Source of the DNA: Candidatus Tanganyikabacteria bacterium
GTDB taxonomy: Bacteria > Cyanobacteriota > Sericytochromatia > S15B-MN24 > VGJW01
Assembly: GCA_016867235.1 (NCBI GenBank)
Contig: VGJY01000017.1
Coordinates: 1-38,832 of the forward strand
Reading direction: 5' to 3'
DNA length: 38,832 nucleotides
Made by a program: the position numbers and the translations under genes. Under the pieces are notes generated by a model. It saw only the letters and a list, made by a program, of their open reading frames with translations. It searched no databases and was not told where the DNA came from. This document shows, one piece after another, positions 1 to 38,832 of this stretch (positions are counted from its first letter, which is position 1; each line of letters opens with the position of its first letter).

Positions 1-8
1 CCCTCATA

Positions 9-130
9 GCGGCGCTCAAATGACCTGGCGCCTATCGGACGCAGGCACGGAGGCCTGCGCCACCGATGCAACGGGTGGGGCCGGCCTCCGTGCCGGCCGC
101 GATGCCGGAGCGAAGTCATCAGAGCCGCGC
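9..130 (+). repeat. Palindromic MITE/REP-like element, copy 1
   Basis: This 122-bp block recurs almost base for base at 15760-15880; I count one single-base indel and three substitutions. The left end (GCGGCGCTCAAATGACCTGG) and the reverse complement of the right end match at about 18 of 24 positions, giving imperfect terminal inverted repeats around the shared core AATGAC. Inside, GCAGGCACGGAGGCC pairs with GGCCTCCGTGCCGGC, and CCACC pairs with GGTGG, so nearly the whole element folds into one long hairpin. It contains no ORF of its own. It lies downstream of the clpX stop codon. The architecture suggests a miniature non-autonomous element; that mobility is an inference. Confidence 0.8.
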
Positions 131-136
131 TATCAC

Positions 137-165
137 ACAGTAGCGCTCGCGCTTTTCTATATCAA
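137..165 (-). promoter_or_regulatory. Possible sigma70-type promoter reading leftward
   Basis: On the minus strand TTGATA (165-160) is followed after exactly 17 bases by TACTGT (142-137). It lies between the clpX terminus and repeat copy 1 and would fire toward the left edge of the window, so its gene, if any, is outside. The -10 match is only moderate. Confidence 0.25.
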
Positions 166-221
166 GTCAACCCGCGCGATCCGGCCGCCTGGCGTATGCC
201 TCGCGAAAGATGCGAGTCCGC

Positions 222-1508
<1,287 letters not shown>

Positions 1509-1511
1509 CGC

Positions 1512-2177
1512 TTACTCCCCGGCCTGGCCCCCCGGGGTGCCCTCGGCCGGAGGCATCGGGACCTTGTTCTCCCCGATGCGCGGCACCAGCACCTCGTCGA
1601 TGAGGCCGTACTCCTTGGCCTCTTGCGGCGACATGTAGAAATCGCGGTCGGTGTCCTTCTCTACCTTCTTGAGCGGCTGCCCGGTGTGGATGGACAGGAG
1701 CTCGTTGAGGCGCCGCTTGATGCGCAGGATCTCCGCGGCTTGGATCTCGATGTCGGTGGCCTGCCCCTGCGCCCCGCCCAGCGGCTGGTGGATCATGATG
1801 CGGGCGTTGGGCAGCGCGATGCGCTTGCCGGGGGCGCCGGCGGCCAGCAGGAATGCCCCCATCGAGGCCGCCTGGCCGATGCAGATGGTGCTCACCTGCG
1901 GCTTGATGTACGCCATCGTGTCGTAGATGGCCATGCCGCTGGTCACCACGCCGCCGGGGCTGTTGACGTAGAGGTAGATGTCCTTCGTGGGATCCTCGGC
2001 CTCGAGGAAGAGCAACTGCGCGATCGTGAGGCTCGCGATCATGTCGTCGATGGGCGTGCCCAGGAAGATGATGCGCTCCTTGAGGAGGCGGCTGTAGATG
2101 TCGTAGGCGCGCTCGCCGCGGCTGGTCTGCTCGACCACCATCGGCACCAGGCCGGCGTGGATGGGGTGGGTCATCAT
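1512..2177 (-). CDS. clpP: ATP-dependent Clp protease proteolytic subunit ClpP
   Basis: Serine peptidase that forms the tetradecameric chamber of ClpXP. I chose the ATG at 2177, preceded by GAGGAAG about six bases upstream and 16 nt after the trigger factor stop. The tandem ATG at 2174 is equally possible, giving 221 or 220 residues. The frame stays open upstream, but that part is basic low-complexity sequence lying inside tig and is not ClpP. The catalytic triad is visible: Ser105 in [11 protein letters not shown], His130 in [10 protein letters not shown] and Asp179 in DTDRDF. The hydrophobic ring segment and the VNSPGG oxyanion region are also present. The C-terminal tail (about residues 200-221) is Pro/Gly-rich and a little longer than in E. 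coli. It sits between tig and clpX, the classical order. Confidence 0.97.
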
Positions 2178-2193
2178 CGATCGCTTCCTCTTT

Positions 2194-3561
2194 CTATTGC
2201 GCGGCGGCTTCTTCGGTCTGTGACGCGGCTTCCGGCTTTGCCTCGCCTTCGGGCTTGGCCTCGGCCTCGGGCTTCTTCTCGCGGCCCTCGACGTCGGCAC
2301 GCTCGTAGAGCCACTCGATGATCTTGTTTGAAAGGACTTCGTCCGCCAGGGCGGCGTAGCGGCCGTTGTTGATCAGCTCCTGCTGGAACTGCCTGGCATC
2401 GCGGCCGAGCATCTGGGCGTACTCGACGATGGCCTCCGCCATCTCCTCGGCGGTGACCTCGATGCCCTCGGCCCTGGCGATGGCGCCCAGCGTGAGGGAC
2501 GTGCGGATGCGCTTGACCGCCTCGGGCTCGAAGCGCTTCTCCCACTCGTCGCGATTCTGCTCGTTGAACATCTGGCGGACTTCCACCCCCTGGCGCGCCA
2601 GCTGGTTGAAGTGCTGCTCGAGCAGGAAGTAGATCTCGCGCTTGACCATGAACTCGGACAGGTCCATCTCGGCCGTCTCGACGATCTTGTCCAGCAACTG
2701 CTTGCGGGCCTCGATCTCGCGATTCTCCTCGGCCTGCTCCTCGAGCTGCTTGCGAACCTTATCCCGCAGATCGTCGGCCGACTCGGCGCCGAACTCCTTG
2801 GCGATCTCGTCGCTGAGCTCGGGAATACGCCGCTCGCGCACTTCGTGGACCTTGAAATCGAACGAGGCGGCCTTGCCGGCCAGCTCGGCATTGGCGTAGT
2901 CCTCGGGGAACGTCAGCTCGGCGGACCTGGTCGCCCCGGCCGCGAGCCCGACCAGCGCCTCGGTGAATCCCGGGATGAAGCGGCCGGGCACGACCTCGAC
3001 CGCGAAGTTGGTAGCCTTGCCCCCCTCGAACGGCACGCCGTCGAGCTTGCCCTCGAAATCCACGACCGCCACGTCGCCATCCTGGATGGCCCGCTCGACC
3101 GGCTCCACCGTGGCCTTGCGGGACAGCACGTTTTCGATCGCCTGCTTGACGTCGTCGTCGGCGACCGCGGCGGCGGCCACGGCAACCTTGATGCCGAGGT
3201 AGGTGCCGAGCTTGACGTCCGGCCGGACCTCGACCTGGTACTTGATGAAGGCCGGCTGGCCCTTTTCGAAGGTCACGTCCAGCACCTGCGGCTGGGCGAT
3301 GGGCTCGAGCTTGGCTTCCTCGACCGCCTTGGTGTAGACGTCGGGCACTATCGCCTCGAGAGCCTCCTTGCGCATCGCGTCAGGGCCGACATGCCGCTCG
3401 ACCAGCGCGCGCGGCGCCTTGCCCTTGCGGAAGCCGGGAATCAGCACGTGATGGCTGAGCTGCCGGTAGGCCTTTTCCCACGCGCGATCGACGGCGTCCT
3501 TGTCGACCTCGACGGCGAGGTGAACCAGGTTCTTTTCCTGTTTTTCCAGCGTGACCTTCAC
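2194..3561 (-). CDS. tig: Trigger factor, ribosome-associated chaperone
   Basis: Binds the ribosome exit tunnel and shields nascent chains; it also carries an FKBP-type peptidyl-prolyl isomerase domain. The 455-residue product has the N-terminal ribosome-binding domain with its signature region around residues 40-52 ([13 protein letters not shown]), the FKBP-like domain at roughly 150-245 ([20 protein letters not shown]), and the long helical C-terminal substrate-binding domain. The last 30 residues are an acidic Glu/Ala/Lys tail. The start codon is GTG at 3561 with a perfect AGGAGG (3570-3575) eight bases upstream. First gene of the tig-clpP-clpX operon; an extended -10 promoter lies just upstream (3592-3600). 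Confidence 0.97.
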
Positions 3562-3591
3562 GAGAGCGGCCTCCTGACCCTTAGTCTCACG

Positions 3592-3613
3592 AGTATAACA
3601 CGACGGTGCGTCG
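3592..3613 (-). promoter_or_regulatory. Extended -10 promoter of the tig-clpP-clpX operon with an overlapping small palindrome
   Basis: On the minus strand TGTTATACT (3600-3592) matches an extended -10 (TGn plus TATACT, five of six to consensus). No good -35 lies 17 bases further up, as expected for extended -10 promoters. Immediately upstream is the perfect dyad CGACG-GTG-CGTCG (3601-3613), which would overlap the -35/spacer region and could bind a regulator. The predicted transcript start is about 25 bases before the tig GTG, leaving room for the AGGAGG site. Confidence 0.6.
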
Positions 3614-3645
3614 CCCGTTTGGCAGCGCAGCGCAAGGCGCCACGC

Positions 3646-4470
3646 TCATCCAAGGGCTTCGACCGGCCCGGCGGAACGGGCGGCGGATGCCGCCACGAAA
3701 TCGTCGAAGAGCGCCTGTGTCAGCGCCTGATAGGCGGTGTTGCCCTCCCGCCCTTCTCGCTCGGGATGCCATTGCACTGCCAGCACATAACCCGGAAAGC
3801 GGCCAGGCTCAGGTTCGAGGCCCTCCACGATCCCGTCACCCGACCAGGCTGTCGCGATCAGCCCGGGAGCCAGGTCGCGGTCCTCTATCAACCCCTGGTG
3901 GTGGTAGGAGTTGGTCTCGACGCTCTGGCCGCCGGCCAGGCGCGCCAGTCGCGAACCCGGGCGGAACGCGATCTCGTGGAAGGCGCCCTTGCCGTGGGGG
4001 AGCGCACCCGGATGCTGGGACGGGATGTCCTGGATGAGGCCGCCCCCGAGCGCCACGTTGAGCAACTGGGCGCCGCGGCAAATGCCGAAGACCGGCACCC
4101 CGGCGGCCAGGGCGCCGGCTAGCAGCGGCAGTTCGACCGCGTCGCGCGTTTCGTCGATCAAGAGCGTGTCTGTGTTCGGCTGGTGGCGGTACCTTGCCGG
4201 GTCGATATCGTCGCCCCCCGCGAACAGCAATCCGTCGAAGTCGCCGGCCGAGGCGCCCTCGCCCGCATGGAGCTGATAGAGCCCGCAATCCTCGCGGCTG
4301 ACGAACGCCAGGGCCTCGCCGACCGCGGCGATCGGCAGGATCAGGATCGGATCGCCACCCGCCGCCCGGACATGGTCGGAGTACCACAGCACCTTGCGCA
4401 TGTAGGCGGGCGTCGCGTGACTGCCCCAGGTGATGCCGATGCGCGGCGCGCGGCGCGACTCATCAGACAT
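3646..4470 (-). CDS. Gamma-glutamyl-gamma-aminobutyrate hydrolase family protein (peptidase C26, class I glutamine amidotransferase-like)
   Basis: A 274-residue protein of the PuuD/peptidase C26 family, which hydrolyses gamma-glutamyl bonds. The nucleophile elbow GICRGAQLLN places Cys131; the catalytic His235 and Glu237 are in VQWHPE. LLFAGGDDIDPARY (about 81-94) and ETNSYHHQGL (about 185-194) are typical of PuuD and related YcjL-like enzymes. The length suits the stand-alone family, not an amidotransferase domain of a synthetase. The start ATG overlaps the end of surE by 8 nt, so the two are probably co-transcribed and coupled. No putrescine-utilisation genes lie nearby, so the actual substrate is open. 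Confidence 0.88.
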   Translation of the reverse strand: MSDESRRAPRIGITWGSHATPAYMRKVLWYSDHVRAAGGDPILILPIAAVGEALAFVSREDCGLYQLHAGEGASAGDFDGLLFAGGDDIDPARYRHQPNTDTLLIDETRDAVELPLLAGALAAGVPVFGICRGAQLLNVALGGGLIQDIPSQHPGALPHGKGAFHEIAFRPGSRLARLAGGQSVETNSYHHQGLIEDRDLAPGLIATAWSGDGIVEGLEPEPGRFPGYVLAVQWHPEREGREGNTAYQALTQALFDDFVAASAARSAGPVEALG

Positions 4471-5272
4471 CCACCCGCCCTCCCTCGGGAAGGGGCACGC
4501 GCAAGGTCGGCAGATCGATTTCCCAGGTGGCCAGGTCTGCGAGGCTGTCGAAGTGCGTCAGGTCGTAATGGATGGGCGTCACCGAGATGCAGTTGTCGCG
4601 GATGGCCCGCACGTCCGTGTCGGCGCCCTCGTCGAGTTCCTCGGCCTCGCCGGCGAGCCAGTAGTAGGTCTTGCCCCGCGGATCCACCCGCCGCTCGAAG
4701 ATGTCGTTGTACCGGCGGCGGCCCAGGCGGGTGACGCGCACCCCGTTGATATCGTCCCATTCCACGGCCGGCACGTTGACGTTGAGCAGCACTTTCTCGT
4801 CGAGCGAGCGGCGCGCCAGGATCGATACCAGGTGGCGGGTGAAGACCGCCGCCTTCTCGTACCCGAGATCGCTGAAGGAAGCCAGCGAGACGGCGATGCA
4901 CGGGCGATCCAGCAAGATGGTGCCCTCGACGGCAGCGGACACCGTGCCGGAGTATATGACGTCCACGCCGAGGTTGGGGCCGCGGTTGATCCCGCTGACC
5001 ACCATGTCCGGCAGATCGTCCTTGAGCAGCGCGCCCCAGGCGAGCTTGATGCAATCCGACGGGGTGCCGTTGACGGCCAGAGCCCGCGCACAACCGGGGA
5101 TTCGCTCCTCCTCGACGCGGAGGGGCTTGTGGAGGGTGAGGGCATGGCCGGTCGCGCTGCGCTCGCGATCCGGGGCGATCACATGCACCTCATGCTCGGT
5201 GGCTAGCGTCGTGGCGAGAATTCTGAGTCCGGGAGCTTGGATGCCGTCGTCGTTTGAAACCAGGAGCCGCAT
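4463..5272 (-). CDS. surE: 5'/3'-nucleotidase SurE (survival protein)
   Basis: Metal-dependent nucleoside 5'/3'-monophosphate phosphatase active in the cytoplasm. I start at the ATG giving MRLLVSNDDG, because the conserved SurE N-terminus begins exactly there; a further in-frame ATG six codons upstream adds residues the family lacks. TAGGA lies about nine bases upstream. The metal ligands Asp8-Asp9 are in the SNDDG motif, Ser39 is in DRERSATGHALT, and Asn96 is in SGINRGPNLG, followed by YSGTVSAA. The product is 269 residues, within the usual range. The 3' end overlaps the C26 hydrolase by 8 nt. The upstream region carries two AATGTGA direct repeats with an 11-bp period (5324-5341). Confidence 0.95.
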   Translation of the reverse strand: MRLLVSNDDGIQAPGLRILATTLATEHEVHVIAPDRERSATGHALTLHKPLRVEEERIPGCARALAVNGTPSDCIKLAWGALLKDDLPDMVVSGINRGPNLGVDVIYSGTVSAAVEGTILLDRPCIAVSLASFSDLGYEKAAVFTRHLVSILARRSLDEKVLLNVNVPAVEWDDINGVRVTRLGRRRYNDIFERRVDPRGKTYYWLAGEAEELDEGADTDVRAIRDNCISVTPIHYDLTHFDSLADLATWEIDLPTLRVPLPEGGRVDV

Positions 5273-5323
5273 TGCCTTGCATCCTACCACGATGGGCCCC
5301 GGACGGCTGCCCGGCGGGCGCCG

Positions 5324-5341
5324 AATGTGACTCCAATGTGA
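5324..5341. promoter_or_regulatory. Direct repeat AATGTGA with 11-bp period between surE and the divergent Ser/Gly-rich gene
   Basis: AATGTGA occurs at 5324-5330 and again at 5335-5341, one helical turn apart, in the divergent intergenic region. Tandem heptamers at 11-bp spacing are the format bound by OmpR/PhoB-family response regulators. The motif also resembles a CRP half site, but it is direct and not inverted. Function is inferred. Confidence 0.3.
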
Positions 5342-5383
5342 AATTTCCGGCCGCGACTATGCAAGGAAGCGCACTTTGAGGTA

Positions 5384-5414
5384 CATAATCAACTGAATGC
5401 GAGGGATCGCATTC
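5384..5414 (+). promoter_or_regulatory. Candidate -10 and perfect leader hairpin upstream of the Ser/Gly-rich protein gene
   Basis: CATAAT (5384-5389) is a good -10 hexamer, although the -35 is poor. Directly after it, GAATGCGA (5395-5402) and TCGCATTC (5407-5414) form a perfect 8-bp inverted repeat with a 4-base loop. The repeat falls at the expected transcript start and about ten bases before the ribosome binding site AAGGAAGG. It could be an operator or a 5'-end stabilising hairpin. Confidence 0.5.
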
Positions 5415-5437
5415 GAGCGTGCCAAGGAAGGTCAGTC

Positions 5438-6988
5438 ATGCCTGTAGGACCAGTCTCAAGTGGGTCGTCGTACGGCTCGTTCTACGAGCCCTGGACCGCG
5501 ACCACCGACTCCGTCACCGGAGTCCAGACCGGATCGAGCACGGCCGGCTTCGTCGCCACCACCGGATCTTCGACCTCCGGGACCTCGGCAGGAGGTGCGC
5601 TTGCAGGCTCGGTGACGACGTCCTACACCCTGCAGCCTCCGACGAACCTCTTCGACGACCGGTACTTCGCGCCGTCGGCTTACCTGCTTTCGTTCCCGCA
5701 GTCCGGGCTCGATCCGACCCAGCCCATCTACAACCCGTCCAACCAGGCGTGGAGCTCCTACCTCAACCCGCAGCAGCTCATCGTGACCCAGTCGTCCACC
5801 GCCTCGGTTGCGGCGCCCCAGGTCCAGACCCAGACGGGATCGGGCGGAACGGCGGGAGCCCTCTACCAGGAGGGTCAGTACGGCCTGACGACGACGATCG
5901 TCAACCCCAACAACGGCACGACCACGACCGTCAGCCAGACCGCGAACTTCGCCGAGTCGGTGGCGGCCACGACTTCCGGTACCGGCGTGTCCGGCCTCCA
6001 GTCGACCATGAACTCCATCAGCAACGTGGTCACCTCGCTCAACACCCTGGCCCAGTCGTTCCCGTCAGCCAGCGGCGCGGGGCCCATTGCCGGGTCGGCG
6101 ACCGCCAGCACCGCGGGAACCGGCAGCAGCGGATCGGGCGGCGGGACGGCCTCGGTCGCCGCCAACGGCGCGCTGACGGTCTCGGGTTCCGCGGTGACGG
6201 TTTCGCCTGGCGGCACCGCCTCCGCGTCCTCCGGTTCGACGGGGCCTGCTGCGGCGGTGACGGGTGCCTTCAGCCCGCAGCCGACGTATTCGGGCACGGC
6301 GCCCGCGCCGTTCCCGGCCGGCGGCACGCTGCCTCCCTTCCCCATGCCGACCCTCTCGAGCGCCATTCCGGGAGCGGCCACCGCGGGTCCGAGCCTTCCT
6401 CCGATCGTCTATCCGGGCCCGCCGGACGTGTACCCGATCGTCAACGGCCTTGCGGTCGTCCCCGTGCCGGGGTCCCACACGGTGCCGCGACCCGGGCCGG
6501 CGACCGGCGGCAGTGGCGGCGGGGGCGGCCCGATCGTGACGATGGCCTATCCGTCGGACGATGCCTACCAGATGCCCCCGACCGGCGGCTCGTCAGGTTC
6601 GGGCGCGTCGGCCGGCGCCGGCGCAGGGTCTTCCGGCGCGGCCGCGAGCGCGTCGGCCGGTTCCTCGGGTTCCGCGGTGACGCTTCGCTACCCCAGCGAC
6701 GATCCCGTGCAGCTTCCGCCGGTGGCCCCGCCGCCGCCGCAGGCCCCGCCCTGGGCGCCGCCCGGCAAGGCCAAGGGATGGCACAAGAACAAGCCGCACA
6801 AGCACCGCCACGGCAGCGGCGGGCCGAAGGTCAGCGGCGGGCCGAGACGGCCGCCTTATGTGGGGACGGTCGCGACCGCCCAGGCCTATGCCGCCGGCAA
6901 CGCGTCGGCAGCAGCCAGCGCAGGCGGCTCCAGCGCTTCGGCATCTGCCTCGGCCTCGCACCTGCGGCCGTATTTCCCCTGGCGGTAG
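5438..6988 (+). CDS. Large low-complexity Ser/Gly/Ala/Pro-rich protein, function unknown
   Basis: A 516-residue protein I do not recognise. ATG at 5438 follows a strong AAGGAAGG. It has no signal peptide and no membrane segment. Residues 1-110 are Ser/Thr-rich with aromatic patches (FDDRYFAPSAYLLSFP). Residues 125-300 are Gly/Ser/Thr/Ala-rich and resemble an extended or fibrous polymer. Residues 285-360 are Pro-rich. A short motif is repeated: MAYPSDDAYQMPP near 370 and LRYPSDDPVQLPP near 415. Then come a polyproline run, a basic His/Lys stretch (GWHKNKPHKHRHG, about 447-459), an Ala/Ser tail and the terminus HLRPYFPWR. It is a monocistronic unit flanked by a leader hairpin and the 6989-7110 palindrome. 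A structural or surface role is possible; without an export signal it remains a guess. Confidence 0.75.
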   Translation: MPVGPVSSGSSYGSFYEPWTATTDSVTGVQTGSSTAGFVATTGSSTSGTSAGGALAGSVTTSYTLQPPTNLFDDRYFAPSAYLLSFPQSGLDPTQPIYNPSNQAWSSYLNPQQLIVTQSSTASVAAPQVQTQTGSGGTAGALYQEGQYGLTTTIVNPNNGTTTTVSQTANFAESVAATTSGTGVSGLQSTMNSISNVVTSLNTLAQSFPSASGAGPIAGSATASTAGTGSSGSGGGTASVAANGALTVSGSAVTVSPGGTASASSGSTGPAAAVTGAFSPQPTYSGTAPAPFPAGGTLPPFPMPTLSSAIPGAATAGPSLPPIVYPGPPDVYPIVNGLAVVPVPGSHTVPRPGPATGGSGGGGGPIVTMAYPSDDAYQMPPTGGSSGSGASAGAGAGSSGAAASASAGSSGSAVTLRYPSDDPVQLPPVAPPPPQAPPWAPPGKAKGWHKNKPHKHRHGSGGPKVSGGPRRPPYVGTVATAQAYAAGNASAAASAGGSSASASASASHLRPYFPWR

Positions 6989-7110
6989 ACCCGTTCCAGG
7001 TTGACCTGACTGCCGCTTACGTCCGCGCCCGCAGGTCTCACGTACGCTTCAGTACGCTGCGACCTGCGGGCTGTGGTCGCGCCTGGCATTCAGGTCAACC
7101 TGAAACGGGT
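6989..7110. repeat. 122-bp nested palindrome (three concentric inverted repeats)
   Basis: The outer arms (6989-7014 and 7085-7110) are 26 bases long with only two mismatches; they include CAGGTTGACCTGA and its complement. Inside, CCCGCAGGTC (7028-7037) pairs with GACCTGCGGG (7061-7070), and at the centre CGTAC (7041-7045) pairs with GTACG (7052-7056). The element starts on the base after the TAG of the Ser/Gly-rich gene and ends 4 bp before the convergent kinase stop. It may act as a bidirectional terminator. It has no T-tract, and the 26-bp arms are far longer than a typical terminator stem. Confidence 0.8.
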
Positions 7111-7114
7111 CCGG

Positions 7115-7768
7115 CTAAAACAGCGACGCCTGCAGGCGATTGGGATCGATGCGCATCGCGTCGATCATCTCCAGGATGAAGGCGTAGTCGTGGTACGAGC
7201 CCACGAAATCCAGGTCGTCGCCCGGCAGCACGAGCTTGGGTGATTCGTCGTACGACGCGACCCAGCTGTCGTACAGGGCATTGAGCTGTTCGATGTAGTC
7301 GCGCGGGATCTCGCGCTCGCAGTCGCGATCGCGCTTGCGGATGCGCCGCATCAGGGTGGGCACCGAGCACTTGAGGTAGATGAGCAGGTCGGGCGGCTCG
7401 AAGTAGGCCGACAGCACCCGGTACATCTCCTCGTAGTTGGCGTGGTCCCGCGGATCCATCAGGCCCTGCTCGTAGAGGTTGCGGGCGAAGATCGCCGAGT
7501 CTTCGTAGATGCTGCGATCCTGCACCACCGACCGGTTGCCGGAGGTGATGCGCCTGTGGGTCTCGAAGCGGCTGGCCAGGAAGTAGATCTGCGTGTGGAA
7601 CGCCCACCCGCGCATGTCCTTGTAGAAGTCCTCGAGGTACGGGTTATCGTCCACCGACTCGAAGTGCGCCTCGTAGCCCAGCCGATCCGCGAGAAACCGG
7701 CAGAGGCTGGATTTGCCCGAGCCGATGTTTCCCGCGATGGCTATGAAAGTAATGTGAGGGTTACTCAT
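7115..7768 (-). CDS. Deoxynucleoside kinase (dAK/dGK/dCK family)
   Basis: Phosphorylates salvaged deoxynucleosides to dNMPs. The 217-residue product begins with a P-loop GNIGSGKSS (13-21) behind a hydrophobic strand. It has the catalytic Glu37 region ESVDDNPYLEDFY, the DRS motif (84-86) followed by IYED, and an Arg-rich lid (MRRIRKRDRDCERE, about 139-152). Length and motif order fit the bacterial deoxyadenosine/deoxyguanosine/deoxycytidine kinase family, not thymidine kinase. Base specificity cannot be read from sequence alone. ATG at 7768 has only a weak GAGA upstream. It converges on the preceding gene and is divergent from carbamate kinase. Confidence 0.92.
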   Translation of the reverse strand: MSNPHITFIAIAGNIGSGKSSLCRFLADRLGYEAHFESVDDNPYLEDFYKDMRGWAFHTQIYFLASRFETHRRITSGNRSVVQDRSIYEDSAIFARNLYEQGLMDPRDHANYEEMYRVLSAYFEPPDLLIYLKCSVPTLMRRIRKRDRDCEREIPRDYIEQLNALYDSWVASYDESPKLVLPGDDLDFVGSYHDYAFILEMIDAMRIDPNRLQASLF

Positions 7769-7821
7769 GGTGGGTCTCGCGCACGCTTGTCAGTGCTGCC
7801 GGTGGATTACTCATTCGCAGG

Positions 7822-7841
7822 ATCCTACCTCCTGGTAGGAT
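7822..7841 (+). promoter_or_regulatory. Perfect hairpin that buries the ribosome binding site of carbamate kinase
   Basis: ATCCTACC (7822-7829) and GGTAGGAT (7834-7841) are perfectly complementary around a TCCT loop. The right arm contains TAGGA (7836-7840), the Shine-Dalgarno-like sequence nine bases before the ATG at 7850. If transcribed, the fold would hide the ribosome binding site, a layout used for translational or temperature control. Alternatively it is a DNA operator. Confidence 0.5.
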
Positions 7842-7849
7842 GGCACGTC

Positions 7850-8788
7850 ATGGAGAAGCTCGCAGTCGTCGCCGTCGGTGGAAACGCGCTCATCGCAGAC
7901 AATTCCAGGACCTCTTTCGGGGATCAGGAGGTCGTGGCGCGCCAGACCGCGGCAAGCATCGTCGAACTCATCGTCAAGGGCTGGAACGTCGTGGTCACTC
8001 ACGGCAACGGCCCCCAGGTCGGCTTCGAGCTGATCCGCTCCAACGCAGCGGCGGCCGAGACGCCGCCCCTTCCCATGGACGCGTGCGGCGCGGCCACGCA
8101 GGGCCTCATCGGCACCCTGCTGGTCCGGGGCCTCACGCTCGCCCTGGCCGAGCGGGGGATCGACCGCCCGGTGGTCACGGTCGTCACCCACGTGGCCGTC
8201 GACGAGGCCGACCCGGCGTTCGCCAAGCCGACCAAGCCGGTCGGCCCCTTCTACAAGCCCGAGGAAGCTCTCGCCAAGGCCGAGCAGGAAGGCTGGACCG
8301 TGCGCGAGGATGCCGGGCGCGGCTGGCGCCGCGTCGTCGCCTCGCCCCAGCCCAGGGAGGTCGTCGAGGCGCAGGCGATCGCCCGCCTCGTCGCGGCGGG
8401 TGTCATCGTGGTGGCCTGCGGCGGCGGCGGGATCCCGGTCGTGCGCGACGGCGGCGGCCTGCGCGGCGTCGCGGCGGTCATCGACAAGGATCTCGCTTCG
8501 TGCGTCCTGGCCGGGGAACTCGGCGCCGAGGTCCTGGTCGTGGCGACCAACGTGCGCCAGGCCTCGCTGCACTACGGCAAGCCGGAGCAGCAGGATCTGG
8601 CCGTCATCAACCTCCATGACGGCAAGCGCTTCATGGCCGAGGGCCACTTCGCTTCGGGGAGCATGGGCCCGAAGGTGCAGGCGTGCCTGGAGTTCGTCGA
8701 GTCGGGCGGCCGCAGCGCCATCTGCCACCTCGAGGACCTGGTCGGAGCCGCGGCCGGAACGGCCGGGACGCAAGTCAAAGCACCATGA
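7850..8788 (+). CDS. arcC: Carbamate kinase
   Basis: Interconverts carbamoyl phosphate plus ADP with carbamate plus ATP, usually the ATP-yielding last step of arginine deiminase or agmatine catabolism. The 312-residue product starts at an ATG with KLAVVAVGGNALI, the amino-acid-kinase strand and Gly-rich loop. It continues with VVTHGNGPQVGFELIRS (about 43-60), the PTKPVGPFY insertion, VVACGGGGIPVV (about 185-196) with VIDKDLAS shortly after, and a C-terminal HFASGSMGPKV segment. Length is the family norm. The frame is open far upstream, but family similarity begins at this ATG. No arcA or arcB lies in the window. The 3' end overlaps the convergent lipid kinase by 14 nt. A hairpin covers its ribosome binding site. 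Confidence 0.95.
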   Translation: MEKLAVVAVGGNALIADNSRTSFGDQEVVARQTAASIVELIVKGWNVVVTHGNGPQVGFELIRSNAAAAETPPLPMDACGAATQGLIGTLLVRGLTLALAERGIDRPVVTVVTHVAVDEADPAFAKPTKPVGPFYKPEEALAKAEQEGWTVREDAGRGWRRVVASPQPREVVEAQAIARLVAAGVIVVACGGGGIPVVRDGGGLRGVAAVIDKDLASCVLAGELGAEVLVVATNVRQASLHYGKPEQQDLAVINLHDGKRFMAEGHFASGSMGPKVQACLEFVESGGRSAICHLEDLVGAAAGTAGTQVKAP

Positions 8789-9698
8789 CGCGGAGCGCCC
8801 GCGGTACCACCTCGATCACCGCGGGCGTCGTGCCCGACAAGTCGCCGTCCACCTGGATCGGGGCCTTCTGGCCGCCGCGTATCTCGAGGCGCCGGCAGTC
8901 GAAGCGTTCGATGTCGCTCATCTCGTGCGCGCGCCCGAGCGCCACTCCCAGGAAGTGCCACCACGCCTTCCAGAACGAGTGGCTGCGAAAAAGCGTGCAG
9001 GTGAGCAGGCCGTCGTCGACCGAGGCGTCGGGAGTGATCTTGAGGAAATCGTCCCCGTAGAGCGCCGTGTTGGCGATGATGAACATGTAGACCAGGCGAC
9101 TGGCCCGCTTGCCGTCGATCGCCAGGCGCATCCGCACCGGACGGTGCGTGAACGAGGTCGAGACGGCCGAGATCACGTAGGCGCCCTTTCCCAGTACCTG
9201 CTTCATCTCGGGCAGGATGCCGTGCATGAGGGCCGCGTCGAATCCGACGCCGACCATCTCGCAGAAGTACCGCGGCCGCTCGCCCGGTACCGTGATGAGC
9301 CCGAGGTCGATCGAGCGCGGATGGCCCATCGTCAGGACGCGGGCCGCTTCGACCGCATCCAGCGGGATCCTCAGCTCCCGCGCCAGGACGTTGGCGGTGC
9401 CGACCGGGATGATGCCCAGGACGGCCTCCGAGCCGACCAGACTCTGCACGGCCTCGTTGATGGTGCCGTCGCCGCCGGCCACCACGACGAGCCGGCACCC
9501 GTCGGCAACGCCCCGCGCGGCCGCCTCGCCGGCGCTGCCGGGTCCGTCGGTCTCCTCGCGTGCGACCCACCACCCGGCCTCGCGCAGGATGCCGGCGATC
9601 ACCCGCCAGTCGGGCTTCTCCTGCGCCGGACCGGCCGCCGGATTGGTGATGAGGCACGCTTTCGGGGCCGGACCGGCCTGGGCCCGGCCCCAGTACAT
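8775..9698 (-). CDS. Diacylglycerol kinase / YegS-type lipid kinase family protein
   Basis: Soluble lipid kinase of the DAGK catalytic-domain family (DgkB/YegS/BmrU), which phosphorylates diacylglycerol or a related lipid at the membrane surface. KACLITNPAAG near the N-terminus, the nucleotide loop VVVAGGDGTINEAV (about 71-84), GIIPVGTANVLARELRIP (about 94-111), and the C-terminal IQVDGDLSG metal/phosphate segment are all present. The product is 307 residues from the ATG at 9698. A GTG at 9716 would add six residues, and neither start has a convincing ribosome binding site. It ends inside the 3' end of the convergent arcC. The exact lipid substrate is not predictable. Confidence 0.9.
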   Translation of the reverse strand: MYWGRAQAGPAPKACLITNPAAGPAQEKPDWRVIAGILREAGWWVAREETDGPGSAGEAAARGVADGCRLVVVAGGDGTINEAVQSLVGSEAVLGIIPVGTANVLARELRIPLDAVEAARVLTMGHPRSIDLGLITVPGERPRYFCEMVGVGFDAALMHGILPEMKQVLGKGAYVISAVSTSFTHRPVRMRLAIDGKRASRLVYMFIIANTALYGDDFLKITPDASVDDGLLTCTLFRSHSFWKAWWHFLGVALGRAHEMSDIERFDCRRLEIRGGQKAPIQVDGDLSGTTPAVIEVVPRALRVMVL

Positions 9699-9717
9699 CA
9701 GGGGCGCGCGGTTCACG

Positions 9718-9744
9718 CTGACAGGATCGCATACCTGATAAGAT
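9718..9744 (+). promoter_or_regulatory. Candidate promoter for the membrane-protein/trpE/DUF47 cluster
   Basis: CTGACA (9718-9723) and TAAGAT (9739-9744) resemble -35 and -10 boxes with a 15-bp spacer, which is short. The pair lies in the divergent gap about 70 bp before the ATG at 9813. Confidence 0.3.
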
Positions 9745-9812
9745 GCTCGCCAACGAGTCGCTTCGCTCATTCCGAGGCCGGCAGGGACGCCGGTTCCACC
9801 GCAGGGGAATCG

Positions 9813-10130
9813 ATGACAAAGGGCCGCTTCTACATCGTCGGCACCGCCATCCTGGTCGTGTTCGCGCTCGGCCTCCTGGCGGTGACCTGGGGCATCCTCT
9901 TCCAGTTCCGCGCGCAGGGCGTCGCCAAGGGCTTCGAGGAAGCGCTGGTGCGCACCTACGAGATGGGACGCCCCATTCCCGACGGCCAGTACGTCGTGGG
10001 CGCGTATCGCGTCGAGGCCACCCACACCACGGGCGGCGACAAGAAAGTGCGCGTGCGCGTGCGCGTCATGGAAAATCGCACCGGTCTGAGCCTGGCCGAG
10101 AGCACCCGATCGGTAGTGCCGACATACTGA
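9813..10130 (+). CDS. Small single-pass membrane protein, unknown function
   Basis: A 105-residue protein with no family I recognise. ATG at 9813 follows AGGGGA six bases upstream; the same frame is open upstream only as noise inside other genes. Residues 6-32 are a strongly hydrophobic helix (YIVGTAILVVFALGLLAVTW), preceded by MTKGR, so the N-terminus is probably cytoplasmic. The remainder is hydrophilic and ends in beta-like sequence rich in Val/Arg (KKVRVRVRVMENRTG). It stops one base before the trpE ATG, so it is the first gene of that cluster and may be coupled to trpE. Confidence 0.7.
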   Translation: MTKGRFYIVGTAILVVFALGLLAVTWGILFQFRAQGVAKGFEEALVRTYEMGRPIPDGQYVVGAYRVEATHTTGGDKKVRVRVRVMENRTGLSLAESTRSVVPTY

Positions 10131-10131
10131 G

Positions 10132-11583
10132 ATGGCCATCCGGGCCGAACCCGCCCTGGCAGTCCTTTCCGAACTCGCCCGCGAGCACGCGATCGTGCCC
10201 GTGTGGATCGAACTGGCGGCCGACCTGGACACGCCCGTCACGGCGTTCCTGAAACTCCGGCGGCGGCACGCGGCGCGTTTCTTGCTCGAGAGCGTCGAGG
10301 GCGGCGAGCGGGTGGGCCGCTATTCGTTCATCGGCTGCGGCGAGCGGCGGCGCTTGCGGGTCGCCGCCGACGGCGACCCCTGGAAGGCGCTAGGCCTCAT
10401 CGCGCGGGACCGGGTCGCGGGCGGCCAGTTCGGCGACTTGCCGGGGTTCTGGGGCGGCTACGTGGGCTGGATCGGCTTCGATGCGGTCCGGCACCTGGAG
10501 CCGACCGTGGGCAAGCCGCCGCCCGACGACCTGGGGATGCCGGCCGCCGAGTTCATCGAACCCGAAGTGCTGGTCGCATTCGACCACGTGAAGCACCGGA
10601 TGCTGCTGATCCGCGCCGTGCCGGCGGGCGAAGATCTGCCGCGCCGCTATGTCGAGGCCTCGGCGGCACTCCGCGATGTCGCCTCGGCCCTGGCCGCGCC
10701 GCTGGAAGGCCAGCAGCTGCAGATCTCCGCCGAGCCGGCGGTCCCGCCGTACCGGTCCACGCTCACTCGCCAGGAGTTCATGGACCGCGTCGCCACCTGC
10801 CTCGAGCACATTCGCGCCGGTGACGTCTTCCAGATCGTGCCCTCCCAGCGATTCTCGGTGAGTTACGACGGCGACCCGTTCCTGCTGTACCGCCACCTGC
10901 GGATCCTCAATCCCTCGCCTTACATGTTCTTCCAGGACTGGGGCGACTATCAGCTGGTCGGTTCCTCGCCGGAAGTGATGGTCAGGCTGGATGGCGACGT
11001 CGCGACGGTCCGGCCGATCGCCGGCACTCGGCGGCGCGGCGGTCGGCCGGACGACGAAATAGCCGCCGAGTTGCTGGCCGACGAGAAGGAATGCGCCGAG
11101 CACATCATGCTGGTCGATCTCGGCCGCAACGATCTCGGCCGGGTGTGCGCGATCGGGTCGGTGCGCGTCGATTCCCTCATGCACATCGAGAAGTACAGCC
11201 ACGTGCTCCACATCGTCTCGAACGTGACCGGGCGGCTGGCGCCGGGGCGCACGGGCCTCGACCTGCTGGCGGCGTCCTTTCCGGCGGGGACGCTCTCGGG
11301 TGCTCCCAAGATCAAGGCGCTGGAGCTGCTCAACAAGCTGGAGCCGAGGCGACGCGGGCCTTACGGCGGCGCGGTGGGCACGTTGGCGTATGACGGCGCG
11401 GTCAACATGGGCATCACCATCCGGACCCTGCTGGTCAAGGCCGGCCAGGCCCACGTGCAGGCCGGCGCCGGCGTGGTGGCCGACTCGGATCCGGCCCTCG
11501 AACACCAGGAGTGCCTCAACAAGGCCCATGCCTTGCTGCTGGCGGTTGGCGCCGCGAGCGCCGGGAAGGGGCAAGAGCCTTGA
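10132..11583 (+). CDS. trpE: Anthranilate synthase component I
   Basis: Chorismate-binding subunit that makes anthranilate with ammonia supplied by TrpG, the first committed step of tryptophan synthesis. The 483-residue product has the N-terminal LLES motif (51-54) with GRYSFIG, the tryptophan feedback site. The catalytic chorismate-binding domain carries FQIVPSQRFS, PYMFF, GSSPEVMVR, PIAGTRRRG, HIMLVDLGRNDLGRV and SFPAGTLSGAPKIKALELL. The LLES motif and full length favour TrpE over PabB or isochorismate synthase. There is no trpG next to it; it lies between a small membrane protein and a DUF47 gene, so the amidotransferase partner must be elsewhere. The ATG has a poor ribosome binding site and may rely on coupling to the preceding gene. 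Confidence 0.92.
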   Translation: MAIRAEPALAVLSELAREHAIVPVWIELAADLDTPVTAFLKLRRRHAARFLLESVEGGERVGRYSFIGCGERRRLRVAADGDPWKALGLIARDRVAGGQFGDLPGFWGGYVGWIGFDAVRHLEPTVGKPPPDDLGMPAAEFIEPEVLVAFDHVKHRMLLIRAVPAGEDLPRRYVEASAALRDVASALAAPLEGQQLQISAEPAVPPYRSTLTRQEFMDRVATCLEHIRAGDVFQIVPSQRFSVSYDGDPFLLYRHLRILNPSPYMFFQDWGDYQLVGSSPEVMVRLDGDVATVRPIAGTRRRGGRPDDEIAAELLADEKECAEHIMLVDLGRNDLGRVCAIGSVRVDSLMHIEKYSHVLHIVSNVTGRLAPGRTGLDLLAASFPAGTLSGAPKIKALELLNKLEPRRRGPYGGAVGTLAYDGAVNMGITIRTLLVKAGQAHVQAGAGVVADSDPALEHQECLNKAHALLLAVGAASAGKGQEP

Positions 11584-12203
11584 ACGCGCTGATCCCGAGA
11601 GACGAGAGCTTCTTCGGCCTGCTGGAGGCGGCGGCCAAGAACGCGTTGCTGGCCTCGCGGGTGCTGCGCAACCTCCTCGAGGACTTCCGCGACGCGGCAG
11701 ACCGTGTCAAGCAAATCCGCGAGATGGAGCACGAGGGCGATCGCCTCACCCACGAGTTGCTGGACAAGCTGGATCGGACCTTCGTGACGCCGTTCGAGCG
11801 GGAGGACATCTACTCCTTGACGCGCGGCATGGACGATATCGTGGACGCCATCTTCCTGGTGGCCGATCGCCTGGTCGTCTACAAGATCCAGGGACCCACT
11901 CGCGAGGCGGTCGCCCTGGTGCGCATCCTGGTGCGTTGCTGCGAAGAACTCGACTCGGCCATGGCGCTCTTGCGGTCGCGCACCCGCTTCCGCGACGTGC
12001 AGAGGCATTGCATCGAGATCGACCGCCTGGAGAACATGGGCGACCGCGTCGTGCGGCAGGCCCTGTGGGACCTTTTCGGCGACCCGGGCGACGTCCTCGA
12101 GGTCCTCAAGTGGAAGGAGTTCTACGACGTGCTCGAGGGGGCCATCGATTTCACGGAGAACGTCGCCGACCTCCTGCGCGGCGTGGTGATAAAAGCCGTC
12201 TAG
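11580..12203 (+). CDS. DUF47 family PhoU-like protein (putative phosphate transport regulator)
   Basis: A 207-residue all-helical protein of the DUF47 family, related to PhoU and usually partnered with a PitA-type phosphate transporter. EHEGDRLTHELLDKLDRTFVTPFEREDIYSL (about 43-73) and MDDIVDAIF are the characteristic metal-binding PhoU-like helices, and the motif is echoed in the second half (EIDRLENMGDRV). The start is TTG at 11580, which overlaps the trpE TGA and follows GGGAAGGGG. An ATG inside trpE would add residues outside the family. No pit transporter is in the window, which is unusual for this family. Confidence 0.85.
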   Translation: MNALIPRDESFFGLLEAAAKNALLASRVLRNLLEDFRDAADRVKQIREMEHEGDRLTHELLDKLDRTFVTPFEREDIYSLTRGMDDIVDAIFLVADRLVVYKIQGPTREAVALVRILVRCCEELDSAMALLRSRTRFRDVQRHCIEIDRLENMGDRVVRQALWDLFGDPGDVLEVLKWKEFYDVLEGAIDFTENVADLLRGVVIKAV

Positions 12204-12386
12204 CGGGTCTGGCGGTATCCTGCCGCCTGGTCCGGGTCGAAGCCCGCGGGTCGAACCCTTTGGCGGACTTGCCCAATCCCCGGCGGGCAAGAATTATGAA
12301 CTTACGTAAATTACTTCACAGAGGTTGCGAGAGTTATTGACCGTTAACCAGGTGTATGGCACTCTACCGTCATAAAACTAAACAGG

Positions 12387-12415
12387 TTGCGTGCTCTATC
12401 TCCGCTTAATATGTA
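12387..12415 (+). promoter_or_regulatory. Promoter of the KGG-repeat stress protein gene
   Basis: TTGCGT (12387-12392) and TATGTA (12410-12415) are separated by exactly 17 bases in a conspicuously AT-rich stretch (12290-12430) of an otherwise GC-rich window. The predicted start is about 60 bases before the ATG at 12484. The rest of the 280-bp gap from 12204 shows only a weak GGCGG/CCGCC hairpin near 12211-12227, possibly the DUF47 terminator. Confidence 0.55.
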
Positions 12416-12483
12416 TCTGTTTGTAACAATCGGCCTTGCCCGAGACCACCAACCTGCCCCAAAGAATCGAAAGGAGCGTTGGA

Positions 12484-12777
12484 ATGGTCGGCAACAAGCC
12501 AGGCCCGGCCAAGGGTGACCCCAGGATGGTAGAAGCCGGGCGCCGCGGCGGGCAGACCGTTAAGGAAGAGCGTGGCCGCGAGTTCTTCCAGCAGATCGGC
12601 CAGAAAGGTGGCCAGGCCACCAAGGCCAAGTACGGGCCGGAGTTCTTCTCGAGCATCGGCCGCAAGGGCGGCGAGGCCGTCAAGAAGGAGCGCGGCGTGG
12701 AGTTCTACAGCTCCATCGGCCGCAAGGGCGGGTCGACCTCCCGCGCCACGCGCAAGCGCGGCATGCCAGCAAAGTAG
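12484..12777 (+). CDS. KGG-repeat general stress protein
   Basis: A 97-residue, highly basic hydrophilic protein built from repeats of the KGG motif family (stress-induced, GsiB/YciG-like). The start ATG has an ideal AAGGAG (12471-12476) seven bases upstream. About 22-residue units recur: GRRGGQTVKEERGREFFQQI, GQKGGQATKAKYGPEFFSSI, GRKGGEAVKKERGVEFYSSI, then GRKGGSTSRATRKRG. Each opens with G[RQ][RK]GG and closes on an aromatic pair. Such proteins are thought to be disordered hydrophilin-like protectants. It is a stand-alone unit with an AT-rich promoter and a strong terminator, consistent with independent, high, stress-induced expression. Confidence 0.88.
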   Translation: MVGNKPGPAKGDPRMVEAGRRGGQTVKEERGREFFQQIGQKGGQATKAKYGPEFFSSIGRKGGEAVKKERGVEFYSSIGRKGGSTSRATRKRGMPAK

Positions 12778-12791
12778 CGGCTGGGACCAGG

Positions 12792-12829
12792 CGGGGCTGT
12801 CTCCACTTAGACAGCCCCGTTTCTGTTTG
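12792..12829 (+). terminator. Rho-independent terminator of the KGG gene
   Basis: CGGGGCTGTCT (12792-12802) pairs perfectly with AGACAGCCCCG (12809-12819) around a six-base loop, followed by TTTCTGTTTGT. It separates the stress gene from gatA. Confidence 0.9.
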
Positions 12830-12840
12830 TAGAATGAGGG

Positions 12841-14316
12841 ATGGCAGCAGGGGAACTTTCAGCGCGGGACATAGCGGCGCGCGTGCGGGCGGGCGACCTG
12901 TCAGCCGAGCGTGTGGCAGCCGACGCCCTCGATCGCATCGCGGCGCTCGATCCCGCGATCGGCGCGTTCCTGACGGTTACCCGCGATTCCGCCCTGGCGC
13001 GAGCGCGGGATCTCGACCGTCGCCGTGCTGGCGGCCAGGCCCTGGGGCCCCTGGCGGGCGTGCCGGTCGCCCTAAAAGACAACCTGTGCACCCGCGGGGC
13101 GCCGACGACCTGCGCGAGCCGTATCCTGGCCGGGTACGTCCCGCCTTACGACGCCACGGTGGTGTCGCGCCTCGAGGAGGCCGGCGCGGTGATCGTCGGG
13201 AAGACCAACCTGGACGAGTTCGCCATGGGTTCGTCCTCCGAAAACAGCGGAGTGGGGCCGGTCCGCAACCCCTGGGATCCCTCGCGGGTGCCCGGCGGCT
13301 CGTCGGGCGGGTCGGCCGCGGCCGTGGCCGCCGGGTTGGTACCCATCGCCCTGGGAAGCGACACCGGCGGGTCCATCCGGCAACCCGCCGCGTTGTGCGG
13401 CGTGGTCGGCCTCAAGCCCACCTACGGGCTCGTGTCGCGCTACGGCCTCGTCGCCTTCGCGAGCAGCCTCGACCAGATCGGCCCCTTGACGCGCACCACG
13501 GCGGACGCGGCCGCCGCCTTCGAAGCCATCGCGGGCCACGATCACCTGGACTCGACGTCCTTGCCCGACGTCACGCCGCCCGTCCTGGCCGCCCTCGACT
13601 CGGGCGTGGGCGGTCTGCGGATCGGCGTGATCTCCGAGCTTGCCGGCGAAGGTATCCAGGCCGAGACCTTGCGCGCCGTGCGGGCGGCGGCCGACTGGTT
13701 CGCCCGCAACGGCGCGTCGGTGGGCGAAGTCTCGCTCCCCACCGTGAAGTACGGCATCGCCGCCTACTACCTGATCGCCACGGCCGAGGCATCGGCCAAT
13801 CTGGCCCGCTACGACGGCGTCAGGTACGGCTTGCGCGCCGATCGCCCCGACCTGCGCGACATGTACGCCCGGACGCGGGCCGCGGGTTTCGGCGCCGAGG
13901 TGAAGCTTCGCATCATGCTGGGGACGTACGCGCTTTCCGCCGGCTACTACGACGCCTACTACAAGAAGGCGCAACTGGTGCGGACCCGCCTGCGGCAGGA
14001 CTTCGCCGCGGCGTTCGAGCGATTCGACCTCCTCCTCTCGCCGACCAGCCCTACCACCGCATTCCGGCTCGGAGAGCGCACGGGCGACCCGCTGGCCATG
14101 TACCTGGCCGACGTCGCGACGGTCGCGGCCAACCTGGCGGGCATCCCGGCCATCTCCCTGCCCTGCGGATTCGACGGGGATGGGCTGCCGATCGGCCTGC
14201 AGCTCCAGGGTCCGGCGCTGTCCGAGCCCGCCCTGCTGCGGGCGGCGCACGCCTTCGAGACGAATCACGATTTCGCCGCCCGGCGGCCGGATCTGGAGGT
14301 GAGTGCCAGTGGCTAG
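12841..14316 (+). CDS. gatA: Aspartyl/glutamyl-tRNA amidotransferase subunit A
   Basis: Amidase subunit of GatCAB, which releases ammonia from glutamine for transamidation of Glu-tRNA(Gln) and Asp-tRNA(Asn). The Ser-cisSer-Lys triad is Lys79 (VALKDN), Ser154 (PGGSSGGS) and Ser178 (GSDTGGSIRQP). These positions agree with those I recall for characterised GatA enzymes, which supports the start ATG at 12841. GAGGG abuts that ATG, so the ribosome binding site is atypically close. Product 491 residues, normal. gatB follows with an 8-nt overlap. gatC is not in the window. Confidence 0.97.
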   Translation: MAAGELSARDIAARVRAGDLSAERVAADALDRIAALDPAIGAFLTVTRDSALARARDLDRRRAGGQALGPLAGVPVALKDNLCTRGAPTTCASRILAGYVPPYDATVVSRLEEAGAVIVGKTNLDEFAMGSSSENSGVGPVRNPWDPSRVPGGSSGGSAAAVAAGLVPIALGSDTGGSIRQPAALCGVVGLKPTYGLVSRYGLVAFASSLDQIGPLTRTTADAAAAFEAIAGHDHLDSTSLPDVTPPVLAALDSGVGGLRIGVISELAGEGIQAETLRAVRAAADWFARNGASVGEVSLPTVKYGIAAYYLIATAEASANLARYDGVRYGLRADRPDLRDMYARTRAAGFGAEVKLRIMLGTYALSAGYYDAYYKKAQLVRTRLRQDFAAAFERFDLLLSPTSPTTAFRLGERTGDPLAMYLADVATVAANLAGIPAISLPCGFDGDGLPIGLQLQGPALSEPALLRAAHAFETNHDFAARRPDLEVSASG

Positions 14317-15757
14317 TTTCGAGGCCGTCATCGGCTTGGAAGTCCACGCCGAGCTCGCCACGCGGACCAAGATCTTCTGCGGCTGCAGCGCCAGCTTCGG
14401 CGCCGAGCCCAACACGCACGTGTGCCCCGTCTGCGCCGGCCTGCCGGGCGTGCTGCCGGTCCTCAACCAGACCGTGGTGGACTACGCGATCATGGCCGGC
14501 CTCGCGCTCAACTGCCGCGTCCAGCCCACCTGCAAGTTCGACCGGAAGAACTACTTCTATCCCGACCTGCCCAAGGCCTACCAGATCTCGCAGTTCGATC
14601 AGCCCATCTGCCGGGACGGCTGGCTGGAGGTGCCCGGTGGCGACGGCGCCACCACGGTGCGCATCCACCGCATCCACATGGAAGAGGATGCCGGCAAGCT
14701 GGTGCACGTGGGCGCGGCGGGCCTCGAGGGCGCCACGCACAGCCTGGTGGACCTCAACCGCGCGGGCGTACCGTTGCTGGAAATCGTCTCGGAGCCCGAC
14801 ATCCGCTCCAGCGAGGAAGCCAAGGCCTACCTCCAGGAGTTGCGCCTGGTGCTGATGGTGCTGGGCATCAACGACGGCCGCCTGGAGGAGGGCTCGTTGC
14901 GCTGCGACGCCAACGTGTCGATCCGCCCGGCGGGCGCGACCGAACTGGGTACCCGGACCGAGATCAAGAACCTCAACTCCTTCCGGTTCTTGCAGCGCGC
15001 CATCGACTACGAGGTGGCCCGGCAGACCAGGCTGGTCTCGGAAGGCGGCACGGTCGTCCAGGAGACCAGGCTGTGGAGCGAGGAGCGCGGCGTGACCTAC
15101 AGCATGCGCTCCAAGGAAGAGGCTCACGACTACCGCTATTTCCCGGAGCCGGACCTGGTGCGCCTGGCCATCGGCCAGGCCTGGGTGGACGAGGTGCTCC
15201 TGCGGATGCCCGAACTCCCCGCCAGGCGCCGGTCGCGCTACCGCGCCCTCGGGCTGTCGGCGGTGGACGCCGCCATCATCGCGGCGGACCGGGCGCTGTC
15301 GACCCTGTTCGACCGCGCGGCCGAAGGCTACCGGAACCCGCGGGCGATCGCCAACTGGCTCATCGGCGACGTCACGGCCCTGGCCAACCAGGAACGCCGG
15401 AACCTGGAAGATCTGCCCCTGCAGCCCCACCACCTGCAAGCCCTGGTCGAGATGGTCGAGAAGGGCGCCATCACGAGTCAGGGTGCCAAGAAGGCGCTGC
15501 CCGCGCTGGTCCTCGAAGGCAAGGATCCCGTGACCCTCGTGGCCGAGATGGGCCTGGCGGCCATCGGCGACGAGGGTATGCTGCGCGACATCGTCGATCG
15601 CGTGGTGAGCACGAACCCCGCGCAAGTCGCGGAGTATCGGGCGGGCAAGACCAAGGTGCTGGGATTCCTGATGGGGCAGGTGATGCGCGAGACCCGCGGC
15701 CGGGGCGTGCCCGAGGTGGTCCAGCGCCTGCTGGCGGAGGCGCTGGCGGAGCGCTGA
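14309..15757 (+). CDS. gatB: Aspartyl/glutamyl-tRNA amidotransferase subunit B
   Basis: Kinase/transamidase subunit of GatCAB that phosphorylates the mischarged aminoacyl-tRNA and transfers ammonia. I chose GTG at 14309 (product MASFEAVIGLEVH, 482 residues) because GGAGGTGA (14295-14302) is correctly spaced from it; the GTG at 14303 is too close. Zinc ligands C24, C26, C39 and C42 are in FCGCS and CPVC. FDRKNYFYPDLPKAYQISQ, HMEEDAGK and EIVSEPDIRS are the catalytic cradle signatures, and the C-terminal tail domain ends in GFLMGQVMRETRG. It overlaps gatA by 8 nt. Palindromic repeat copy 2 starts two bases after its stop codon. Confidence 0.97.
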   Translation: MASFEAVIGLEVHAELATRTKIFCGCSASFGAEPNTHVCPVCAGLPGVLPVLNQTVVDYAIMAGLALNCRVQPTCKFDRKNYFYPDLPKAYQISQFDQPICRDGWLEVPGGDGATTVRIHRIHMEEDAGKLVHVGAAGLEGATHSLVDLNRAGVPLLEIVSEPDIRSSEEAKAYLQELRLVLMVLGINDGRLEEGSLRCDANVSIRPAGATELGTRTEIKNLNSFRFLQRAIDYEVARQTRLVSEGGTVVQETRLWSEERGVTYSMRSKEEAHDYRYFPEPDLVRLAIGQAWVDEVLLRMPELPARRRSRYRALGLSAVDAAIIAADRALSTLFDRAAEGYRNPRAIANWLIGDVTALANQERRNLEDLPLQPHHLQALVEMVEKGAITSQGAKKALPALVLEGKDPVTLVAEMGLAAIGDEGMLRDIVDRVVSTNPAQVAEYRAGKTKVLGFLMGQVMRETRGRGVPEVVQRLLAEALAER

Positions 15758-15759
15758 TG

Positions 15760-15880
15760 GCGGCGCTCAAATGACCTGGCGCCTACGGACGCAGGCACGG
15801 AGGCCTGCGCCACCGAAGCAACGGGTGGGGCCGGCCTCCGTGCCGGCCGCGATGCCGGGGCGAAGTCATTAGAGCCGCGC
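15760..15880 (+). repeat. Palindromic MITE/REP-like element, copy 2
   Basis: Same element as at 9-130, about 97 percent identical and in the same orientation, inserted two bases after the gatB stop. Flanking sequences differ completely from copy 1, so the ends are well defined: GCGGCGCTC on the left and GAGCCGCGC on the right. Both ends carry AATGAC in inverted orientation as part of the imperfect terminal repeats. Confidence 0.85.
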
Positions 15881-15896
15881 GCTGAGAGCTCGCGCC

Positions 15897-15931
15897 GCCC
15901 GCCCTCGGGGCCGGCGGCTGACAGGGCGGGC
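15897..15931 (+). promoter_or_regulatory. Overlapping alternative hairpins upstream of the HD-GYP gene
   Basis: GCCCGCCCT (15897-15905) pairs perfectly with AGGGCGGGC (15923-15931). A competing stem uses GCCGCC (15894-15899) with GGCGGC (15913-15918). The two cannot form together. The site may be the gatB terminator or a leader switch; in GC-rich sequence chance pairing is a real alternative. Otherwise I see nothing in the gap between repeat copy 2 and the gene. Confidence 0.25.
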
Positions 15932-15964
15932 TCCAGGCGTCCCTGGCGGGTATATCGCTCAGTG

Positions 15965-17614
15965 ATGGACGATGCCCTCCTGGCCCGCTGGCAGGCTGTA
16001 GCCCGCCTGCCAGGCGACCTCGAGAAGGTGACGCGGCGCGACGAGCGCCTCCCGTTCCTCTACGAGGCGTTGCGGCGCCTGCTGGGCATGAGCCGGGCGC
16101 GCCTCTTCCCCATCAAGCGCCCGATGGCCGAACTGTCGGCCCCCGGGCGCAACAAGCTTCCCGTCCTCGAGTACATCTGCCTGCAGCGCCAGCCGGTCAT
16201 GGTCTCGAATGCCGAGGACGAGGGCCTCGCGTTGCCGCGGGAGCTTTCCGACTGGAAGTTCCCCACGTTGCTCTTCATCCCCCTGATTTCCCGGGAAGTG
16301 GCGCTGGGCGTGCTCGCGCTGGCGAGCGAGGAGGTCAAGGAACTCGGCGGCGCCGACGCCGAGCTGATCGAGGCGGTCGTGCCCATCGTGGCGCGCACGC
16401 TCGAGATCGAAACCATGGTGGGCGAGAACGAGCGGCAGGCGCGCTACAACAAGCTCCTCGAAGGCGTGGAAGCCCTGATGCGCGACCGCGGCTGGGCCGA
16501 GATCCTCGGCTCGGTCGTCCACGAGGTGCACCAGTCCCTGCAGGTCGAGCGCACGCTGATCTTCGCCCGCCGCGGCCAGGAGAGCCTCGAAGTGCGAGCG
16601 GGCATCGGCTGCCCCTACGCTTCCGCCGGGAACCTCGGAGACGATGCCTGCGGCCTGCTGGCGAAGAAGGTGTTCTCGCACCGCAAGACCGAGGTGCAGA
16701 ACTTCAACGGCATCCTGGATCTCGGCCTGACGCGCCCCTTCTGCATCGAGCGCCAGGTGGTCGCGGTGCCGATCGCCTCTCCCGAGCGGGTGCACGGAGT
16801 CATCGAGTGCTTCAATCGACTCGACGGCAAGGACTTCGAGGGCCACCAGATCGAACTGCTGGAGCGCGTGGCCGGCCGCATGGCGCTCGCCATCGAGAAC
16901 GCCGAACTGCTCGATCAGATCCGGCAATCCGGCATCAACGCCGTCATCGGCCTGGCAACCGCGCTGGATGCCAAGGATGCCTATACGGCGAGCCATTCGC
17001 ACAACGTCGGCGAGTACAGCTTCCGCATCGCCGCCGCGCTGGGCCTGCCCTACGACCAGTGCGAGCGCATCAAGCTGGCCGGGATCCTCCACGACCTCGG
17101 CAAGATAGGCATCCCCGACGACGTGCTCAACAAACCCGACAAGCTCACCGACGCCGAGTTCGAACTGATCAAGTCGCATCCGGTCAAGACGGGGAAGATC
17201 ATGGCCCACTTCCACGACCTCCAGGACGTGCGCCTCTCGGCCGCCACGCACCACGAGCGCTGGGACGGCTTCGGCTATCCGGACCGGCTCAAGGGCGAGA
17301 GCATCCCGATCGGCGGGCGCATCATCTGCCTGGCCGACGCGTTCGATACCTTGACCAGCGATCGCAAGTACCGGGCCCGGGTGACCATGGAGTTCGCGCT
17401 CCAGGAGATGAGCCGCAATCGCGGGCGGCAATTCGACCCGGCCTGCGTGGACGCCCTCTTTCGGGCACTCGTGGATCTCGGCAGCGTGGACCTCAACGGC
17501 AACGCACTGCCGTCGCACGAGGAGCTGGAACGGCTCCGGACCGAGCCGCCGCCGCCGCTCAAGCCACCTCCCAAGCCGAAGCCGGCGGAGGCCGAGGCGA
17601 CCAGACCGGCCTAG
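15965..17614 (+). CDS. GAF-GAF-HD-GYP protein, putative cyclic-di-GMP phosphodiesterase
   Basis: Predicted cytoplasmic sensor-effector that hydrolyses cyclic di-GMP. From ATG 15965 (a GTG at 15962 is immediately before it) the product is 549 residues. Residues about 10-155 and 160-315 look like two GAF domains, the second ending in the usual MALAIENAELLDQI linker helix. The HD-GYP domain follows, with ILHDLGKIGIPDDVLNKP (His376, Asp377) and the diagnostic HHERWDGFGYPDRLKGESIP (His429-Pro439 region). All metal-ligand motif residues are present, so it should be active. The C-terminus is a Pro/Lys/Glu-rich tail. No receiver domain and no transmembrane helix are visible. It is probably monocistronic; the ligand of the GAF domains is unknown. 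Confidence 0.92.
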   Translation: MDDALLARWQAVARLPGDLEKVTRRDERLPFLYEALRRLLGMSRARLFPIKRPMAELSAPGRNKLPVLEYICLQRQPVMVSNAEDEGLALPRELSDWKFPTLLFIPLISREVALGVLALASEEVKELGGADAELIEAVVPIVARTLEIETMVGENERQARYNKLLEGVEALMRDRGWAEILGSVVHEVHQSLQVERTLIFARRGQESLEVRAGIGCPYASAGNLGDDACGLLAKKVFSHRKTEVQNFNGILDLGLTRPFCIERQVVAVPIASPERVHGVIECFNRLDGKDFEGHQIELLERVAGRMALAIENAELLDQIRQSGINAVIGLATALDAKDAYTASHSHNVGEYSFRIAAALGLPYDQCERIKLAGILHDLGKIGIPDDVLNKPDKLTDAEFELIKSHPVKTGKIMAHFHDLQDVRLSAATHHERWDGFGYPDRLKGESIPIGGRIICLADAFDTLTSDRKYRARVTMEFALQEMSRNRGRQFDPACVDALFRALVDLGSVDLNGNALPSHEELERLRTEPPPPLKPPPKPKPAEAEATRPA

Positions 17615-17624
17615 CGCGCAAGAG

Positions 17625-17665
17625 TTGATACCAAACCTCCTATGATATGTAACGTATCACGTTAC
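17625..17665 (+). promoter_or_regulatory. Promoter with a perfect operator-like palindrome upstream of the TPR protein gene
   Basis: TTGATA (17625-17630) and TATGTA (17646-17651, 15-bp spacer) are candidate promoter boxes. GTAACGT-ATC-ACGTTAC (17649-17665) is a perfect 7-bp dyad overlapping the -10 and the transcript start. This is a typical place for a dimeric repressor to bind. It lies about 20 bases before the gene's ATG. Confidence 0.55.
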
Positions 17666-17685
17666 TATCGTTGAGGAGGTACCCG

Positions 17686-18378
17686 ATGCCCCAGCCGTGC
17701 GAAGCACCAGTCGTGCCCTTCCGGCGGCAGACGCAACCCGCGGACGACCTGGAAAGGGCCGTCGCGCTGATGCAGGAAGCCGACTGCGCCTGGCGGGCCG
17801 GTCGCCACGACGCGGCCATCGCCCGGCTCAGAGAGGCGATCGCGCTCGAGGAGTCCGCCCTGGGCCCCGACAATCCCGCCGTGGCGACCGCGCGGCCGCT
17901 CCTGGGAGCCTACCTGCTGGTCGCCGGAGACTATGCCGAGGCCGAATGCGTGCTGACCGAAGCCGTCTCCAGGCTCTCGGCCCTGCCCGACCGGCCCCAT
18001 GAGAGCGTCGCGGCGCGGGCCCTGCTGGCCGAACTCTACCTCAAGCAAGATCGCGCGGCGGAAGCGGAAGCGCTGCTGGCCTCCCTCGGACCCGCATGCG
18101 AGGCCGCGTTCGGCCCACGCTCCCCCGAGTTCGCGCGCATCGTGCTGGCGCATGGCGCCGCGCACGAGGCGGCCGGCAATCTCGCCGAGGCCCTCCTGCT
18201 GTTCGGCAAGGCCCTCGACATCAGCGACAAGTCGAAAGGCGGCGCCGAGTTCCTCCCGGTGCTGCACCGCGCCCTCGGCGGCCTCGTGCGGCTCAACTTC
18301 GCCGCGGGTCGCCAGGCGACCGCCCTGGAGTACCTGGATCGGCTCCTGCTCGCCCTGCCGGACGACGAGGAGGAGTGA
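17686..18378 (+). CDS. Tetratricopeptide-repeat protein, unknown partner
   Basis: A 230-residue helical-repeat protein. ATG at 17686 is preceded by GAGGAGGT (17673-17680), an excellent ribosome binding site. From about residue 20 on it consists of TPR/Kinesin-light-chain-like units (LMQEADCAWRAGRHDAAIARLREAIALEESALGPDNPAVATA, then LLGAYLLVAGDYAEAECVLTEAV, and more). The ALGPDNPAVA linker is typical of Kinesin-light-chain-type TPRs. There is no signal peptide, so it is probably a cytoplasmic protein-protein scaffold. It is followed one base after the stop by a GTG-start small gene, and is preceded by its own promoter and palindrome. Confidence 0.8.
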   Translation: MPQPCEAPVVPFRRQTQPADDLERAVALMQEADCAWRAGRHDAAIARLREAIALEESALGPDNPAVATARPLLGAYLLVAGDYAEAECVLTEAVSRLSALPDRPHESVAARALLAELYLKQDRAAEAEALLASLGPACEAAFGPRSPEFARIVLAHGAAHEAAGNLAEALLLFGKALDISDKSKGGAEFLPVLHRALGGLVRLNFAAGRQATALEYLDRLLLALPDDEEE

Positions 18379-18379
18379 C

Positions 18380-18835
18380 GTGCTCCAGTTCCATCCGGGC
18401 GACCTCCTGCACCTCGACCCCCGGATTCGCATCGCCTTCCGAAGGCGCTACGTCTACATCCGCCTGGATCCGGCCGCCCCGCCCGCCTGGCGCGGCGCGC
18501 TGGCCGCCGCAAGGGGATGCTCGTGGAGCCGGGTGGACGAAGCGTTCGTCATCCGGCGCTCGACTCCCAGCTGGGATCGGCTGGTGCGGCTCCTGGAGCG
18601 GCTGCCGGATGAGCCGATCGACCAGGGTAGGGCCTGCCCCCCGGTCGGCCCCCGCGGCGCCATGGCACCGCCGGCACGGAGGCCGGCGCCACTCTGCCGC
18701 CGGATGCCGACGCTGCTCGGCCTGCTCAGCCGGTTCGGCGCTTGGCTGCGCTCCAGAGCGCAAGCAATTTGTCGAGCGGCACTCCCGCGACCGATCCGCC
18801 GGCGATCTCCTCCATGGCGGCGAAGCGCCGAATGA
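18380..18835 (+). CDS. Small hypothetical protein, C-terminal part probably spurious
   Basis: GTG at 18380 starts one base after the TPR gene stop with GAGGAGGAG upstream, so translation is likely. Residues 1-85 (LQFHPGDLLHLDPRIRIAF...) look like a real compact alpha/beta protein, but I recognise no family. Beyond about residue 90 the composition becomes Arg/Pro-rich. There the frame crosses a fragment of the palindromic repeat (18670-18692), then overlaps the 3' end of the convergent yabN-like gene by 110 nt. The original stop may have been displaced by repeat insertion, or the gene may be decayed at its 3' end. Confidence 0.4.
   Translation: MLQFHPGDLLHLDPRIRIAFRRRYVYIRLDPAAPPAWRGALAAARGCSWSRVDEAFVIRRSTPSWDRLVRLLERLPDEPIDQGRACPPVGPRGAMAPPARRPAPLCRRMPTLLGLLSRFGAWLRSRAQAICRAALPRPIRRRSPPWRRSAE
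18670..18692 (+). repeat. Core fragment of the palindromic repeat family
   Basis: GCCGGCACGGAGGCCGGCGC matches the left core arm of copies 1 and 2 (GCAGGCACGGAGGCCTGCGC) with two differences, and these two differences still allow the short CCGG/CCGG pairing. The flanks do not match the full element, so this is a fragment or a diverged short form. Confidence 0.5.
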
Positions 18836-20141
18836 AGCGCGCGTTGGCGTCCTTGAGGGCCTGCTCGGGGTCGATCCCGCGCATGCGGGCGAGGTTGGCG
18901 AGAGCCGTCAGGGCGTCGCCGATTTCGTGGGAAATCGCCGCCAGGTCCTCGCCGGCCAGGGCCTCCGCGAGTTCGGCGAACTCCTCGGTCACCTTTTCCG
19001 CGGCGCCGCGCCAGTCGGGCCACTCGAAGCCCACGCGCGCCGCCCGGGCTTGCAGCTTCTCGGACGCCGTCAGCGCGGGCAGGGCCAGGGGCACGCCGGC
19101 AAGCGCGCCCTGCCCGGCGGGTTTCTCGGCGGCCTTGAGGTCTTCCCAGCGGCGCAGGTGATCCTCGGCGGTCGAGCGTTCCTCGTCGCCGAAGACGTGG
19201 GGATGCCGCGCGACGAGCTTGTCGCATATGCGTTCCGCGATGTCATGGAGCGTGAACCTCTCTTCCTCGCTCGCCAGTTCCGCATGGAACACCACCTGCA
19301 GGAGCAGATCGCCCAGTTCTTCTTCCAGGGCGTCGTCGTCCTGGCGATCGATGGCGTCGACCACCTCGTAGGCCTCTTCCAGGCAGTAGCGCCGCAGCGA
19401 GGCGTGGGTCTGCTCGGCGTCCCACGGGCACCCCCCGGGAGCCCGCAGCCGGTGCATGATGGCTTCCAGGCGCCGGACGCCGCGTGGCGGCGCGGGCGGC
19501 AGGACCACCGAGGTCAGGTGGTCGATCCAGGGAAGGCGGTCGATCGCGTACAGCGGGAGATCCCGCTCGATCTGCTCCTCGCCCGGGATACCGGCGCCGC
19601 GTATCACCGTCACCGGGTGCTCGTCGGGGTACCAGGTCATCAGCGCGAGCTTCGCCTCGGACGCTACCTGCCGCGACCAGACCTGGAGGACGATGGTGTG
19701 CCGATCCGGCAGCAGATCGCCGATCTGGTGCGCGTCCACCACCTGCACGCCGCGCGCCGGATCGAGGCCAAGCCGCGCGTAGATGGCCTCCAGGCCCGAC
19801 AGGCCGGGGACTATGGCGATCTCGACCCGATCCTGCGCGAGCAGCGCGCGCACCGTGCTCTCTCCCACCAGGGGATGCCCGGGCACGGCGTAGACGATGT
19901 CCTGGCGGGCCCCTTCGGCAAGCAGACGATCGACGATGGCCCGGTAGACGGCCTCGAAGTCCGATGCGTCGCGGTACAACTCGTCGAAGGCCTCGAACTC
20001 CACCCGCCACTCGCGCAAGGCGGCCACCGTCGGATGCACCGCCGTCCGCAGGTAGACCGGCCGGCGTTCCGTCAGCGCCGCGCGGGCTTGCACGGTGAGA
20101 TCGTCAGGATTCCCGGGCCCCAGCCCGACGACGGTGATCAA
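18726..20141 (-). CDS. YabN-like protein: tetrapyrrole methylase domain fused to MazG nucleotide pyrophosphohydrolase
   Basis: A 471-residue two-domain protein. Residues 1 to about 205 are a tetrapyrrole (corrin/porphyrin) methylase-like domain opening with ITVVGLGPGNPDDLT, containing VYAVPGHPLVGEST. From about 220 a MazG domain follows: GGCPWDAEQTHASLRRYCLEEAYEVVDAI, EEELGDLLLQVVFH, and a second half with TEEFAELAEAL and ISHEIGDALTALANLA. The EExxE and ExxD metal motifs are intact, so NTP pyrophosphohydrolysis (housecleaning) is expected. The fusion is as in Bacillus YabN; the methylase half has no assigned substrate. The start is TTG directly after the upstream foldase stop, so translation is probably coupled. 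In Bacillus yabN lies near mfd, and mfd is upstream in this cluster too. Confidence 0.92.
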   Translation of the reverse strand: MITVVGLGPGNPDDLTVQARAALTERRPVYLRTAVHPTVAALREWRVEFEAFDELYRDASDFEAVYRAIVDRLLAEGARQDIVYAVPGHPLVGESTVRALLAQDRVEIAIVPGLSGLEAIYARLGLDPARGVQVVDAHQIGDLLPDRHTIVLQVWSRQVASEAKLALMTWYPDEHPVTVIRGAGIPGEEQIERDLPLYAIDRLPWIDHLTSVVLPPAPPRGVRRLEAIMHRLRAPGGCPWDAEQTHASLRRYCLEEAYEVVDAIDRQDDDALEEELGDLLLQVVFHAELASEEERFTLHDIAERICDKLVARHPHVFGDEERSTAEDHLRRWEDLKAAEKPAGQGALAGVPLALPALTASEKLQARAARVGFEWPDWRGAAEKVTEEFAELAEALAGEDLAAISHEIGDALTALANLARMRGIDPEQALKDANARFIRRFAAMEEIAGGSVAGVPLDKLLALWSAAKRRTG

Positions 20142-21263
20142 CTATGGGCTGCCGGTCGCCCCGGATGAGCCGTGCGCCTTGAACGCTCCGGCTCCGACGC
20201 TTTCGGTGCCCTGAGACGACCGCGGCGGCGGCGGCTGGTACTGCGGCCGGATCACGACCTTCGCGGCGCCTCGCTCGCTCTCCAGCCAGGCGGCGAACTC
20301 CTTGTCCTTCTTCTGGCGCAGCAACTGGTTGCCTATCTCGCCCTTGATGTCGTCGAACTTCTTGGTGTGGGCCTGCCGGCGCTCATGGGCCTTGATGACG
20401 TGCCAGCCGAACTGCGATTTGACCGGCGCCGACACGCCGCCGGGCCCCAGCGCGAATGCGGCGGCCTCGAACTCGGGCACCATCCGGCCCTTGCCGAAGA
20501 ACCCCAGATCGCCGCCCTGCGCCTTGCTCCCCGAGTCCTCGGAGTGCTTTCGCGCCAGGTCGCCGAAATCGGCGCCGCCTTTGATGCGCTTGACCAGGTC
20601 TTTGGCTTCCTGCTCCGTCTTGACCAGGATGTGCGACGCCTTGACCTCCTCGGCCACCTTGAAGTGCTCGGGGTTGCCGTCGTAGAACTTGCGAGCCTCG
20701 TCGGGGGACACCGTCGCCGTCTTGGTGAGATCGTCGCGCAACTTCTCGACGATCAGGCTGTCGCGGACCTGTTCGGCCAGGGCTTCCTGGGTGATGCCGT
20801 TTTCCTGCAGGGCCTTCTTGAAAGCCGCCTCGTCCGGGAACTGCGTCTTGATGGACTTGAGGCGGGTCTCCACCTCGGCGGCCTCGGCCCCGATCTTGCG
20901 CTTCTGGGCGCCCTGGAGGAGCACGGACCGCTCGACGAGTTGATCCACGACGTCCTTGCGCAGGTTGTCGAGCATCTGCTGCCCCTGCGGGGCGCTGAAA
21001 TCGACGCCCATCCGCGATTCGTACTGCTTCTTGCGGACGGCCATGTTGCGCTCGAAGCTGTCGCGGTCGATCTTCTCGCCGTTGACGGTGCCGACCCACG
21101 CGTCCGCCTCGGTGACGTAGAACGTCGCGACCGCGGCTCCGGACGCCACGACGACGGCCGCCACCAGGCCGGCGACGGCCTTCTTCGTGGCATTCCGGGC
21201 GCGAATGGCGGCCTGCGGATCGAGCTTTGCTTCGTTGTCTTTGTTGTTGGTCTTCTCGTTCAC
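20142..21263 (-). CDS. Membrane-anchored PpiC-type peptidyl-prolyl isomerase/foldase (PrsA/SurA-like)
   Basis: Extracytoplasmic folding factor of 373 residues. A hydrophilic N-terminal tail (1-27) precedes one transmembrane helix at about 28-50 (KAVAGLVAAVVVASGAAVATFYV) with no cleavage site or lipobox, so it is an anchored type II protein. A SurA_N-like helical region (about 55-200) follows. The parvulin rotamase domain, about 205-305, is recognisable by EVKASHILVKTEQEAKDLVKRI, ADFGDLARKHSEDSGSKAQGGDLGFFGKGRMVPEFEAAAF and FGWHVIKAHER. The last 45 residues are Pro/Ser/Gly-rich. It lies between the glycosylase and yabN-like genes, with the order mfd, glycosylase, foldase, yabN resembling the Bacillus mfd-spoVT-yabM-yabN neighbourhood only loosely. 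Confidence 0.9.
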   Translation of the reverse strand: MNEKTNNKDNEAKLDPQAAIRARNATKKAVAGLVAAVVVASGAAVATFYVTEADAWVGTVNGEKIDRDSFERNMAVRKKQYESRMGVDFSAPQGQQMLDNLRKDVVDQLVERSVLLQGAQKRKIGAEAAEVETRLKSIKTQFPDEAAFKKALQENGITQEALAEQVRDSLIVEKLRDDLTKTATVSPDEARKFYDGNPEHFKVAEEVKASHILVKTEQEAKDLVKRIKGGADFGDLARKHSEDSGSKAQGGDLGFFGKGRMVPEFEAAAFALGPGGVSAPVKSQFGWHVIKAHERRQAHTKKFDDIKGEIGNQLLRQKKDKEFAAWLESERGAAKVVIRPQYQPPPPRSSQGTESVGAGAFKAHGSSGATGSP

Positions 21264-21269
21264 AGCGAC

Positions 21270-21938
21270 TCAGTCTAGCAGTATTGGCGCGTCCGGGAGT
21301 TCCGAGGCGCGCCAGAGGTACCAGGACGCCGCGCTCCGGTAGGGGCGCCAGCGTTCGCCCCGGGCCGCGACTTCGGCGGGCCGGGGCAGGTCGGGGGTTC
21401 CGAAAGTACGCATGTAGCCCTTACGTAGGCCGTAATCGGCCACGGGCAGCACGTCGGGCCGGCCGAGGTTGAAGATCAGCAGCATCTCCACCGTCCAGCG
21501 GCCGATACCGCGGACCTGCGTCAGGGTGTCCACGATGGCGGAATCCGGCAGCGCTTCGAGGGCCTCTCGCGCCGGCACCAGCCCGGCGAGGGTCTTCTCG
21601 GCGAGATCGCGCAGGGCTGCCTGCTTGGGCCGCGACAGGCCGGCGCCGCGCAGCGCGCCCTCGGGCAATGCCAGCAGGTCGGCCGGCCCCGGCAGGCGCC
21701 CTTCCGGCCCCAGGGCCTGCAGGCGCCCGAAAATCGTGGCTGCCGCCTTGCCGGTCAGCTGCTGGTAGACGATCGACTCGGCGAGCGCCTCGTAGGGGCT
21801 GGGCGCCGGGTGGACCTGGAGGCGCAATCCGCCGACGCGGTCGATCAGCCGGGCCAGGGCGCGGTCCTTTCGCAGGCGCGCCAGCGCCGCGGCGCCGTCG
21901 AAGGGAAGCGCGTCCTCTCCTCGAAACAGCCTGGGCAT
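21270..21938 (-). CDS. DNA-3-methyladenine glycosylase II-like (HhH-GPD, AlkA type)
   Basis: Base-excision repair glycosylase of 222 residues, removing alkylated purines. ATG at 21938 follows GGGGAGCG, 11 nt after the mfd stop. It covers the helix-hairpin-helix domain without the N-terminal AlkA beta domain: ESIVYQQLTGKAA (about 54-66), the hairpin VRGIGRWTVEMLLIF (about 142-156), then LPVADYGLRKGY with the catalytic Asp168. The first Asp of the common PxDD motif is Ala here, but the catalytic second Asp is retained. Grouping with mfd makes a small DNA-repair unit. Substrate range cannot be told from sequence. Confidence 0.9.
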   Translation of the reverse strand: MPRLFRGEDALPFDGAAALARLRKDRALARLIDRVGGLRLQVHPAPSPYEALAESIVYQQLTGKAAATIFGRLQALGPEGRLPGPADLLALPEGALRGAGLSRPKQAALRDLAEKTLAGLVPAREALEALPDSAIVDTLTQVRGIGRWTVEMLLIFNLGRPDVLPVADYGLRKGYMRTFGTPDLPRPAEVAARGERWRPYRSAASWYLWRASELPDAPILLD

Positions 21939-21949
21939 CGGGCGCTCCC

Positions 21950-24900
21950 CTAGCGCCCCGCCGCGGCGGCCACCGCGGCGGCGGCCTGGCGCGAAAGCGC
22001 TTCCAGCAACTTCTCGACCGCCGCGAGTTGCTCTTCGGGGGCGAGCCTGGAGCGATCCATCGAGAGTTCGGCCTCGGCCCATTGCCAGCGGGCGAGGCCC
22101 GGGACCTCGAGCTGCAACTCCGCCCAGCCGGAGCGGGCGATCCTGGCGCCGACACGCACCCGGCCGGTCTCCGACTTGACATGGCCGATGCGCAGGTCGG
22201 TGGCGCGGAGCTTGACCGCGACGAGGCGGAGGAGGTTCTTCACGGGCACACCGAACTGCCCGAAGCGATCGCGCCACTCCTCGGAGAGCAGCTCGAGTTC
22301 GCGCTCGGTCTGCACCTGCGCCAGGCGCCGGTACTGCACCATCTTGTCCGCGGGATCTTCGAACCAATCGTCCGGGAGCAGGGCCGCGACCGGAAGATCG
22401 ACCACGGCTTCCTCGCGCGGTTGTATGTCCTGGCCGAAGCCGGCGGCGATGGCCTCCTCGAGCAGCTGCATGTAGGTGTCATAACCGACACTCATCATCT
22501 GCCCGTGCTGCTCGGGGCCCAGGATGTTGCCCACGCCGCGGATCTCGAGGTCGCGCAGCGCTATCTGGTAGCCCGAGCCCAGGGCGGTGTGCTGCGAGAT
22601 GGCGTCGAGGCGGTCCCGCGCCTCGGGCGTCAGCTCCTTGCCGGCCGCGAACATGCAGAAGCAGTACGCCTTGACGTCCGAGCGCCCGACGCGCCCCCGC
22701 AACTGGTAGAGCTGCGCCAGGCCCAGCTTGTCGGCGTCGTGGATGACGATGGTGTTGGCGGCCGGGATGTCGAGGCCGGACTCGATGATGGTGGTGGTCA
22801 CCAGCACGTCGAACTCCCGGCCCACGAAAGCCAGCATCACGTCCTCCAGCGCGTTCTCGGGCATCTGCCCGTGCGCCATAGCGACGCGCGCGTGCGGCAC
22901 CAGTTCCTTGACCGTGGCGGCCCAGTGCTCGAGATCTTCGACGCGATTGTGCAGGAAGAAGACCTGGCCGCCACGCTCGAGTTCGCGCAGGATCGCCGTG
23001 CGCACCACCTCCGGATCCCAGGGGCCCACCGCCGTCTTGACCGGCAGCCGGTTGGAGGGCGGGGTCGTGATGAGGCTCATGTCCCTTGCTCCCGACAGGG
23101 CCAGGTACAGCGTGCGCGGGATCGGCGTGGCCGACATCGACAGTACGTCCACCTGGCTCTTGAACGCCTTGAGCCGCTCCTTGTGGCCGACGCCGAAGCG
23201 ATGCTCCTCGTCGACCACCATCAGCCCGAGATCCTTGAAGACCACGTCCTTGGAAAGCAGGCGGTGCGTCCCCACCACGACGTCCACCTCGCCCAGCAGG
23301 ATCCGCTTGAGCGTCTCCCTGATCTGGCCGGCGGTGCGAAAGCGCGACAAGAGGGCGACGCGAATCGGGTAGGGCGCGTAGCGTTCGCGAAAGACCTGGA
23401 AGTGCTGGTGGGCCAGCAGGGTGGTGGGCGCGAGGATCGCCGCCTGCTTGCCGCCCAGCACGGCCTTGAACGCCGCCCGGATGGCGACCTCGGTCTTGCC
23501 GAAGCCGACGTCGCCGCAGATCAGCCGGTCCATCGGCCGCGGCCGCTCCAGATCGGCCTTGGTCTCCTCGATCGCCCGCAACTGATCGACGGTCTCGGTG
23601 TACGGGAAGCCGTCCTCGAGTTCGCGCTGCCAATCGGTGTCGGGCCCGAAGGCGTGGCCGGGCAGGGCCATGCGCTTGGCGTAGATGGCGATCAGGTCCT
23701 CGGCGAGCTGCTGGATGGACTTGCGGACGCGCTTCTTGACGCTCTCCCACTCGGCGCCGCCCATCTTCGAGAGCTTGGGGGAAACCTCCGCTCCGCCGCG
23801 GTACCGATGCAACAACCCCACCTGGTCGACCGGCACGTACAGCCGATCGTCGCCCAGGTAGCGCACCAGCAGGTACTCCTTTTCCTGGCCGTCGATGGTC
23901 AGGCGCGTGAGGCCCTGGTACACGCCAATCCCGTGCTTGTGGTGGACGATGTGGTCGCCCGCGCGCAGTTCCGTGACGCTCGCGATGGGAGTCCCCGCGA
24001 ACGGGATCTTCTTGACCTTCGCCGCCTTCTTCTGCCAGCCGAAGATCTCGTGATCCGAGTACACCGCGAGGTTCAACGCCGGCCACTCGAAGCCGCAATC
24101 GAGCGCCTCGCGGAAGATCCACACTCCGCCGTATTTCGCCCCCCCGGGCAGGGGAAGCTGCGCCCCGAACGTCGCGTGGCAGCCGTACTCGTCGAGCAGC
24201 GCGAAGACGCGCTGCGGTTGGCTGGAAGCCACCACGACGCGCTCTCCGCCGCGGGAACGCTCGGCCAGGCGCCTGGCGAAGTCCCCGAACTGGTTGGGCA
24301 TGGCCTGCGCGGGCGGCGCCCACCAGAAGAGGTCGTCGCCGTCGGGTTCGCCCGCCTCGACTTCGAGCACCGGGAACGCCTCCAGGGCCGCCTCCACCTC
24401 GGCAGGCTCGGCCACCAGGGCGACCGGCGCTTCCAGCAGGAGGCCGTTGTCGCGCCTGCGCTTTCGCTCCTCGGCCTGCGCCTTGACCCAGTCGGCCAGG
24501 CGGCCCGAGACTCCCGCAGCGCGGACGATGCGCGTGCCCGCGGGCATGTGCTCGAGCAGCGTCGACAGGCCGTGGAAGAACGCGGCGTACACTTCGCAGC
24601 CCTCGAAGGGCTGGAACTGCTTGAAGCGGGAGAGGTGCTCCCCGACGATGCCCGCGAGGCGATCGGCCTCGCTGCGGTGCCCAGAGCCACGGAAGCGCCA
24701 CGCCTGCTCGTCGAGGGCTTCCTGGATGCGGGCCTCCGCGTTGTGCCAGTCCTCGGCCGGCAGGATGATCTCCCGGGCGGGCCAGATCTCGCAATCCAGC
24801 ACGGTCTCCAGGGAGCGCTGCGTGAACGGATCGAAGGCCCGGATCGCCTCGATGCAGTCCCCGAACCACTCCACGCGCAGGGGTTCGGGCGCCTGGGGCG

Positions 24901-25441
24901 GCCAGAAATCGAGGATCCCCCCGCGACGCGAGAAATCCCCCCGCTCGCCTACCGCCGCCGCGGGTTTGAGACCCAGTTTGACCAGTTCCTGCGCCAGCCG
25001 GGTCGGCGGCACCTCGTCGCCGGCCCGCAGCCGGAGTGTCGCCTCGCGCCAGGCGACCGGGGCAGGGACCCGGCCAGCCAGGGCCGCGGCGGACGTCACC
25101 ACGCGATCGATGCTGCCCCGCGCGAGGCCCGCGAGCACTTCCTGGCGCTGCTGCACCAGGTCGGGTTCGGGCGAGACGCCGTGATACGCCGATACCTCGC
25201 AGGCCGGAAAGTAAGCCACGTCCGGGCCGAACGCGCCCAGATCCATCGCGGCCTTGCGGGCCGCGACCGCATCGGGCAGCACCAGCAACCAGGGCGGCGG
25301 CAGGGCGGCAAGCACCAGCAGGAGCGCCTGCGGGCCGGGCCCCTTGATCCGGGCGCGCCGCTGCGACAAGAGATCCGCGAGGTGCGAATCCCTGGTCAGG
25401 TAAGGCACGAGATCGGCGAGCTGAGCCACGGAGCCTGACAT
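21950..25441 (-). CDS. mfd: Transcription-repair coupling factor Mfd
   Basis: Removes RNA polymerase stalled at DNA lesions and recruits UvrA. From ATG 25441 the product is 1163 residues, normal for Mfd. The N-terminal third is the UvrB-like module. The RNA-polymerase-interacting (CarD-like) domain contains GDHIVHHKHGIGVYQGLTRL. The translocase carries Walker A GDVGFGKTEVAIRAAF, the DEEHRFGV box, SMSATPIPRTLYLALSGARD, TTTIIESGLDIPAANT and YQLRGRVGRSDVKAYC. The C-terminal TRCF domain follows and ends in an Ala-rich tail. The start has only a weak upstream GGA; earlier in-frame starts lie in the divergent STAS promoter region and are not conserved-looking. Leads the mfd-glycosylase-foldase-yabN run. 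Confidence 0.96.
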   Translation of the reverse strand: MSGSVAQLADLVPYLTRDSHLADLLSQRRARIKGPGPQALLLVLAALPPPWLLVLPDAVAARKAAMDLGAFGPDVAYFPACEVSAYHGVSPEPDLVQQRQEVLAGLARGSIDRVVTSAAALAGRVPAPVAWREATLRLRAGDEVPPTRLAQELVKLGLKPAAAVGERGDFSRRGGILDFWPPQAPEPLRVEWFGDCIEAIRAFDPFTQRSLETVLDCEIWPAREIILPAEDWHNAEARIQEALDEQAWRFRGSGHRSEADRLAGIVGEHLSRFKQFQPFEGCEVYAAFFHGLSTLLEHMPAGTRIVRAAGVSGRLADWVKAQAEERKRRRDNGLLLEAPVALVAEPAEVEAALEAFPVLEVEAGEPDGDDLFWWAPPAQAMPNQFGDFARRLAERSRGGERVVVASSQPQRVFALLDEYGCHATFGAQLPLPGGAKYGGVWIFREALDCGFEWPALNLAVYSDHEIFGWQKKAAKVKKIPFAGTPIASVTELRAGDHIVHHKHGIGVYQGLTRLTIDGQEKEYLLVRYLGDDRLYVPVDQVGLLHRYRGGAEVSPKLSKMGGAEWESVKKRVRKSIQQLAEDLIAIYAKRMALPGHAFGPDTDWQRELEDGFPYTETVDQLRAIEETKADLERPRPMDRLICGDVGFGKTEVAIRAAFKAVLGGKQAAILAPTTLLAHQHFQVFRERYAPYPIRVALLSRFRTAGQIRETLKRILLGEVDVVVGTHRLLSKDVVFKDLGLMVVDEEHRFGVGHKERLKAFKSQVDVLSMSATPIPRTLYLALSGARDMSLITTPPSNRLPVKTAVGPWDPEVVRTAILRELERGGQVFFLHNRVEDLEHWAATVKELVPHARVAMAHGQMPENALEDVMLAFVGREFDVLVTTTIIESGLDIPAANTIVIHDADKLGLAQLYQLRGRVGRSDVKAYCFCMFAAGKELTPEARDRLDAISQHTALGSGYQIALRDLEIRGVGNILGPEQHGQMMSVGYDTYMQLLEEAIAAGFGQDIQPREEAVVDLPVAALLPDDWFEDPADKMVQYRRLAQVQTERELELLSEEWRDRFGQFGVPVKNLLRLVAVKLRATDLRIGHVKSETGRVRVGARIARSGWAELQLEVPGLARWQWAEAELSMDRSRLAPEEQLAAVEKLLEALSRQAAAAVAAAAGR

Positions 25442-25457
25442 GATACCGCATCCGGGC

Positions 25458-25487
25458 TTGATAGGTGGCGTCCGGATCGGGAATAAT
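25458..25487 (+). promoter_or_regulatory. Promoter of the STAS/RsbW-like operon
   Basis: TTGATA (25458-25463) and AATAAT (25482-25487) with an 18-bp spacer; predicted start near 25494, about 40 bases before the STAS ATG. It lies in the divergent gap with mfd. Confidence 0.6.
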
Positions 25488-25532
25488 ACAGCGGGCCGTT
25501 TTCCCCGAGACGAAAGGAACGTTGCCGCGCAA

Positions 25533-25898
25533 ATGGCTTTGACCGTAAGCCAGAAGGCCGTCGAGTCCGTCCAGGTCATCACACTGGCCGGCGAGATCGA
25601 CGCCCAGACGCTCCCGCCGCTCGAGACCGCACTCCAGGATCTCGTCGACAACGGCCACTACCGCATCGTGCTGGACTTCAGGCAGGTCCCGTTCATCGCG
25701 TCGGCCGGCCTCGGCGTGTTGATGAGCGTGATCGGCACCATCCAGGACAACGGCGGCGACCTCGTGATAGCCGGCGCCCAGCCAGACGTTTACCGCACGT
25801 TCGATTTGCTGGATTTCACGACGCTCTTCAAGTTCACCGAGTCCGTGGATCAGGCGGTCGCCGTCTTCGGCGGACCGGTCGGGTTGCGGGGCGAGTGA
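25533..25898 (+). CDS. STAS-domain anti-sigma factor antagonist (SpoIIAA/RsbV-like)
   Basis: A 121-residue single STAS domain protein, partner of the downstream kinase. I start at the ATG giving MALTVSQKAVESVQVITLAGEIDA, where the STAS fold begins; AAAGGA lies upstream but 14 bases away, a loose spacing. The phosphorylation loop is FIASAGLGVLMS: Ser57 aligns with the phosphorylatable Ser of SpoIIAA/RsbV, while the usual preceding Asp is Ala56. In partner switching the unphosphorylated form sequesters the kinase/anti-sigma factor, freeing a sigma factor or other target. The next gene begins 10 nt later. Confidence 0.88.
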   Translation: MALTVSQKAVESVQVITLAGEIDAQTLPPLETALQDLVDNGHYRIVLDFRQVPFIASAGLGVLMSVIGTIQDNGGDLVIAGAQPDVYRTFDLLDFTTLFKFTESVDQAVAVFGGPVGLRGE

Positions 25899-25908
25899 GG
25901 AGTCGGCA

Positions 25909-26358
25909 ATGAAGGATGCAGAGGCCAACAGCACGCCGCTCAAGCCCATCACGGTCAGCCTGCCGTCTGACGTCAATTACCTGGATATCGCCCGGTCGTT
26001 CGTCGCCGACATCGCCGGCAAGGTCGGCCTCAACCCGAGCGAGATCCACGATCTGCAACTCGCGGTCACCGAGGCCGTGACCAACGTCATCGAGCATTCC
26101 TACGCCGGGGACGCCGATCAGCGCATCGAACTGGCGATCGAGAAGGATGGCGAGTGCTTCGTCGTCGCCATCACCGACAGCGGCCAGGTGCGCTTCGATC
26201 CCGCCAGCCATCCGGACCCCGACCTCAAGGAGTACGTCACGCAGTGCCGGGTAGGCGGACTGGGGCTGTTCCTGATGCGCAAGCTCATGGACCAGGTCGA
26301 GTTCACCTCCGACGAGCGCTACAACCGGGTCAAGCTCGTCAAGCGGGTCAAGAGCTGA
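25909..26358 (+). CDS. RsbW/SpoIIAB-like anti-sigma factor serine kinase
   Basis: GHKL-type ATP-binding protein of 149 residues with a strong TGAGGAGT ribosome binding site. The N-box LAVTEAVTNVIEHSY has Glu55 and Asn59, the G1 box is ITDSG (Asp90), and the G2 box VGGLGLFLMRKLMD starts near 115. An acidic/basic N-terminal tail precedes the fold. It would bind and inactivate its target and phosphorylate the adjacent STAS protein. No sigma factor and no PP2C phosphatase gene lies beside the pair, so the regulated target is encoded elsewhere and is unknown. Confidence 0.9.
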   Translation: MKDAEANSTPLKPITVSLPSDVNYLDIARSFVADIAGKVGLNPSEIHDLQLAVTEAVTNVIEHSYAGDADQRIELAIEKDGECFVVAITDSGQVRFDPASHPDPDLKEYVTQCRVGGLGLFLMRKLMDQVEFTSDERYNRVKLVKRVKS

Positions 26359-26366
26359 CGAATCCG

Positions 26367-26858
26367 GTGCGCCGGATCGTCGCCCTGGCCCTGGCGCTCG
26401 GCCTCGCGGCCGTCCCGGCAGCCCAGGCCAAGCCGCTCTTCGGCTCCCGGAAGGCGCCGCAGTTCACGCTCGAGGATTGCGCGACCGGCAAGCCGCTCAA
26501 GCTCGCGGACTTCCGCGGCAAGGTCGTGCTCGTCAACTTCTGGGCCACCTGGTGCCAGCCTTGCAGGGAGGAGATCCCGACCTTCCTGGAAGTGCGCGGC
26601 CGCCACAACGACAAGGGTTTCGAGATCATCGGCGTTTCGGTGGACGAGGGCGGCCACGCGGTGGTGATGCCGTTCGTCGCCGAGCAGCGCATCAGCTATC
26701 CGGTCGTGCTCGACGACGGCCGCACGCGCACCCGCTTCGGCGGCGTCCGCGGCATCCCCACGTCCTTCCTGCTCGACCGCGCCGGGGGCATCGCGCGCAT
26801 CTTCCGCGGGCCGGTGAGCGCCGAGACCCTGGAGCAGGCCGTCACCGAACTCCTGTAG
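26367..26858 (+). CDS. Exported TlpA/ResA-like thiol-disulfide oxidoreductase
   Basis: A 163-residue thioredoxin-fold protein of the AhpC/TSA-TlpA type. The start is GTG at 26367, giving a typical signal peptide (RRIVALALALGLAAVPAAQA) with cleavage likely after AQA. The mature part begins APQFTLEDCATGKPLKLADFRGK and holds the redox motif WATWCQPC with Cys63 and Cys66, then a GVRGIPTSFLLD cis-Pro segment. It is expected to act outside the cytoplasmic membrane in disulfide reduction or cytochrome c/metal-centre maturation. It follows the RsbW-like gene by 8 nt and may be the last gene of that operon. Its stop overlaps the convergent beta-barrel gene by 17 nt. Confidence 0.88.
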   Translation: MRRIVALALALGLAAVPAAQAKPLFGSRKAPQFTLEDCATGKPLKLADFRGKVVLVNFWATWCQPCREEIPTFLEVRGRHNDKGFEIIGVSVDEGGHAVVMPFVAEQRISYPVVLDDGRTRTRFGGVRGIPTSFLLDRAGGIARIFRGPVSAETLEQAVTELL

Positions 26859-28101
26859 TCGCCGGCGCATGCCCCGGCGGATGCTCGATCGGCGGGGCGG
26901 CCGGCGGCTCCACCGGGGGGCCGAGCCGCAGGAAGACCCGGAAGCCCAGCGGATTCGGGCCATAAGCCGCGGCCACCGCGGCGTCGGGCACGATGAAAGT
27001 CAGATCGGCGCCGGCTGCCAGGCCGAAAGTCTCGTAGTCGCCGATTTCCCGGGCCAGGCCCAGGGTCAGGGCGCCGACCCTGTGGACCGTGTGGGCGGCC
27101 TCGCCCGGGAGCCCGAGTTCGTCGCGATCCACCACTTCCAGCCGCCCGTGGCCGCGCAGCGCCGGAGCCAGGTCCAATGCGCCTTCCAGGCCGGCGCTAT
27201 CCAGCGTGCCGCCTCGGTGGCCGGCGCGGGGCTCGTTTCGCCCCCAGATCAGGGCGGCCGCGAAACGCCGTCCGCGGCCGGCGACACCCGCCACCAGCAA
27301 GGAGGCGGTGGTGCGGAGGAGGTCCCCGGGTTCGAGCGCCTGGGGGCCGGCCAGGTAGCCGGTCGAGACCTGCATGGCCACGTGGTCGCCGGGCGCGTAG
27401 CTGGCGCGCAGCGCGTACGAATCCAGCGGCCGGAACTCGAGGTCGTGCCGAGCCTCGTCGGGCTCCCGGCCATTGAACTGGGACGCTTCGACCTGAAACT
27501 CTCCGAGCCGCGCACCCACCGTCACGACGCCGAATGCGACGTGGGTGGAGTCTTGAAGGTGGTGGCCGAGCGGCGCGTTGCGGTTATCGCCCGACGAAGC
27601 GCGATGCAGGTACGCCGGCGGCCCCAGCGCGGGCGATCCGGCCGGTCCGCCGTAGACGAAGAACTCGGCCTCCGGCGCCAGCGGCACGGCGTACTCGCCC
27701 GCCAGCTCCATGACCAGGTCGTGCGGGTGCTGCCGGTCGATCAGGGGTTTGCCGCGGAAAGACTCGCCGGCTTGCAGCAGTTGCGGCACGCCGTCGGGGG
27801 GTAGCGTCCACGGCTCGAGGCTGGACAGCAGGCGCAGTTCGATCGAGCCGGGACCCAGGGGCCGCCTGGCGCGCAGCATCTGCCAGTTCTGCACGATCGC
27901 GGCCTGGCCGCCCCGCGGACCGCTCTGGCCAGAGACGCCGAGCGCAATGTCGAGGTGCGGCGACAGGACCCACCCGCCCGTCTCGAAGCCGTGCGGTTGG
28001 GGGGCGACCGAGGCCGGGAGCAGGTCGGTGCCGGCCAGGGCCGGGCAGGCGGGTGCCAGCGCGCCCAGCGCGCAGATGCCGGCCGGCAAGAACCACCGCA
28101 T
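26842..28101 (-). CDS. Secreted protein, probable outer-membrane beta-barrel, unknown function
   Basis: A 419-residue protein starting at ATG 28101 with a clear signal peptide (MRWFLPAGICALGALAPACPALAG). The body is Gly/Ala/Leu-rich with many alternating beta-strand patterns, consistent with a porin-like barrel. Recognisable blocks include DRQHPHDLVMELAGEYAVPL (about 122-141), HHLQDSTHVAFGVVTVG and FQVEASQFNGREPDEARHDLE. I recall similar HPHD-containing proteins as uncharacterised outer-membrane proteins, but I cannot name a family. The last strand GFRVFLRLG is followed by an unusual Pro-rich tail of about 25 residues. No ribosome binding site is visible before the ATG. Divergent from the next secreted protein gene, so the two probably share regulation. 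Confidence 0.7.
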   Translation of the reverse strand: MRWFLPAGICALGALAPACPALAGTDLLPASVAPQPHGFETGGWVLSPHLDIALGVSGQSGPRGGQAAIVQNWQMLRARRPLGPGSIELRLLSSLEPWTLPPDGVPQLLQAGESFRGKPLIDRQHPHDLVMELAGEYAVPLAPEAEFFVYGGPAGSPALGPPAYLHRASSGDNRNAPLGHHLQDSTHVAFGVVTVGARLGEFQVEASQFNGREPDEARHDLEFRPLDSYALRASYAPGDHVAMQVSTGYLAGPQALEPGDLLRTTASLLVAGVAGRGRRFAAALIWGRNEPRAGHRGGTLDSAGLEGALDLAPALRGHGRLEVVDRDELGLPGEAAHTVHRVGALTLGLAREIGDYETFGLAAGADLTFIVPDAAVAAAYGPNPLGFRVFLRLGPPVEPPAAPPIEHPPGHAPATTGVR

Positions 28102-28149
28102 GCTGGTATTTTGCACCGTACCGGGCGATCCGGGGTATCCTGGGAGCAA

Positions 28150-29139
28150 ATGGGGAACGCGCCCGCTGGAGCCCTCGCCGCCCCCGCACTGGCCCTGGCT
28201 GCGGCGGCCGCCGCGCTCTTCGCGCCGCCGGCGCTCGCCTGCTCGTCGTGCGGCTGCGGCCTGCCCGGCAGCAGCAGCGACGTCTCGTCGGTCGGCGGCG
28301 CGGCCCTCCTGTTCGGCGGCGAGAGCCGCTGGCTCGTGCAGAGCGGCATCAGCTTCCGCGACATCACGGGCAGCTTCAACGAGCGGGGCTCCTGGGCGGC
28401 CAAGCCGCAGGGCTCGACCCTGACCACCGTCCAGGGCAACCTGGGGCTGACCTACTACCCGGCCGACGGCTACACCGTCGGGCTGCAGGCGCCCTTCGCG
28501 ATCAACCGCCTGGTGGGCGCCCAGTGGGGGAGCCAGGGGGCGGTAAGCCCGGTGGACGAACTCGACGGCGTCACCGGGCCGCGGCAGGCCGGCGGCTGGG
28601 GCGACCTCAACTTCCAGGCCTCGGCCCTCCTCTACCGGGGCAGCGAGGATCTTCCGGCCGTCGCCGCGTGGGCGGGCCTCGCGCTCCCCACCGGCAGCGC
28701 GGAAGGCGACGCGGCCGCCTTCACCGGCAGCGGCGTCGCCAACGGCCTGATCGGCCTCTCGTTCCTCAAGGGCTACGGGCCGCTGGAACTCTCGGCCAGC
28801 GCCGCGTACCAGCGCCCGCTGACGCGCCCGGCAGGCGCGGTGGCCTCGGCGTTCTACATCGGCCAGGCGCTCCTGGGTCAGGCGCAGGCCGACGTGGAAG
28901 TCTTCGCCGGCTGGAAGGCGGGCGTTGGCATCAACGGCTTCGTGGGCGCCACGGGCGTCGTGGACTCGGCCCCGACGGCCGCCACGCTCTCGAAGCTCAA
29001 GGTCGTGCCCAGCCTCGAATGGCGGCCGACCCCGGATGAGGGAGTCCGGGCGGCATTCGGCGCCGATCCGACGGTGTTCCCCGGGACCAACGCCATGACC
29101 GACAGCACGCTCTACCTCGTGTACTTCAAGTATCTCTAG
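28150..29139 (+). CDS. Secreted Cys-motif protein, probable outer-membrane channel-like barrel
   Basis: A 329-residue protein with ATG at 28150 and GGGAG four bases upstream. A long Ala-rich signal sequence ends in PPALACSSCGCG. The ALAC sequence could be a lipobox with Cys31, or Cys31-Cys34-Cys36 could form a small metal-binding CSSCGC motif after signal peptidase I cleavage. The body has repeated amphipathic beta-strands (GNLGLTYYPADGYTVGLQAPF, WGDLNFQASALLY, AAWAGLALPTG, LYLVYFKYL as a final aromatic strand), as in transporter-like barrels of the MetA-phenol type. It lies 8 nt before the YncE-like lipoprotein gene, so they are probably one operon. Function unknown; envelope or metal handling is inferred. 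Confidence 0.7.
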   Translation: MGNAPAGALAAPALALAAAAAALFAPPALACSSCGCGLPGSSSDVSSVGGAALLFGGESRWLVQSGISFRDITGSFNERGSWAAKPQGSTLTTVQGNLGLTYYPADGYTVGLQAPFAINRLVGAQWGSQGAVSPVDELDGVTGPRQAGGWGDLNFQASALLYRGSEDLPAVAAWAGLALPTGSAEGDAAAFTGSGVANGLIGLSFLKGYGPLELSASAAYQRPLTRPAGAVASAFYIGQALLGQAQADVEVFAGWKAGVGINGFVGATGVVDSAPTAATLSKLKVVPSLEWRPTPDEGVRAAFGADPTVFPGTNAMTDSTLYLVYFKYL

Positions 29140-29156
29140 ACGGAGGGATGCGTCCC

Positions 29157-30356
29157 ATGCGACACGGATTCCTGCCCGCCACCGCCGCAGCGATCGCCCT
29201 TTCCGGTTGCCCGGTGCCTGCCCCCGCCGACCTGGCGCCGCGCGAACTGGTGGCCGACCGCACCCTCCCGACGGGCAAGGGCCCCCACGGCATCGCCGTC
29301 GCCGCGGGCGTCGTGGTGCAGGCCAATCCGGCCGGCGGCACCATCGACCTGTTCGACGCCGAGAAGGAGACGCTCATCAAGACGTTGACGCCCGCGGACC
29401 TCGGTACCCTGGTCGGCGGCGTCGCGACGGCCTCGCCGGGCCTGACCAAGGCCACGCCGGACGGTACCTACGCGCTCACGGCCGATCCGGCCATCCCGGG
29501 CGTCCGCGTGCTCAAACCCGGCGAGGCGAGACAAGTGGCGACCGTGGACATTGGCCCGTTGAAACCCTCGTCCCGTATCGTGTGGGCCGATGCCACGACC
29601 GCCTACCTGTCGGTCACGAGCGAGGGCGGTGGCGTCAACGCCTTGAAACTCGCCTGGAAAAACGGCTTCGAGGCCCCGCCCGAGAAAGAACCGCTTGCCA
29701 TCACGCGCGCCGGCGTGGACAAGGGGGCGGGAGGCAGCATCGGCCTGGGCGCCGGCTTCCTGGCCCTCGCCAACGGCACGGACAACTCGGTCTCGTTCGT
29801 CAGCCTCGCGGCGCCCGCGGCGATCACCTCGCTGCAACTGGGCAACAACCCGGGCCCGGTCGACATCGTCAATCCCGCAGGCCGGCCCCTCCTGGTCTTC
29901 GGCAATCGCAACTCCAATACGGTCGTGGTCTACGACCTGCAGAGCCGCGCCACCATCGCCACGCTCCCCGTGGGCACCACGCCCACTGACATGGTGGCGC
30001 GCCCGGACGGCCGATACGTGTACGGCACCTGCCGCGGCGCGGCCAACGTCTGCGTCATCGACACGGTCGCCGGCAAGGTGCACGGCGAAATCCGGGTCGG
30101 CCTTGGCCTGGCGGACAAGCCGGCAAGCCCGGTCCACATCTACCACGCCGAGGGGCAGGAAGGCTCGCACCAGGCCTGGGTCGGCAACGACGGCGACGCC
30201 TCGGTCACGATCATCGACATGCAGGCCAACCGCGCCATCGCGGTCGTCAAGACGGGCGCCGGCCACCACAAGATGGCATTCACGCCGACCAAGGCCTTCG
30301 TCTCGAACCTCACCGACAGCACGCTCTCGGTGATCGACCGGAAAGCGCTCTATTGA
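29157..30356 (+). CDS. YncE/YVTN-type beta-propeller lipoprotein
   Basis: Secreted beta-propeller of about 399 residues. I chose ATG 29157, nine bases after GGAGGG; the ATG at 29148 abuts that sequence. The signal peptide ends in ALSGC, a lipobox with Cys18. The body shows YncE-like blades: GKGPHGIAVAAGVVVQANPAGGTIDLFD, NSVSFVSL, NRNSNTVVVYDLQSRATIATLPVGTTPTDMVARPDGRYVYGTC, and a last blade NLTDSTLSVIDR. It also holds HIYHAEGQEGSHQAWVGNDGDASVTIIDM. Such proteins are often surface or periplasmic binding scaffolds near metal or redox genes. Together with the upstream barrel it suggests an envelope complex. The substrate is unknown. Confidence 0.85.
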   Translation: MRHGFLPATAAAIALSGCPVPAPADLAPRELVADRTLPTGKGPHGIAVAAGVVVQANPAGGTIDLFDAEKETLIKTLTPADLGTLVGGVATASPGLTKATPDGTYALTADPAIPGVRVLKPGEARQVATVDIGPLKPSSRIVWADATTAYLSVTSEGGGVNALKLAWKNGFEAPPEKEPLAITRAGVDKGAGGSIGLGAGFLALANGTDNSVSFVSLAAPAAITSLQLGNNPGPVDIVNPAGRPLLVFGNRNSNTVVVYDLQSRATIATLPVGTTPTDMVARPDGRYVYGTCRGAANVCVIDTVAGKVHGEIRVGLGLADKPASPVHIYHAEGQEGSHQAWVGNDGDASVTIIDMQANRAIAVVKTGAGHHKMAFTPTKAFVSNLTDSTLSVIDRKALY

Positions 30357-30359
30357 CGC

Positions 30360-31316
30360 CTACGACCGCAGTTCGGTCTGCTTGAACTCCTCGATGCGGA
30401 TCCAGTCGAACTTCCAGCAGTCGCGCACGATCTCGCGGCGCCTGGAGCCGTCGGCGCTCATGTTGAACACGATGTAGGTGTTGCCCATGAGGTCGGGGGC
30501 GTACCCGCCCATGGTTTCGTAAAGGTCCATGTCCATCAGGCGGTTGTTTGGGATGCCCGAGATGCCGCAGATGAACGACAGGCCCTGTGAATCCGGCGAC
30601 CAGCGGAGGCGGAACAAGGACTCGGCGACGCCGTCGAAGACGGTGCTCTTGTTGAGGGTCTTGAGATCGAGCAGGACGATGCGCCACCCGAGGATCCACT
30701 TGTAGTACGGATAGCTGTAGAAGTAGGCGAGTTTCTTGCGGTCGGGCGAGAATTTCAGCTCGCGGATCTCGTGCTTCTCGCGCAACAACTCGACTTCCTG
30801 GCCGTCCTCGTCCACGCCGAAGACCGACCGCTCGTTGAAGCTCTGCTTCTTGAACGTCACCAGGAACTCGGGATCGTAGACGCTCAGCTTGTAGTACAGG
30901 TCGGTCGGCTTCTCGACGTCGAGGCGCTCCCAGGTGTTGACGTCGAGCACCCAGACCGCCGCCCGGTCGCCCGAACTCGTGTGGCTCCGCACCAGAAGCT
31001 TGGACCCGTCGTGCAGCCAGCTGGCGAAGACCGAGGTGAAGCCGTCGAAGCGCCTGACGGAGCCGTCCTGGTCGACGATCGACAGCGACACGTCGTCGGG
31101 GTGCTGCCGGGAAGCCTTTGTCGTGCAGAAGAGCTTCCGCCCGTCGGGCGAGAATTCGAAGTCCTGGAGCGCGTTGGAGTTTGCTCGCAGGATGCGATTC
31201 TCCTGCTTGCTGGTGTAGTCCTCCACCTCGCGCATGAGAAAGATGTCCTGCTCGTCGGACTTGATGTACGCGAAGTAGGTCCCAGCGGGAATCGTCTTGG
31301 GCTTGGTCAGGTTCAT
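30360..31316 (-). CDS. Cytoplasmic TolB-like/WD40-like beta-propeller protein, unknown function
   Basis: A 318-residue protein without a signal peptide. ATG at 31316 follows AGGA about ten bases upstream. It contains PD40-type propeller motifs: LQDFEFSPDGRKLFCTTKAS (about 50-69), ELKFSPDRKKLAYFYSYPYYKWI (about 190-212) and FRLRWSPDSQGLSFICG. It is unusually rich in aromatic and charged residues for this window. It lies 4 nt from the convergent YncE-like gene and 15 nt downstream of the J-domain gene on the same strand, so it is probably co-transcribed with the latter. No family assignment beyond the fold. Confidence 0.75.
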   Translation of the reverse strand: MNLTKPKTIPAGTYFAYIKSDEQDIFLMREVEDYTSKQENRILRANSNALQDFEFSPDGRKLFCTTKASRQHPDDVSLSIVDQDGSVRRFDGFTSVFASWLHDGSKLLVRSHTSSGDRAAVWVLDVNTWERLDVEKPTDLYYKLSVYDPEFLVTFKKQSFNERSVFGVDEDGQEVELLREKHEIRELKFSPDRKKLAYFYSYPYYKWILGWRIVLLDLKTLNKSTVFDGVAESLFRLRWSPDSQGLSFICGISGIPNNRLMDMDLYETMGGYAPDLMGNTYIVFNMSADGSRRREIVRDCWKFDWIRIEEFKQTELRS

Positions 31317-31331
31317 CTCCGGGTCCTGCCG

Positions 31332-32234
31332 CTAATCTGGGGTTGGTTCATCATACCACGCTCCGAGGTCGGAGAGCGCCTGGCGGGCGCGGTCCTTGAG
31401 CTGCGGCGTGGCCCCGGGATGGTCGTGGCAGGCCCGCCAGTGGGAAATGGAACCAGCCTTGTCGCCCAGTTCGCCGGCAAGCTGGGCCAGGCGGGCGTGC
31501 GTTTCGGCGGCCGACGCGAGGGCCCCCTCCCGCATGTAGGCCTCCAGGGCGCGACCGAACGCGTCTTGCGCCAGTTCCGGCCGCTCGGTCCGAGCCAGCA
31601 CCGTGCCGAGCGCCGACAGCGGCTCGGGAGCGTCGGGTGCGGCGGCGATCGCCTGTCGCAGGTGCTCCTCGGCCTTCTCGAACTCCCCGGCCTCGACCAG
31701 GGCGATGCCGGCTCCCAGGTGGAACGAAGCGTCCGCGGAGACCGCGGGCGGACTCTCGGGCGGCCCGAGCGCGCGGGCCGCCGCAAAACCGACGCCCAGC
31801 CCGGTCAGCAGGCAGAGCCCGGCGACCATCGCGCCGCGCCGAGGGCTGAGAGTCAAGGCGGCGAACCGGTCGGGAGCGGGAACGGCGGTGCCGCCCGGGT
31901 TGCCCGTGCCGCCGGAACCGGCAGGGGCACCGGGTCCGGCAGGGGCACCGGGTCCGGCAGGGACGGCGGCCCCATGGGGACCGGCAGGGCCGGCTTCGAC
32001 TTCGGCCTCGGGCGGCCGCATCAGGATCGCCAGATCGTAGGCGCGGCGCCGGTCGGGATCTCCCAGGACCTGGTACGCCTCGGTCAACAGGCGGGCGCGC
32101 TCGGGCGAGCCTCCGGCGTCGGGATGCGCGCCCGCGGCCATGAGCGCGCGATACGCCTTCTTGATCACGACGGCGCTCGCCCGCGGGTGGACCTGGAGCA
32201 GGCCGTAGTAGTCCGGGAGCGCGTTTTCGCCCAA
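31332..32234 (-). CDS. J-domain protein with a transmembrane helix and TPR repeats
   Basis: About 300 residues. The start is TTG at 32234 with GAGAGGAAC upstream; the longer frame adds unrelated sequence. Residues 6-70 are a DnaJ-type J domain (DYYGLLQVHPRASAVVIKKAYRAL, HPD in GAHPDAGG, then AYQVLGDPDRRRAYDLA), so it should stimulate a DnaK-type chaperone. A Gly/Ala/Pro linker follows with a six-residue repeat (PAGPGA). Then comes a predicted membrane helix (GAMVAGLCLLTGLGVGFAAARAL, about 137-159) and TPR-like helices. The J domain would face the cytoplasm and the TPR part the other side, or the reverse; orientation is uncertain. Its partner is unknown. Confidence 0.85.
   Translation of the reverse strand: MGENALPDYYGLLQVHPRASAVVIKKAYRALMAAGAHPDAGGSPERARLLTEAYQVLGDPDRRRAYDLAILMRPPEAEVEAGPAGPHGAAVPAGPGAPAGPGAPAGSGGTGNPGGTAVPAPDRFAALTLSPRRGAMVAGLCLLTGLGVGFAAARALGPPESPPAVSADASFHLGAGIALVEAGEFEKAEEHLRQAIAAAPDAPEPLSALGTVLARTERPELAQDAFGRALEAYMREGALASAAETHARLAQLAGELGDKAGSISHWRACHDHPGATPQLKDRARQALSDLGAWYDEPTPD
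31920..31962 (-). repeat. 18-bp tandem repeat encoding the PAGPGA linker
   Basis: GGCAGGGGCACCGGGTCC occurs twice in tandem (31920-31937, 31938-31955), followed by a partial unit. It lies inside the J-domain gene and encodes the flexible linker. Copy number is likely to vary between strains. Confidence 0.8.
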
Positions 32235-32327
32235 TCTCGTTCCTCTCTGGCTACATCTTACTGTGCAGCCTGACCCATGCGGCAGCCTCTGCCCTCCGAT
32301 ACGGTGCCCCGCGGCAGGGGGGAACGG

Positions 32328-32552
32328 ATGGGGGCCAGGAGAGCTCCTCGAGCGGGCCGGCCGTGGAGGTCGGCCCCCGCGGGCGCCGTCGCGATCTGGG
32401 CCATCGCCCTCGCCGTACCGGCCGCCGGCATGCCGCCGCCGCGCGACGTGCCGCTCGACGAGGCCGTGCGACAAGCCCTGACGGCGAGCCCGGCGATCAA
32501 GAACGCCGAACTGGACATGCGGGTGCTGCCTTGTTGCAGGATGAGACGCTAG
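32328..32552 (+). pseudogene. Truncated TolC-family outer membrane efflux protein (N-terminus only)
   Basis: ATG at 32328 follows AGGGGGGA. The product has a signal peptide (about residues 1-34, with hydrophobic core AGAVAIWAIALAVPAAG) and then PRDVPLDEAVRQALTASPAIKNAELDM. This is the standard first segment of mature TolC/OprM-type proteins (LDEAVxxALxxSPxIxxAxLD). Similarity ends near 32518 and the frame stops at 32552 after 74 codons, where a full protein would have about 400-500. The break coincides with the start of the glycosyltransferase frame, so the rest of the gene has been deleted or replaced at this junction, or the contig is joined here. Confidence 0.7.
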
Positions 32553-33754
32553 TTTGCCTGTCCAGCAGCCCCTGGGACACGGGGCTGCCGAGCGCGTGCC
32601 ACTACCTGATGCAAGAGTTCGCCCGGGCCGGAAACCGGGTCCTGTTCGTAGACCGAGCCCTCTCGGTCAAGGATCTGGTCGTCGTGGAGCGCGAAGCGGA
32701 CGAGTGGCTGCGCGCGCGCATCGCCCGCACGGCCGGCACGGTCCCCCGCCTGCGCAGGGTCGGCGAACTCTACGCGCTCACGCCCCCCCCGGTGCTTTCG
32801 ATCGGCATGCTGCCGCCCGGCCTGATCCATGACACGGTAAACAGGCTGAATGCGGCGCTCCTGCGCCGTTGCGTCAGCGAGGCCCTGAGGGACCTCGGCT
32901 GGCACGCCGACATCGTCTGGGCCGGTCTCGATCTGCCGGGCGCAAACGCCCTGGCTGGCCGCCTCGGCGAACGGCTCCTTGTCTACCACTGCTTCGCCGA
33001 GCCGCCAGGCCTGGGATGCGAGGCGCGGCAAGGCACCCGGCAGGAGTCCAGATTGATCTCGCGGGCCGATGTGGTCTTCGCGACCAGTTCCGCCCTGTTG
33101 CGGCACAAGCGGTCCCTCGCGGCGGAAATCGGTTCCGGGGTCGTCGTGGCCTATCTGCCCGACGGTGTCGATCACTGCCGCCTCGCCAGGGCCCTCGCTC
33201 CGGACACGCCCGTCCCGGCGGCCCTTGCGGGCTTGCCGCACCCCGTTGCCGGCTATCTGGGCACCATCGAGGATCGGCTGGACTTTCACCTCCTCGAGAC
33301 CGCCGCCGGGGCGCTATCCGAGGGCACCCTCGTCGTGGCCGGGCCCGCCTCCGGGCGCCAAGCGGAGCGCCTGCGCATCCTGGCCACGCTCCCCAATGTC
33401 GTGATCCTGGGCCCCGTGGATCCGGCGGCGGCACCCGGTGTCTTGAAGGCGTTCGACATCGGCCTTGTCCCGTTCAGCAAGACCGTGGCGGCGTCGTTCG
33501 CGTACCCGCTCGAGGTCAACGAGTACCTGGCCGCGGGCTTGCCGGTCGTGGCCAGCGACTTCGCCGACCTCGGGGATATGGCGCCGCACGTCCGCGTGGC
33601 CGCCTCGTCCCAAGCGTTCGCGGCCGCGTTGCGCGACGCGGCGACGCCATCCGGCCCCGGCAAACGCCTGGAGCGGTCGCGCTTCGCCGCCGGCAACTCG
33701 TGGCGCAGGCGGGCCGAGGCTGCTTCCGAGGTGCTGCAAACAATGGTAAAATAA
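32531..33754 (+). CDS. Glycosyltransferase (GT-B fold, family 4/TuaH-like)
   Basis: A protein of about 407 residues. Recognisable sequence starts at LVCLSSSPWDTGLPSACHYLMQEFARAGNRVLFVDRALSVKD, typical of exopolysaccharide/teichuronic acid-type transferases. ADVVFATSSALLRHK, YLPDGVDHCRLARAL, VAGYLGTIEDRLDFHLLE, NVVILGPVDPAAAPGVLKAFDIGLVPF and YPLEVNEYLAAGLPVVASDF form the C-terminal nucleotide-sugar half; the last holds the usual acceptor/donor Glu. TTG codons at 32531 and 32534 are the only plausible starts, and neither has a ribosome binding site, because the gene begins inside the truncated tolC. Expression may depend on read-through from tolC. It ends 24 nt before the dehydrogenase gene. 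Confidence 0.82.
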   Translation: MLQDETLVCLSSSPWDTGLPSACHYLMQEFARAGNRVLFVDRALSVKDLVVVEREADEWLRARIARTAGTVPRLRRVGELYALTPPPVLSIGMLPPGLIHDTVNRLNAALLRRCVSEALRDLGWHADIVWAGLDLPGANALAGRLGERLLVYHCFAEPPGLGCEARQGTRQESRLISRADVVFATSSALLRHKRSLAAEIGSGVVVAYLPDGVDHCRLARALAPDTPVPAALAGLPHPVAGYLGTIEDRLDFHLLETAAGALSEGTLVVAGPASGRQAERLRILATLPNVVILGPVDPAAAPGVLKAFDIGLVPFSKTVAASFAYPLEVNEYLAAGLPVVASDFADLGDMAPHVRVAASSQAFAAALRDAATPSGPGKRLERSRFAAGNSWRRRAEAASEVLQTMVK

Positions 33755-33778
33755 GGTTTTAACGAAAGGACGCTGGTA

Positions 33779-35368
33779 ATGACGACGCAGGCACCCGCCA
33801 GAATCGAGATCATGGCGCCCCAGGGCCCGTTCCGCAACGAAGATCCGGTGGACTGGACCGACGAGAGCAATGTCCGCCGCATGCGCGAAGCCCTCGCCAA
33901 GGTTCGTGGCGAGCTGGGCCGCGAGTATCCGCTCATCATCGGCGGCAAGCGCGTCATGACCGAGGGCAAGATCAGGTCGATCAACCCGTCCAACCCCTCG
34001 GAGCTGGTGGGCCTGTTCCAGAAGGCCGAGCGCGATCACGTCGAGCCCGCCATGCAGGCCGCCCTCGAGGCGTTCGAGACCTGGAGCCGCACGCCGGCCC
34101 CGGAGCGGGCGTCGGTGCTCTTCAAGACGGCCGCCATCATCCGGGACCGGAAGTTCGAGTTCATGGCGTGGCTGGTCTTCGAGGTCGGCAAGAACTGGCG
34201 CGAGGCGGATGGCGACATCGCGGAGCTGATCGACTTTCTCGAGTTCTACGGCCGCGAGGCCCTGCGCCTGGCCGCGGTCGAGCCCCCGGTGCAGCTCCCG
34301 GGCGAGCGTGACGAGCTGTGGTACATCCCGCTGGGCGTGGCCGCGGTCATCCCGCCATGGAACTTCGCCGGCGCCATCATGGGCGGCATGACCAGCGCCG
34401 CCGTGGTCTGCGGCAACACCGTCATCCTCAAGCCTTCCAGCGACTCGCCGGCCATCGCCGCGAAGTTCGTCGAGGCGATGGAAGAAGGCGGCCTGCCGCC
34501 GGGCGTCGTCAACTTCTGCCCGGGCGCCGGCGGCTCATTCGGCAACGCCGTCGTCGAGCATCCCAAGACCCGCCTCATCGCGTTCACCGGCAGCAAGGAA
34601 GTCGGCCTCGACATCCACTCGAAGGCCGCCCAGCCCCGCAAGGGCCAGCTCTGGATCAAGCGCACCATCCTCGAGATGGGCGGCAAGGACGGCATCGTCG
34701 TCGCCGACGACGCCGACATCGACGCGGCGGTCGAGGGCGTGGCGGTATCCGCCTTCGGCTTCCAGGGCCAGAAGTGCTCGGCCTGCTCGCGGCTGATCCT
34801 GGACGAGAAGATTTACGACGCCTTCCTGGAGAAGCTCGTCGCGCGAGTCGCGAAGATCACGGTCGGCGATGCGGCCGAAAACCCCGACATGGGCCCCGTG
34901 GTCAACGCCGGCTCCCTGAAGTCCATCCAGGAGTACATCGAGATCGGCAAGCAGGAAGGCCGTCTGGTCTTCGGCGGCGACCGCATCACATCGCTGGGCG
35001 ACGGCTACTTCCTGCAGCCCACCATCATCGCCGACGTGGCGCCCACGGGGCGCCTGGCCCAGGAGGAGATCTTCGGCCCGGTGCTCGCGGTCATCAAGGC
35101 CAAGCACTTCGACGACGCGATGGACATCGCCAACAACACCGAGTTCGGGCTTACCGGCGCGATCTACTCGACCTCGCCCGAGCGCATCGAACGAGCCAAG
35201 CGCGACTTCCATGTCGGCAACCTGTACGTCAACCGGAAGTGCACGGGCGCCATCGTGGGAGCGCATCCGTTCGGCGGGTTCAACATGTCGGGCACCGACT
35301 CGAAAGCGGGCGGCCCCGACTACCTGTTCCTGTTCACGCAGGGCAAGTCCATCGCCACGAAGGTCTGA
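33779..35368 (+). CDS. pruA: L-glutamate gamma-semialdehyde (1-pyrroline-5-carboxylate) dehydrogenase
   Basis: Aldehyde dehydrogenase of 529 residues that oxidises glutamate semialdehyde to glutamate with NAD+, the second step of proline breakdown. ATG at 33779 has AAAGGA eight bases upstream. The N-terminal portion (FRNEDPVDWTDESNVRRMREALAKV, PLIIGGKRV) is specific to the RocA/PruA group. VIPPWNFAGAIMGGM is the cofactor site, FTGSKEVGL follows, catalytic Glu299 is in ILEMGGKD, and nucleophile Cys333 is in GQKCSACSR. The C-terminal GGFNMSGTDSKAGGPDYL is also diagnostic. It is the single-function form; no proline dehydrogenase is fused or adjacent. The DAO-family oxidoreductase at 37414-38565 is not an obvious PutA substitute. 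Confidence 0.94.
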   Translation: MTTQAPARIEIMAPQGPFRNEDPVDWTDESNVRRMREALAKVRGELGREYPLIIGGKRVMTEGKIRSINPSNPSELVGLFQKAERDHVEPAMQAALEAFETWSRTPAPERASVLFKTAAIIRDRKFEFMAWLVFEVGKNWREADGDIAELIDFLEFYGREALRLAAVEPPVQLPGERDELWYIPLGVAAVIPPWNFAGAIMGGMTSAAVVCGNTVILKPSSDSPAIAAKFVEAMEEGGLPPGVVNFCPGAGGSFGNAVVEHPKTRLIAFTGSKEVGLDIHSKAAQPRKGQLWIKRTILEMGGKDGIVVADDADIDAAVEGVAVSAFGFQGQKCSACSRLILDEKIYDAFLEKLVARVAKITVGDAAENPDMGPVVNAGSLKSIQEYIEIGKQEGRLVFGGDRITSLGDGYFLQPTIIADVAPTGRLAQEEIFGPVLAVIKAKHFDDAMDIANNTEFGLTGAIYSTSPERIERAKRDFHVGNLYVNRKCTGAIVGAHPFGGFNMSGTDSKAGGPDYLFLFTQGKSIATKV

Positions 35369-35394
35369 TTTCCAAAAAAACACCCGCTTGCCGC

Positions 35395-35422
35395 TTGCGG
35401 CTACACGGCTCCGCGCTACAGT
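35395..35422 (+). promoter_or_regulatory. Candidate promoter of the structured RNA
   Basis: TTGCGG (35395-35400) and TACAGT (35417-35422), 16-bp spacer. The predicted start is near 35429, just where the tiled helices begin. Confidence 0.45.
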
Positions 35423-35428
35423 AGGGCC

Positions 35429-35605
35429 TGTCGACACGAATCGGTGAAAAGTCCACCTGCTGTGGCAGGAGGTTCCGATTCAGGCACTTCGGTCCTTCCT
35501 TCCGAGGAAGATCAGTACCAGGTGCCAGGAAGATTCGATGGGTCGTGAGATCGGCCGAATCTTCCAGCGAGCGCCCGAACCTTCCGAGGGTTCGGGCGCT
35601 TTGCG
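35429..35605 (+). ncRNA. Probable small structured RNA, family not recognised
   Basis: About 175 bases with helices tiling almost the whole length. GAATCGG (35438-35444) pairs with CCGATTC (35475-35481) and encloses CCTGC/GCAGG (35456-35460, 35465-35469). GGCAC (35483-35487) pairs with GTGCC (35522-35526), enclosing CTTCGG with CCGAGG. GGAAGATTCG (35528-35537) pairs perfectly with CGAATCTTCC (35556-35565). The last helix is a 12-bp terminator-like stem. A promoter lies upstream and no ORF fits. GGTGAAAAGTCC resembles the cobalamin riboswitch core, but other core elements are absent. I see no match to 6S, SRP, tmRNA or RNase P RNA. Confidence 0.5.
35570..35604 (+). terminator. Strong terminator-like hairpin closing the structured RNA
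   Basis: AGCGCCCGAACC (35570-35581) pairs perfectly with GGTTCGGGCGCT (35589-35600) around a seven-base loop, followed by a short TT run (the TTTG begins with the last paired base). The T-tract is poor, so termination may be partial. Confidence 0.6.
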
Positions 35606-35668
35606 CGTGACATAACCAAGCAATCGGCCTGCAATATTCGTGCAATCTTTCGGTTGCATTCTAGTCAC
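35606..35668. other. Intergenic segment with 11-bp-spaced TGCAAT repeats
   Basis: TGCAAT appears at 35630 and 35641, exactly 11 bp apart (TGCAATATTCG, TGCAATCTTTCG). The second pairs with TTGCA at 35654-35658. GTGAC (35606-35610) and GTCAC (35664-35668) enclose the whole segment. It has no coding potential. It could be a regulatory site between the small RNA and the hairpin array. Confidence 0.3.
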
Positions 35669-35717
35669 ATAAGCGCAAGGGGACTGCAACGCACGGCGTG
35701 CGGGCCCCGGGGGGTAG

Positions 35718-35881
35718 GCGGCCGGGCGCGCGAGCGGGGCCGCCGGAGGAGATGTTTACGCGGCCGGGCGCATTCGATGCGGGGCCGCGAGGCTAGAGCG
35801 ATGCCTGCAGCCGGGCGCCATGTTTGCGGGGCTGCCGGATTCGCACGCCTGGAGTAGGCCGGGCGCCTTGTAGGCGGGGCC
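35718..35881 (+). repeat. Array of four tandem hairpins with covarying stems
   Basis: Units at 35718-35743, 35759-35789, 35807-35835 and 35857-35881 share one design: outer stem, GGGC, inner stem, short loop, inner stem, GG, outer stem. The outer stems are GCGGCC/GGCCGC in units 1 and 2, GCAGCC/GGCTGC in unit 3 (a compensatory G-C to A-T pair change) and GGCC/GGCC in unit 4. The inner stems also vary, for example GCAT/ATGC in unit 2 and GCC/GGC in unit 4. Loops and spacers differ in sequence and length (15-21 bases), so the units are not simple copies. No reading frame keeps phase across them. Confidence 0.75.
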
Positions 35882-35916
35882 AAGCTGGGGCGAACCAGTT
35901 GCGTTGGGGGAAGTCA

Positions 35917-35947
35917 GCGCGGTCCCGGCGACCGATCGGGACCGCGC
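35917..35947 (+). promoter_or_regulatory. 11-bp leader hairpin before the lipoprotein gene
   Basis: GCGCGGTCCCG (35917-35927) pairs perfectly with CGGGACCGCGC (35937-35947) around a nine-base loop. It ends six bases before AAGAGGAGG, the ribosome binding site of the gene at 35969. No T-tract follows, so it is a leader structure or operator, not a terminator. Confidence 0.55.
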
Positions 35948-35968
35948 GCCTGCAAGAGGAGGCTTTGC

Positions 35969-36844
35969 ATGTCAAAGAAGTTCGTGCTGGCGGCCGCATT
36001 GGTTGCCGCGTTCACCACGGGTTGCACCGGTCCGGTCTCGGGCGTGTCCCCGGGCAAGACCTACCGGTCGCAGGCTACCTACGGCGCCGGCTACGGCCAG
36101 GCCGCCCAGCCGGAGCAAGCCGGAACGACCGGCGTCCGCAACGTCATCTCGCTGAGTGGCGACGCCAGCGGACCGTCCGGCACGCTCGAGGTCTCGCTGG
36201 AGCTGGCGAAGGCCGATCGCGGGCTCCTGGCCCTCCCCGAGGGTACCGACCGGGTCCTGATCACGATCGCTTCGCCGAAGCTCGATGCCCCGCTCCGCCA
36301 GGAGATCCGCCGGAGTCAGTTCGTGGGCGGCGTCGCGAAGATGATCGTCACCAAGCTCCCGCTCGGCCAGACGAAGGTCGGCTGCGAGGTCTTCGACGAT
36401 GCCGGCGCGCTCATCACCCAGGGGACCTCCGGCGCCGTCGTCACCGCCGACACGATCAGCCCGGTCAAGATCGACCTGGTGGTCAAGGAAGCCACGGGCG
36501 GCCTGGCCATCTCCGTCGATACCAAGAAGCAGTATGCCGACAAGCCGGAAGTGTACTTGCCGCCGGACACGCTCACCGGCCTGACGGGCGCCCTCGATGG
36601 CGACGCCGCGCCGCACCATGCCTCCAAGCCAACCAAGAGCGAGCGGATGTACGACACCGGCATGAAGGTCTACGCCGGCCAGATCGTGGACTTTCGCGGC
36701 CTCGGCAAGATCACGACCACCAAGCGCCTTTACGCGGTCGTCGTGAGCGGCGCCACGACTCGCGTGATCGACGTGCGCATCACCGAGACGACCAAGCTCA
36801 AGATGCCGGTGGCCGGCAAGCTCTGCCTGATGGCCTTGCTGTAA
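35969..36844 (+). CDS. Lipoprotein, unknown function
   Basis: A 291-residue protein with ATG at 35969 and AAGAGGAGG about six bases upstream. The signal peptide MSKKFVLAAALVAAFTTGC carries a clear lipobox (TTGC, Cys19). The mature protein starts with a flexible Gly/Tyr/Gln linker, then beta-rich sequence (GTLEVSLELAKADRGLLALPEGTDRVLITIASPKLD, TKLPLGQTKVGCEVFDDAGALIT, SPVKIDLVVKEATGGLAISVD). This is compatible with Ig-like or carboxypeptidase-regulatory-like beta sandwiches. I recognise no named family. It sits behind 600 bp of structured non-coding DNA and is followed by its own terminator, so it is probably monocistronic and individually controlled. Confidence 0.8.
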   Translation: MSKKFVLAAALVAAFTTGCTGPVSGVSPGKTYRSQATYGAGYGQAAQPEQAGTTGVRNVISLSGDASGPSGTLEVSLELAKADRGLLALPEGTDRVLITIASPKLDAPLRQEIRRSQFVGGVAKMIVTKLPLGQTKVGCEVFDDAGALITQGTSGAVVTADTISPVKIDLVVKEATGGLAISVDTKKQYADKPEVYLPPDTLTGLTGALDGDAAPHHASKPTKSERMYDTGMKVYAGQIVDFRGLGKITTTKRLYAVVVSGATTRVIDVRITETTKLKMPVAGKLCLMALL

Positions 36845-36895
36845 CCCGGGCGACCTTACCGCCAGAACCGGGGTTGTTGGGGGGAAACGGCAAGC

Positions 36896-36928
36896 GCCGG
36901 GGAGCTATGCTCCCCGGCCGGCCGTTTT
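36896..36928 (+). terminator. Rho-independent terminator of the lipoprotein gene
   Basis: GCCGGGGAGC (36896-36905) pairs perfectly with GCTCCCCGGC (36909-36918) around TAT; TTTT follows after six bases. Confidence 0.75.
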
Positions 36929-36944
36929 GGGGTATTTTCATCGC

Positions 36945-37280
36945 GTGGTCGCGGTAAATCTGTGGACCCTGCTCACCTGGTCGGTGATCGTCGTCGTGGG
37001 TATCGCCGCGTTGGCGATCGCCATCGGCGTGCTGGCCGGCGACGACGGAGGCCTGGAGACGCTCCAGCGCCTGGTCCCGCCGGAGATCTGGGACGAGCTA
37101 TCGCCGGCCGCCCGGGCGTCCTTCCGGGTCGTGGCGCAGGCGGATCCCGAGACGCGGGAGCGCTTCAAGCGCGTCCTCTTGCGCCTGGCCGACGGCTACC
37201 TCCAGGAGCAGCGGAGCCCCGCGGCGCAGCAGGCGTACGTCTCGGTCCTGCTCGACACCCTGGGCAAGCTGACGCTCTGA
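36945..37280 (+). CDS. Small membrane protein, unknown function
   Basis: A protein of about 111 residues from GTG 36945; TTG 36927 is the alternative, and neither has a visible ribosome binding site. The N-terminal hydrophobic helix (LLTWSVIVVVGIAALAIAIGVLAG, about residues 8-31) is followed by a soluble helical domain (LQRLVPPEIWDELSPAARASFRVV..., ETRERFKRVLLRLADGYLQEQ). The codon pattern and amphipathic helices suggest a real gene. No family recognised. A rearranged palindromic repeat begins a few bases after its stop. Confidence 0.55.
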   Translation: MVAVNLWTLLTWSVIVVVGIAALAIAIGVLAGDDGGLETLQRLVPPEIWDELSPAARASFRVVAQADPETRERFKRVLLRLADGYLQEQRSPAAQQAYVSVLLDTLGKLTL

Positions 37281-37283
37281 TAG

Positions 37284-37413
37284 CACGGCTCGCCCTCGCT
37301 CAGGCATCGCGGCAGGCGCGGAGGCCGGCCCCACCCGCCGCATCGGTGGCGCAGGCCTCGGCCCCACCCGCCGCATCGGTGGCGTAGGCCTCCGTGCCTG
37401 CGTCCGTGAGGCG
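37284..37413 (-). repeat. Palindromic MITE/REP-like element, copy 3, inverted and internally duplicated
   Basis: Read on the minus strand, the sequence from 37413 (CTCACGGACGCAGGCACGGA onward) follows copies 1 and 2 closely, through the CCACCGATGC core to a diverged GCGATGCC segment. A 33-bp internal unit is tandemly duplicated: 37327-37359 and 37360-37392 differ at one base. The AATGAC terminal ends of copies 1 and 2 are not recognisable here. It fills the gap between the small membrane protein and the FAD oxidoreductase, again directly after a stop codon (that of the minus-strand gene). Confidence 0.75.
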
Positions 37414-38565
37414 CTATATCACCATCACTTCTTCGGTGCCGCGCCTGTCGGCCGTCTGGAAGCGCTCCATCCCGAGTTCGGAGACGTCTATTTCACTCCG
37501 GCCGTCGAGCACCAGTTGCGCGACGACCTCCCCGGCCGCCGGCGCGTGCATGAAGCCGTGGCCGCTGAAGCCGGCGCAGGTGAACAGGCCCGGCACCTCC
37601 GGGTGGGCGGCGATGATGGGGTGGTGGTCGGGCGTGACCTCGTAGAGGCCCGCCCAGGCGGCGTTGATCTCGGCGACCTCGAGGGCCGGCATCCGCTCGA
37701 CCGCCGCGGTCGCGATCTCCATCACGAACTCCTCGTCCACGTCGGTGCGGTAGGCCGGGGGCTCGTCGCGCCGTGCCATGCCCATCAGCAGGCCGCCGCT
37801 CTCGGGATGCATGTAGAGGCCGGTACCGTTGTCCACCATCATCGGGTACGTCGGCCTGATGAACGAAAGCGGCGCGGTGGTGGCGATGTGCCGGCGCACC
37901 GGGACGATCGGCAGGTCGATCCCCGCCATGCGGCCGATCTGGGATGCCCAGGCTCCCGCCGCGTTGACCACGACCGGCGTCGCCACCGGCCCGTCCGGCG
38001 TCTCGACGCCCGCAATGCGACCGCCCTCGATGCGCAAGCCCGTGACGGGCCGCCGGTTGACGACACGCACGCCTAGGTCGCGGTTGCGCTTGAGATAACC
38101 CTGCAGGAACTCGTGGGGATCGCCGATGCCATCGTTGGCGCAGAATGTGGCGCCGACGAGATCGTCCACCCGCAGTTCGGGCACGCGGTCGGCTACTTGC
38201 GCCGGGGTCAAGAGACCGACCTGGAGCCCGAGGCTGCGCTGGAGCGCGACGTTGCGCTGCGCCTGCTCCCAGTTGGCCTGGCTGGGCGACATGAACATGT
38301 AACCGACCTGGTGGAAGACGATTGGCACGAGCATCTCGTCGGCGAAACGCTCGAACTTGGCCACGCTGCGCAGCGACAGGCGGATGTTGACCGGCGTGGT
38401 GAACTGGGCGCGGATGCCCCCGGCGCACTTGCCCGTCGACTCCGCGCCGAAGAACAACTCCTTTTCGAGCAGCAGGACGTCGGTCACGCCGCGGGCGGCC
38501 AGGTGGTAGGCGATGCTGGCGCCGACGATGCCTCCGCCGATGACGACGACTTCTGCGGTTTCCAT
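37414..38565 (-). CDS. FAD-dependent oxidoreductase (DAO/sarcosine oxidase beta-subunit family)
   Basis: A 383-residue flavoprotein. The N-terminal dinucleotide motif is EVVVIGGGIVGASIAYHLAARG (GGGIVG at 10-15), followed by LLEKELFFGAESTGKCAGGIRAQF, the flavin-linkage neighbourhood of sarcosine/dimethylglycine oxidases. VVNAAGAWASQIGRMAG (about 206-222) and the C-terminal WAGLYEVTPDHHPIIAAHPEVPGLFTCAGFSGHGFMHAPAAGEVVAQLVLDG are highly typical of the DAO superfamily. It oxidises some secondary or primary amine or amino acid; candidates are sarcosine, glycine, or proline through a heteromeric dehydrogenase. No alpha or small subunit gene is beside it, so it may be stand-alone. No clear ribosome binding site precedes ATG 38565. 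Confidence 0.88.
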   Translation of the reverse strand: METAEVVVIGGGIVGASIAYHLAARGVTDVLLLEKELFFGAESTGKCAGGIRAQFTTPVNIRLSLRSVAKFERFADEMLVPIVFHQVGYMFMSPSQANWEQAQRNVALQRSLGLQVGLLTPAQVADRVPELRVDDLVGATFCANDGIGDPHEFLQGYLKRNRDLGVRVVNRRPVTGLRIEGGRIAGVETPDGPVATPVVVNAAGAWASQIGRMAGIDLPIVPVRRHIATTAPLSFIRPTYPMMVDNGTGLYMHPESGGLLMGMARRDEPPAYRTDVDEEFVMEIATAAVERMPALEVAEINAAWAGLYEVTPDHHPIIAAHPEVPGLFTCAGFSGHGFMHAPAAGEVVAQLVLDGRSEIDVSELGMERFQTADRRGTEEVMVI

Positions 38566-38743
38566 TTCGGCGCCAGTTTACACGGTTCTGGGCGGAAGGT
38601 GTGTCGGGTGTGACCGGCCAGGACCGCCACTTGGGGCGCCCGGAGGCGCCAGGCTCGGCCGGTGACGCAGCCCGGCCAGGACTGCGGGGTGGTACCGGCC
38701 GAGTGCTAAACAGTCTCCCATTGACTGAGATCCAAACCGTCGC

Positions 38744-38772
38744 TTGACAGCCGGTTTATCCAAGATCACAAT
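38744..38772 (+). promoter_or_regulatory. Strong sigma70-type promoter
   Basis: A consensus TTGACA (38744-38749) and CACAAT (38767-38772) with exactly 17 bases between. This is the best -35/-10 pair in the window, and it drives the gene that starts at 38813. The rest of the 38566-38743 gap has two imperfect CCGGCCAGGAC repeats and no ORF I trust. Confidence 0.8.
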
Positions 38773-38812
38773 CGCCGGATCTTCCCTTCCTGCGTTGATC
38801 CTGGAGGTGCTT

Positions 38813-38832
38813 GTGGGGCGATCCAAGAACGG
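38813..38832 (+). CDS. Start of a gene truncated by the window end
   Basis: GTG at 38813, five bases after GGAGG (38803-38807) and about 33 bases after the predicted transcript start. Only the first six codons are present (M-G-R-S-K-N), so no product can be named. Confidence 0.5.

What the first reader, a model, noticed from the sequence alone, without database searches (positions are those of the whole stretch)
35718..35881. Four tandem hairpins with compensatory stem changes, no known family
Four units of the same unusual architecture (outer stem, GGGC, inner stem, loop, inner stem, GG, outer stem) stand in a row. Unit 3 changes GCGGCC/GGCCGC to GCAGCC/GGCTGC, which keeps pairing; inner stems also vary while still pairing (GCAT/ATGC, GCC/GGC). 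Loops and spacers are free. That is the signature of selection on structure, with a conserved asymmetric internal loop that could be a protein or ligand binding site. It sits between a probable small RNA and a lipoprotein gene and is not in phase with any reading frame.
Basis: seen in the sequence. Interest (0 to 1): 0.8.

Follow-up and report, generated by a model that had tools for sequence, protein, structure and literature searches.

The report
Orphan array of four tandem hairpins
Just ahead of a lipoprotein gene in one bacterium stand four look-alike RNA-type hairpins, each with the same small internal bulge; they are far too regular to be chance, but no other searched genome has them, so they look like an isolated regulatory leader whose function is untested.

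Summary
Four hairpins lie at 35717-35744, 35759-35789, 35807-35835 and 35857-35881 (+). They share the core GCCGGGCGC-N4/7-GCGGGGC: 4 in the window against 0.03 expected in shuffles. Each folds as outer stem, internal loop GGG/G, inner stem, loop. Three pairs change on both sides; register-slid controls show none. Spacers do not align, loops are free, and units are out of codon phase.

There is no comparative support. A covariance model finds only these four units in 18 class and 146 phylum genomes. Rfam has no match. The one detectable lipoprotein relative, distant and cut off, lacks units.

Best reading (0.40): a 5' leader element of the lipoprotein mRNA, four equal binding sites for an unknown RNA-binding protein or ligand. 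Main rival (0.22): a local group of GTAG-type REP-like palindromes. The genome's own ~650-copy REP/BIME family is different in sequence.

The parts
35717..35744 (+). hairpin unit 1: 7-bp outer stem, GGG/G internal loop, 3-bp inner stem, GCGA tetraloop
   Evidence: preceded by GTA(G)
35759..35789 (+). hairpin unit 2: 7-bp outer stem, GGG/G loop, 5-bp inner stem, 3-nt loop
   Evidence: z -2.70 alone
35807..35835 (+). hairpin unit 3: 6-bp outer stem with G-C to A-U change (plus a mismatch and 2 further pairs), GGG/G loop, 3-bp inner stem
35857..35881 (+). hairpin unit 4: 4-bp outer stem, GGG/G loop, 5-bp inner stem
   Evidence: preceded by GTA(G)
35917..35948 (+). strong G+C-rich hairpin between the array and the ribosome-binding site; no T-tract
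   Evidence: -26 kcal/mol, z -3.93; one search found no terminator-like site
35607..35635 (+). possible promoter for the leader: GTGACA-17-TGCAAT (9 of 12), in the relatively A+T-rich stretch before the array; weak
   Evidence: the consensus scan found none
35969..36844 (+). downstream gene, 291-aa putative lipoprotein (signal peptide with ...FTTGC), GAGGAGG ribosome-binding site just upstream; no Pfam, NCBIfam or PADLOC family

Best explanation
The array is a cis-acting RNA element in the 5' leader of the lipoprotein mRNA. Transcription would start in the A+T-richer stretch around 35640-35690, after the terminator of the preceding small-RNA-like element, and run through four hairpins that each present the same GGG/G internal loop. 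An RNA-binding protein or a ligand would recognise the loop, and four copies would give avidity or a graded response. Occupancy would set the stability or translation of the lipoprotein message, whose ribosome-binding site follows a further strong hairpin. Shown: the four hairpins, their invariant core, kept pairing, unalignable spacers, and position between a terminator-like hairpin and a gene on the same strand. Inferred: transcription, binding and regulation.
For: Four copies against 0.03 expected, 0.02 in local shuffles. Three pairs change on both sides, register-slid controls zero. The asymmetric loop GGG/G is kept in all four, which a symmetric DNA-binding dimer would not need. Spacers are no more alike than shuffled ones while the 16 core bases are invariant. 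The array is intergenic, not coding, same strand as the downstream gene and its ribosome-binding site.
Against: No copy at any other locus or genome searched, and no units before the one detectable lipoprotein relative. Whole-region folding is not better than shuffles. Promoter evidence is weak. Three covarying pairs from four units is a small sample (85 of 500 shuffles reach the number of extra pair types, 23 of 500 the covariation score).
Confidence: 0.4

Rival explanations
1. A local head-to-tail group of REP-like palindromes (GTAG type), recognised as single-stranded DNA hairpins by a REP-associated tyrosine transposase, with any RNA role secondary.
For: Size (25-31 nt), stem lengths and an irregular stem fit GTAG-type REPs (PMC3733652, PMC8266576). 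Units 1 and 4 carry GTAG at the stem base. The genome encodes Y1_Tnp proteins and has a REP/BIME family, so the machinery exists.
Against: Only four copies, all at one locus and one orientation, where REPs are high-copy. Units 2 and 3 lack GTAG. The resident family (GGTGGSGCNGGCCTCCRTGCC, about 650 sites) is a different sequence. The flanks of the three Y1_Tnp genes hold no clear unit.
Confidence: 0.22
2. The array is itself a stand-alone non-coding RNA, or is processed into hairpin RNAs, rather than a leader of the lipoprotein gene.
For: Repeated identical cores suit a sponge or a multi-site RNA; a strong hairpin follows at 35917-35948.
Against: No terminator with a T-tract after the array; ribosome-binding site and gene follow directly on the same strand.
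Confidence: 0.13
3. Double-stranded DNA sites for a transcription factor: each unit carries two direct copies of GCSGGGC (GCCGGGC and GCGGGGC) 13-16 bases apart.
For: The two core halves are near-identical direct repeats, and the array lies upstream of a gene.
Against: Does not explain outer arms outside the core that stay complementary, including the G-C to A-U change; the GGG/G asymmetry breaks dyad symmetry.
Confidence: 0.12
4. No present function: the remains of a local duplication whose hairpins persist by accident or by short gene conversion.
For: No relative shows it; one genome only.
Against: Spacers have diverged beyond recognition while 16 core bases are identical in four copies; neutral decay would not do that.
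Confidence: 0.1

Closest known systems
GTAG-type REP elements and BIMEs (repetitive extragenic palindromes with RAYT/TnpA-REP)
   Same: Short intergenic palindromes of 20-40 bases with an irregular stem; units 1 and 4 have GTAG at the stem base; groups of elements 20-100 bases apart are known (PMC3733652).
   Different: Four copies at one locus only, all head to tail, half without the tag; the genome's own high-copy family is different in sequence.
Tandem riboswitch aptamers and tandem-hairpin leaders (recalled from general knowledge: mini-ykkC / guanidine-II)
   Same: Repeated small hairpins in what looks like a 5' leader before a gene.
   Different: No Rfam match; conserved bases sit in an internal loop, not the terminal loop; four units; no known ligand context.
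Type III toxin-antitoxin loci (ToxIN)
   Same: Tandem RNA repeats, then a hairpin, then a gene on the same strand.
   Different: The downstream gene is a putative lipoprotein with no match to a Pfam, NCBIfam or PADLOC family, not an endoribonuclease; the repeats share only the hairpin core, not the spacers.

Membership tests
GTAG-type REP elements | GTAG (or close variant) at one end of the palindrome | tested here: inconclusive
   Present at the stem base of units 1 and 4, absent in 2 and 3
GTAG-type REP elements | high copy number dispersed in the genome | tested here: not met
   Only the four tandem units reach significance in the genome; only the best 150 and 47 first-look candidates were scored there
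GTAG-type REP elements | association with a RAYT/TnpA-REP gene | tested here: inconclusive
   Three Y1_Tnp genes in the genome, none with clear units nearby
Known structured RNA families (Rfam 15) | score above the family's gathering threshold | tested here: not met
Type III toxin-antitoxin | ToxN/CptN/TenpN-type endoribonuclease gene downstream | tested here: not met
   No Pfam, NCBIfam or PADLOC toxin match for the 291-aa product
Cis-acting mRNA leader element | transcribed as part of the downstream mRNA | not testable with these tools
   No expression data; position and strand only
Cis-acting mRNA leader element | structure conserved before homologous genes in related genomes | tested here: inconclusive
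   The only clear homologue found (G003, 42% over 105 aa, truncated) has no units upstream, but it is distant and no other genome of the genus is held

The most novel reading that the evidence does not exclude
A previously undescribed RNA motif, a hairpin with a conserved GGG/G internal loop, used in four tandem copies as an array of binding sites (protein or ligand) in the leader of a lipoprotein mRNA in a poorly studied, probably cyanobacteria-related lineage.
Probability: 0.3. Interest if true: 0.6.

Novelty: new variant of a known kind. Interest (0 to 1): 0.36.

Why it matters
If transcribed and functional, it would be a new, unusually regular multi-site RNA element outside all curated families, in a lineage with little experimental RNA work, and the four natural variants already show which positions may change. 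If it is REP-like, it is a useful case of palindromes confined to one intergenic region.

Tried and rejected
Rfam at gathering and relaxed thresholds: nothing on the array. Fixed-spacing and gapped patterns in the own genome: the fixed one ran below its reversed control; the gapped one gave 9 hits outside the array against 5 for the control, and the printed ones lack most of the architecture. Viral contigs gave 35 stretches, with no array of hairpins with outer stems among them. The DNA-level match in G004 (L216, E 1.4e-4) does not form the unit structure. A looser tandem pattern across the class ran near its reversed control in most genomes; the own genome had 65 against 34. That excess was not followed up; array self-matches explain only a few. 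NsiR1-like tandem sRNAs were considered from memory, but the library holds no paper with the three search terms.

Full report
Observation. The window carries four units of one architecture at 35717-35744, 35759-35789, 35807-35835 and 35857-35881 on the + strand. The shared core, GCCGGGCGC-N4/7-GCGGGGC, is found four times, all here, with 0.03 expected in shuffled sequence. A scan that demands only the shape (outer stem of 4 or more, GGG, inner stem of 3 or more, G) and not the stem sequence finds these four and nothing else on either strand. Local dinucleotide shuffles average 0.02 and none of 5000 reaches three.

Anatomy. Each unit alone folds as described. Outer stems are 7, 7, 6 and 4 pairs. 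Loops differ: one unit has a GCGA tetraloop, the others 3-7 bases. Of ten counted pairs, three change on both sides; sliding the partner by 1-3 columns gives none. Six pairs never vary, so they say nothing either way. Spacers are no more similar than shuffled ones, so a recent tandem duplication cannot explain the invariant core. Unit cores start at 0, 0, 2, 2 modulo 3, so this is not a coding repeat.

Limits of the structural case. The whole stretch does not fold better than shuffles (z +0.70 for 35713-35890; -1.93 for 35700-35970, where the strong hairpin at 35917-35948 contributes). In the minimum-energy fold of the array alone, units 1 and 2 form and units 3 and 4 pair otherwise. The case therefore rests on repetition plus covariation in four sequences from one genome.

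Context. Upstream are an L-glutamate gamma-semialdehyde dehydrogenase gene and a well-folded element with a terminator-like last hairpin at 35432-35606 (z -5.93). Then comes a stretch poorer in G+C with at best a weak promoter (none by the consensus scan), then the array, a strong G+C-rich hairpin, the ribosome-binding site and a 291-aa putative lipoprotein gene with no family match. This order suggests a leader of roughly 270-330 nt, but transcription is not shown.

Related sequences. The window lies in a 6.1-Mb, 514-contig genome; no other genome of its genus is among those held. I infer from the sizes of the phylum's other genomes that this is a non-photosynthetic relative of cyanobacteria; the tools did not name it. 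A covariance model of the four units finds only them in 18 genomes of the class (E at most 3e-4; next best 0.1) and in 146 of the phylum. The lipoprotein's best relative (G003, 42% over 105 aa, cut by a contig end) has no units upstream. DNA comparison of the leader gives no homologue with the structure. The array is therefore an orphan at the depth of sampling available; conservation within the genus could not be tested.

REP question. The genome has a dispersed palindrome family, GGTGGSGCNGGCCTCCRTGCC, with about 650 sites against none for the reversed control, often in inverted pairs 9 bases apart, and three Y1_Tnp genes. One of these, in L214, looks like a RAYT and has copies of that family just upstream. 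The array units are not members: the sequence differs and they are confined to one locus. Units 1 and 4 do have GTAG at the stem base, the tag of the GTAG REP super-family (PMC3733652), and an irregular stem is a recognition feature in E. coli REPs (PMC8266576). That keeps a REP-like origin as the main rival, but two of four tags and a copy number of four do not meet the definition.

Judgement. I rank a cis-acting leader RNA with four equal binding sites first (0.40) because the asymmetric loop and kept pairing point to a single-stranded nucleic acid, and strand and position point to the lipoprotein mRNA. A REP-like group comes second (0.22). Stand-alone RNA, DNA operator array and functionless remnant share the rest. 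The finding is real and unexplained, but without a second genome it stays a candidate.

Noticed in passing
window 35432-35606 (+): A 175-nt element of four successive hairpins ending in a terminator-like long hairpin folds far better than shuffles (z -5.93); no Rfam match and no clear homologue in 17 relatives. Probable small RNA.
   Followed up: partly
window 44-94 and 15794-15844; whole genome; L214: Dispersed REP/BIME family GGTGGSGCNGGCCTCCRTGCC, about 650 sites in the genome, often as inverted pairs 9 bases apart; three copies stand just before a RAYT-like gene in L214.
   Followed up: partly
window 35917-35948 (+): Strong G+C-rich hairpin directly before the lipoprotein gene's ribosome-binding site, without a T-tract (z -3.93).
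   Followed up: partly
window about 35752-35857 (+): Two very short ATG reading frames (MFTRPGAFDAGPRG and MPAAGRHVCGAAGFARLE) run through units 2 and 3, the first right after GGAGGAG; probably chance.
   Followed up: no
L072:5588-5775: Sorangium cellulosum carries a 42-base tandem repeat with the same core sequence but no extended outer stems; it looks like a low-complexity coding repeat.
   Followed up: partly
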